A stretch of 45,149 bases of DNA. Origin: Nitrospiria bacterium (GTDB lineage: Bacteria; Nitrospirota; Nitrospiria; SBBL01; JAADHI01). Made by a program: the position numbers and the translations under genes. The notes beneath the pieces are model-generated. The model did no database searches. It had not been told where the DNA came from and worked only from the letters and a program-made list of their open reading frames with translations. The stretch spans positions 1 through 45,149 of the forward strand of contig CALZIJ010000010.1 in NCBI GenBank assembly GCA_945787655.1, written 5' to 3'. This document shows, piece by piece, positions 1 through 45,149 of this stretch; positions within the stretch are counted from its first letter, which is position 1; each line of letters opens with the position of its first letter.

Positions 1-650
1 ACTGCGTAGCATCTTGTTAAAAGAGTCAGACGATTGTGCAAATTTATTTGCCTTCTTCTTATCCTCTTTTTCAAAAAGATAAGTCTGTAATTTCTGGAAT
101 AAGAGACTAAAATATATTTTGTCTTTAATCGCTGGGACATATTCAAACTGAAAGCTACTCAAAAAACGTGTAACTTGAGCACTGCCCTTTAAGTCAGTCT
201 GATAAATATATTCCCCCTCAAAATTATTTTTTTTGAAAATGACCTTGAAATCCAAAATTTTTCAGGTAACCCACGCTGTTTCTTCTCATTATTAAAAAAC
301 AATTTTATTGAAATAACCTCATCTGACCGCCTTAAATCCCGAAGATTTTCATCACTAACACCCTCATCTCTCACCCTCGTAGCTTGTTGCGCCTTTCTGT
401 TTTCTATGTCTTCGTCAAACCTGTTTGCTACAATTTTCGAGAAATCTCTGTTTTTGTCAAATTGGATTCCCGGCGATATTTCATTATTAAAAAACAGATT
501 CAAGGCTCTTAAAACATTCGATTTTCCAGAATCATTTGCTCCTGAAAAGACATTCAAATCTTTTAAATTATCTATTTTTACTTTTTCTTGGTCTTTGCCA
601 CCATCAAAAGACCTAAAATGTTTTATTTCAATTTTTTCAATAATGTTCAT
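1..650 (-). pseudogene. OLD/AAA-type ATPase, N-terminal part, frameshifted and cut by window edge
   Basis: The first 150 or so residues form the start of an OLD/RecF-like ABC-type ATPase, a family found in DNA repair, phage defence and plasmid functions. The sequence opens with MNIIEKIEIKHFRSF and has a Walker A motif GANDSGKSN near residue 37. The reading frame stops at 189, but the next minus-strand frame stays open to the window edge and encodes family-like sequence (EGEYIYQTDLKGSAQ, then FQFEYVPAIKDK). One extra A in the A8 run at 227-234 would join the two frames. The start codon overlaps the stop of the recombinase relic as ATGA. The region is A/T-rich compared with the core genes downstream. 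It could be a real frameshift, a slippage site or a sequencing error in a homopolymer; the two-frame homology is clear, the exact family is less so. Confidence 0.7.
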
Positions 651-1228
651 AATTTTCCTAAATAACGAAACACCGTCCGTTCCGTAACACCTAGAGCGGT
701 CGCGAATTCTTTTTCCTTTAACCCTTTCGCTTTTAAGGCTCTGGCACGTTCGAGCTCGGCTTTGGTCATGCCTTTTTTCCTGCCTTTGTATACGCCTTTT
801 TCTTTGGCAACGGCAATCCCTACGACTTGTTTTGCTTTGAAGTATTGTAACTCTATTTCATCGATTCCCCCAAAAAACCGCGACCAAGATGCCCAACCGC
901 GCCGGATAAGGTCAATTTTCTGCGTAACAGACACCACACGAACACCACTTTCACACCATTGGGAAATAGTATTGATATCATCGCGCATAGACCGTGCGAT
1001 ACGATCCAGCTTCCAGACAACAACCGTTTTAACTGTTCCTAAAATATCGCCTCTGAAAGAGTGCTGAACCCCTCACGGCTTAGGTTCGCCCCCATCTCTT
1101 CGTCCACTCAAACCATTGTTTGCTCCAACGCATGGTCGTGAGCTGTGAGCCACGCGGAAATATCTGGCCTTTGGCCACCGCTGTTATGGTCATCGGAAGA
1201 AAAACGAATGCAAACACCTAATCCTCAT
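647..1228 (-). pseudogene. Serine recombinase/resolvase, degraded
   Basis: Only the last 113 codons (from 988) form an open frame, but recombinase sequence continues upstream in other frames to an ATG at 1228. Recognisable pieces, in order, are RFSSDDHNSGGQRPDISAW, a block EEMGANLSREGF, VVVWKLDRIARSMRDD, VRVVSVTQKIDL, GIDEIELQYF, KGVYKGRKKG and a C-terminal helix-turn-helix ending ERTVFRYL. This matches resolvase/invertase-type serine recombinases with a catalytic domain followed by HTH. Lesions are an extra A near the start, an in-frame TGA at 1108-1110, a TAG with frame change at 1039-1041, and a compensating pair of indels near 906-909 and 865-877 that garbles the stretch between them. The ATG overlaps the stop of the parE relic. 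It is almost certainly non-functional. Confidence 0.8.
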
Positions 1229-1528
1229 TATGTATTGTCACTCATTATATGACGGGCAGGGTCTTGCCTGCATCCAAGGACCCGCACAATCAGAACACGT
1301 TTACCAATCGGCTGATAATAAATTGAGTGAGAACGATATTCATAGCGGAATAACCTTTGAATGATAAAGCCGTAATCATCAACTCGGATTATCCGACAGA
1401 AGTTTAAAACAGTCATGTAAACCGGAGAGGTAGTCCTGCGCTGTTTGTATGCCAAAATTAAGAATTGAGTATTCGTAAATATCCTCAATTTCATGTTCGG
1501 CTTTATTCGTTAGTTGATAATTTCCCAT
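1228..1528 (-). pseudogene. parE: ParE-family toxin, frameshifted
   Basis: Translation from the ATG at 1528, inside the end of parD, gives MGNYQLTNKAEHEIEDIYEY and continues to a block ending KLLSDNPS, where the frame stops at tandem TGA codons. A second frame then supplies the family C-terminus LFRYEYRSHSIYYQP and VLIVRVLGCRQDPARH. Both halves match RelE/ParE-superfamily toxins, ribosome- or gyrase-directed proteins normally neutralised by ParD. The break lies near 1377-1386 and needs a single-base change; the region between the halves also looks a few residues short. The overlap with parD is the normal antitoxin-toxin arrangement. The toxin is probably inactive. Confidence 0.8.
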
Positions 1529-1772
1529 CCTGTTTCAGCCTGTGTTCTACGCGCTTCATAATATCGGGTACGGTGTTTTTGCTCATACCGCTATCTATAC
1601 CTTCCTCAATTAAGGATCGTAGCTCCTGCTCCACAAGCCTGCGGTCTTGGTCTTTACGTATCAGGTCACGGAAATATTCGCTATCATTTCCGTAACGCCC
1701 GCTTTCAATTTGTGCCTTTACCCACTCTTCCATTGCATCGGGGATCGTGATTGTTTTGCGCATCATTGCCAT
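1503..1772 (-). CDS. parD: ParD-family antitoxin
   Basis: This small protein of 89 residues is the antitoxin partner of the adjacent ParE. The motif ESGRYGNDSEYFRDLIRKDQ is the conserved core of ParD antitoxins of the CC2985 type, which have an N-terminal ribbon-helix-helix DNA-binding part (MRKTITIPDAMEEWV) and a C-terminal toxin-wrapping helix. A GTG at 1781 is also in frame, but the AAGGAG Shine-Dalgarno abuts that GTG and lies eight bases from the ATG at 1772, so the ATG is preferred. The gene is intact although its toxin is frameshifted. Such antitoxins usually repress their own promoter, and repeats suited to this lie just upstream. Confidence 0.85.
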   Translation of the reverse strand: MAMMRKTITIPDAMEEWVKAQIESGRYGNDSEYFRDLIRKDQDRRLVEQELRSLIEEGIDSGMSKNTVPDIMKRVEHRLKQDGKLSTNE

Positions 1773-1791
1773 ATTGGACACTCCTTTTAAG

Positions 1792-1850
1792 GTATGTTTA
1801 TAATCATACTTTAATCATATCATACTAGAGAAAGAACGCAATGTCTATAT
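1792..1850 (-). promoter_or_regulatory. Putative parDE promoter and operator repeats
   Basis: On the minus strand a TATGAT -10 box lies 16 bases after a weak TTGCGT -35. It is followed by an inverted repeat, GTATG at 1792-1796 and CATAC at 1805-1809, and further CATAT/CATAC copies up to about 1826. Such short repeated half-sites fit a ribbon-helix-helix antitoxin operator. The boxes are inferred from sequence only. Confidence 0.4.
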
Positions 1851-2008
1851 TCATGACACATAGAGTACACCTTAAATTTCAACAGGCCGACTTAATAGCG
1901 CAACTTGAAATACCTGCCTGTTTCCCGGCAAAAATCCTAAACGACATTTGTCAGTCACGACAGGGAAGAACAATACTGTTGCTCTCAAAAAAAGACGAGG
2001 CAGTTTAA
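1841..2008 (+). CDS. Possible small ORF, 55 codons, divergent from parD
   Basis: An ATG at 1841 opens a 55-codon frame to TAA at 2006-2008, beginning MSIFMTHRVHLKFQ. The only ribosome-binding candidate is a GA-rich stretch (AGAGAAAGAA). It occupies most of the otherwise empty 1773-2085 interval between parD and the lipoprotein gene and resembles no family I recognise. It may be a chance frame or a fragment of the decaying island. Confidence 0.2.
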   Translation: MSIFMTHRVHLKFQQADLIAQLEIPACFPAKILNDICQSRQGRTILLLSKKDEAV

Positions 2009-2085
2009 AACCCCTGCCGACGCCAACGGAAAAACATCATCGTCTGCATGAGCCGCCTTTTCCCGAAAAAAACCGATCTTAACAA

Positions 2086-2466
2086 TCAGGGTTGAACGGT
2101 AATCTGGACGCTTTCCGTCGTTTCCCGGTAGTTGGTCTGGTCGGCATGAAATTGAAGCGTATGATTCCCCACACCCAGATTGGATGCAGGCAGTGTCCAG
2201 GTATATCGGCAAAAAGAGACCTCTGTGTCGTTGCTCTTGTCGAGCCCCAAAGCCGCCCCCCCGGAAGTCCACCACCAATCCGCGCAATTGCAGTCGTCTC
2301 CACCGCAACCGCTCTCTCCGCCGCGGATTTCCGCTTCGAGGTCAATGGTTGCGCTTTCCGAGAAAACCGCCCCTTCCAGCGGTTGATGAATGGTCAGCGT
2401 GTGCGTGCACCCAAAGGTAAACAGAACAAGAAAAACAAATAAAGATAACTTCATATGTCGATACAT
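2086..2466 (-). CDS. Small secreted lipoprotein, beta-domain-like
   Basis: A 126-residue protein of unknown function. It starts with a hydrophobic signal peptide and a lipobox ending FTFGC (Cys20), so it should be lipidated and held in the envelope. The mature part contains IHQPLEGAVFSESATIDLEA, several cysteines in a cluster (SGCGGDDCNCADWW) and a C-terminal segment GVGNHTLQFHADQTN, which together resemble an Ig-like or bacterial adhesin-type beta domain with disulfides. The start at 2466 is supported by an AGGAGG Shine-Dalgarno seven bases upstream; a second ATG lies 12 bases further in. It has its own promoter and a leader of about 150 bases. Confidence 0.7.
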   Translation of the reverse strand: MYRHMKLSLFVFLVLFTFGCTHTLTIHQPLEGAVFSESATIDLEAEIRGGESGCGGDDCNCADWWWTSGGAALGLDKSNDTEVSFCRYTWTLPASNLGVGNHTLQFHADQTNYRETTESVQITVQP

Positions 2467-2622
2467 GGCCGTCCCTCCTGTTTTTTTCCTGATTAACCGT
2501 TTTTATGAAAACGACTTCTCTCACCCGGTCGTTTGCAACGATCCCGGTTGCTGTCTATTCATTTATTTCGTGAAGTCGATATGGGGCTTGCCCGCCCTCT
2601 AAACCAATGAGGACAATAATCT

Positions 2623-2650
2623 ATTGTAGGCATATGGAATGAGAAGTCAA
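2623..2650 (-). promoter_or_regulatory. Sigma-70-type promoter for the lipoprotein gene
   Basis: The minus strand reads TTGACT (2645-2650), a 16-base spacer, then TACAAT (2623-2628). This predicts transcription starting near 2617 and a leader of about 150 bases before the ATG at 2466. The leader contains a hairpin CGTTTT/AAAACG just before the Shine-Dalgarno; I recognise no known riboswitch in it. Confidence 0.6.
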
Positions 2651-2714
2651 TGCCCTTCTTAAGGGGGAGGGGACTGACTCAGGAAACCGGACCGTCCCAA
2701 TACTAAAGTTGGAT

Positions 2715-3449
2715 TTAATACACGATTTGAACCAGGACCAATCCATGCGCGGGCGCGGTCGGGCCGGCTTTTGTCCGGTCTTCGGCGGACAGGATTTCGG
2801 CCACTTCATTGGCCTTCCTCTTTCCCCGGCCCACTTCGACAAGAAACCCGACTATGTTTCGGACCATGTAGCGTAAAAAGCGTTGGGCTTGCAGGGTGAT
2901 GTCAATTTCCGCCCCGTTCTGTGTTATCTGAATCGGCTCTAAATAAATATCGTGGTCGGGGGCGTCGGTATCCGCCGCACAAAAAGAGGTGAAACAATGC
3001 CTTCCCTCAAACGCTTTTGCCGCCAGCCGCATCTCGCCAAGATCTAAATCAGAACGTACCCACCAGTGCGCATGCCGTAAAAGCGGTGCGCGGTATTTTG
3101 CATTGAAAAGTTGATAGCGATAGGTTTTCATCTTGGCCCCGAATCGGGCATGGAAGTCCTCACCCGTTAAAACAGCCGCTTCAATCACCATGTCTTCCGG
3201 TAAAACAGCATTGAGCGCGCGCTGCCACTCCGCTGGAGAAAAATCCGCTTCGGTATCAAAATGCGCCACTTGGCCCAGCGCATGAACGCCCGCATCGGTC
3301 CGGCCTGCGCCATACACCAGGGTCGGGTTTTGTGTGATCTTTTGAAGCGCCGCCTCAAGAGTCCCTTGAAGACTTCGGTGGTTTTCCTGCTTTTGCCAGC
3401 CGTGATAATGCCCGCCGTCATACCCAATCGTTAACTTGACCCGCTGCAC
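2715..3449 (-). CDS. truA: tRNA pseudouridine(38-40) synthase TruA
   Basis: TruA converts uridines 38-40 in the tRNA anticodon arm to pseudouridine. The 244-residue product has the normal length for the family. The catalytic motif GRTDAGVHA is present with Asp52 as the nucleophile, and the N-terminal sequence IGYDGGHYHGWQKQ and the C-terminal FLRYMVRNIVGFLVEVGRGK are family signatures. Translation starts at a GTG one base after the stop of the upstream amidase gene, so the two are almost certainly translationally coupled. It is the last gene of the ISC operon. Confidence 0.95.
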   Translation of the reverse strand: MQRVKLTIGYDGGHYHGWQKQENHRSLQGTLEAALQKITQNPTLVYGAGRTDAGVHALGQVAHFDTEADFSPAEWQRALNAVLPEDMVIEAAVLTGEDFHARFGAKMKTYRYQLFNAKYRAPLLRHAHWWVRSDLDLGEMRLAAKAFEGRHCFTSFCAADTDAPDHDIYLEPIQITQNGAEIDITLQAQRFLRYMVRNIVGFLVEVGRGKRKANEVAEILSAEDRTKAGPTAPAHGLVLVQIVY

Positions 3450-3450
3450 G

Positions 3451-4617
3451 TTATGCGCCGGTGCCCAATGAGTGGATGTAAGATTCGATCCCTTTCATCA
3501 ATGCTTCTGCGGCCCGTTGACGATATTGTGCATTTTTAAGTCTGCGTTCTTCTTTTCGGTTACTAATGAAGGAAATCTCCGCGAGAATCGCGGGCATTTT
3601 GGTATGGTTTAACACATAAAAAGGGGCGCGTTTTACACCCAGGGCTCTCGTGGGATATTTCGCAATCAGGTTTTTTTTGAGGGCATTATTGGTAAAATGC
3701 GCCAGCTCCAACGAGGCTTTTTTTGTAAAATCACGTTTTAAATCATTCAAAATAATTTTTTCAAAATCCATCGACTCCTTATGTGCCTCGGCATTTTCGC
3801 GTTTGGCCACCGCCAAGGCCCTTTTGTCTGATGCTTTTCCGAGCAAATAGACCTCAATCCCTTGTAATTTTTTAGAGGTGCTGGAATTGATATGCACGGA
3901 GACAAACAAATCCGCATTGTTTTCATTGGCAATTTCTGTCCGCCGTTTCAATGAAATAAATACATCTTTGTTGCGCGTCATAATCACTTTTTTCTTGAGT
4001 TTATTTTCGATCAGTTTTTTTAAACGACGGGAAATATCCAGGGCGATATTTTTTTCCTCAAGTCCACCCCGGCTTCTCGCCCCCGGATCTTTTCCGCCGT
4101 GACCGGGATCGATCACAATGGTCTTGATTGAAAATGCCGCCGGTGTGGGTTCAGGCGGAAAAAGGTCGATGACCAGTCGATCGGGATTTTCAAGAATCAG
4201 GTGCTTGTGGCTTCCCAACTGCTTATACAACAGGGAGATATAGACGGTTTTATTCCCCCGCTGGGTCACTTCGATTTTATCAATCAAATCACCCGTCATG
4301 GCATAGCTCGAACGCTGTTTGAGGTATTTCCCCAAAACGGCTTGCTCCAGTTTGACCAGGAGCGTACGAGAAGACACATCCCGCGTGACGGCATAGGAAA
4401 CCGTTCGGTTGAGATCAATCACAACACGGGTGCTGTCCGGATTATTTGAATGCCGGATTTTATTGACGACTGTTTTGCTGGATGGTTTGTTCGCGACAAG
4501 TTGCGGGGCAGGGAAATCCGGCCGAAAATCCGCAAACACAAGTGGGGCGTTGCCTAAAAAAAGGAGAGAAAATAAAAAAAGATATGCACTATAAAAATAT
4601 CGTGTCGGCTGTCTCAT
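3451..4617 (-). CDS. N-acetylmuramoyl-L-alanine amidase (AMIN + Amidase_3, AmiC-like)
   Basis: A periplasmic zinc amidase that cleaves the bond between N-acetylmuramic acid and L-alanine in peptidoglycan, usually for daughter-cell separation. The 388 residues comprise a signal peptide (1-29), an AMIN domain at about 45-155 that targets such enzymes to the septum or envelope machinery, and an Amidase_3 domain at about 165-385. Zinc ligands and catalytic residues are visible: His173 in DPGHGGKDPGA, Glu188, His242 in VSVHINSS and Glu347 in ILAEISFISNRKEE. It lies 36 bases after iscX and one base before truA, so it is carried by the ISC operon, an unusual partner. Its name as AmiA, B or C cannot be settled from sequence alone. 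Confidence 0.93.
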   Translation of the reverse strand: MRQPTRYFYSAYLFLFSLLFLGNAPLVFADFRPDFPAPQLVANKPSSKTVVNKIRHSNNPDSTRVVIDLNRTVSYAVTRDVSSRTLLVKLEQAVLGKYLKQRSSYAMTGDLIDKIEVTQRGNKTVYISLLYKQLGSHKHLILENPDRLVIDLFPPEPTPAAFSIKTIVIDPGHGGKDPGARSRGGLEEKNIALDISRRLKKLIENKLKKKVIMTRNKDVFISLKRRTEIANENNADLFVSVHINSSTSKKLQGIEVYLLGKASDKRALAVAKRENAEAHKESMDFEKIILNDLKRDFTKKASLELAHFTNNALKKNLIAKYPTRALGVKRAPFYVLNHTKMPAILAEISFISNRKEERRLKNAQYRQRAAEALMKGIESYIHSLGTGA

Positions 4618-4653
4618 CTGCTGTTCTAAACATAGACAGAAGCACGGGACTTG

Positions 4654-4866
4654 TCAATCCTGAGCGTCTTGATATTCTTCAAGCCAGGCCATTTGAATGG
4701 CTTCCAGAATCCCTTCGTTGGATCCTTTGGGATCGCCTTCAAAATCAGGCAGCTCAAGCACTTTTGCATGCAGGTCCGTAAAGCGGACGGTGAGAGGGTC
4801 CATCTCAGGATATTTTTCAAATAATGCAATACCAATGTCTTCCGCATCGTGCCAACCCAGCGTCAT
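4654..4866 (-). CDS. iscX: Fe-S assembly protein IscX
   Basis: A 70-residue acidic protein with the family sequence WHDAEDIGIALFEKYPEMDP and the motif TVRFTDLH, ending in the conserved EAIQMAWLEEY helix. IscX binds IscS at the same face as frataxin and tunes cluster assembly, and may bind iron. It follows fdx by 53 bases in the usual isc order. The start ATG has a purine-rich AAGGAATCGGG upstream. Confidence 0.93.
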   Translation of the reverse strand: MTLGWHDAEDIGIALFEKYPEMDPLTVRFTDLHAKVLELPDFEGDPKGSNEGILEAIQMAWLEEYQDAQD

Positions 4867-4919
4867 ATCACCCGATTCCTTTCTTTCTTAAACATGTTAA
4901 TAGAGTACAAGGTGTTTTG

Positions 4920-5252
4920 TCAGTGAGGTTCGGCTTTTCTGAATGCCTGCGTATTCACGGGAATCTCGACGACACAATCTCCTTCAATAAGCGCCTGGCA
5001 GGCAAGCCGGGAAGTCAGGGTTAAATCAGGAGCCGTATCGAGACGGTCCTCTTCTTCTTCTTCCATTTCTGAAAGATGATCAACACCTTTGCGAACAATC
5101 ACATGACAGGTCGTGCATGCACAGTTTCCACCGCAGTTATGCTCCAGTTCGATATCATGGTCCAAGGCAACGTCCAGGACGGTTTCTCCTTTTTCAACGT
5201 CGAACGTATGTTCAGTTTGGGGGTGTCCGGTAATAAATGTAATTTTCGGCAT
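4920..5252 (-). CDS. fdx: ISC-type [2Fe-2S] ferredoxin
   Basis: An adrenodoxin-type ferredoxin that supplies electrons for Fe-S cluster assembly on IscU. The likely cluster ligands are Cys40, Cys46, Cys49 and Cys85, in NCGGNCACTTCH and RLACQ. A fifth cysteine (Cys44) in the loop matches the extra cysteine typical of isc ferredoxins. The acidic helix EMEEEEEDRLDTAP is where partners dock in this family. The 110-residue length is normal, and it lies 16 bases after hscA. Confidence 0.95.
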   Translation of the reverse strand: MPKITFITGHPQTEHTFDVEKGETVLDVALDHDIELEHNCGGNCACTTCHVIVRKGVDHLSEMEEEEEDRLDTAPDLTLTSRLACQALIEGDCVVEIPVNTQAFRKAEPH

Positions 5253-5268
5253 GTTTAATTTTCCTGAA

Positions 5269-7101
5269 TTAAAGATCCTTCAGTTTTTTGTTCTGAAGCG
5301 CTTCCTGGACGGATTGAGACATGAGGTCTGCGGCAAAACGCTGCGTCGCCTGATCCAATGCAGTGAGTTTTTCACGGACCGCCTTGTGCATCTCGCTTGA
5401 GATGGCATTTTTTAGCTCGGCGATGGCCTTTTCGATTTTTTCCTTTTCGGCATCGTCTAAAAGTGAAGCCCCCTGTGCAAGCGCCTTTTCTGTGTGGTGA
5501 AGCACGGTTTCCGCCTCGTTTTTTGATTCGATCCATTGCCGTTTTTCAAGGTCTTCTTTCGCGTGTTCCATCGAAGCGGAAATCATTTTTTCCGCGTCCG
5601 CATCACTTAACCCATAAGTTGGTTTAACCTCGACGGTGGTTTCTTTCCCGCTTTTTAAATCTTTTGCCGTGACATTCAAAATGCCGTTGGCATCGATTAA
5701 AAAGGTCACTTCAATCCGCGGCATGCCCGCAGGCATGGGGTCAATTCCTGTAAGATTAAATTTGGCCAAACTGCGGCAATCCTCAACCAGCTCCCGCTCG
5801 CCCTGTACCACATGAATGGAAACCGACCGCTGACCATCGACCTGGGTTGAATAGGTTTCCTTTGCCGTCGTTGGAATGGTGGCATTTCTTTGAATGAGAC
5901 GACTCACTACTCCGCCCATCGTTTCAATCCCCAATGAAAGCGGCGTAACATCCAGAAGGAGCATGTCTGTAATGGCGCCGGAAAGAATCTGTGCCTGGAC
6001 CGCCGCGCCCAAGGCGACAACTTCGTCCGGGTTAAGTTCACTGTGCGGCTGTCTTTGAAAAAAATCACCGACAGTTTCCTTGAACAGCGGCACACGAATG
6101 GATCCTCCAACCAGAACCACTTCGTTAACATCCGTTGGGGTGAGTTTCGCATCCGCCAAGGCTTGTGTGCAAGAATCAATCGTTCTGGAAATGAGCGGTG
6201 TGATCAGCTTTTCAAATTCAGACCGACTTACCCGGCGAATATACTGGGTTTTTTTATCCGGCAGCGTTAATGTGATGTCTACAGATTCCTCGGAGGAGAG
6301 CGCACATTTCACTTTTTCTGAAGCCAGCCGCGCCTCTTGCATCGTTTCTGGAAAATCCTGTATCTCCACTTTGTATTTTTCTAAAATTTCTTTTCGGATC
6401 AGTTGAACCAGTTTCTGATCAAAATCATCCCCGCCCAAGTGGGTATCCCCATTCGTTGATAACACCTGAAAAATACCGTTGTTAATTTTTAAAATAGAGA
6501 TATCAAAGGTGCCTCCCCCCAGATCATAGACGGCAATAATCCCCTTCTTTTCTTTTTGCAATCCATAGGCGAGCGAGGCCGCAGTCGGTTCATTTAAAAT
6601 CCGAAGCACTTCAAGACCGGCCAGCTTTCCGGCATCTTTTGTGGCCTGACGCTGACTGTCATTAAAATAAGCCGGTACGGTAATCACCGCCTGTGTGACT
6701 GAAGTATTCAAGGCTTTTTCTGCACGTGCTTTCAGCGCGCTCAGGATATGTGCGGAGATCTCAGGCGGAGAGTGCTGTTGATCACCTATCTGAATTTGAA
6801 CGCCTTCTTTTCCTTTTCCCAAAAAAACAAACGGGAGATGCTGAAGATCAGCCTCAAGATCTTCACGGCCTTTCCCCATAAAACGCTTCACGGAATACAC
6901 CGTTTCTTTTGGATGGGTCATTAAACGGGCTTTCGCCTGCTCTCCGGTCAAGGTTTTTTGAGGGCCTTCCTTCAAAAAAGCAACGATGGATGGAAGGGCG
7001 ACTTGTCCATTTTCATCAGGAATAGCACGTGGCGTTTTCCCATCCATATAAGCAACCAGGCTGTTTGTCGTTCCTAAATCAATTCCAACAACTTGCGGCA
7101 T
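5269..7101 (-). CDS. hscA: Fe-S chaperone HscA (Hsp70 family)
   Basis: A specialised Hsp70 that, with HscB, drives cluster transfer from IscU by ATP hydrolysis. The 610 residues include the phosphate-1 loop [16 protein letters not shown] at the N-terminus, [12 protein letters not shown], the phosphate-2 region [11 protein letters not shown] and [11 protein letters not shown], all Hsp70 signatures. The substrate-binding part follows ([14 protein letters not shown]). The short C-terminal tail lacks the EEVD-like or long acidic tail of DnaK. HscA recognises an LPPVK motif in IscU, which is present in the neighbouring iscU product. It is 15 bases downstream of hscB. Confidence 0.96.
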
Positions 7102-7116
7102 TATTGTCCTTTATTT

Positions 7117-7845
7117 CTATGATTTTAAAGCGGTTTTGATATCCTGAATAACCCGTTCAAGATACCCTGTGTGTGAGAGAATCTGTTTCATTTCCATGAG
7201 ACAGTTTTTTTGCGCTGCGCTAAACGCCTGACTTTTCCGTCCGACCTCCAATTGATCCCATTTTGTAAAAAGGGCAAGCAATTTATCCTGCTCGTCTTTT
7301 TGATAGCGCTGCATTTTTTCCAGTGCAGACTTCAGGGTGTCTTCTCGTTTACGACGGCCGACCTGATCAGAAGGATCCAGCGCCTGCATTTCTTCCACGG
7401 CTTCCTGAACCTCAAAAATATCTTCAAAAAGGCTAGCGGGCGCCTGTGTTTTCATCTGATTCTCTCCTTCAACCAGTTGAATCAGATAGGCCGCACGCTT
7501 TAGAGGATCTTTTAAAGTTTGATAGGCTTTGTTTAAAAGTGCCGTATTTTCAAGGCTGATCTCCTGCTCTGCCTTTGGGCGCTGCTGAAAGAAATCAGGG
7601 TGAAAACGGCGGCTTAATTCATAATACTGTTTTTCAAGTTGATCCAGATTAATATTCAATGTGTAGCCCTGATTTAAAGAAGCGAAATAATCTGTATCGC
7701 TTAAAAACTCCTGGATCGTTTTGCATGAAACACAATTGTAGAGATCCACTTTCTCGGATTGACAACTCCAGCAAGGGCGTTCCGCAGGTATTTTTTCAAA
7801 AAAAGGGCCCCTCTCGGAGCCATTTTTTTTTGACACAGTTTCCAT
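7117..7845 (-). CDS. hscB: Fe-S co-chaperone HscB with N-terminal zinc-knuckle
   Basis: HscB is the J-domain partner that stimulates HscA and brings IscU to it. The J-domain starts near residue 52 (DYFASLNQ) and has the HPD tripeptide at residues 82-84. In front of it is an extra tetracysteine segment, Cys25-x2-Cys28 and Cys38-x2-Cys41 (PCWSC, CVSCK), resembling the zinc-binding N-terminus of eukaryotic HSC20 and absent from the E. coli type. I chose ATG 7845, with GAGG five bases upstream overlapping the iscA stop, instead of an in-frame ATG at 7896 inside iscA. Length 242 residues. Confidence 0.93.
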   Translation of the reverse strand: METVSKKNGSERGPFFEKIPAERPCWSCQSEKVDLYNCVSCKTIQEFLSDTDYFASLNQGYTLNINLDQLEKQYYELSRRFHPDFFQQRPKAEQEISLENTALLNKAYQTLKDPLKRAAYLIQLVEGENQMKTQAPASLFEDIFEVQEAVEEMQALDPSDQVGRRKREDTLKSALEKMQRYQKDEQDKLLALFTKWDQLEVGRKSQAFSAAQKNCLMEMKQILSHTGYLERVIQDIKTALKS

Positions 7846-7852
7846 CAAGACC

Positions 7853-8209
7853 TCAAGTTGAAAAAGATTCTCCGCAACCACAACTTTGCTTTGCATTGGG
7901 ATTGTGAAATTTAAACCCGCCGCCTACCAGTGCCGTGCTAAAATCCAGCGTCGTCCCTGATAAATAAACCGCGCTTTTTTTATCCACAATGACAGAAAGT
8001 CCATCAAAGTCGAAAACGTCGTCGTGCTGCGAGATCTCGGTATCGAAATGCAGTTTATAACTCAAACCCGAGCAGCCACCGCCGTCCACAGAAAGCCTGA
8101 GTGCGGCATTGCCCAACTGCTTGCGCTCAATCATGTCTTTGACTTCTTTAACCGCTTCCGGAGTCAAATGAACCACAGGAACTTCGTTTTTTGTATTCGT
8201 TTCTATCAT
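7853..8209 (-). CDS. iscA: A-type Fe-S carrier IscA
   Basis: A 118-residue cluster carrier protein that receives clusters from IscU and passes them to target enzymes, with proposed roles in 4Fe-4S maturation. The three conserved cysteines are Cys46 (GGGCSGLSY), Cys110 and Cys112 (SCGCGESFS). An upstream in-frame ATG at 8275 overlaps iscU; the ATG at 8209 (MIETNT), 13 bases after the iscU stop, gives the normal family length and is preferred. The family also contains ErpA and SufA; the position in an isc cluster makes IscA most likely. Confidence 0.93.
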   Translation of the reverse strand: MIETNTKNEVPVVHLTPEAVKEVKDMIERKQLGNAALRLSVDGGGCSGLSYKLHFDTEISQHDDVFDFDGLSVIVDKKSAVYLSGTTLDFSTALVGGGFKFHNPNAKQSCGCGESFST

Positions 8210-8222
8210 GTCATCACCTAAT

Positions 8223-8606
8223 TTAACCGATATCGTTCTTCTTTTTATAATCGGAAATCGCGGCCTTAATCGCATCCTCTGCCAAAACCGAGCAATGGAT
8301 TTTGACCGGTGGCAGGCTCAACTCATTCACAATCTCCGTATTTTTGATCTGGAAAGCCTCATCAATGGTTTTCCCTTTTACCCATTCCGTGGCCAAACTT
8401 GAACTGGCAATGGCGCTGCCGCAGCCAAATGTTTTAAACCGTGCATCTTCAATGACACCGCCTGAAATCTTCAACTGAAGTTTCATGACATCGCCGCATT
8501 CGGGCGCGCCCACCACACCGGTTCCCACTTCCTTGTCACCTTTGTCCAGGCTGCCCATGTTGCGCGGGTTATTGTAATGATCTATGACTTTTTTACTGTA
8601 AGACAT
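8223..8606 (-). CDS. iscU: Fe-S cluster scaffold IscU
   Basis: The scaffold on which 2Fe-2S clusters are built from sulfur delivered by IscS. Cluster-binding residues Cys37, Asp39, Cys62, His104 and Cys105 are all present (APECGDV, FGCGSAIA, KIHCSVLAEDA). The HscA recognition motif LPPVK is at residues 98-102. The 127-residue length equals that of classical IscU. It follows iscS by 24 bases. Confidence 0.97.
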   Translation of the reverse strand: MSYSKKVIDHYNNPRNMGSLDKGDKEVGTGVVGAPECGDVMKLQLKISGGVIEDARFKTFGCGSAIASSSLATEWVKGKTIDEAFQIKNTEIVNELSLPPVKIHCSVLAEDAIKAAISDYKKKNDIG

Positions 8607-8630
8607 CGTGCTCCCTCCAATTCTCTTGCT

Positions 8631-9848
8631 TTAATGTTCCGTCCACTGGACGCTTTTTAAATCTATCCCCTCTTTTGCCATTTCATAAAGCGGAGACATT
8701 TCCCGGAGTCGATTGACGGCCTCAACCACTCTTTTTCCGACATATTCAATTTCTTCATCTGTGGTAAACCGTCCCAGCCCGAATCGAAGTGAAGAATGCG
8801 CAAGGTCACTGCCCACACCCAATGCCCGTAACACGTAGGAAGGCTCAAGCGTAGCGGTCGTGCAGGCTGATCCGGATGAAAGGGCAATCTCTTTTAAGCC
8901 CATCAGGAGAGATTCCCCTTCGACATAAGCGAAACTCATATTTAAATTCTGAGGGAGCCGGTTTTCAGGATGCCCGTTCAAATAGACCTCATCCAGCTCA
9001 CCCATAATATGATCCTGAAGCTTTTTCCGCATTTGTGTCAGCCGAAGCCCTTCCTGAATCATTTCTTTCTCAGCAATGGCACAGGCTTCTCCCAGGCCCA
9101 CAATCATGGGTACATTCAAGGTGCCGGACCGCATCCCGCGCTCGTGACCCCCGCCGTCCATCATGGCCATTATTCTGACCCGGGGATTTTTCCTTCTGAC
9201 ATAAAGTCCGCCAATCCCTTTCGGACCATAAATTTTATGACCTGAAAACGACATCAGATCTATCCCCATCGCATCCACGTTGACCGGAATTTTACCGACG
9301 CCTTGCGCCGCATCGGTGTGAAACAAGATGCCCCGTTCTTTTGCAATTTGACCAATTTCAGCAATCGGCTGAATGACACCAATTTCGTTATTGGCCAGCA
9401 TGACCGAAATCAAAATCGTCTGATCAGTAATAGACGACTTGAGTAACTCCAAATCAATTAACCCGTCCTGTTGAACAGGCAAGTAAGTGACTGAGAACCC
9501 TTCTTTTTCAAGACGTTTTGCCGTGTCTAAAATGGCTTTATGCTCGGTGACCACGGTGATAATATGATTCCCTTTCTCACGGTACATGCTCGCAACACCC
9601 TTTAAAGCCAAATTATCGGATTCTGTCGCACCGCTGGTAAAAACCACTTCTTTCGGGTGGCAGGAAATCAACTGGGCAATTTGCTCCCGCGCCTGATTGA
9701 CCGCTTCTTCCGCTTCCCAGCCAAAAGAGTGGTTCTTGCTGGCTGCATTTCCAAACTTATCCGTAAAATAGGGGAGCATCGCCTCTAAAACGCGAGGGTC
9801 GACTGGCGTAGTCGAATGATAATCCATAAAAATAGGTAATTTTAGCAT
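8631..9848 (-). CDS. iscS: Cysteine desulfurase IscS
   Basis: A PLP enzyme that removes sulfur from cysteine and passes it as a persulfide to IscU and tRNA-modifying proteins. It has HTDAAQ and the PLP lysine Lys205 in [11 protein letters not shown]. The mobile-loop catalytic cysteine is Cys329 in [15 protein letters not shown], the class I (IscS) loop. At 405 residues it matches E. coli IscS. It is 28 bases downstream of the Rrf2-family regulator gene. Confidence 0.97.
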
Positions 9849-9876
9849 GGTCTTCCTTCCATATTATATAAAGTGT

Positions 9877-10308
9877 TCAGCTGACCTTGAGCTCATTTTC
9901 GGCTGAAACACTCACAATCTTATCTATGGTGATTCCGTCTAAATAAGAAACAATTTCACGTTCTATCTTGCGTAAAGGACTTTGAATCGTGCATTGCTCT
10001 GTTTGTGAACAAGTGGTATCTCCCTCGACGCAACGCACAATCTGAATCGGCCCCTCAATCGCTCGAATAATTTCACCCAGACTAATATCTTCCGGCTCTT
10101 TTACCAGAGAATAGCCGCCTTTGGGTCCGTTTTGGCTTTCAACAAGCCCTTCTTTCGCTAATTTCTGTAGTATTTTTGCAAGCAACTCCTTGGGAATATT
10201 GTAGATTTCGGCAATATTCCGTGTATTCGCAACAAAAGGGCCCTTTCGGAACGACATATAATTAATGGCCATGAGGGCATAGTCTGTTTTTTTTGTTAAC
10301 TTCAACAT
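9877..10308 (-). CDS. iscR: Rrf2-family Fe-S regulator, IscR-like
   Basis: A 143-residue Rrf2-family winged-helix regulator (MLKLTKKTDYALMAINYMS, then GGYSLVKEPEDISLGEIIRAIEG). Three cysteines, Cys93, Cys100 and Cys106, sit in the cluster-binding loop expected for IscR, which carries a 2Fe-2S cluster and represses the isc operon when Fe-S supply is adequate. The spacing Cys-x6-Cys differs slightly from the E. coli Cys-x5-Cys-x5-Cys. It leads the isc operon, and its own promoter carries an IscR-type site, which supports autoregulation. An alternative is a related sensor such as NsrR, but the gene order favours IscR. Confidence 0.88.
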   Translation of the reverse strand: MLKLTKKTDYALMAINYMSFRKGPFVANTRNIAEIYNIPKELLAKILQKLAKEGLVESQNGPKGGYSLVKEPEDISLGEIIRAIEGPIQIVRCVEGDTTCSQTEQCTIQSPLRKIEREIVSYLDGITIDKIVSVSAENELKVS

Positions 10309-10330
10309 CTAATTAAATACGACCTTTTAT

Positions 10331-10386
10331 ATCTCCGATTAATTTAGTCGGATATAAGAATATACGATGTCAAGGGCTCGTGTCAA
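10331..10386 (-). promoter_or_regulatory. isc operon promoter with IscR type-1-like operator
   Basis: On the minus strand TTGACA (10381-10386), a 16-base spacer and TATATT (10359-10364) form a sigma-70 promoter with a start near 10352. Immediately downstream, at 10331-10355, lies an imperfect palindrome with core CCGATTAATTTAGTCGG on the plus strand. It fits the known IscR type-1 consensus (YYGACTRWWWYAGTCRR) with one mismatch. The position over the start site suits repression. The match was made by eye. Confidence 0.6.
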
Positions 10387-10411
10387 ATCCAAAAATAAAA
10401 TATTTTTGGAT
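10387..10411. repeat. Perfect 11-bp inverted repeat between divergent promoters
   Basis: The arms ATCCAAAAATA and TATTTTTGGAT are exact reverse complements around a 3-base AAA spacer. The element abuts the -35 box of the isc promoter and ends 21 bases before the -35 box of the FHA-sigma54 gene. It may be an operator serving both promoters or an A/T-rich upstream element. It is not a terminator, as no gene runs into it. Confidence 0.75.
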
Positions 10412-10432
10412 GCTCCGGCATAAAATTCTTTC

Positions 10433-10460
10433 TTGACTTGAAAAGGTGGCCCGCTATAAT
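10433..10460 (+). promoter_or_regulatory. Sigma-70-type promoter of the FHA-sigma54 activator gene
   Basis: TTGACT at 10433-10438 and a perfect TATAAT at 10455-10460 are separated by 16 bases. The predicted start is near 10467, about 25 bases before the ATG at 10492. This is one of the clearest promoters in the window, so the activator is probably expressed constitutively or under control of the adjacent palindrome. Confidence 0.75.
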
Positions 10461-10491
10461 CAACCCACGACTCGATTTTAATAGGACTAAA

Positions 10492-12099
10492 ATGGCCAGC
10501 GTTCGAATCTATTTAAAAGATGAATTCCGATGGAGTTACACCCTCTTTGACCAGGAAATACGAATTGGGCGAAGCCGGGAAAACCACATCGTATTGCCCC
10601 ACCCCGAAGTTTCTCGCCACCAGGCAGTCATACGGAAGGAAGGGAAGGAATACTATGCCTGCGACCGGAGCGGGCGCGGCCTGGAGATCAACAATACCAC
10701 CACGGATCAGGCACAACTGAAAGAACGGGATGTGCTCCATATTGGGTCTTTCCGCCTTATTTTTGAATCAGAAGATGTGAAGGACTCTCCCACGGAAACC
10801 ATGACTTGGGAACCCACGCTGGATCTTCCCAATACCGGCGTAACGCCGATGGGTTCGGCAAAATACGAACTCGTTGTAATCAGCGGACCGGACGAAGGGA
10901 AACGAATTCCGATCACAGAAAAAGTCCTCATGATCGGGCGAAGCGCACGGGGAGACCTCACCCTTTCAGACAAAACCGTCTCTAATTTTCACCTGGAAAT
11001 TGAATCTTCTCCGACTGGAATCCACGTCCGCGACATGGGAAGTACCAATGGCACGCGGGTAGACGGACAAAGGATTCAAAGCCTGATTCTTGAAATCGGA
11101 TCAGAAATTCAAATTGGCAATACCATCCTCAAGGTGTTTATTGAAGAAGAAACCACTCCAGTATTACCGCCTGCACTCGGCAGCCTCGTGGGGAAAAGCC
11201 CCAAGATGCAAGAAGTCTATCATTGGATTCGCAAGGGCGCCAAAGGAGATGCCGCCATTCTTATTCAGGGGGAAACCGGTTGCGGCAAAGAGGTTGTTGC
11301 GAGAGAAATCCACCGTTTGAGTGACCGGACTGAGGCGCCCCTCATCACCATTGATTGCAGCGCTATCCCCAAAGACCTGATTGAATCAGAACTTTTTGGT
11401 CATGAAAAAGGGTCTTATACCGGCGCGACTTCTCAGCGCAAAGGCGCTTTTGAACAAGCCCAGGGCGGGACCGTTTTTCTAGACGAAATCGGCGAGCTCC
11501 CCATCGATATGCAGCCCAAGCTTTTGCGCGTACTCGAAGAAAAACATTTTAAACGCATTGGAGGCAGTGAACGCATCAAATCCGATTTCAGGGTCATTGC
11601 TGCAACCAACCGTTGGCTGGATCAAGAAGTGGTTAAAGGCACTTTCAGACAAGATCTCTATTTCAGGCTTTACGTCATTCCTATCTTTCTTCCTCCGCTT
11701 CGGGAGCGGCAGGAAGACATTCCCTTGCTGATTCAACACTTCCTGAAAGGAAAGTATGTCCATGTTCCTCAACCTGTACTTGACAAACTAACGGAACATC
11801 CCTGGCCTGGAAATGTGCGTGAATTGCGCAACGTTCTCGAACGGGGCGTTGTGATGATGGAAAGCAACACCCTTCAAGTTGAAAACCTGCTCTTTTTAGG
11901 AGAAGGGAAAAAAGGCGGGGGACCCATGCCCTGGCAAGGCAGTGAAGACTCCGCACCGCCCGTCTCCCTGGAAGAAATTGAGAAACAAGTCATTCGACGC
12001 GCCATCAAAACACATGGGGGCGATAAAAAAGCGGTGGCCCGCGAATTGGGCATCGCGCTTTCTACCCTCTATGAAAAAATTAAACGGTTTAACTTATAG
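10492..12099 (+). CDS. Sigma-54-dependent activator with two FHA domains
   Basis: An AAA+ enhancer-binding protein that would open sigma-54 promoters. Two FHA phosphothreonine-binding domains stand in place of a receiver: FHA1 about 1-92 (IGRS at 25-28, SRHQ at 41-44) and FHA2 about 124-218 (MIGRS, GSTNGT at 183-188). The AAA+ domain (about 230-465) has Walker A GETGCGKE at 260-267, Walker B FLDE at 329-332 and the sigma-54 contact loop as GSYTGA (307-312) instead of GAFTGA. A Fis-type HTH ends the protein ([19 protein letters not shown]). The ATG at 10492 follows AGGA and lies after the promoter; an upstream in-frame ATG at 10438 overlaps the -35 box and is rejected. Input is probably from a Ser/Thr kinase; none is in the window. 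The 3' end overlaps rnd by 11 bases. Confidence 0.93.
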
Positions 12100-13261
12100 G
12101 GGAGCAGTTTTCTTTTTTGGAAACGGACTTTCGGGAATGGATTTCTTTTAACAAGGGTTCGCCATATCGTCTTATCTGCCATTGCCTCATCATTGGAATC
12201 GAGTGAAACACATCCATCTTCGCCGGTTTTAAACGTGCAATCTCCTTTAAAACGCCTCCTGTCATGACCATGGCCGGCTCCAGCCCTTCGGCTTCCGCCT
12301 GCTGGTTCCGCCAATTTTTCAAGGCTTTTAACAACTTTTCCTGACCTGAGGTGAGCGGAGGGCTGAGGCTTTTTGTCCGCTCCGGAAGCGGCGCTTCCGT
12401 TACCAGACCTTGCTGAACGGCTTTGAGCCACCGCGACTCGTATTTAAGGATGGAAATATTTTTTTTCGGGAAAAATGCCTTCATGTCATCAGGGCTTCGG
12501 GGGACTTTCTCGGACATCAAAATCAAGTCCCTGCTGGAAATAATTTTAAAAGGGGGGGCATCCCGCTCTTTGGCAATTTGATCCCGTTCCGCAATCAACT
12601 CCCTTAAGATTTTTTGCGCCTTCGGGGACAATGTCCGCGCCCCCTTCGTCCGGATATAATCATTGGGTTCAAAGGGTCTGCCGGTCCAGGTCATGTCTTC
12701 CATCAAACGGCATTCCTCTTCTATTTGGTCGGTCCTGCCTTTTTTCGCCACCGCTTCATTTAAGATTTGATATAGCGGATAGAGGTAAATGGTATCCAGG
12801 GCTGCATAGTCCAGTTGTTCTTTTGAAAGAGGACGCAGTTTCCAATTGGCTTTCTGAAACTTTTTTGACAGCGTGACCTGAAAATAGGTCTCGATCAAAT
12901 TTTGAAGGGAAAACTGTTTTACCCCGATAGCGCGAGCCGCCAATGCCGTATCGTATACCGGACCAATTTTAAAATTGAAGTCCCGTTTTAAGGACACAAT
13001 GTCATAATCCGAACCGTGAAAAATTTTTAAAATAGAACGGTTTTCAAACAAAGCGGCCAAGGGAAGAACCGAGTCGAGCAACAAGGGATCGAAAATATAG
13101 TTTTTACCGCCCCCCGAAACCTGGATCAAGCTGACTTGTTCTTTATAACTAAAGAGTGAATCCCCTTCGATATCCACTCCGATGCAGTCACACCCTGAAA
13201 GCGCTGCAATCGCTTTTTCAAAGGCTTCCGATTCGGTAATGTACGCGTAATCGGGGGTCAT
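12089..13261 (-). CDS. rnd: Ribonuclease D
   Basis: A 3'-5' exoribonuclease of the DEDDy family, which trims tRNA precursors. Exo I holds Asp30 and Glu32 (GVDIEGDS), Exo II has Asp87 (FHGSDYDIVSLKRDF), and Exo III has Tyr152 and Asp156 (DYAALDTIYL). One or two HRDC-type RNA-binding regions follow (about 205-385, e.g. LSPKAQKILRELIAERDQI and LTSGQEKLLKALKNWRNQQA). The 390-residue length is near that of RNase D. The gene lies 10 bases after the thioredoxin-like gene and probably shares its transcript. It overlaps the FHA-sigma54 gene tail to tail. Confidence 0.9.
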   Translation of the reverse strand: MTPDYAYITESEAFEKAIAALSGCDCIGVDIEGDSLFSYKEQVSLIQVSGGGKNYIFDPLLLDSVLPLAALFENRSILKIFHGSDYDIVSLKRDFNFKIGPVYDTALAARAIGVKQFSLQNLIETYFQVTLSKKFQKANWKLRPLSKEQLDYAALDTIYLYPLYQILNEAVAKKGRTDQIEEECRLMEDMTWTGRPFEPNDYIRTKGARTLSPKAQKILRELIAERDQIAKERDAPPFKIISSRDLILMSEKVPRSPDDMKAFFPKKNISILKYESRWLKAVQQGLVTEAPLPERTKSLSPPLTSGQEKLLKALKNWRNQQAEAEGLEPAMVMTGGVLKEIARLKPAKMDVFHSIPMMRQWQIRRYGEPLLKEIHSRKSVSKKENCSPIS

Positions 13262-13271
13262 CCGCTTCTGC

Positions 13272-13775
13272 TTATAATAATGCTTCGAGGGTTTTGTAGA
13301 ACTGAGGATGGTCTAACAAGCCGCCGCCACGATATGGGACCACAAGCTTACCTTCCTGATCAAAAAGAAACAGGGTCGGCGTCGCCATTGCCCCAAAACG
13401 ACCGGCAACCTGGTCTCCCTGATCGTAAAAAACAGGGAATGAAAAAATACCGGAATGCTGCTCGACATAGGCTTGAATATTTTTATTTGAATCACGAAAC
13501 CCAATGGCCAGCACCTGAAAGGGACGGTCCGCCAATGCTTTCTGAAGTTCGTGAATTTTCGGAAGCTCCTCATGGCAGGTTCCACACCATGAGGCCCAAA
13601 AAACAACAAGCGTCGCTTTCCCCAGCATCTCCTTTTCGCTAAAAGTCTGACCCGTTAATGAAGTCATTTGAAACGGGGGGACAGAAGGGCGCTCTTCTTC
13701 GGCGTTGATCACGCGGGGCGAGAAGATCATGACAAACAGTAATATCAAGGTGAAATACCAATTTCTTTTTTTCAT
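13272..13775 (-). CDS. TlpA/ResA-like periplasmic thioredoxin
   Basis: A 167-residue exported thiol-disulfide oxidoreductase. An N-terminal signal peptide (cleavage after about NA at 25) precedes a thioredoxin fold with active site WCGTCH (Cys64, Cys67), the cis-proline region ATPTLFLF and the extended RDSNKNIQ insert typical of TlpA/ResA proteins. Such proteins reduce periplasmic cysteines, often for cytochrome c maturation, but no such genes are nearby. A 10-base gap to rnd suggests a two-gene operon. Confidence 0.88.
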   Translation of the reverse strand: MKKRNWYFTLILLFVMIFSPRVINAEEERPSVPPFQMTSLTGQTFSEKEMLGKATLVVFWASWCGTCHEELPKIHELQKALADRPFQVLAIGFRDSNKNIQAYVEQHSGIFSFPVFYDQGDQVAGRFGAMATPTLFLFDQEGKLVVPYRGGGLLDHPQFYKTLEALL

Positions 13776-13951
13776 ATGCCTCTTCTTCTAACACAACTAC
13801 CGCACATTCGCAAGAAATTCAAAAAGCAACATCTTCTGTCTGGACAAGAAAAACCTGAAAGCGCATGCTTGCGCGTGCTACCATTCCCTTTATTTTTTTG
13901 ATAAAATTCTTTTCATTGCTTGGATTTTGATTTTTAGGAGGGTTAAACCCG

Positions 13952-14530
13952 ATGAAACATCTTACAGCCAGACCCAATCCGATTTTCCTGGGCGGATTTC
14001 TCGTTATTTTTTTCTTTCTGCAACAGACAAACACTGTTTTGGCTGAGCCAGAGTCTTCTCAGGATGACGGACCGGGGATCAGCGTTCCCTCACTGGGCAA
14101 CCGGCATATTTCTTCAATCCGTTCGCCGCACCCCCCTTATAACAGTGTTCCGCCAACTTCAGGCCCACACACCCATAATGTTGCCCAATGGGGGGTTTAC
14201 CGGCAACAAGTTCCCGATGAGTTACAAGTCCATAACCTTGAAGACGGCGGAGTGATTATTCAGTACGATTGTACGGACTGCACGGAGATGATTCGAAAAC
14301 TGGAAAAACTGGCGCGCGGTTATTTTAAACAGGCCAAAGAGGAAGAAAAATCAGGTAAACGAAGCAAATACCGCCACCTGATCGTGGGGCCCTATCGGGG
14401 TATCGGCAATAAAATCGCACTCACTGCCTGGGGGAAAATAGATAAATTCGACGAGTTTGATGAAGACCGCATTCGGAGATTTATCGAGGCTTATATCGGC
14501 ATAGACCATCACCCCAAAGGCGCAAAATAA
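13952..14530 (+). CDS. DUF3105-family exported protein
   Basis: A 192-residue protein with a signal peptide or membrane anchor (residues 11-31) followed by the DUF3105 core: YNSVPPTSGPHTHNVAQWGV, HNLEDGGVIIQYDC and a C-terminal VGPYRGIGNKIALTAWGKID block ending in a FIEAYIG segment. Function is unknown; the conserved histidines and cysteines (DCTDC) could bind metal. The ATG follows AGGAGG at a good distance. It is the first gene of a transcript continuing into lnt and prfB. Confidence 0.85.
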   Translation: MKHLTARPNPIFLGGFLVIFFFLQQTNTVLAEPESSQDDGPGISVPSLGNRHISSIRSPHPPYNSVPPTSGPHTHNVAQWGVYRQQVPDELQVHNLEDGGVIIQYDCTDCTEMIRKLEKLARGYFKQAKEEEKSGKRSKYRHLIVGPYRGIGNKIALTAWGKIDKFDEFDEDRIRRFIEAYIGIDHHPKGAK

Positions 14531-14610
14531 CACACCGCACATCTAAAACCCTTGCGGAATACCCCTTAAAACCCCTTGTTTCTTCGGGATTTGCCCTCCT
14601 CTCCGGGACA

Positions 14611-16113
14611 ATGCTGGTTTTAAGCTTCCCGCGGTTTGGAATCTACCCCTTCGCCTGGTTAGCTTTTGTGCCGCTGTTTTTTGCCATTTCAAACCGAAAA
14701 CCCTTTTCTGCATTTTTACTGGGAGTGTTTACCGGAATGGTTTATTTTGGCGGGACACTCTACTGGGTGACGATCAGTATCCGGGAATACGGCGGGTACT
14801 CCGGCTTGACCAGTCTGCTAATCCTCTTCTTGCTTGTTACTTACCTTTCGGTTTATACCGGGCTTTTTTGTGCCTTGATTCAATGGCATACGCCGGATGA
14901 CAATACACTGCTTATTTTTACCCCCGCCCTTTGGGTGGTTCTAGAGTGGGCAAAGGGGCATTTTTTCACAGGGTTTCCCTGGGCCAGCCTGGCCTATTCC
15001 CAAACCGCATTTCTTCCGATCATTCAAATTGCCGACTTTGGGGGCATTTATGCCGTTGGTTTTGTCATCATGTTTGTAAATCGCACCGTTTACGTAACAC
15101 TCAGGAGACGCTTCGATACGGCACCACATTCCAGAGTGCGTATCTGGAAACCTTTGCTCATCGGATTGACCGTTTTTCTGATGACCTTGGTGTATGGCTA
15201 TGTTCGTCTTTCTGAACCCGAAGACCACCCAATGTCGTTGACTGTTTCTGTTGTTCAGGGAAATATCCCACAAGATCAAAAATGGGACCGTGCTTTTCAG
15301 GATCAGACCCTGGAAACGTATGAACAGCTTTCCTTATCTACTTTGCAGGCGGATCACAAACCCAAGCTGATTCTCTGGCCGGAATCGGCCCTGCCTTTTG
15401 TATTTAACTCAGAACCCGATTATGAAGCGCACTTTCGCCGTTTTTCCAATGAAAAAGAAGTGCACCTTGTCATCGGCGCACCCAGTCTAGGGCGGGACGC
15501 TTCCGGAAAATTAGGCTTACGCAACAGTGCGTTTTACTTCTCTCCTGGTCAAACCCAGTTTGACCAATACGACAAACAACATCTTGTTCCCTTTGGTGAA
15601 TACATTCCGTTCGCCAATCAACTTGGTTTTATGAAAAAATTGGTGCAAGGGTCCGGGGACTTTTTCCCGGGTCAAACCGCCACGCTTTTTCCCCTTGGTG
15701 AACACCCGGTTGGCACCGTCATTTGTTTTGAAGTGATCTTTCCGGAAATCGTGCGCCAATTTGTCCAGAAAGGCGCCGTGCTCATGACCAATATTACAAA
15801 CGATGCCTGGTTTGGCACATCCTCCGCTCCCTTTCAACACTTCTCTATGGTTATCTTTCGCGCCATCGAAAACCGGGTTGGATTTGCAAGAGCGGCCAAT
15901 ACGGGCATCTCCGGGTTTATCGATGCGCAGGGGCGCGTCCTTCAGCAAACCCGGCTCTTTACCAAAAGCACAGCCACAGCAAGACTGAAACCAAGAAACC
16001 AAACCACCCTGTATACCCGCTGGGGTGATTTTTTTGCCCTGCTCTGTGGTATGATCACAGGCATCATTTTGTTGCTCAACATTCTGAAGAGGAGAACATC
16101 CCATGCTATTTGA
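14611..16113 (+). CDS. lnt: Apolipoprotein N-acyltransferase Lnt
   Basis: An inner-membrane enzyme that adds the third acyl chain to lipoproteins. The polytopic N-terminal half is followed by a nitrilase-type domain carrying the catalytic triad: Glu258 (LILWPESALPF), Lys322 (YDKQHLVPFGEY) and Cys372 (GTVICFEVIFPE). Numbering is from the ATG at 14611. That start is probably too late: the in-frame sequence upstream (PLKPLVSSGFALLSGT) looks like the rest of the first membrane helix, but holds no ATG, GTG or TTG back through the end of the preceding gene. An ATA at 14527 with AAAGG six bases upstream, overlapping the DUF3105 stop, is a possible unusual start. The 3' end overlaps prfB by 11 bases. 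Its presence fits the several lipoproteins in this window. Confidence 0.93.
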   Translation: MLVLSFPRFGIYPFAWLAFVPLFFAISNRKPFSAFLLGVFTGMVYFGGTLYWVTISIREYGGYSGLTSLLILFLLVTYLSVYTGLFCALIQWHTPDDNTLLIFTPALWVVLEWAKGHFFTGFPWASLAYSQTAFLPIIQIADFGGIYAVGFVIMFVNRTVYVTLRRRFDTAPHSRVRIWKPLLIGLTVFLMTLVYGYVRLSEPEDHPMSLTVSVVQGNIPQDQKWDRAFQDQTLETYEQLSLSTLQADHKPKLILWPESALPFVFNSEPDYEAHFRRFSNEKEVHLVIGAPSLGRDASGKLGLRNSAFYFSPGQTQFDQYDKQHLVPFGEYIPFANQLGFMKKLVQGSGDFFPGQTATLFPLGEHPVGTVICFEVIFPEIVRQFVQKGAVLMTNITNDAWFGTSSAPFQHFSMVIFRAIENRVGFARAANTGISGFIDAQGRVLQQTRLFTKSTATARLKPRNQTTLYTRWGDFFALLCGMITGIILLLNILKRRTSHAI

Positions 16114-17216
16114 ATATGAAGAAAAACTAAAAGCGATCCAACTCGAAAACGAACAGCTTCGGGGGCATCTTTGACCTCGATGAAACGAAGCGGAAAATCG
16201 AGAAAATAACAGATGAAGTTTCTGCCCCGGAATTTTGGGATCACCCCGAAAAAGCCCAGGAAAAGATGGCCGAGAAAACCCAGCTCGAAAAAGCGCTTAA
16301 ACGTTGGGAAGAAGTCGACCGCGATCTGGAAGAAACTGAACTTCTGATCGAACTCATTAAAGAGGAAAAAGACCCCGCGCTTGAAAAAGAGCTTGCGCAG
16401 GCTTTTGAAGCCTTGCAACACAAGATCGACCGGCTGACCATTGAAACCCTTTTTACCGGGGAAAAGGATTTTAATAACGCCATCGTCACCATCCATCCGG
16501 GTGCAGGCGGCACAGAATCCCAAGATTGGGCACAGATGCTAACCCGAATGTATGTTCGATGGATCGAACGCAAGGGCTTTGAAGTCGACACCCTGGATTT
16601 GCAAGCGGGGGACGAAGCCGGGATAAAAAGTGTGACCCTGCTCGTTAAAGGGCCCTATGCCTATGGGTATTTCAGGGCCGAGGCGGGTGTACACCGGCTT
16701 GTGCGTATCTCGCCTTTCGATGCCAATAAACGGCGCCACACCTCTTTTGCCTCAGTATTCGTATCTCCTGAAATTGAAGAGGACATCGGCATCGAAATTG
16801 ACGAAAAAGACATCCGCGTGGACACCTATCGTGCCAGCGGAGCGGGCGGGCAGCATGTGAATAAAACCTCATCAGCCATACGGATTACGCACTTACCCAC
16901 GGGTTTTGTAACACAGTGTCAAAATGAACGGTCCCAGCGTCAGAACAAACTGATCGCGATGCGTGTATTAAAATCCCATTTGTATGAATTACAGCAGGAA
17001 GAGAAGCAGGAAGCCATGGACAAAATGACGGGCGAAAAAAAGGAAATCGGCTGGGGAAGTCAAATCCGCTCCTATGTCTTCCAGCCTTATCAAATGGTGA
17101 AGGATCATCGGACTGGCATAGAAGTGGGCAATGTGACCTCCGTCATGGACGGCGACATTGATGTTTTGATCGAAGGGTATTTAAAACGTCCGAAAACACT
17201 TGAAAAAAAACCCTAG
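16103..17216 (+). CDS. prfB: Peptide chain release factor 2, with programmed +1 frameshift
   Basis: RF2 ends translation at UGA and UAA codons. Translation starts at the ATG at 16103 and meets an in-frame TGA at 16172-16174 after 23 codons; slipping +1 at CTT moves it into the long downstream frame, giving 370 residues. The body contains the stop-recognition tripeptide SPF (203-205) in RLVRISPFDANKRR and the catalytic GGQ (248-250) in SGAGGQHVNK. The length is normal for RF2. The gene overlaps lnt by 11 bases. Its stop codon shares the palindrome CTAG with the stop of the convergent sensor-kinase gene. Confidence 0.96.
16160..16175 (+). promoter_or_regulatory. prfB programmed +1 frameshift site
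   Basis: The site reads CGG GGG CAT CTT TGA C: an internal Shine-Dalgarno-like GGGGG, a CTT slippery codon and the RF2-specific stop TGA followed by C. This has the same layout as the E. coli site (AGG GGG TAT CTT TGA C). When RF2 is scarce, TGA is read slowly and the ribosome slips +1, an autoregulatory loop known in many bacteria. Confidence 0.95.
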
Positions 17217-19930
17217 TTGTTTGAAGTTTGCCCACCCCGGCGCACAACAGGAATACGAATTGAAATGCGGGTCCCTTGTCCCGGATGGGAGTCAATATAA
17301 AAAGTGCCCCCTGAAAGCTCCACGCGCTCTTTCATCCCTAAAATTCCGATTTCTTTTCTCATCATCTGCGGGGATGAAAAATAACGTTTCACATCAAACC
17401 CCTTCCCGTCATCCGTCACATAAAGATGAATGTAAGGGTCCCGTTTTTCCAATGAAACAATGGCAGATTCGGCTTTCGCGTGAGTCCCGATATTCGCGAG
17501 GGATTCCTGAATAATACGAAACAGCAAAATTTCGATTCGGGCGGGCAGGCGTTTGATCGCCCCTGAAATTTGCAAATGCACTTTAATTTCGTTTTGTGAT
17601 TCAAACTCCTTAACAACCCATTTTACTGTCGAAACCAGACCGGACTCATCCAGTATAGGCGGCCGCAGTTCCGCAGAAAGATTTTTTAGACTTTCAAAGG
17701 TTGCCCCGGCGACTCGACTTGAACGGTCCAGTCTTTTTTTCACTTCGGACGTAGGGGAGTCCATCTTTTTTTTCAGCCACTCCACGTCATTTCGAATAGT
17801 GGTCAGGGCCTGTGCGGATTCTTCCCTTAACTTTTTGGCAATTCTCCTGCGTTCTTCTTCCTGTACATTTACAATAGCGGAAGAAAGGGTTTGAAGACGT
17901 TCCCGATGTCGGCTCACAGAGTTATGTAAAATCGCATTTTCGATGCCGATCGAAACTTGATAGGCCATGTCAGACACCCGCTGTATTTCATCTTCGGTAA
18001 ATTTTCTAAAATACCGGGTTTCATCCAGCAGCAAAACCCCGCTGACGCGGTCTTTGTTGATCAAGGGAACCGCAAGCAGTGAACGGGATTTGAAGGCCTT
18101 CATCCACTTTTTACCCACCCGTGCATCGTGTGAAGCATTTTCGATAACAAAGGGATGCCGCTCCTTCGCGGTAATGGGAATCAGGTGATTCTCGTTGACC
18201 TTGATTTCAAATTTTCTGACGGCGTCCGCACGTTGCTCCGAGGCACATGCCCCGTAAAAAAGATGTCGTTTTGCGTCTTCTAAAAAGATATAACTGTTAC
18301 TCGCACCAATCATTTTTTTAAGGTTGTCCGCAATAGACGAAAGGAGCTGTTCGAGGTTCAGGCTTTTCGAAATCGATTGCCCGACCTCATTTAAAGTCAA
18401 CAGGGACTCAATCTTTTTTTGCAACAAGCCAAAGGCGCGGATTTGATCAATACCATATCCGATTTCTTCACCGAGAGTTGTGGCTGCATGCAGTTCCCTG
18501 TCTGAAAACAAGGTGTCACGACTAAAAAATATTAAGACCCCCCAGAGATGGTCATCCGATTCAACCGGAATACCCATGAAAGAAATCAAGCCTTCTTCTC
18601 CGAGAAGTCTTTTTTTAAGATGAGATTTTTTCGACTTTGCCGTGAGGATCATCGGGACGCTTTTTTCAACGGTTTTCCAAATCAGGTGTTCCTTTGCCCC
18701 GATACCGTGTTTTTGGACCTGTTCCAGTTGCTGATCCGAGAATCCCTGATCCGCAAGAATCGATATCTTCTTTTTTCCGCTTTGCAGCTTTAAGAGGGCC
18801 GCCCCTTCGATCCCAAATTGGGCAAAACCCTTATACATGGCCTCGGTTAATATGGCCTCTTCTTCAATTTGATGTTTGGCATGCCCCGAAGTTTCTTTAG
18901 AAATTTTTCTTAAGGCCAGGGAAATCGTATTGATCACCGTCTGCATTCCTTTTTTAAAAGCCAGTTCGGTTTCCAGAGGCTCAATGTCTGTGATATCCTC
19001 TGCCGTCAACACCACCCTTTTAATTTGATCTTCTTCTTTCTCCGGATGAAATTTTGCACGGACGATCCTTTTCCTGCCGCCAGCCCTTACGAAAGTCAGC
19101 TCTACCGGCTCAGCGTCCGGCGTATTTCCGGCTTTGATCTTTTTCATCATTCCTGAAAAGGCGGAGCCTCCTTTTTTCAGAAAAAGCTTTGAGATCGGCA
19201 TTTTTTTGATGGCTTCCTCATCCATGCCGACAAGGGTTAAAAAACCCTTATTGCCGCTCTGTATTCGGGATGAAAGATCCAGAACAACAGTAATCGGTTC
19301 CGGGCCGCTTGGCGGAGAATCCTCTTCATCTTTCATCACAACAGGAGGAGCAGGCTGGGGTTTTGTCGGTAGCAGAAAAGGGGTCACCAGGTTTGACAAC
19401 AGCATAAAAACACCCTGATCCGAAACGCTTAAGGCATAAGGCTCAAAAAAACCAATAAGCAGCGATCCATGGATACGATCCCCGGACTTTAAAGTCACAC
19501 CACTAAAGGTTTTAATATTAATACCGCGAATCACTTGACCAATAAACCGCCGGTCCTTTGAAATATCTTCAGAAAACAGGACACCCGATTCGTGGCTGAC
19601 AATGGTGGGAAGAGACTGCCATGCCCGTGCAAGCTTGCCGTCCTTTAAAAGGTGCTCAGGCAGCCCCTTTTGGAAATACAGCACCCACTCCTGCGTCTCT
19701 TCATCCTGGGTAAACAAAAGCATAATATCAGGTTGAATCATGTCCCTGATTTGCTCTAAGAGACGGTCTAAAAAAGCTTCCGAATGAAGCGCCCCCTCGG
19801 AGAGATCCGAATAGAGCTGGATTACCGGGTTGAGTTTTTCATAAAGGTTTGAAGATCTTTCACCCTGCGCAGAAAGGTCAATTCCTTCGTTGCCATCGAA
19901 TGATGACTCTTGCGGTACTGCATCGGACAT
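17213..19930 (-). CDS. Multi-GAF/PAS sensor with HATPase domain, histidine-less HisKA_3
   Basis: A 905-residue cytoplasmic sensor of the NarL-type kinase class. Domains seen are an N-terminal GAF-like region (about 30-190), a PAS-like segment (about 205-320, VVLDLSSRIQSGNKGFL), two GAF domains (about 350-510 and 515-670), then dimerisation and ATPase domains. The HATPase is intact: N box FRIIQESLANIGTHAKA, G1 DDGKGFD, G2 GILGMKERV. In the HisKA_3 helix EERRRIAKKLREESAQA the expected histidine is Arg702 (codon at 17825-17827). I prefer ATG 19930 (AAGGAA upstream) over the in-frame GTG 19951. No response regulator is adjacent. It is either a pseudokinase or a signalling ATPase that works through a partner. 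Convergent with prfB. Confidence 0.85.
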   Translation of the reverse strand: MSDAVPQESSFDGNEGIDLSAQGERSSNLYEKLNPVIQLYSDLSEGALHSEAFLDRLLEQIRDMIQPDIMLLFTQDEETQEWVLYFQKGLPEHLLKDGKLARAWQSLPTIVSHESGVLFSEDISKDRRFIGQVIRGINIKTFSGVTLKSGDRIHGSLLIGFFEPYALSVSDQGVFMLLSNLVTPFLLPTKPQPAPPVVMKDEEDSPPSGPEPITVVLDLSSRIQSGNKGFLTLVGMDEEAIKKMPISKLFLKKGGSAFSGMMKKIKAGNTPDAEPVELTFVRAGGRKRIVRAKFHPEKEEDQIKRVVLTAEDITDIEPLETELAFKKGMQTVINTISLALRKISKETSGHAKHQIEEEAILTEAMYKGFAQFGIEGAALLKLQSGKKKISILADQGFSDQQLEQVQKHGIGAKEHLIWKTVEKSVPMILTAKSKKSHLKKRLLGEEGLISFMGIPVESDDHLWGVLIFFSRDTLFSDRELHAATTLGEEIGYGIDQIRAFGLLQKKIESLLTLNEVGQSISKSLNLEQLLSSIADNLKKMIGASNSYIFLEDAKRHLFYGACASEQRADAVRKFEIKVNENHLIPITAKERHPFVIENASHDARVGKKWMKAFKSRSLLAVPLINKDRVSGVLLLDETRYFRKFTEDEIQRVSDMAYQVSIGIENAILHNSVSRHRERLQTLSSAIVNVQEEERRRIAKKLREESAQALTTIRNDVEWLKKKMDSPTSEVKKRLDRSSRVAGATFESLKNLSAELRPPILDESGLVSTVKWVVKEFESQNEIKVHLQISGAIKRLPARIEILLFRIIQESLANIGTHAKAESAIVSLEKRDPYIHLYVTDDGKGFDVKRYFSSPQMMRKEIGILGMKERVELSGGTFYIDSHPGQGTRISIRIPVVRRGGQTSNN

Positions 19931-20097
19931 TTCAAGTTCCTTGCTCGCCACTGCGAGCTCAATTCAGTGTGGTATGCCATCATTTTTTGGAGAGGCGTTA
20001 CCAGGCGATTCAACCATCAGGCCGGATGCCTTTTCCTCTTCTTTTTATATGTAAAACGGCATAATAGCGTCTTTTAACTACACGCTTTCTGGCGGCG

Positions 20098-20126
20098 ACG
20101 TTAGCACACCCCGGTTTTAAAGTCAA
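20098..20126 (-). promoter_or_regulatory. Sigma-70-type promoter of the multi-GAF sensor
   Basis: Minus strand TTGACT (20121-20126), a 17-base spacer and TAACGT (20098-20103) predict a start near 20092 and a leader of about 160 bases. The surrounding 19952-20298 interval holds no other feature I can support. Confidence 0.5.
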
Positions 20127-20298
20127 AAAATAGTGCCTGAAATGGCCCTATTTTGTATCACTTATTTTATAAAAAAACGATTCCTTTTTTATTCAATCCG
20201 CCTGGACGACTACCACTAATTTACAGACTTAAATAATCACAATAAATATGGAATTCAAAACATAACATTGTCCTGATTTTTTCAGGTTTCGGACTCAG

Positions 20299-21390
20299 TC
20301 ACCTTATTTGTTCTATACGATTTCGACCCTTGTTTTTAGCCAGAAAAAGGGCCTGGTCCGCCCGTTCGATAAGCGGGCCGGATTGATGATGGTCTTTAGG
20401 ATGAACAGCTGTCACGCCGATACTCAAGGTCAGGCGGTCAGCAGTAAACGATGCTGGATTGGGAATGTTTTCACCCCTTATGGCATTTTGAATTCGATTG
20501 GCAACGATTAAGGCCCCGTCCAAGGAAGTCGATGGTAAAATGATCGAAAATGTCTCCCCCCCATAACGCGCCAGCAAATCAACGGAACGAAAGAGTTGAC
20601 TGTGAATCACTTCGGCCACACGTTTGAGCACGTCTTCTACCCCGACCGGCCCCTTGATGTCTCCGAACTGTTTTAAATAGTCCACATCACAAACGATGAG
20701 GGATAGATCGGCATTTTCTCGCCGAGCGCGCTTTAGCTCTTCTTCAATGCGCCTGTCAAATAAATCCCGGTCAGTGATCTCGGTCAATGTTTCATACTGC
20801 AGGAGATGTTTAACTCTCAAATTGGACTGTTTCAGTTTATCCTTCATCACCAACAACTCAGATTCAAGTGATTTTTCCACACTTAAATCCCGAAAAATGG
20901 CCATAAAAAACTCACTCTGATCGATTAATACCTGCTCTGTTACGATTAACTCCGCAGTAAAAACAGAGCCATCACTCCGCTGACAATCTAAACCCACGGG
21001 ATTGTAAAACAAACCGGATTCAGTAAAATGGAAATACCGCATGATTTTTTCATCAACATCCCTGTCTCCACTCAAGGCAACAAGGCGGTTGATATTTTTC
21101 CCAATCAGCGATGCTTGTTTATAATTAAACATTTTTTCACCAGAAGGATTAATATCCCGGATCTTTCGGCTTTGATCCACCTTCACGACAGCATCCCGGG
21201 AAGAGTCAAACAACATCCGGCATTCAATATGTTTTTCCAGGAGATGTTTATTTTTTCGATTCAGAACCCGGAGCAAAGCCCCAAGTGTTAAAAAAAGGGT
21301 CGTCAGGAAAATCGTTACAGAACTCATCGTCATCAAGACAGGCTGCCAATTCGTCGGAGATTCCACATCACTTTTCAGTCCGGTGGACAC
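20299..21390 (-). CDS. PAS-GGDEF protein, degenerate diguanylate cyclase
   Basis: A 363-residue membrane-anchored signalling protein: one helix (about 18-42), a PAS domain (about 55-180, RMLFDSSRDAVVKVDQSRKI), a linker coiled coil and a GGDEF domain (about 205-363). The active-site signature is RYGGETFSI, so position four of GGDEF is Thr280 instead of an acid. Other motifs are also altered: the usual FND...GH..GD is FGDIKGPVGVED, and LTGLxNR is LTEITDR. Active c-di-GMP synthesis is therefore doubtful; such domains can act as GTP or c-di-GMP receptors. Translation starts at a GTG just after upstream stops. The upstream 21391-21489 gap shows nothing definite. Confidence 0.85.
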   Translation of the reverse strand: MSTGLKSDVESPTNWQPVLMTMSSVTIFLTTLFLTLGALLRVLNRKNKHLLEKHIECRMLFDSSRDAVVKVDQSRKIRDINPSGEKMFNYKQASLIGKNINRLVALSGDRDVDEKIMRYFHFTESGLFYNPVGLDCQRSDGSVFTAELIVTEQVLIDQSEFFMAIFRDLSVEKSLESELLVMKDKLKQSNLRVKHLLQYETLTEITDRDLFDRRIEEELKRARRENADLSLIVCDVDYLKQFGDIKGPVGVEDVLKRVAEVIHSQLFRSVDLLARYGGETFSIILPSTSLDGALIVANRIQNAIRGENIPNPASFTADRLTLSIGVTAVHPKDHHQSGPLIERADQALFLAKNKGRNRIEQIR

Positions 21391-21489
21391 ACATCATTAT
21401 CTATATTATACGTCGTGATTGTGGTTTTATCCGTAAATCAACTTATTTTTTTGATAATAGAATACCTTGGCAGTAACATTTCCGAACGA

Positions 21490-24400
21490 TTAACGGTGTT
21501 CAGGGACAATCCAGACCGTGTGTTCTTCGTCACCTCTTAAAAAAATAAATTGTGCTTTTACACCGGGAGTCAACTGACTCAGCGCATCCGAAAATATCTT
21601 GATATCCCGAAGAAATGTCTTTCCGATCCAGTACAAAATATCTCCTTCTTCAAGGCCCGCTTTTTCTGCGGGAGAGTCCGGGAGTGTTCCGGTAATTCGC
21701 ACGCCTTCTTCCGCATAACCAAAGTCAGGCACCGTACCAATGGCGACCTTTCTTTGTGCGGATGGCCGCTCTCGTCGGTCTTTTCCGGAAGAAGGCGTTA
21801 AGGTATTCGTCAGGGACTCCGGGCGACTCGAAAGGTATTCGATCGCTTCTTTCATCACCATGGCGACTTTTAAAAGGCCCGCCGGATCAATTTTTTCAGC
21901 AGTATCTGTTGGCCTGTGAAAATCCGTGTGAACGCCGCTAAATAACTGTACAGCGGGTACGCCCGCCTTATGAAAAGCCACATGATCACTGGGGTTAAAA
22001 TCCGAGTTCACAGTTTGAATGGGCACTCCGGTGACAAAACCGATGCCGCGAAAAATATGCTGCCATTGTGTCGCGGTTTTTGTGCCGAACACCTGGAGGG
22101 TATTGTTCCCCAACCGACCAACGGTATCCATATTAAGCATGCCCATGATCTTTTCCGGCGGAAACGTTTTCATTGTCGAGACATAGTGCTCTGCCCCGGC
22201 AGTTTGCATTTCCTCTCCACTAAAGGCCGCAAAAATGACACTTCGTTCCGGTTTCCAACCGTCTCCCAAAACCCGTGCTAATTCCAATAACACGGCGACG
22301 CCGCTGGCATTGTCATCCGCACCGGGGTGGATTTTTCCTGCATCCTCCGCATGGGCATCCGGCCAGCCGAGTCCGAGGTGGTCATAGTGGGCGCCAACAA
22401 CGACACTTTCCCCTTCATATTTCGGATTACTCCCTGGTAATACGCCCACGACATTTTTCAGCGTGGCCGGTTTCTCCGGCGACCCGCCTTTTTGAGACCA
22501 GGACTGGAAATAACGATCCTCCGCATCCCCCAGAGGTTTTAATCCTGATTTCTCAAATTGAGCGCGGATGTATTCCGCCGCCTGATCCAGCTCCGGGGTA
22601 CCGAAGCCCCGCCCCTTCATCTTCTCGTCTGCCAGAAAAGCGATATCCTTCATCATCCGATTTTCAGAAAAAAGGGAAGGTAAAAAGGCAAGCGGACTAC
22701 GGGGGTTCCGTTCGGCCGCCTCAGCCTTTGAGTGATTCAGCGAAATAGATAATGGGGAATTCAGGACCGGCCAGACCCCCTTGAGCATATTGTCTGGCAC
22801 ATTTCCCTTAAAACCCAGGTAACTGTATCGCCCGTAGTGTGGCAGCTTCCGCGCCAGGCCCGGCAGAGCATCCGCAGAATCAGCCGTCAACCAGGTCAGG
22901 GCCAGCTCCAGATTATTAGGGTGGCGCGTCGTGATCACCACTGAATGACCTGCACGGTCAACCAACTGCTCGGCCACGCGCACCTGCTTTGATTTGATCG
23001 AGACGCCATATGGGGCAAGTGCCTTTCGCACCGCCCTTTGAAATTGATTTTTCCACCCCAAAATCCAAACGCTGCGGTCCTTCGGCAGACGCTTTAAATC
23101 CATATCCCACTGAATATCAACATCTTCCGGCCGCCCTTCCTGCCAGGACCGCGCCAGTTCGTCATAAGCGCCGCGCATTTCTCCTTTTTCGTTGGAAGGC
23201 AAGATCACCAGAATTTTCTCCGAGCCAAAGGCCAGAGACAAGGCGGGTGGAAGTTCATTTCGACTCAACCGCCGGAAAAGATCAAATTCAGGATCGATGT
23301 CGAGTTTGATGGGCCGCTTCGAAAAAAGCAATGAAAAGGTCAGCTCCTTTTCCGACATTGATACAGTGGTTTGCACGGCTTTTTCCTCGCCTTTTAATGT
23401 CACCGCAATAGGGATGTGAAGCGTGTAAGGGGCCCCGGCCTGTGTCTGCGCCAGGGTAACCAGCAAGCGAAATTCCCCGTCGGCCCGCTGAACTGCGGCC
23501 TTTTTCACGATAAGTTCGGGCGCACCGGAGTATTCTACCCATTGATCAAACCCCTTTCCAAGATCATGTCCCGCAACATCCGAAAACGCCTGCTTTAAAT
23601 CTGAAAAACGTGCCCGCTGAAACCGGTGTTTTTTATAAAACCCTCGAAGCGCACGCAGGAAAGTATCGTCCCCCAATTCCATGCGAAGCATGTGAAACAG
23701 CATCAGGGTTTTCCCGTAACCGACCGCTTCGGTGGCGGCGCTTTGGCGCTGGCGAAAGGCCGTCAGCGGAAAATCCTGCCCGCTGGAAACATAATCTGTA
23801 TATTTCTGCAGTGTCGCCCGTCTTGAAGCGCTGCCCTGTCCACGCTGCTCGGCAATGAGGTGGTCGGCCAGGTAGGTCGTCAACCCCTCGGCCCAATTGC
23901 CTTGCTCATAATCCACATACACACTGTTGCCCCACCAATTGTGAAGAATTTCATGCGGATAGGAGGAATGTAAAATAAAGGGCATTCGGATAATTTTTGG
24001 CCCTAACAAAGTAAAGGAAGGCATACCGTAGCCTGTTTCCCAAAAATTTTCGACCAGTGCGAATTTTTGGTAGGGGTAAGGGCCCAGTAACTTCTGGTAC
24101 ATTTCAAGGTATTGCACCGTGGCTGCAAGGTATTTCTCCGCAAGGGCTTTATCCGGCTCCCTTAGAAATACCATTGCGTCGATTTTCCCTGCAGGGCGCT
24201 GATATGCCGTCCATTTCCCGCCAATAAGGTAGATTTCTTCCTGGGGCTCAGGGGATGCCCAATGTACTGTTGTTTTTCCAGCGTCACGGGTGTGTTGTGT
24301 CCGTGTCCCCTGGCTCACGGCATCCCATCCAGGAGGCAAGGTGAGATCAAGAGAAAATCGTACCAATGCCTCTTGAAAAACCGGAAACCAAAAAGAAGTC

Positions 24401-24846
24401 CCGGCTAAAAAAACACCCTCTTTTGAAATGATTCCCGGTGTTTCACGAAAACTGCGGCCATAATTTTCGCCTTCTTCCTTCAAGGGGTGATGAATCTTCC
24501 CCGCATACTGAATTTCAAATGTACGGATACCTTTCTCTAGAATCACCTGAACATGTTCAAGCGGGAGGTCGGGGTGCAAATCAGGAATGTCCGCTGATTG
24601 CCGTTGGATCGTCACACCGGGGGTGGGGGAGATGGGGTTGAGGTCTGCGTGAATGAGAAAGGAAAGCGATTGTCCGCTTTCTAAAAAATCATCGGGCAGA
24701 GTAATCGTGTCTTCGACCCGCAGGGTGTTCGTGGCCGGATCTATGGCCGCCGTGAGTTCATGTTGAATGACGGCGGCGAACACCGATGCGGCATTGAAGA
24801 AAAATAGAAAAAGTAAACTAATGACCGCTCTTTTTCTCATCGTCAA
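21490..24846 (-). CDS. Exported M1-M28-PDZ peptidase
   Basis: A 1118-residue exported protein with two metallopeptidase domains and a C-terminal PDZ domain. After a signal peptide (1-24), an M1-like domain (to about 450) carries zinc motif HEILH (298-302) with a likely third ligand Glu320 in NWAEGLTTY. A GYGMPSFTL stretch stands where M1 enzymes have GAMEN. A middle region leads to an M28 domain (about 755-1015) with ligands in AHYDHLG, GADDNASG, FSGEEMQTAG, MLNMDTVG and SDHVAFHKAG. A PDZ-like domain (about 1030-1118) ends the protein (GTLPDSPAEKAGLEEGDIL). Together they suggest stepwise peptide trimming in the periplasm or outside the cell. The GGDEF gene lies 99 bases downstream on the same strand. 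Confidence 0.9.
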   Translation of the reverse strand: MTMRKRAVISLLFLFFFNAASVFAAVIQHELTAAIDPATNTLRVEDTITLPDDFLESGQSLSFLIHADLNPISPTPGVTIQRQSADIPDLHPDLPLEHVQVILEKGIRTFEIQYAGKIHHPLKEEGENYGRSFRETPGIISKEGVFLAGTSFWFPVFQEALVRFSLDLTLPPGWDAVSQGTRTQHTRDAGKTTVHWASPEPQEEIYLIGGKWTAYQRPAGKIDAMVFLREPDKALAEKYLAATVQYLEMYQKLLGPYPYQKFALVENFWETGYGMPSFTLLGPKIIRMPFILHSSYPHEILHNWWGNSVYVDYEQGNWAEGLTTYLADHLIAEQRGQGSASRRATLQKYTDYVSSGQDFPLTAFRQRQSAATEAVGYGKTLMLFHMLRMELGDDTFLRALRGFYKKHRFQRARFSDLKQAFSDVAGHDLGKGFDQWVEYSGAPELIVKKAAVQRADGEFRLLVTLAQTQAGAPYTLHIPIAVTLKGEEKAVQTTVSMSEKELTFSLLFSKRPIKLDIDPEFDLFRRLSRNELPPALSLAFGSEKILVILPSNEKGEMRGAYDELARSWQEGRPEDVDIQWDMDLKRLPKDRSVWILGWKNQFQRAVRKALAPYGVSIKSKQVRVAEQLVDRAGHSVVITTRHPNNLELALTWLTADSADALPGLARKLPHYGRYSYLGFKGNVPDNMLKGVWPVLNSPLSISLNHSKAEAAERNPRSPLAFLPSLFSENRMMKDIAFLADEKMKGRGFGTPELDQAAEYIRAQFEKSGLKPLGDAEDRYFQSWSQKGGSPEKPATLKNVVGVLPGSNPKYEGESVVVGAHYDHLGLGWPDAHAEDAGKIHPGADDNASGVAVLLELARVLGDGWKPERSVIFAAFSGEEMQTAGAEHYVSTMKTFPPEKIMGMLNMDTVGRLGNNTLQVFGTKTATQWQHIFRGIGFVTGVPIQTVNSDFNPSDHVAFHKAGVPAVQLFSGVHTDFHRPTDTAEKIDPAGLLKVAMVMKEAIEYLSSRPESLTNTLTPSSGKDRRERPSAQRKVAIGTVPDFGYAEEGVRITGTLPDSPAEKAGLEEGDILYWIGKTFLRDIKIFSDALSQLTPGVKAQFIFLRGDEEHTVWIVPEHR

Positions 24847-24948
24847 TCTTCCTAAGGATCACTCGAAGATATGTATCAAAGATACCGACACGATAAAAGG
24901 CAGACTATTAAAAGTCAAGACAGGGTCATCACTCTGAAATACAACAAA

Positions 24949-24997
24949 AAAAGAACCTGTCGGCAATAAACTGTGTTTATTGCCGACAGGTTCTTTT
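24949..24997 (-). terminator. Strong intrinsic terminator downstream of rhlE
   Basis: A perfect 22-base-pair stem has arms 24949-24970 and 24976-24997 around loop CTGTG. Read on the minus strand it ends in a run of T (TTCTTTTTTT), so it terminates rhlE transcription. It also insulates the peptidase gene that starts at 24846. Confidence 0.9.
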
Positions 24998-25055
24998 AAC
25001 CCTGAATAATTTTAAAGGCTTTTTTTTGGAAAACCGACAGAGTCAAAATAAGCCG

Positions 25056-26351
25056 TTAACGGTATTGCGACCTTCGGTTTGAGTTCCGGGTACTGCTGCC
25101 GCCCGGCCTGGAATGGGAATGTTCATTTCCCCAGCGATAATTAGAGCGTTTTGGAGCAGTCCCTTTCTTGACCGTGTTCCGGCCGTTTGGAATGATCTCG
25201 GCCTTGATGGAAGGATCAACTTCATATCCGGAAATCACAATTTTAGGCAGATCCCGTTTCACCAGACGCTCAATATTTTTGAGATGCTGATGTTCATCGA
25301 CACACACCAGGGATACCGCTTCGCCTTCGTTTCCCGCCCGACCGGTGCGCCCGATGCGGTGCACGTAATCTTCCGGCACGTTCGGCAGCTCGAAATTCAC
25401 CACATGGGGCAGCTGATCAATGTCCAGACCGCGCGCCGCGATATCGGTGGCCACCAAGACCCGGACGGCACCCCGCTTAAAATCGGCCAATGCGCGGGTG
25501 CGGGCGCTTTGTGTTTTATTGCCGTGAATGGCGGCGGCTGTAATGCCGTCCTGTGAAAGTTGCTTTGAAAGCCGGTTGGCCGCATGTTTTGTCCGTGTAA
25601 ACACCAGCACCTGTTTCCAGTTTTTAGAGCCGATCATCCAGGAAAGCAGGGCCCGTTTGCGTTCGCGGTCCACAGGATGAACAACCTGTGCCACCAGTTC
25701 AGAAGGCGTATTGTGACGGGCGATTTCGATCAGCTTCGGGTTTTTCAAAAAACCGGCGGCCAGCTTTTTGATCTCGCTGGAAAAGGTCGCGGAAAAAAGC
25801 AGGTTCTGCCGGACTTTGGGTAAAAGCGCCATGATTTTTCTGATATCGTGGATAAAGCCCATGTCCAGCATGCGGTCCGCTTCATCCAGAACCAGAAATT
25901 CGACCTTGGAAAGATCGACCGTTTTTTGTCCGGCGTGATCCAGCAAACGTCCGGGCGTGGCCACCAGGATATCGACGCCGGCACGCAGCTTCATAATTTG
26001 TGGATTAATTTTTACACCGCCAAAAATAACCGCCGATTTCAGAGGGAGGTGTTTTCCATAAGCCAGCACACTTTCCTGCACTTGCGCCGCCAGCTCGCGG
26101 GTCGGGGTTAAAATCAGGGCACGCACAGCCCGCCGGGGGCCGGATTTTTTGAGCGCGCTGTTCAGTTTTTGCAGCAAGGGCAAGGTAAACCCGGCGGTTT
26201 TTCCGGTCCCGGTTTGGGCGCGGGCCATCAGGTCCGCCCCTTCAAGAATGGCGGGAATCGCTTGTTGCTGTACGGGTGTGGGTTCGGTGTAACCTTGCTC
26301 TGTAACGGCACGGCGTAATTCGGCCGACAGGCCGAGGGTTTCAAATGACAT
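25056..26351 (-). CDS. rhlE: DEAD-box RNA helicase RhlE
   Basis: An ATP-dependent RNA helicase of the RhlE group, used in ribosome assembly and RNA turnover, often cold-induced. The 431 residues carry the Q motif ([14 protein letters not shown]), motif I AQTGTGKT (45-52), motif Ia PTRELAAQV, motif [16 protein letters not shown], motif III FSATFS, motif [12 protein letters not shown] and motif [12 protein letters not shown]. The tail is basic and rich in Arg, Ser and Asn ([14 protein letters not shown]), a typical disordered RNA-binding tail. It is followed by a strong terminator. Confidence 0.93.
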
Positions 26352-26861
26352 GAATATTTTTGCTCCTCATATGGCCCGCACAAAACCATTTGTGCACTGG
26401 TCAGGGCATTTTTAATAATTGTAGGCTTTCGAGGTGAACCAATAGAAATGAAACTAGGGATTGACCGCGAGGACTTTCGGCGCAGACCAGATTGCGCCCA
26501 ACTCGATATGGAGTATAACAGAAAAAATACACCCATGCCTAGAAAAATAAAAAAGGCGGGATGCGCTGATCATTCTGAACCCCTAAGGCCTTGTATTCAT
26601 TCACCTAGAAAACAGGGACACACCATTGAAAAACATTCATTTCCCAAAGGCGCAATGACAGTATTTGTCCTTTCACACGCGCCATGCCTTTGGATTGAAA
26701 GAAACCGCACGCCCGATTCCAATAATAACAAACTGGAATATTAAGGCTATAAAAAGTGCGATTGGCCCGGTACTCACAAACCGCCTCACATCTCGGTTAA
26801 AGGAATACAGCGCCGTAATTTCTCCCCATGCGTAACCCTCGAGTAGAACAAGGTTATGATT
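26352..26861. other. Intergenic region and long leader upstream of rhlE
   Basis: This 510-base stretch holds no gene I can support. On the minus strand a TATACT box near 26511-26516 could start the rhlE transcript about 150 bases before the ATG. The leader has two hairpins: GGCGCA/TGCGCC and GCACAAA/TTTTGTGC, the latter just before the ribosome-binding site. A 98-codon plus-strand frame (26448-26744) has no family resemblance. A minus-strand frame of about 60 codons contains a membrane-helix-like stretch (GPIALFIALIFQFVIIGIG) but no usual start codon. Confidence 0.5.
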
Positions 26862-27164
26862 TCAACGCGAAAAAGGAAGCCCCAGCATGGCCAGGAGCGC
26901 GGGGCCTTCTGGGTTTTTAAGGACGAGAGATTCTTTTTTTTGTTTGGTCAATTTCTTGACCGCGTGCTCCGCTTTTTGAGCCAGCGCGCGCGTCCCGATT
27001 TTGCTCTGATAAACCAATTGGAGCGGGCCGCCAGACCGAAGATACTTGGCGCCATTTCCGCCCCCGCTAGAATGTTCTGAAAATCGCCGCTGAACGTCCG
27101 TCGTAATGCCCGTGTACAAAGCGCCTCGCCGGTTCCGGATGAGATAAAGAGACCAAGCTTTCAT
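26862..27164 (-). CDS. GIY-YIG domain protein, YhbQ/UPF0213-like
   Basis: A 100-residue single-domain GIY-YIG protein. The two halves of the signature are seen as SLYLIRNRRGALYTGITTDV, with the conserved arginine in DVQRRFSEH and the AEHAVKKLTKQKKE helix. The family is related to Slx1 and UvrC nucleases; the free-standing bacterial members may act on DNA or RNA and their role is unsettled. It lies 22 bases after the membrane protein gene. Confidence 0.88.
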   Translation of the reverse strand: MKAWSLYLIRNRRGALYTGITTDVQRRFSEHSSGGGNGAKYLRSGGPLQLVYQSKIGTRALAQKAEHAVKKLTKQKKESLVLKNPEGPALLAMLGLPFSR

Positions 27165-27186
27165 GGGACGAACCGGAGGAGTAAGG

Positions 27187-27738
27187 TCAATCTCCCGCTA
27201 AAAGGTGGCCGAAAAACGCAAAAATGCCAATCATAATACCGGTTAAAAACTGGGCATGGACAAAATAGGACACCTTTCTCAAGGTTCTCGGCGAATACCG
27301 CCAAGAGAGGAAAAAACCAAAGAGCCCCTGCCAGGCAATGAGAATAAGAACAAGATATAAAAAGAGGTTTTGATCGGCAAGTCCCATAAACAGGGCATGC
27401 AAGGCAATGACGGCAATCGCCGCGACGCCCACGTGAAGATGGGTTTTATTTAATAGATTCAACACTTTTTTAAACAGCGGCAGGGTCACATCCTCATAAA
27501 TCTCCGGCAAAATACGTTCCGCCAAGGCCCCTTTACCCAAACTCAACTTGAGTACGGTCCGGCCGTAAATGATGGCCAGCACTGCCAAACCCAATCCGCC
27601 AATCCCTTCGCCCACTTCAGTAAAAACCGTTTCTTGCTCTTCGCGTCCTTCATAACGATTGTAGACAGAAATAAAATAAACCAAAGAAACGAGAAAAACG
27701 GCTGCCGTGAAAATCAGGACGCCCTTTAATTTTTTCAT
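27187..27738 (-). CDS. Small integral membrane protein with intramembrane histidines
   Basis: A 183-residue protein with about five hydrophobic segments (residues 5-25, 46-62, 102-120, 124-145, 157-179). Histidines His102, His114, His161 and His178 lie in or at the ends of the last three helices. This pattern is reminiscent of b-type cytochrome or ferric-reductase-like membrane proteins, but I cannot assign a family. It is 14 bases downstream of the SpoIIAA-like gene, so the two are probably co-transcribed. Confidence 0.7.
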   Translation of the reverse strand: MKKLKGVLIFTAAVFLVSLVYFISVYNRYEGREEQETVFTEVGEGIGGLGLAVLAIIYGRTVLKLSLGKGALAERILPEIYEDVTLPLFKKVLNLLNKTHLHVGVAAIAVIALHALFMGLADQNLFLYLVLILIAWQGLFGFFLSWRYSPRTLRKVSYFVHAQFLTGIMIGIFAFFGHLLAGD

Positions 27739-27752
27739 GGATTGCCCTGTGG

Positions 27753-28115
27753 TTAATCCGATTGAATCCAGTACATGGCCTTTTCAGAGGTGTCAAAGGT
27801 GAAATGACGGACTTCGATACTGGGGAAAAATTTGTCTCCGACTTTGACACACTTCGCGAGCCATTGTTGATCGGAAACAACGGCTTCCCGCTCAAAGTCT
27901 GAAAAATGTTGAATCTTTTTGGGAATATTTTTCAGAAGCGCTTTAAACGCGATGCCCTTGAAATGAAGATATTCGACATAAACCCGGAGCTTTTTATGCC
28001 GCTTTAACTTGTTTTCGACAACACCCCAGATCTCATCGACGTCTGCTTTTGAAATCCCCCCGTCCAAGCGCATGCCGATAACACGATCGTCATCAAAAGG
28101 AATCATCGTGATCAT
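27753..28115 (-). CDS. SpoIIAA-like/STAS-fold protein
   Basis: A 120-residue protein resembling the SpoIIAA-like family (formerly DUF3478), which has a STAS-type fold and is often found with membrane or stress proteins. Matching features are IGMRLDGGISKADVDEIW, LRVYVEYLHFKG and the C-terminal VRHFTFDTSEKAMYWIQS. I chose ATG 28115 (MITMIPFDDD) over the in-frame start at 28154, because it gives the usual family N-terminus. Its function is unknown; it may sense membrane state or lipids. Confidence 0.75.
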   Translation of the reverse strand: MITMIPFDDDRVIGMRLDGGISKADVDEIWGVVENKLKRHKKLRVYVEYLHFKGIAFKALLKNIPKKIQHFSDFEREAVVSDQQWLAKCVKVGDKFFPSIEVRHFTFDTSEKAMYWIQSD

Positions 28116-28207
28116 TTGTTTTCTGCCTATATCCCTGGAACCCGTTGCCTTCAACCTTTCTCGAAGCCATTAACGGAACGAAAGCCGCCTGTAGTTCCAG
28201 TTTACCC

Positions 28208-29110
28208 CTACTGTCCGGCACTTTGAAAGAATGATTTTGTTTTTTTTGTGACCTTGTTCCAGGCCCTTCCCAGCGCACTCCCGCTTTTTTCAGAGAAGCG
28301 AACAAAATCTCCCATACGAACATGTTCACCGTTTTCTTTCACTTTGATCCAGCTTCTTTTTGATCCGCTGTTATCCACGACCATGGCAATGGCCATGATG
28401 CGATCATTTTCTTCAATCTCATTGGTTAATGGATTGAGAGACCGTTCTATCGTATGTACTTCCATTAAATCTCCGACATTCAATTTATCCCGCCCCATTG
28501 TGACTTCAAAATAATATTCGTCTTCGTCTCTGCGGGCAGACAAAATATATCCTTTGGCCGAGAACAGTTTGTAAAATTTTTTTCCTGCGCCGTAGGTAAT
28601 GGAATTGACAATTGCGGTATTCAAGATACGGTCTCGATTATTACTCACACTTTGAACCCCCTCAACTGCGTTATCCTCAACTTGAATCACGTCCTTTAAT
28701 TCCTGTTTTTCTCCTCTGAAAATTTTTAATGTCCCTAAAATATCCGCATAAAAAAGCGCTTTCCCTTCAACGACATTATTCGTTAGCCGCGCCGTTTTCA
28801 GATTGCTTTGGATATGATAGTCTGCCTCTTGCGCCGAAGACGTAAAAGATACGTTACCTGTATCAAGAAGCAGTTTTTCAACTGTGGACCGCACAATATT
28901 GTCCATGTTCATTTTTGTGAGCTCTACGCCGCTTCCCTGAAACGCCTGTACTTCCAGGAAAACCTTGTATTTATTCCCTGAGACTTCGTTTTTAGTCGGT
29001 AACACTACTGCTGGAGACAGTTGAATCGGAGGATACGTATGCACATTGGTCGCCGCGCAACCGTACAGGAGAACAAACACGAATAAGCTTAAACAACCAT
29101 ACCATTTCAT
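28208..29110 (-). CDS. Lipoprotein of unknown function
   Basis: A 300-residue lipoprotein: signal peptide and lipobox LLYGC (Cys18). The first half is beta-rich with ADYHIQSNLKTARL, a pattern seen in outer-membrane secretion and curli-type CsgG/LpoB-like proteins. The second half (YYFEVTMGRDKLNVGDLMEV, then MAIAMVVDNSGSKRSWIKV) looks like a small beta-barrel repeat domain of the FlgT C-terminal kind. The resemblance is by eye and weak. The ATG follows AGGAAAGGG. It leads the cluster running down to the GIY-YIG gene. Confidence 0.75.
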   Translation of the reverse strand: MKWYGCLSLFVFVLLYGCAATNVHTYPPIQLSPAVVLPTKNEVSGNKYKVFLEVQAFQGSGVELTKMNMDNIVRSTVEKLLLDTGNVSFTSSAQEADYHIQSNLKTARLTNNVVEGKALFYADILGTLKIFRGEKQELKDVIQVEDNAVEGVQSVSNNRDRILNTAIVNSITYGAGKKFYKLFSAKGYILSARRDEDEYYFEVTMGRDKLNVGDLMEVHTIERSLNPLTNEIEENDRIMAIAMVVDNSGSKRSWIKVKENGEHVRMGDFVRFSEKSGSALGRAWNKVTKKTKSFFQSAGQ

Positions 29111-29586
29111 ATCAACCCTTTCCTAAAGTTATGAGTGGTCTACATATTTTGTTCTACTTTGTCCTTGTATTTCATTCGTCAGGTTTTATTAAAAAGAAAG
29201 TACCCATTGATACTGGAACCAATATTTTTACTGAATTTATATACAGGCTTGGTCTTTAAAAACAAACCAGGATATCTAGAAAAAGCATTAATTTAATAAA
29301 CAGAGAGCAAGGAACATTCACCATTCAAGGTGAAAACTTTTTGTATTAGAGTATGAAGTTATGATGGATGGGCCGGATTTTATTATACCAATCCGGAAGT
29401 GTCAAGTCCTCTCTAATGAGGGGATTTGCCCCGATTATGAAAAAATAAAGAATGATACAAAAAAGAGTTATATCCAGCTTAAATAGCAAGGTCGTCACAA
29501 GGCCTCCATTTCCCGGTTTTTAAAACCAGGCTGAAAAAAGAAATACTGACCCGAAAATATTCTTACCCCCGACTGATTACACTCCA
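29111..29586. other. A/T-rich intergenic region between divergent genes
   Basis: About 480 bases without a supported gene. It contains a hairpin with arms CCGGATT (29373-29379) and AATCCGG (29390-29396), and a 41-codon plus-strand frame (29361-29486, beginning MMDGPDFIIP) with no clear ribosome-binding site. It should carry the promoter of the minus-strand lipoprotein gene, but I find no strong boxes for it. Confidence 0.5.
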
Positions 29587-29613
29587 TTGACAGTCTTTCC
29601 AAATGCGGTAACA
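29587..29613 (+). promoter_or_regulatory. Putative promoter of the HEAT-repeat/HD-GYP operon
   Basis: TTGACA at 29587-29592 is followed after 16 bases by TAACAT (29609-29614). The start would fall near 29621, inside the palindrome at 29617-29642, about 60 bases before the ATG at 29684. Confidence 0.5.
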
Positions 29614-29616
29614 TTT

Positions 29617-29642
29617 GACTTGATTTAAAATTAAATCAAGTC
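29617..29642. repeat. Perfect 12-bp inverted repeat over the predicted start site
   Basis: Arms GACTTGATTTAA and TTAAATCAAGTC are exact reverse complements with a 2-base spacer. The location over the predicted transcription start suggests a repressor operator; a hairpin at the 5' end of the mRNA is the alternative. No regulator gene is adjacent. Confidence 0.75.
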
Positions 29643-29683
29643 TGTTGGAACCAGAATAAGGATTCAATAAACGATCGCTTTCC

Positions 29684-31813
29684 ATGAAATCACCCGCAAA
29701 CAAACTCATTGAAATTAATCCGGCTCAGCTGATCTCAGCCTTGATGGATTTTCAAATTGCCATCCGTAAAGTGGCCCTTTACGGCTTTTCTCACCCCATC
29801 GTCCCCAAACTCACAACAAATCTAAAAGAACAATTTAATCCGCTGATACAACAAGCGGAAACATTGTCATTTGTTATCGCCAAAAACGATATTCTGTACA
29901 ATGAACGGCCCCTTTCCAGTCAACATCCTGTTATCGTTGAATTGGCCAGAACCCTCCATCAACTCAATCTCATCCAGTTCACTTTTAAAAAAGCGGTCTC
30001 TGAGGAAGATCTTCTGGCCTTTTTAAAATTTATTGTGGAAACCCGTTCTGCACAAATCACACAGGAAGATCCATTGCTTTCCGAATTCCATAAAACCGTA
30101 GACAGCATCTCGCTTCAGCGGGTCAGTTTTAAAGAGGTCGTGAGCCTTAGCGATAGCAAAGATCCTGATACTCCCAAAACATCCGGCCCAGAGCTCTGGA
30201 GAAACCTCGTTCATCATCTTGAAAACGACCATTTGCCGGAATCGGTAAAACAGGTCTTTGAAAGTGAAAAAGACACCCCTCCTGACCCGGATCAGATCGC
30301 GGCCATCGTCAACGACTTGTATGCCCACAATAATCACAAACCGGCCAAAAACAATCTCTATGATGCCGCCATTGTCAACTACCTGAAGGAACGCGCCAGT
30401 CAGCAACAAGAACACGAGATATCATCCTCAGACCGTGCTCAAGATCTCTGTACCCTGTTTTCCAATCTTCGTGAGGATGTGCGCCATCAGCTCTTTCGAT
30501 TTGCGACCAAAGAACAGGACGGAGGGAAAATGGCGATTGAAAGCTTGTTGGAAATGCTGCCGCCCAAACAGTTGCCTGAAGTTTTAAAACACATTCAACT
30601 CTCTGAACAAACGGTTTCAAAGCCGATGTTCAGTTTGCTTAAAAAGATGGTTTCCCTTTCAGGCCCGGATGACATGCGCGAACATTTACTCTCATCCCGT
30701 TTTGAAAATCACGAAGGTTTAATTGAAGAATTACTGAGTGATCGTTCAGACCGAGAATATTACCCCGCGCAGCACAGAGCCTTGCTGGACAGTGAGCTTT
30801 CCGACCAAATGGCGGCCATGCAGGAGGCCCCCAATGCCGGAATCAACCCGCTCGTGGATGCTGAAACCGATTATCATCTGGCCCTAATACTCATTGAACT
30901 GCTCGATGGTCCCATTTATTCCGAAGTCCAAATGAAAAGCTGTGTCGACTACATGAAAACCCTTCTTGTACAAGGGCTTGGAGAAAACACACAGTCCATC
31001 ACGATACAGACCCTTAAAACCTTGCTTAAAAACTGTGGTTCGAACAAGGCCTCAGACCGGACATTTTGGAAAAACGCGTTAAAAATGGTCCTTGCCCCTG
31101 AAATCTTATTGCAGCTTATAAGCGCTTCGGTCGAAAAATCCGAAGAAGAATTTCAGATACAGGACTTGATCACCGTCGCGGGCTCGGAATTATTTCCGGT
31201 CCTGCTTCAGGTTCTGGAAAATGAATCCAACCTCTCCACACGCAAGCAGATCCTGCATTTTATCGTCCAATGCGGCCGACCGGTTATTCCTTTGGTAGTG
31301 GAACAGCTCTCCAGTGAAAAATGGTATGTTGTCCGGAATATGCTGATGATTCTCAAAGACCTGCGTGCGGAGGAAGCCCTCCCCGAAATGGCCTGCTGCA
31401 TGACCCACGAATCCGGCAAAGTCAGGCTCATGGCCCTGCAAGCACTAATGGCCGCCGGACCGGAATCGGATGAATTACTGGAAGCTGCTAAAATAGGGCT
31501 TCAGGACGAAGATGAAAAAATTTCCAAAACGGCCGCCGATTTAATTGCTGAACGTTCCCATATCAGTGCAGGGCCACTCGTGTCTGCCTTGCTTCAACAC
31601 AATACCAAGGGCACGCGGCAGACCATCTGGCAAATTCAATTGATTAGGGCGATCGAAAGATCAGGATCTTCCCACTGGCTTCCTGTACTCGAACCCTTGT
31701 TAAAGTGGAAATTTTTTGGGTTGTTTTGCTGGGGACGGGAACGTCTGTTACAAAAAACACTCCAAAATGCAATCGTAAAACTGAAAAAAGAGGGGGCGCC
31801 GCATGCCGGATAA
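29684..31813 (+). CDS. HEAT-repeat protein with N-terminal domain shared with the HD-GYP neighbour
   Basis: A 709-residue soluble protein of unknown function. The N-terminal ~145 residues (ALYGFSHPIVPKLTTNLKEQ, then FVIAKNDILYNERPL and SEEDLLAFLKFIVETR) correspond to the N-terminal domain of the next gene product. A low-complexity middle leads to alpha-helical repeats from about residue 480 to 660 with HEAT-like pattern (PVLLQVLENESNLSTRKQIL, IPLVVEQLSSEKWYVVRNML, ALPEMACCMTHESGKVRLMA). It probably acts as a scaffold. The stop overlaps the start of the HD-GYP gene by 11 bases, implying coupled translation. Confidence 0.8.
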   Translation: MKSPANKLIEINPAQLISALMDFQIAIRKVALYGFSHPIVPKLTTNLKEQFNPLIQQAETLSFVIAKNDILYNERPLSSQHPVIVELARTLHQLNLIQFTFKKAVSEEDLLAFLKFIVETRSAQITQEDPLLSEFHKTVDSISLQRVSFKEVVSLSDSKDPDTPKTSGPELWRNLVHHLENDHLPESVKQVFESEKDTPPDPDQIAAIVNDLYAHNNHKPAKNNLYDAAIVNYLKERASQQQEHEISSSDRAQDLCTLFSNLREDVRHQLFRFATKEQDGGKMAIESLLEMLPPKQLPEVLKHIQLSEQTVSKPMFSLLKKMVSLSGPDDMREHLLSSRFENHEGLIEELLSDRSDREYYPAQHRALLDSELSDQMAAMQEAPNAGINPLVDAETDYHLALILIELLDGPIYSEVQMKSCVDYMKTLLVQGLGENTQSITIQTLKTLLKNCGSNKASDRTFWKNALKMVLAPEILLQLISASVEKSEEEFQIQDLITVAGSELFPVLLQVLENESNLSTRKQILHFIVQCGRPVIPLVVEQLSSEKWYVVRNMLMILKDLRAEEALPEMACCMTHESGKVRLMALQALMAAGPESDELLEAAKIGLQDEDEKISKTAADLIAERSHISAGPLVSALLQHNTKGTRQTIWQIQLIRAIERSGSSHWLPVLEPLLKWKFFGLFCWGRERLLQKTLQNAIVKLKKEGAPHAG

Positions 31814-33038
31814 TCACCCACACGGACCATCAGACACCTATACTCAAGGCATACCGCGACAAGATTCCGATCCGCCTCTGGGGAATGTTTCAAGTCCGGC
31901 TGAAAAATTTTTGCGGGCAATGGCCAAAATCCTTGTGGACCGTGCTCTTTACCCCGAAAATCATCCCAAAATCATGGCCAGCATGAACGATTTACATCAA
32001 CTGCTTGAAAATTTATTCATCGAAAAAGACCATCGTATTTTTGTTTTTATAGAAGATCAGATCTACATCGATGATCGACTCATTAAAGGAGATGCCAATC
32101 AGGCGGCGATCGCGCAGATCTTTACGGATAAAGGCATTGAAGTCCTGACCCTGCTCACGGGATTAAAGCAGGAAGAACTGCACCTTTTTGTTGAATACCT
32201 CGCCGCACCCAAGACAGAGAATGTAGCGCTGCCCCGTTTTCAATCACACTTTATCACTCTCGGAAAACTCGCCCTAGAGGAGGACGGTAAGACTAAAATT
32301 ATGCCGTCGCTTCAAAATCTGAATATGGCTATTCATAAAAACGGCAAGGCTGAAAACCGTTATTCAGAAGAAACCAAAGTGCTCCGGGACCTCTACCTCG
32401 ACTGGAGTGGTGTACAAACTGCCCTCATTAAAAATGTGGGAAAAATCATGCTCACTTTGGAAACCTCTCTCTTTTCCAATATGTCCTCCCTGATTCCACT
32501 GGCCGAGCTCAAATCCTATGATGAATACACCTATGTCCACGCCATTAATATTGCCATTCTGACTATGGCCCAGGCGGAAGCCCAGGGGTATTCAAAAGAA
32601 GCAATTCACGCTTTTGGCACAGGGGCCATGCTGCACGACGTGGGCAAAACCGAAGTGGCGGTCAAAGTGCTCCATAAACAGGGTAAACTGACTGAGGCGG
32701 AATTTGAGCAAATGAAAAGCCATCCAACACGCGGCGCAATGATGCTGCTTGGATTTCCTGAAATTCCGCGCGTAGCCGCAATCGTGGCCTATGAACATCA
32801 CCTCAAATACAATTGCAGTGGATACCCGACGATGAAACAAAGCCGTCCTCAGCATATCGCCAGCCGCTTTACCGCCATCGCGGATCAATTCGACGCGATG
32901 CGCAGCAATCGACCATACCGGGATGCAATGGCACCTAAAAAAATCCTCGAGATCATGGAGGATGGCAAGGGTGCGGAAATTGACCCCGGCCTTTTTGATG
33001 AGTTTCTTGTCCTGATTAAAAACCGGAAAGTCATCTAA
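31803..33038 (+). CDS. HD-GYP domain protein (predicted cyclic-dinucleotide phosphodiesterase)
   Basis: A 411-residue protein with an N-terminal domain (about 30-140, ALYPENHPKIMASMNDLHQ, FVFIEDQIYIDDRLIKG, KQEELHLFVEYLA) shared with the preceding protein, then an HD-GYP domain (about 225-405). The HD motif is MLHDVGKTEV near residue 277, followed by HPTRGAMML and EHHLKYNCSGYP, so both the metal site and the GYP motif are present. Such domains hydrolyse c-di-GMP or related cyclic dinucleotides. Its start overlaps the HEAT-repeat gene. Confidence 0.92.
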   Translation: MPDNHPHGPSDTYTQGIPRQDSDPPLGNVSSPAEKFLRAMAKILVDRALYPENHPKIMASMNDLHQLLENLFIEKDHRIFVFIEDQIYIDDRLIKGDANQAAIAQIFTDKGIEVLTLLTGLKQEELHLFVEYLAAPKTENVALPRFQSHFITLGKLALEEDGKTKIMPSLQNLNMAIHKNGKAENRYSEETKVLRDLYLDWSGVQTALIKNVGKIMLTLETSLFSNMSSLIPLAELKSYDEYTYVHAINIAILTMAQAEAQGYSKEAIHAFGTGAMLHDVGKTEVAVKVLHKQGKLTEAEFEQMKSHPTRGAMMLLGFPEIPRVAAIVAYEHHLKYNCSGYPTMKQSRPQHIASRFTAIADQFDAMRSNRPYRDAMAPKKILEIMEDGKGAEIDPGLFDEFLVLIKNRKVI

Positions 33039-33059
33039 ACAAGGAAAAGATCATGCAAA

Positions 33060-33848
33060 CTAGAAAGACCCTTCCTGAAGCTCAAGCAATATCTGCTTAT
33101 TCACCTGAATCAATCCCCGTTTAGGCCGATCAAGGTCTATGATAATAAACACAATGAGCGCGATTAAAAATGAAACCAGTATGGCCGGGGCCACAATGCG
33201 TTTTCCGCTCAGCCCGCTGGAATATCCAAGGATGCCGCCGGATGCAATAAAAACAATAAAAAGAAGGATCAAAACCACTTCAGGAACATGCATTTGTAAA
33301 ATCGCGTTTCTCTTGCCCTGACTGTCGATCACTTCGGTTAACGCATTGAGAAAAGCTCCGGTTGTGACTGCACGGGGGTCTTCATTGGCCGCCAATATAG
33401 ATAAAGCCCACAATTTATTTTGCAATGCGCTTACCTTGTTGTTATACGCTTTTCGCGCTTCATGTTTTGTCAGGTCAATATGGGTCACCTCAACCCGCAA
33501 ATCAATATACTGCTTTATTAACTTCTCGGCATCACCCTGGTATTGCATCGGAAGCAATTGCACTCTTAACAAGGCTGTTCCAATTGCATTGGCCTCGTCA
33601 ATCAAGGCATGGCTTCGCTGGTCAAAACGCTGCATGGACATACTGAATGTAAACCCCAGCAATAAGGCCAATAGTCCAAGGATACTGCCCTGGATCGATC
33701 CGGTGAGTGATTTGACCTCATCGTCGGTATTCGCTTGAACAAAGCGCCCCATTCTAAATCCGATTTCGTTAAACAAAATGATCAGAAGAAAAAGGACACC
33801 CGTGATTGCGATACTGTTATGTTTGTAAAGAAATTCTTCTTGTCCCAT
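33060..33848 (-). CDS. Bestrophin-like (DUF4239) membrane protein
   Basis: A 262-residue inner-membrane protein with two helices near the N-terminus (about 14-32 and 52-70), a cytoplasmic or periplasmic helical stretch (75-175) and two C-terminal helices (about 188-210 and 220-240). The sequence GSILGLLALLLGFTFSMSMQRFDQR and the following NAIGTALLRVQLLP match the bestrophin-like DUF4239 family, possible anion channels of unknown role. It is convergent with the HD-GYP gene, 21 bases apart. Confidence 0.8.
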   Translation of the reverse strand: MGQEEFLYKHNSIAITGVLFLLIILFNEIGFRMGRFVQANTDDEVKSLTGSIQGSILGLLALLLGFTFSMSMQRFDQRSHALIDEANAIGTALLRVQLLPMQYQGDAEKLIKQYIDLRVEVTHIDLTKHEARKAYNNKVSALQNKLWALSILAANEDPRAVTTGAFLNALTEVIDSQGKRNAILQMHVPEVVLILLFIVFIASGGILGYSSGLSGKRIVAPAILVSFLIALIVFIIIDLDRPKRGLIQVNKQILLELQEGSF

Positions 33849-33914
33849 GGTTATTTTTTAATTTTGTATGGCGGAAAAATTCAATAAAAATAGAATCACG
33901 TCTACCAATGAATA

Positions 33915-34607
33915 CTAATCCGTCCAGATTTTTAAAGACTGCGCCCACCTGAGCCCTCGAACCAATCCGCCGGCAAGTTTGGGTACGGTTAACTGCATGG
34001 GGCGTTTTTCCAAACACGACAGAACATGCTCCGCGGCTTTTTCAGCAGTTATTAACAATGGTTTTTTCTTCGCCTTGGCCATCTTGGTCTGGACAAAACC
34101 AAAACGGATATTGGTTACAGCAATCCCTTTCTTTTTTAATTTAAGCCCCATGGATAACAAATAGTGACTGAAGCCGGCCTTGGACGCGGCATATGAAGGC
34201 GCATCGGCCACATAAAGATCATCGGCAATACTTGAAAGACCGAGAAAATGGCCATTTCCCCGTTCAAGCCAATTGGGGACAAGCACCTCCACCGTTTTCA
34301 CCATGGCCAATAAATTCACTTCCAGAACACGGGATTCATTCGACAAATCCGGAAGGGTCAAATTCGAGCCAATCCCCGCGCAATAAATCACGGCGTCAAA
34401 ATGCCCCACTTCCAACAAGAGGCACTTCAGAAGTTCAGGATAATGAGGAGAAGTGACATCTAGGACTTCATGCCGGGGCCCATTCGGGCCGAAGGGACTG
34501 GGGCTTTTTGAAATGCCGATGACCTGGTCCCCGCGATTCACCAGGGCCCGTGTCACTGCGGCCCCGATCCCGTCTGAATTGCCAATCACAAGAATATTTC
34601 GGGACAT
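33915..34607 (-). CDS. Short-chain dehydrogenase/reductase
   Basis: A 230-residue SDR oxidoreductase. The nucleotide-binding motif is GNSDGIG (residues 9-15), followed by YCAGIG, the catalytic serine in GLSSIADD and the YxxxK motif in SYAASKAG. The substrate cannot be told from sequence. It lies 15 bases after the radical SAM gene, forming a pair that may modify the same molecule. Confidence 0.9.
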   Translation of the reverse strand: MSRNILVIGNSDGIGAAVTRALVNRGDQVIGISKSPSPFGPNGPRHEVLDVTSPHYPELLKCLLLEVGHFDAVIYCAGIGSNLTLPDLSNESRVLEVNLLAMVKTVEVLVPNWLERGNGHFLGLSSIADDLYVADAPSYAASKAGFSHYLLSMGLKLKKKGIAVTNIRFGFVQTKMAKAKKKPLLITAEKAAEHVLSCLEKRPMQLTVPKLAGGLVRGLRWAQSLKIWTD

Positions 34608-34622
34608 ACCGGATATGATGTA

Positions 34623-36308
34623 TCAGGAATTAGAAATATTGATCACCAGCTTCTCGGGATCAACCGGCGTTGTGGCCATATCCCGATAGGTTTTGCTTTT
34701 CGGATCATTCTGAATGCGTTTTTGAATCTTTCTGAGCTTGAGATACAAACCCAGCACCCCTGTTAGCGTCGTGGCCGCTTCAAACACACGTTTGAGCGAA
34801 AATACCACGCTGTTTTCAACGGGAAAACCTGGACGCCTTTCCGACCGGCTCTTTCTCCTGATGATGCCGGACTGCAGGGGGTGTACTTTCTCATAACGAA
34901 TAGAACCGTAAAACCACATGACCTGCTCCTGCAAACGTCGGACGCTGTTTCCATCGGCAAAACGGCGTCTAAAAAGGCGCTCCACATTTTCTTCTGAATA
35001 ATAGGAATCCCAAGCCGCCATGTAGGTTTTATGCCATTCTTCAGGGGACATCTTTTGATGCTGCGTACAAGGATGCTCCAGGTCGTACTTATTCATATCG
35101 GGTTCCAGTCCCACGCCCGCATTGACCAGCGTTTGATGGTCCTCGGAACCGGGCAGGGGGGTAAGCATAAAAAACTCAAGCAAATCGATAGGCAGTTCTT
35201 TTTTAATGATTTCGATATCCCGCATTACGGAATCATAGGTATCAGTCGGAAACCCGATAATATACCCTGCCGTGATTAAAACCCCGGCGCGGCGCCAATC
35301 CTGTAACATGTCGCGATACTGTTCAACATGATTCTGCTTTTTTCCAGTGCTTTTTAATGAATCGGGGTTAATGTTTTCCAATCCAATAAAAACCTTGTGG
35401 CAGCCTGCCTTGCCTGCCTTTTCGATAAATCGGGGGATGCGGTGACATGCCGTGTCCACCTGAAGAATCATGTTAATATTCATCCCTTCAACTTCACGAA
35501 GTTGTATCAGCCGGTCAAAAATTGATTCCCAATTCCGGTTTCGGGCAAAATCATCGTCAGTCACAAAATATCGCCGGATTCCGTTTTTCCAGTTTTCCCG
35601 CACAATCGCTTCCACATCATCCGCTGATCGATAACGTGATTTACGCCCCTGTACATTGATAATAGTGCAAAAGCTGCACGTAAAAGGACAACCGCGGCCC
35701 GCATCAAATGTTGCGAGGCTTCCCACATAACGGGAGACGACATCCGTCGGTAAAATCGGTGCGGCCTGTTCTTGAAGATTCGGTAAGTCATCCAGAAAAT
35801 TATAAAGCGGTTTTAAGGTGCCGCCAACGGCATCTTTTAAAATCCCGCCCCAGGTTTCTTCCACCTCTCCCGCAACCAGTGTAATCCCTGCGGTCATTGC
35901 CGCAGAAAGATCATCGGGTGTCTTCTTTAGCATGGAAAAACAGCCACTGACATGGAATCCGCCAATCAGAGTTGAAATCCCTTCTGCCATAAACTGGTGA
36001 CAAAGATCCACTGCACGGGGAAACTGGTTGGTTTGCACACCCACCATGCAAATCACACCATCCCCGCCGGAGGCCCTAAACTGTTTGATAATGTTCTGAA
36101 CGGGGATTTTTTGGTTGGTTTCGTCATAAACGTCGATGAGCAGTTCAGTCTCCTCTCCTAACTGTCCAGAACAACGCACCTCTTCTGTAATCGCGTAGAG
36201 ACAAGCCAAACTGTTGCTTGGAATACTGGAGAGCTGCCAACGAATGACATATCCTTCGTCATCGTAATGAGAAGGTTTAATGAGGACGACACGGAAATTT
36301 TTTTTCAA
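34623..36308 (-). CDS. B12-binding-domain radical SAM protein
   Basis: A 561-residue radical SAM enzyme. The N-terminal ~190 residues resemble a cobalamin-binding Rossmann-type domain (ICMVGVQTNQFPRAVDLCHQ, STLIGGFHVSG), followed by the radical SAM core with Cys207, Cys211 and Cys214 in GRGCPFTCSFCTI, the FVTDDDFARNRNW segment and FIGLENINPDSLKSTGK. A C-terminal extension (about 430-561) is rich in basic residues. The classical DxHxxG cobalamin motif is not evident, so B12 use is uncertain. The target may be a lipid, tetrapyrrole or other metabolite; the co-located SDR is the best clue. Confidence 0.88.
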   Translation of the reverse strand: MKKNFRVVLIKPSHYDDEGYVIRWQLSSIPSNSLACLYAITEEVRCSGQLGEETELLIDVYDETNQKIPVQNIIKQFRASGGDGVICMVGVQTNQFPRAVDLCHQFMAEGISTLIGGFHVSGCFSMLKKTPDDLSAAMTAGITLVAGEVEETWGGILKDAVGGTLKPLYNFLDDLPNLQEQAAPILPTDVVSRYVGSLATFDAGRGCPFTCSFCTIINVQGRKSRYRSADDVEAIVRENWKNGIRRYFVTDDDFARNRNWESIFDRLIQLREVEGMNINMILQVDTACHRIPRFIEKAGKAGCHKVFIGLENINPDSLKSTGKKQNHVEQYRDMLQDWRRAGVLITAGYIIGFPTDTYDSVMRDIEIIKKELPIDLLEFFMLTPLPGSEDHQTLVNAGVGLEPDMNKYDLEHPCTQHQKMSPEEWHKTYMAAWDSYYSEENVERLFRRRFADGNSVRRLQEQVMWFYGSIRYEKVHPLQSGIIRRKSRSERRPGFPVENSVVFSLKRVFEAATTLTGVLGLYLKLRKIQKRIQNDPKSKTYRDMATTPVDPEKLVINISNS

Positions 36309-36392
36309 TGATATTCCTTAGTAAGCCATGTCTAATCTACGCCGTTTTTTAGCTGAAGTACAGCAATGAAATAGAATCTTGATAAATTGTCC

Positions 36393-37244
36393 CTACACCG
36401 TGCTTTCAAACAAGGCCCGATAACCCTCTTGATAACTGGGATACTGGAGGGCATACCCTGAAGATTTCATGCGGTCATTCCGGCAGCGCTTATTTTGCTT
36501 TCCCCCTTTTTCAATGACCTGTGGCTGCGGGGCGGGAACCCCCATCTGTTCCGCCAGCCAGGAAATCACGTCAAACTGAGGCACAGGTGCGTCATCGCTG
36601 GCGACATAACAATTTGCAAGCTTTTGGCCCGACAAACGGGCCTGCAGTAAATATTCCAAAAAACCCGCACAGTCATCCCTGTGGATTCGATTTGTATAAT
36701 ATGGCGGGCGGGACTGAACTGTCATGCCCTCTTTGGCCAGGCGCAAAAGTCGCGTGCGGGCCGGGCCGTATATGCCCGAAAAACGGACGATCGTATTGTC
36801 CGGAGCATGGGAAAGGACTTTTTTTTCACCCGAAAGAAGACATGCTCCAATAGCATCCTTTGGGGAAGCGGGCGTAGATTCATCCACCCATTGCCCCTCT
36901 GTCGCGCCGTAAACACGCGTGGATGAAATAAAGATCCAGTGCGGTTTGTGTGCCTGATTAGAAAAATGATTCAGCAGATGCCCCAAGCCTTCGTCATAGA
37001 CAGCCTGGTAATGGGTTTCATCACGCGAGTCGGGGGCCACCATAAAAAATACCTGGTCAAAATCATTATCCAGTTTCTGAAGGGTTTTAGGAGCCGTGAT
37101 GTCTGCAGTAATCATTTTCATCTCAAAATCAGAAGTTGGAACGGCGTTTCTTCGCAAACCCGTGACATGGTGACCGTTTTTAGTCAGCCGTTTGGCAAGA
37201 CACATGCCCACATCTCCGTAACCCGCAATCAATATCTTCGCCAT
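36393..37244 (-). CDS. NAD(P)-dependent epimerase/dehydratase, YeeZ-like
   Basis: A 283-residue extended SDR protein. The N-terminal glycine motif is GYGDVGMCLAKRL, with the pattern seen in YeeZ-type proteins, then VFFMVAPDSRDE, FISSTRVYGATEG and RFSGIYGPARTRLL. The usual YxxxK is not obvious, as in YeeZ. The substrate is unknown. It is divergent from the small membrane protein gene. Confidence 0.85.
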   Translation of the reverse strand: MAKILIAGYGDVGMCLAKRLTKNGHHVTGLRRNAVPTSDFEMKMITADITAPKTLQKLDNDFDQVFFMVAPDSRDETHYQAVYDEGLGHLLNHFSNQAHKPHWIFISSTRVYGATEGQWVDESTPASPKDAIGACLLSGEKKVLSHAPDNTIVRFSGIYGPARTRLLRLAKEGMTVQSRPPYYTNRIHRDDCAGFLEYLLQARLSGQKLANCYVASDDAPVPQFDVISWLAEQMGVPAPQPQVIEKGGKQNKRCRNDRMKSSGYALQYPSYQEGYRALFESTV

Positions 37245-37399
37245 TACCCGCTCCGCGTCAGCCTCAAAGGTCTATCATAAAACGACAATAATGCCATAAG
37301 CCATTGCTTTCTTGCTGCTGGTCTGACTTTTCTGATTGATAATCAAGAAGTTGATCGTTAATATGGACTTTTTTAATGACTTTATTCCAAAGGATCCGC

Positions 37400-37798
37400 A
37401 TGGAAAAACTGAAATCCATCGTCAATGCCGGCCAAACCCCCGTTATGGGATACTACCTCAGATTTCTTGCATTGGTCTTCATGGGGATGTCGGGGTTTCA
37501 TTTTGCCAACCTCATGGGTTATGCGGGGTCAAACCTTGAAACCATGCTGCCAGGGGCTAGAATGCTTCATATCGTATACGCCCAGTTTTTTGCGGTCACC
37601 GCGATTGGATTATGGAAATTACAACCCTGGGGGGTGGCGTGTTTTTTTATCGCGACGATATCTCAACTTGTCCTTTACTGGGGGATGCCTCAATATTTCA
37701 CACAGATCGAAGAAGGCGAGCAAGCTTTTCAAGGGATTATTAATATTCATATCTCAACAATCGCAGTCTTTTGCATTATTCGCATCAAAAGGAAATGA
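37400..37798 (+). CDS. Small membrane protein, three to four helices
   Basis: A 132-residue membrane protein starting at ATG 37400, chosen because AAGGAT lies six bases upstream; an in-frame ATG at 37376 precedes that site. Hydrophobic stretches appear at about 18-40, 60-78, 82-104 and 113-128 (GYYLRFLALVFMGMSGF, IVYAQFFAVTAIGLW, VACFFIATISQLVLYWGM). I recognise no family. It is 64 bases upstream of pdxB. Confidence 0.65.
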   Translation: MEKLKSIVNAGQTPVMGYYLRFLALVFMGMSGFHFANLMGYAGSNLETMLPGARMLHIVYAQFFAVTAIGLWKLQPWGVACFFIATISQLVLYWGMPQYFTQIEEGEQAFQGIINIHISTIAVFCIIRIKRK

Positions 37799-37862
37799 CC
37801 CTGTCCCCCATAGATTAAAACAACCCGCTCCCTTCAAATTATCCTCTTTATGAAGATCCGGT

Positions 37863-39008
37863 ATGAAAATTGTCATCGATGAAAATATCCCCTTTGCTAA
37901 GGATATTTTTTCAAAACTCGGCTCGGTTTCTCTTCTGCCAGGGCGGACCATTAACGCCCGCACCGTGCGGGATGCCACCGCGCTGATTGTTCGATCCATC
38001 ACCAAAGTCGATGCCGCTTTGCTTAAAGGCAGCACCGTACAATTTGTGGGCACTGCAACGGCCGGCATCAACCACATTGATCAACATTATTTAAAAAACC
38101 GGAACATTCTTTTCGCATCCGCTGCCGGAGCCAATGCGGATTCCGTCGCTGAATATGTGTTATCCGCGCTCTTCATCCTCGCAAAAAGAGCCGGGGAGAC
38201 GCTTTCGGGAAAACGCCTGGGCATTATCGGAGCCGGCCATATCGGCCAAAGGGTTGATCGGATGGCCCGAACCATTGGGATGGAAACCATTTTAAATGAT
38301 CCACCGCGGAAAAGAGCTAGTGGCGATCCGGTGTATCGCCCGTTTCAAGAGGCCTGCGATGCCGACTTTATCACACTCCATGTCCCGCTCAACCGGGCAG
38401 GGCGAAACCAAACAGAAGGCCTTTTTAATGCTGCGGTCCTTTCAACACTCAAGGCCAAAACGGTGGTAATTAACACCGCGCGCGGCGAAGTCGTGGATAT
38501 GCTTGCCTTTTCACATGCCCTGGCTCAAAAAAAACTGGCTAAGCCCGTTTTTGACGTCTGGCCGCATGAGCCGGATATTGACTGGGACTTACTGGACCAT
38601 GTTGAACTCGGCACGGTGCACATCGCGGGCTATGCACTGGATGGTAAAGTCAAAGGGACTTTGATGATGTATGAAATGCTCTGTGCCGCATTAGGGGTAC
38701 GGCCCTCAACACAGCTGCATCATCAACTGCTTCCTGAAACCCCAATCATCGAAGCGGATGCCGCAGGAAAGACGGATTTCAACATCCTGTCGGAAATCAT
38801 TCACAACGCCTATCCCCTTGAGGCGGATGATCAACAGCTTCGCACAATACGCCAACTTCCGGAAGAAAACCGCGCTGCTGCATTTGACCAACTCCGAAAA
38901 AACTATCCGGCCCGCCGATCGTTTCGAGGCATCTCTGTATCCCTTCAAAACGGAACCCCTGCTTTACGGGAAAAACTCCAGGTTTTAGGTTTTAATTTAC
39001 GTTCCTGA
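37863..39008 (+). CDS. pdxB: 4-phosphoerythronate dehydrogenase PdxB
   Basis: PdxB oxidises 4-phosphoerythronate in the DXP-dependent pathway to pyridoxal phosphate, an NAD-dependent step. The 381-residue product has the family N-terminus MKIVIDENIPFAKDIF, the GxGxxG nucleotide motif LGIIGAGHIGQRV, and the catalytic set Arg207 (NTARGEV), Glu236 (VWPHEPDID) and His253 (VHIAGYALDGK). The C-terminal ~90 residues are the PdxB-specific dimerisation domain, which separates it from D-3-phosphoglycerate dehydrogenases. The PLP product is the cofactor of IscS encoded in this window. Confidence 0.93.
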   Translation: MKIVIDENIPFAKDIFSKLGSVSLLPGRTINARTVRDATALIVRSITKVDAALLKGSTVQFVGTATAGINHIDQHYLKNRNILFASAAGANADSVAEYVLSALFILAKRAGETLSGKRLGIIGAGHIGQRVDRMARTIGMETILNDPPRKRASGDPVYRPFQEACDADFITLHVPLNRAGRNQTEGLFNAAVLSTLKAKTVVINTARGEVVDMLAFSHALAQKKLAKPVFDVWPHEPDIDWDLLDHVELGTVHIAGYALDGKVKGTLMMYEMLCAALGVRPSTQLHHQLLPETPIIEADAAGKTDFNILSEIIHNAYPLEADDQQLRTIRQLPEENRAAAFDQLRKNYPARRSFRGISVSLQNGTPALREKLQVLGFNLRS

Positions 39009-39131
39009 ATTTTTATAAGCACTTCAGGCCTTAGTCAATCACCCTTCCGGCAAGCATTTTTTTATTTCTTCGATATACTGAAAGAAAACCCGAAAAACAA
39101 ACCATCCTCAAACATTAACAACCGGAGCGTT

Positions 39132-40370
39132 ATGGATACTTTTATAGCAAGACAACCTATTTTTGATGAAAACCAGGACGTGTATGCCTACGAACTGCTT
39201 TTTCGTTCCGGCATGGAAAACTATTTTAATGGCGATAATCTGGATCAGGCTTCTTCCAAAGTGATCGGTGACAGCGTACTGGTATATGGCCTGGATGTGC
39301 TGACTGCGGGGAAAAAGGCTTTTTATAATGTCACGCGGGAAACACTGGTTGAAGAATACTGCGCAATGCTCCCCAAAGATCAAACCGTGGTTGAAATCCT
39401 GGAAACAATCGATCCCGACCCTGAAACACTGGCCGCATGTCAGCGGCTTAAAGCCGCTGGCTACACGATCGCACTGGATGATTTTGTTTACGAAGAAAAA
39501 TACCAGCCCTTCCTGGCCTTGGCCAGCATTGTCAAGGTTGATTTTCTGCTCTCCAGCAAAGAGGAACAGCGTCAAATGGCCGAACTGTTTATCCCGAGAG
39601 GCATTAAAATGCTTGCGGAAAAGGTAGAAACATGGGAGGTGTATCAAGAAGCAAAGGCAATGGGCTATACCTATTTTCAAGGTTATTATTTCAGTAAGCC
39701 CGTTATCATGAGCAGCAAGGACATTCCCGGATTTAAACTTCACTATTTGCAGATTCTTCAGGAAATTAACAAACCCGATCTTGATTTTGACCGGCTTGAA
39801 AACATCATCAAGGAAGAGATGTCCCTGTCCTACAAACTTCTTCGTTACATCAACTCGGCGTTCTTCGGCTGGCAGGTTAAAATTTCTTCCATCGGACATG
39901 CCCTTGTTCTCCTTGGACAGAGCGAGGTAAAAAAATGGGCTTCGCTGATGACACTGGCCAGTATGGCGGATTCACAAAAAGACGAACTGGTCGTGCAGGC
40001 GATTGTTCGGGCCAAATTCAGTGAATCTCTCGCACTTGTATTTCATCAGAAAGCGCGTGCGCAGGATCTTTTTTTAATGGGTATGTTTTCACTGATTGAT
40101 GCCATTATGGACCAGCCTATTGAGGACATTCTCGAAAAAATTCCGATTCATGAAGACATTAAAAGCGCACTGTTAAACCACTCCGGTCAATTTGGGGCAA
40201 TTTATAAACTCGTTCTTGCTTATGAACAAGGCGATTGGGCGGCTATCCCCGCACTCAACGAGGCATTGAACCTGAACGACGATCGTGAAATACCGCAATT
40301 ATATGTTCAAGCTTTGGATTGGGCCAATCAGAGTTTTAAAGAAATGGGGGAGATGCATGCGAATGCATAA
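39132..40370 (+). CDS. EAL-HDOD signalling protein (YuxH-like)
   Basis: A 412-residue two-domain protein: an EAL domain (about 1-205) followed by an HDOD domain (about 205-405). It opens with the family sequence FIARQPIFDENQDVYAYELLFR, where EAL is ELL. Likely metal and catalytic positions persist (YNV, VVEILE, LDDF, IVKVD, LAEKVE), but loop 6, normally DFGTGYSS, reads DFVYEEKY. This suggests weak or absent c-di-GMP hydrolysis, as shown for related EAL-HDOD proteins such as CdgJ. HDOD shows EEMSLSYKLLRYINSAFFGW. The ATG follows GGAG. Confidence 0.9.
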   Translation: MDTFIARQPIFDENQDVYAYELLFRSGMENYFNGDNLDQASSKVIGDSVLVYGLDVLTAGKKAFYNVTRETLVEEYCAMLPKDQTVVEILETIDPDPETLAACQRLKAAGYTIALDDFVYEEKYQPFLALASIVKVDFLLSSKEEQRQMAELFIPRGIKMLAEKVETWEVYQEAKAMGYTYFQGYYFSKPVIMSSKDIPGFKLHYLQILQEINKPDLDFDRLENIIKEEMSLSYKLLRYINSAFFGWQVKISSIGHALVLLGQSEVKKWASLMTLASMADSQKDELVVQAIVRAKFSESLALVFHQKARAQDLFLMGMFSLIDAIMDQPIEDILEKIPIHEDIKSALLNHSGQFGAIYKLVLAYEQGDWAAIPALNEALNLNDDREIPQLYVQALDWANQSFKEMGEMHANA

Positions 40371-40470
40371 GAATTTTTTACCGATTTCCAACCGGTTCTA
40401 CAACAGACTTGACCCGCTTTACGTTATTAGGCCCCCCCGCTAAATGGCTTGAGCGACCGCCAATTTTTTC

Positions 40471-40499
40471 TTGACAAGTTCCCTGAATCTGGGCATCTT
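40471..40499 (+). promoter_or_regulatory. Possible promoter of the TPR/TonB-like operon
   Basis: TTGACA at 40471-40476 is followed after 17 bases by CATCTT (40494-40499), a weak -10. The ATG at 40529 has GAGG upstream. The surrounding gap 40371-40528 contains nothing else I can name. Confidence 0.35.
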
Positions 40500-40528
40500 A
40501 CGATTGGATTTGCTGTGCCGAGGGGAAG

Positions 40529-43500
40529 ATGGACGAGTCACGCTTGCTCAAACCAGGGTTTTTGATCCTGTTTCTGTCCGTTTTTTGTTCCCTGCATTCT
40601 GCCCATGCTGCGGGTCCGGCACCCTCCGATCCCTGGATTTCACTTGAAAAAAATCTGATTCAGCTCCACAAACAATATGCCCCTGATTCTGCACTGTTGA
40701 ATGCCCCGACGTTTTCAGCACAGGTCGAGGCGTATCTCGATGCCGGCCTATGGTCTTCCGCCGAAGCCCTTTTATCCAAAGCGCCCGCACTTCCAGCGGA
40801 AGATTTAAGAGCCCTCTGGTTGTCCCTTTATCTGAAAAGGGGAGCCTATGAAAAAGTGTATGCCGCCTATCAAAAATACCCGCTGTTGTTTAAAGCGCAT
40901 TCTGACCGTATGGTGGGCGCCATACAAGGCGCATTGGCGAAAAAAGAATACGCCGCTGCGCTTTCGCTACTAAAAAGTAGAGATCACTCGGCCCGCTCCA
41001 ACCCGGAACAACTTTATTTTTCAGCCTTGGCCTACTGGGGTCTCAAGGAACACAACAGGCTGGACGCCACCTTAAAAGAGGCCGTCCTTTGGGCCAATGC
41101 ACATCCGGATTCCTCCTGGGCCGAGAGGATGCACCTTCTGAAAGTGTATTATCACCTCAATCAAAAAGAATATGACCTTGCCTTTACCAGCATGGGCAAC
41201 CTGTTTGATAACAATACCGACCTTGCCTTATTGGCCTTGACATGGGGCTACTTTAAACTGGGGGCAAGCAGTAACCTCTTCAGCATATTGCAAGCCGTTG
41301 ACGCGGCATCAGCGCAATCCCCCTATCACAGCCAGATTTACCGTATTTTAAGCCGGTTTTTAATTCAGGAAGGCAACCTTCGCGGCGCGGTGGAAATGGA
41401 CCAAAGAGAACGGGACGCACTACAAAGTCAAATGAAAATCCTCGAAGAAGAGACCGCCCTGCTCCGCCGCGGAATATCCACTTCGTCCCGCTCCAATCCC
41501 CCTGGCGCCCAGCTTGCCGAAACCTTGTCCCGTTTGCAGCAGGAAGTGGGTGAAAAACGGGAAATGAAGCCCCTCTTTTGGTACATCGACCTGCAACAAA
41601 GGCGTCAATTGCTCAACCAGCTTAAAAACCGGGAGCGCATGATTGATCAGGAACAAAGACGGCTTCAGCTCGAAATGGTCCAACGCTGTCTTTCACTTAA
41701 GCGGCATGAGGCAGCCCTTCTGCTTGAAGATAATCTGGACACTCAAAACAGGACCGGAGACTCGCCCATCCCGCTTGAAACCACTCAAGACCTCTACCAA
41801 AAAGCGAGAGCAGCTTTTCAGGCTGGACAGGTTGATATCGCACTGCCCCTTCTTAAAACCATTTTGCAGGAATCCCCCCATACACCCTATGCGGATGAGA
41901 GTGCCTTTCGTCTGGGAGATGCCGCATTTGATCGCCGGGACTATGCCACAGCCATAAAATATTTTCAGCTTTTGGAGGATCGGAAGGATTCGCCATTACG
42001 GTCCCTCGCACTTTATAAATTGGCATGGGCCTTTTATCTGTCAGAAAAGCCCGCGGAAACTATTTCAGTGTTGGTAAAACAGGAAACCGAACCACCCGAA
42101 AATCAGGATAAAAAAGGGGTGTGCGTCATGGTTCGTACGCCGCAAGAACGCCGGGAACCCTATCGTCTGCTGGCACTGGCTGTTCGAAAACTGGGCGACC
42201 CCAATCAACTCATCCAACACGTTCAAGGGATTGATCCTGAAAATGGCTACGCTTTCTATAAAAAAGTGGCGGAGCACTATCAAGCGGAAAACAAAGCCGA
42301 TGAAATGTTCCGGATTATCCGGTCCTGGATCAATACTTATCCGAATTATCAGAAAACCCCCTTGTTACATGAAAAAATGGTGCGCCTGATTAAACAAACA
42401 GAAGACGTTTCTCTAGATACAGTCGTCAGCGCCCGGACAGCGTTTGTGAACCGATACCGCCCGGGAAGCCCCTGGAGCATGCATAATGAAGCCACGGATG
42501 AAAACGGCATCAAACCGCTCTTAAAAAAACATCTGCTTTTTCTCATGACCCACCATTATGCCGAGTCTCAGAAAACCCGAACAGAGCAGGCCAATAAGGC
42601 CGTTTTGACCTGGTATCTTTATTATCTTGATCTCTTCCCGGATGAAAAAGAAATCGGCAAAGACCGCTATCTTTATGCTGAAACCTTAAACAAACTCAAT
42701 GCCATCGAAAAAGCGGCAGAGGCTTTTCGAATGAGCGCCTATGAAGACCCGCCCCATTCCCTTTCCGCCGAAGCAGGATTTCATGAAATATTGCTGCTTG
42801 AAAAAATGCATGCCGTCGACAGCCCTGAAACCGAAGCGGGGTATCTCCGGTTTGCCTCCCGTTTTGCGGATGATCACCGTTCAAAAGAGATCGCCATGCG
42901 GCTCGCAGAATTCGCCTTTCAGCGTGGAGATTATGAAAAAAGCCGGTTTTATGCCAAACAAGCCTCCCCCGAATTTCAAAATCATATGGCTTCCCGTGAA
43001 CTGGATCTGGCTGCGAAACGCCTGGTCGTTCAGGCTTTCTTAAAAGAGAAATCATACCGAGATGCGATTACCTTTATTCACCAGCTCATGACGAAAAATC
43101 GGGCCCCGGTGATTCAAAAAGAATTTAAACCCCTGCTTGTCTTGTCCTATTTCCAACAGGGGGAAGCACTCAAACATCAGGGCCTGGACGAAGAAGCCGC
43201 GGCGTCCTTTTGGAAAGCTTATCAATTCGGCGACGGAGATGAAATATCCGGTTTTTCACTTTTCGAAGCCGCCGTCCTTTGGGACCACCCGCATTCAATA
43301 GACAAATCGGAAAGCGCATTTCACCTTTATTCAATCCGTTATCCCAAATCAGCGCTTTATCACACGGCGTTGATCCGTTTGGCCGGAATCTATGAGCGGA
43401 CCGAACGCCTTTTAAAAGGCGCACAAACCTATGAAACCGTAGCGCGTCTTCCCAAGCTCAGCCCGGAATGGGCGCACAACGCTCTGGAACAGGCCATCCT

Positions 43501-44185
43501 GCTTTATGAAGCCGAAGAAGTTTGGGAAAAAGTCATCCCACTTGCGATGGAACGTGCCGATGTGATTCCGGCAAACGGGACAACACCACGGGAAAAAGAA
43601 GATCGCGGACGATGGATGCTCACTGCCGCCGAGGCTGGTTTCAGACTGGGTAAAAGTGTCACCGCACTAAACATTCTAAACCAGCTGGCCAATGAACATG
43701 CTTTGGAAGACCAGGTGTACCCCCACGTCGCCAAAGCCCATTTTATCATTGCCGAATGGACACGGGATGATTTTGAAGACATTGAGCTGGTGGCGCCGCT
43801 TCAGGAAAACCTCCAGAAAAAGAAGTCCCTCTTTGAACAACTGCTTGTGAACTACGATTATGCCGTGGCCCATCCGTCTCCCCAAATTGCCCTGAACGCC
43901 AACTACCGAATCGGAACCCTTTTTGAACATTTTAGCCGGTCTTTACTGGAATCCGAACGCCCCGAAGATTTGTCTTTTGAGGAAGAGGCGCTCTACGAAG
44001 ATTTATTATTGGAGCAGGCGCTTCCCTATTTCGAAAAAGCGGAAGAAGCGTATCGACAAAACATCCAGATCGCAGAGGAAACCGGTCTGGACAATGAATG
44101 GGTTGTAAAAAGCCAGATGCATTTGTTTATGATTCAACAGCAAATCGATATCTTTACCCGGGGCGGACAGGAGGTTTTAGGATAA
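40529..44185 (+). CDS. Giant periplasmic TPR-repeat protein
   Basis: A 1218-residue exported protein built almost wholly of helical tetratricopeptide repeats. A signal peptide (7-27, ending HSAHA) is followed by repeats such as WSSAEALLSKAPALPAEDLR, EKVYAAYQKYPLLFK, YAAALSLLKSRDHSARSN and, later, YADESAFRLGDAAFDRRDYA, which resembles BamD/Tol-Pal YbgF-type TPRs. A coiled-coil like segment (about 290-400, QMKILEEETALLRRGI) interrupts. Such proteins are scaffolds for envelope complexes. It is the first gene of a three-gene unit, with the next ATG two bases after its stop, so coupling with the small acidic protein and the TonB-like gene is likely. Confidence 0.8.
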   Translation: MDESRLLKPGFLILFLSVFCSLHSAHAAGPAPSDPWISLEKNLIQLHKQYAPDSALLNAPTFSAQVEAYLDAGLWSSAEALLSKAPALPAEDLRALWLSLYLKRGAYEKVYAAYQKYPLLFKAHSDRMVGAIQGALAKKEYAAALSLLKSRDHSARSNPEQLYFSALAYWGLKEHNRLDATLKEAVLWANAHPDSSWAERMHLLKVYYHLNQKEYDLAFTSMGNLFDNNTDLALLALTWGYFKLGASSNLFSILQAVDAASAQSPYHSQIYRILSRFLIQEGNLRGAVEMDQRERDALQSQMKILEEETALLRRGISTSSRSNPPGAQLAETLSRLQQEVGEKREMKPLFWYIDLQQRRQLLNQLKNRERMIDQEQRRLQLEMVQRCLSLKRHEAALLLEDNLDTQNRTGDSPIPLETTQDLYQKARAAFQAGQVDIALPLLKTILQESPHTPYADESAFRLGDAAFDRRDYATAIKYFQLLEDRKDSPLRSLALYKLAWAFYLSEKPAETISVLVKQETEPPENQDKKGVCVMVRTPQERREPYRLLALAVRKLGDPNQLIQHVQGIDPENGYAFYKKVAEHYQAENKADEMFRIIRSWINTYPNYQKTPLLHEKMVRLIKQTEDVSLDTVVSARTAFVNRYRPGSPWSMHNEATDENGIKPLLKKHLLFLMTHHYAESQKTRTEQANKAVLTWYLYYLDLFPDEKEIGKDRYLYAETLNKLNAIEKAAEAFRMSAYEDPPHSLSAEAGFHEILLLEKMHAVDSPETEAGYLRFASRFADDHRSKEIAMRLAEFAFQRGDYEKSRFYAKQASPEFQNHMASRELDLAAKRLVVQAFLKEKSYRDAITFIHQLMTKNRAPVIQKEFKPLLVLSYFQQGEALKHQGLDEEAAASFWKAYQFGDGDEISGFSLFEAAVLWDHPHSIDKSESAFHLYSIRYPKSALYHTALIRLAGIYERTERLLKGAQTYETVARLPKLSPEWAHNALEQAILLYEAEEVWEKVIPLAMERADVIPANGTTPREKEDRGRWMLTAAEAGFRLGKSVTALNILNQLANEHALEDQVYPHVAKAHFIIAEWTRDDFEDIELVAPLQENLQKKKSLFEQLLVNYDYAVAHPSPQIALNANYRIGTLFEHFSRSLLESERPEDLSFEEEALYEDLLLEQALPYFEKAEEAYRQNIQIAEETGLDNEWVVKSQMHLFMIQQQIDIFTRGGQEVLG

Positions 44186-44186
44186 C

Positions 44187-44528
44187 ATGATGAATCGATA
44201 CCGATGGATCATACTTATACTTATGTCTTTCTTCATGTTGATGCATTCAAACCCGCTTTTCGCAGAAGACCAAACCATTTTACTGGATGAATCCTTAATC
44301 GTCGGAACACCATTGGAAGATGCCGCGCCAGGGCCTCAAAAACGGATTGCGGGACCGGCGCTCTCCACCGCCCTCCAGTGGGAAGGGGAATCCTCTCACC
44401 CTCTGGATATCCCAAAAGAAATTCTGGATCACCTGACCCAATCCGATCTTTCTTTTTTTAAACACCGCGAAAACGGGGCCGACGAGATTGAACTTTTTGA
44501 AGACGAAACCGACTTTGAGTCAGATTGA
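44187..44528 (+). CDS. Small acidic exported protein
   Basis: A 113-residue protein with a signal peptide (1-26, ending NPLFA) and a short, acidic mature part with a long Asp/Glu-rich tail (ENGADEIELFEDETDFESD). I recognise no family. It sits between the giant TPR gene and a TonB-like gene, nine bases before the latter's ATG, and probably forms part of the same envelope complex. Confidence 0.65.
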   Translation: MMNRYRWIILILMSFFMLMHSNPLFAEDQTILLDESLIVGTPLEDAAPGPQKRIAGPALSTALQWEGESSHPLDIPKEILDHLTQSDLSFFKHRENGADEIELFEDETDFESD

Positions 44529-44537
44529 TTGAATACC

Positions 44538-45149
44538 ATGACGCTATTTTCAAATCATCAACGAAAATCACCCGGCCGACTTATCCCTTTTTCGATCTCA
44601 TCCCTTTTATTTCACGCTGTCCTTTTTCTGTTATTTGCCTGGATGGATCTGACCTTCACCGCAGATAAAAAGCCCGATGAAGAGGTCATTACCATGGTCG
44701 AGCTCGAATCCATTCCACCATCTCCTCAAAAACCCGCGCCAACACCGCTTAAAGGGAAGATCTCGACCGAATCGGCTTTATCCCAAAGCGGAGAAGGCAG
44801 TGAGGAAACCCAGCCCTCTGAACCCGCTCTGGCGGAAAAACTTCCTGTGCTCGACCCTGAACTTGATGAAGAAATAGAATCGCCTTTTGGAGAGAACGGA
44901 GAACCCGCCTTATCTGACAACGGACCCGCCCTTCCCATGGAGGCAGCCGAGACAAACACACCCCCTTCCCGCGAAGCGGACATGCCCAGTCAGGAGGTCT
45001 CCCCTGAAGAAACACCTTTAATGGAAAACAACCTGGAGCAAATCGCAGACGCCGCGCCCTTGCCTTCGGAAACAGAAGACGCACCGGTGACCCCTTCTGA
45101 AACAAAAGAAGCGCCGCCTGAAAGACTCCCCGGACCCGACTCACCCCCT
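44538..45149 (+). CDS. TonB/TolA-like energy-transducing protein, N-terminal part
   Basis: An open frame of 204 codons running off the window, starting at ATG 44538. It has an N-terminal transmembrane helix (about 16-38, FSISSLLFHAVLFLLF) with the S-x3-H pattern (Ser22, His26) that TonB and TolA use to contact ExbB-ExbD or TolQ-TolR, followed by a Pro/Glu/Ser-rich periplasmic spacer. That spacer is acidic where TonB is usually Pro/Lys-rich. The C-terminal domain lies beyond the edge. Confidence 0.7.
   Translation, partial: MTLFSNHQRKSPGRLIPFSISSLLFHAVLFLLFAWMDLTFTADKKPDEEVITMVELESIPPSPQKPAPTPLKGKISTESALSQSGEGSEETQPSEPALAEKLPVLDPELDEEIESPFGENGEPALSDNGPALPMEAAETNTPPSREADMPSQEVSPEETPLMENNLEQIADAAPLPSETEDAPVTPSETKEAPPERLPGPDSPP

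Follow-up and report, generated by a model that had tools for sequence, protein, structure and literature searches.

An overlapping gene pair

The window, meaning the whole 45,149-nucleotide stretch that was analysed, contains two open reading frames on the same strand with an 11-base overlap, as described in an earlier sequence-only reading of this DNA. The upstream frame encodes a scaffold protein with a shared N-terminal domain, a middle region without a Pfam match and C-terminal HEAT repeats. The downstream frame encodes a predicted phosphodiesterase that begins with its own copy of the shared domain and carries HD_5 in its C-terminal part. The features of the pair are as follows.

29684-31813, plus strand: scaffold gene, 709 aa (open reading frame; orthologues in a dozen related genomes)
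29717-30139, plus strand: shared domain, scaffold type, approximately residues 12-152 (genome profile match at 29717-30067; C-terminal end extended by alignment)
31196-31447, plus strand: best-scoring HEAT-repeat stretch, scaffold residues 505-588 (Pfam HEAT_2, E 1e-12)
31803-33038, plus strand: predicted HD-GYP phosphodiesterase gene, 411 aa (open reading frame)
31893-32225, plus strand: core of the shared domain, enzyme type, approximately residues 31-141 (genome profile match)
32526-32990, plus strand: HD-GYP catalytic region with H246, H278-D279, K282, H307, H332-H333, G340-Y341-P342 and D361 (Pfam HD_5, E 2.3e-20; match to PmGH, E 4.8e-24)

The genome profile matched the scaffold copy with E 1.2e-32 and the enzyme copy with E 7.4e-33, and these values come from a whole-genome profile that includes the two window copies themselves. 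HEAT_2 scored 48.6 bits in the scaffold against a curated cut-off of 27.7, which identifies it as a HEAT-repeat protein, and together with the HD_5 match this bore out the C-terminal assignments of the earlier reading. The start codon of the enzyme falls within the 3′ end of the scaffold gene, and its ATG is preceded by a purine-rich GAGGGGG stretch. When the longest open reading frames were compared in 89 pairs, the median gap between the partners was -4 bases. The two genes are probably translationally coupled. Predicted promoters and terminators showed no excess over shuffles.

Six kilobases downstream of the pair, the window encodes an EAL-HDOD protein (39132-40370, plus strand). On the minus strand, a protein with PAS, GAF and a histidine-kinase-type ATPase domain adjoins a PAS-GGDEF protein (17213-21390). 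The neighbouring stretch of the minus strand (21490-24846) encodes a 1118-aa protein that combines peptidase M1 and peptidase M28 domains.

A shared N-terminal domain

The sequence-only reading had claimed that both proteins begin with an equivalent block marked by three motifs. The first motif read ALYGFSHP in the scaffold and ALYPENHP in the enzyme, the second read FVIAKNDILYNERPL in the scaffold and FVFIEDQIYIDDRLI in the enzyme, and the third read SEEDLLAFLKFI and KQEELHLFVEYL, respectively. All three motifs were approximately present, but the tyrosine of the proposed pattern is an isoleucine in the enzyme. An extra strand-like block (ISLQRVSF in the scaffold, ITLGKLAL in the enzyme) lengthens the shared domain to about 150 residues.

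A plain BLASTP comparison of the scaffold with the enzyme was not significant (E 0.5-0.75), so the similarity seen by eye could have been due to chance. Family profiles of the two N-termini, built from orthologues of both proteins in related genomes, were then aligned with hhalign and matched with a probability of 97.6% and an E of 3e-12 over 106 columns. The N-terminal blocks gave 0.1-2% when aligned with other regions of both proteins, and no control comparison exceeded 4.3%. In searches of 2502 open reading frames, a profile of enzyme N-termini alone found the window scaffold (E 9.8e-9), a profile of scaffold N-termini alone found the window enzyme (E 9e-5), and neither search matched a protein without the shared domain. 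These controls and cross-type searches ruled out chance similarity, and with a significant profile match the claim of an equivalent block survived. As judged from the profiles, the N-terminal 150 or so residues of the scaffold and the enzyme are homologous.

Structures of both copies were predicted with AlphaFold2. The model of the scaffold copy, made from a pooled alignment, had a mean pLDDT of 86.8 and a pTM of 0.80, with helices at 13-33, 39-58, 82-93, 107-122 and 130-138 and strands at 61-66, 69-72, 96-101 and 142-146. The model of the enzyme copy, made from an enzyme-only alignment, had a mean pLDDT of 73 (between 78 and 90 for most of the domain core), with helices at 13-30, 36-52, 79-90 and 104-115 and strands at 58-64, 67-70, 95-99 and 132-135. 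The helices and strands followed the same order in both models (H-H-E-E-H-E-H-E) save for one short extra helix in the scaffold, a likeness that refers to the order of secondary-structure elements and not to a superposition of coordinates. Both window copies matched the profile of paired N-termini and had this order of elements, which places them in one shared-domain family.

The earlier reading had also called the domain unnamed, and the searches agreed with this. Neither Pfam nor NCBIfam matched the N-terminal region of the scaffold or the enzyme convincingly. Across 38 domain copies, the Pfam hits were to isolated, unrelated families, none with an E better than 0.007. When PDB sequences were searched with a profile, only short or spurious matches came up; one of these, to Octarellin V.1, was judged spurious as it covered only 35 residues and recurred three times in the chain. 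With Foldseek, the confident scaffold model had no PDB or viral-model match at E 0.001 or better, and the enzyme model had no PDB match at that threshold. The top Foldseek matches of the enzyme model were GAF-type domains, but at E 0.1-1.5 and with a TM of 0.17. GAF was not matched in Pfam at E 0.1 or better by any of the 38 copies, and hhalign gave a probability of 0.3% or less for the shared domain against a GAF domain of the window, so that membership in GAF was unsupported by either method. The predicted model offers a remote GAF relationship as a lead only.

Conservation and history of the pair

The genome to which the window belongs holds exactly four copies of the domain, namely the two described here and those of a second pair on contig 40. 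The second pair (2751-5958, minus strand) encodes a HEAT protein of 584 aa, in which HEAT_2 was matched, and an HD-GYP protein of 476 aa (locus L079), and it carries its own scaffold-type and enzyme-type domain copies. In a sample of the phylum, the domain was found in 51 of 71 Nitrospirota genomes, where 130 of the 146 copies belong to 65 pairs of adjacent genes on one strand, which come from 46 genomes. At least some of the copies without a partner are situated at the end of a contig. Pairs were also frequent in the phyla to which two MAGs labelled Deltaproteobacteria belong (68 of 92 copies in 34 pairs, and 58 of 83 copies in 29 pairs), and one was present in a Zixibacteria MAG (L072). The sequence-only reading had proposed a survey of gene pairing across genomes, and its claim held, as conserved pairing was found in Nitrospirota and in other phyla. 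Wherever both partners could be classified in the fetched loci, the gene for the shared domain with HEAT was upstream and that for the shared domain with HD-GYP downstream. The flanking genes differ between lineages and are conserved among close relatives only; thus, the pair forms its own stand-alone unit.

Two local observations were made beside individual pairs. In eight genomes of the non-Nitrospirota phyla, the opposite strand next to the pair carries a gene for a small HEAT protein of about 190-220 aa (L290, L300, L302, L304, L305, L309, L310 and L311). In another genome of the same genus (G001, contig 13, 47063-49624; L014 and L044), several stop codons break up the pair, which is either decaying there or affected by a faulty assembly.

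A tree was built from 200 domain copies, with the type labels taken from the C-terminal domains and not from the domain placed in the tree. Every one of the 100 enzyme copies fell on one branch with a support of 0.91, from which scaffold copies were absent, and the 192 typed copies separated perfectly into two types. The split was still 98% clean after more divergent phyla and architectures had been added. Since the enzyme copies form a single branch, the split is older than the lineages compared, and on this tree it predates the pairs of the Nitrospirota, the Zixibacteria and the Deltaproteobacteria-labelled genomes. Later on, the two-gene unit was duplicated as a whole. The proposal that the two genes arose by duplication is therefore right in that they carry paralogous copies of one domain, but the duplication was an ancient split and not a local event.

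The co-divergence of the partners was measured by a mirror-tree comparison of full-length scaffolds and enzymes in 89 pairs, which gave an r of 0.94. When partners were randomly swapped within the 22 genomes that have two pairs, the mean r fell to 0.18 and none of 1000 random swaps reached the observed value; all 22 single swaps also lowered r. By this measure the partners have not been exchanged in these 22 genomes. Linked duplication alone could give such a signal, so the comparison shows co-inheritance and not contact.

The domain was also found in other architectures. Diguanylate cyclase fusions of the form GGDEF-AAA_16-domain-HEAT were seen at L145 and L277-L282 (with Pfam run on L145, L277 and L280), for example at 4329-8171 of L145, 2530-6774 of L277 and 2867-7111 of L278. 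The fusions at L277 and L278 each carry two tandem copies of the domain; the idea that these are one scaffold-type and one enzyme-type copy was rejected because all are scaffold-type. A protein of 918 aa (L286, 4920-7676) combines the shared domain, HEAT, a cyclic-nucleotide-binding (cNMP) domain and PilZ. The domain is N-terminal in PAS-HisKA-HATPase histidine kinases (L207 and L209) and C-terminal to the kinase in Ser/Thr kinase proteins (L283-L285). The unpaired occurrences in histidine kinases, GGDEF fusions and the cNMP-PilZ protein mean that the domain needs no HD-GYP partner and, on the architectures found, it is not special to HEAT and HD-GYP.

At L283 (1517-8544), a gene for a kinase followed by the shared domain, with weak HEAT similarity, precedes a gene for a protein with the shared domain, HD-GYP and DUF4388. 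At L284 (4093-9054), a single open reading frame of 1653 aa matches both of these adjacent genes, in order. The subfamily of L283-L285 is divergent and its HD-GYP is degenerate, having lost catalytic motifs. The natural fusion is the best of the indirect evidence that the partners work together. The genes might instead be merely co-transcribed and have the domain in common through the reuse of N-terminal signalling domains, without a joint mechanism, and the other architectures lacking a partner gene agree with this. We consider it very improbable, because the same adjacent pair recurs in several phyla, the typed copies fall perfectly into two types, the partners have stayed together in genomes with two pairs, and one frame fuses both.

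The shared domain could also be a ligand sensor, in which case both proteins would bind one small molecule or ion and show parallel responses to it, with their N-terminal domains out of contact. Its place ahead of PAS-HisKA-HATPase and behind Ser/Thr kinase domains is typical of sensors, a conserved aromatic/His and His/Asn pair (LYxxxHP and IHxxxN) could form a site, and the top structural matches of the enzyme model, weak as they were, are sensors of the GAF type. On the other hand, neither Pfam nor hhalign supported kinship with GAF, and parallel sensing alone leaves the strict gene order, the overlap and the fusion of the partners unexplained. We regard parallel sensing as unlikely.

The HD-GYP enzyme and a proposed module

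The catalytic part of the window enzyme has all metal ligands of the H...HD...H...HH...D motif (H246, H278, D279, H307, H332, H333 and D361). These ligands and the GYP are kept in nearly all of the 89 paired enzymes, and the GYP triad (G340-Y341-P342) was conserved in all 87 sequences that cover it. An E185-type glutamate is a subgroup feature and is not required of HD-GYP enzymes generally. In PmGH from Persephonella marina, a GAF-HD-GYP c-di-GMP phosphodiesterase (PDB 4MCW) that is the closest solved relative of this HD-GYP by sequence, E185 is a ligand of the trinuclear centre (PMC4159591). The window enzyme lacks this glutamate and has Y242 at the aligned position, as 85 of the 89 paired enzymes have a tyrosine; hence, a dinuclear metal centre is expected. 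Dinuclear HD-GYPs carry out one-step hydrolysis according to a review (PMC8177086). The substrate is assumed from family membership to be c-di-GMP or another cyclic dinucleotide. The RpfG type, V-cGAP3 and PmxA, which are HD-GYPs with sensory or regulatory N-termini, share the complete ligand motif and the GYP triad with the window enzyme.

Both PmGH and the window enzyme have an accessory domain N-terminal to the catalytic domain, but in PmGH this is GAF, whereas that of the window enzyme is not detectably so. A HEAT partner gene for PmGH is not known to us. Its homodimer forms only via the N-terminal GAF domain and a linker helix (PMC4159591), and by this precedent each protein of the pair might homodimerise through its own domain, with the partners meeting at another site, where the HEAT solenoid would touch the HD-GYP domain or the linker. 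The two GGDEF fusions with tandem scaffold-type copies would fit such like-with-like pairing. HEAT repeats are general protein-binding surfaces and could provide the other contact. Homodimerisation would leave unexplained why the domain split anciently into two co-inherited types and not one, and we think it rather unlikely.

Other known systems resemble parts of the pair. Bacterial HEAT-repeat proteins (Pfam HEAT_2, PBS lyase HEAT-like) share the C-terminal HEAT_2 repeats with the scaffold; unlike them, the scaffold has an N-terminal signalling domain and a gene that overlaps an HD-GYP gene. The c-di-GMP receptor DvhD from Desulfovibrio vulgaris is comparable to the degenerate HD-GYP partners of L283-L285. 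It has a periplasmic dCache and PAS and is without crucial metal ligands, in contrast to the window enzyme with its dinuclear set. DvhD dimerises and passes on its signal through a helical stalk and the PAS region (PMC13090378). In the open-licence literature searched, we found neither a paper that describes the pair nor an HD-GYP controlled by a separate HEAT protein with a paralogue of the enzyme's own N-terminus. HEAT proteins are a known kind, as are HD-GYP enzymes that have accessory domains, and a matched pair built on an unnamed domain is probably undescribed.

At the level of sequence, the domain copies are ancient paralogues, the pair is a conserved and co-inherited unit, and the active-site residues are intact. 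Formation of a heterodimer, as suggested by the sequence-only reading, is plausible and consistent with the co-divergence, the gene overlap and the one natural fusion. Our preferred model, to which we give about an even chance, treats the two genes as a stand-alone signalling module in which scaffold and enzyme dock through their shared domains, either on each other or within a mixed dimer, by analogy with the N-terminal dimerisation of PmGH. Through this docking, the HEAT protein would position or gate the phosphodiesterase, and binding of a partner to the HEAT solenoid would alter how c-di-GMP, or another cyclic dinucleotide, is hydrolysed locally.

The shared domain has further links to c-di-GMP through its GGDEF and PilZ fusions, and the genome of the window contains 33 GGDEF matches and 9 PilZ matches. 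A broader and more tentative proposal, which we rate as possible though somewhat doubtful, is that the two co-inherited domain forms dock specifically and make HEAT and HD-GYP an obligate, insulated pair. By the same proposal, the domain would connect HEAT scaffolds with diguanylate cyclases, PilZ receptors and kinases, and local complexes for cyclic-dinucleotide signalling would result in the Nitrospirota and several other phyla. The pair bears on how cells with dozens of c-di-GMP enzymes, as suggested here by the number of GGDEF matches, keep their signals separate. A phosphodiesterase with its own matched scaffold, unswapped through repeated duplications, lends itself to testing the idea of local signalling, and once defined, the shared domain would supply an annotation for the front of many signalling proteins, now blank in current libraries.
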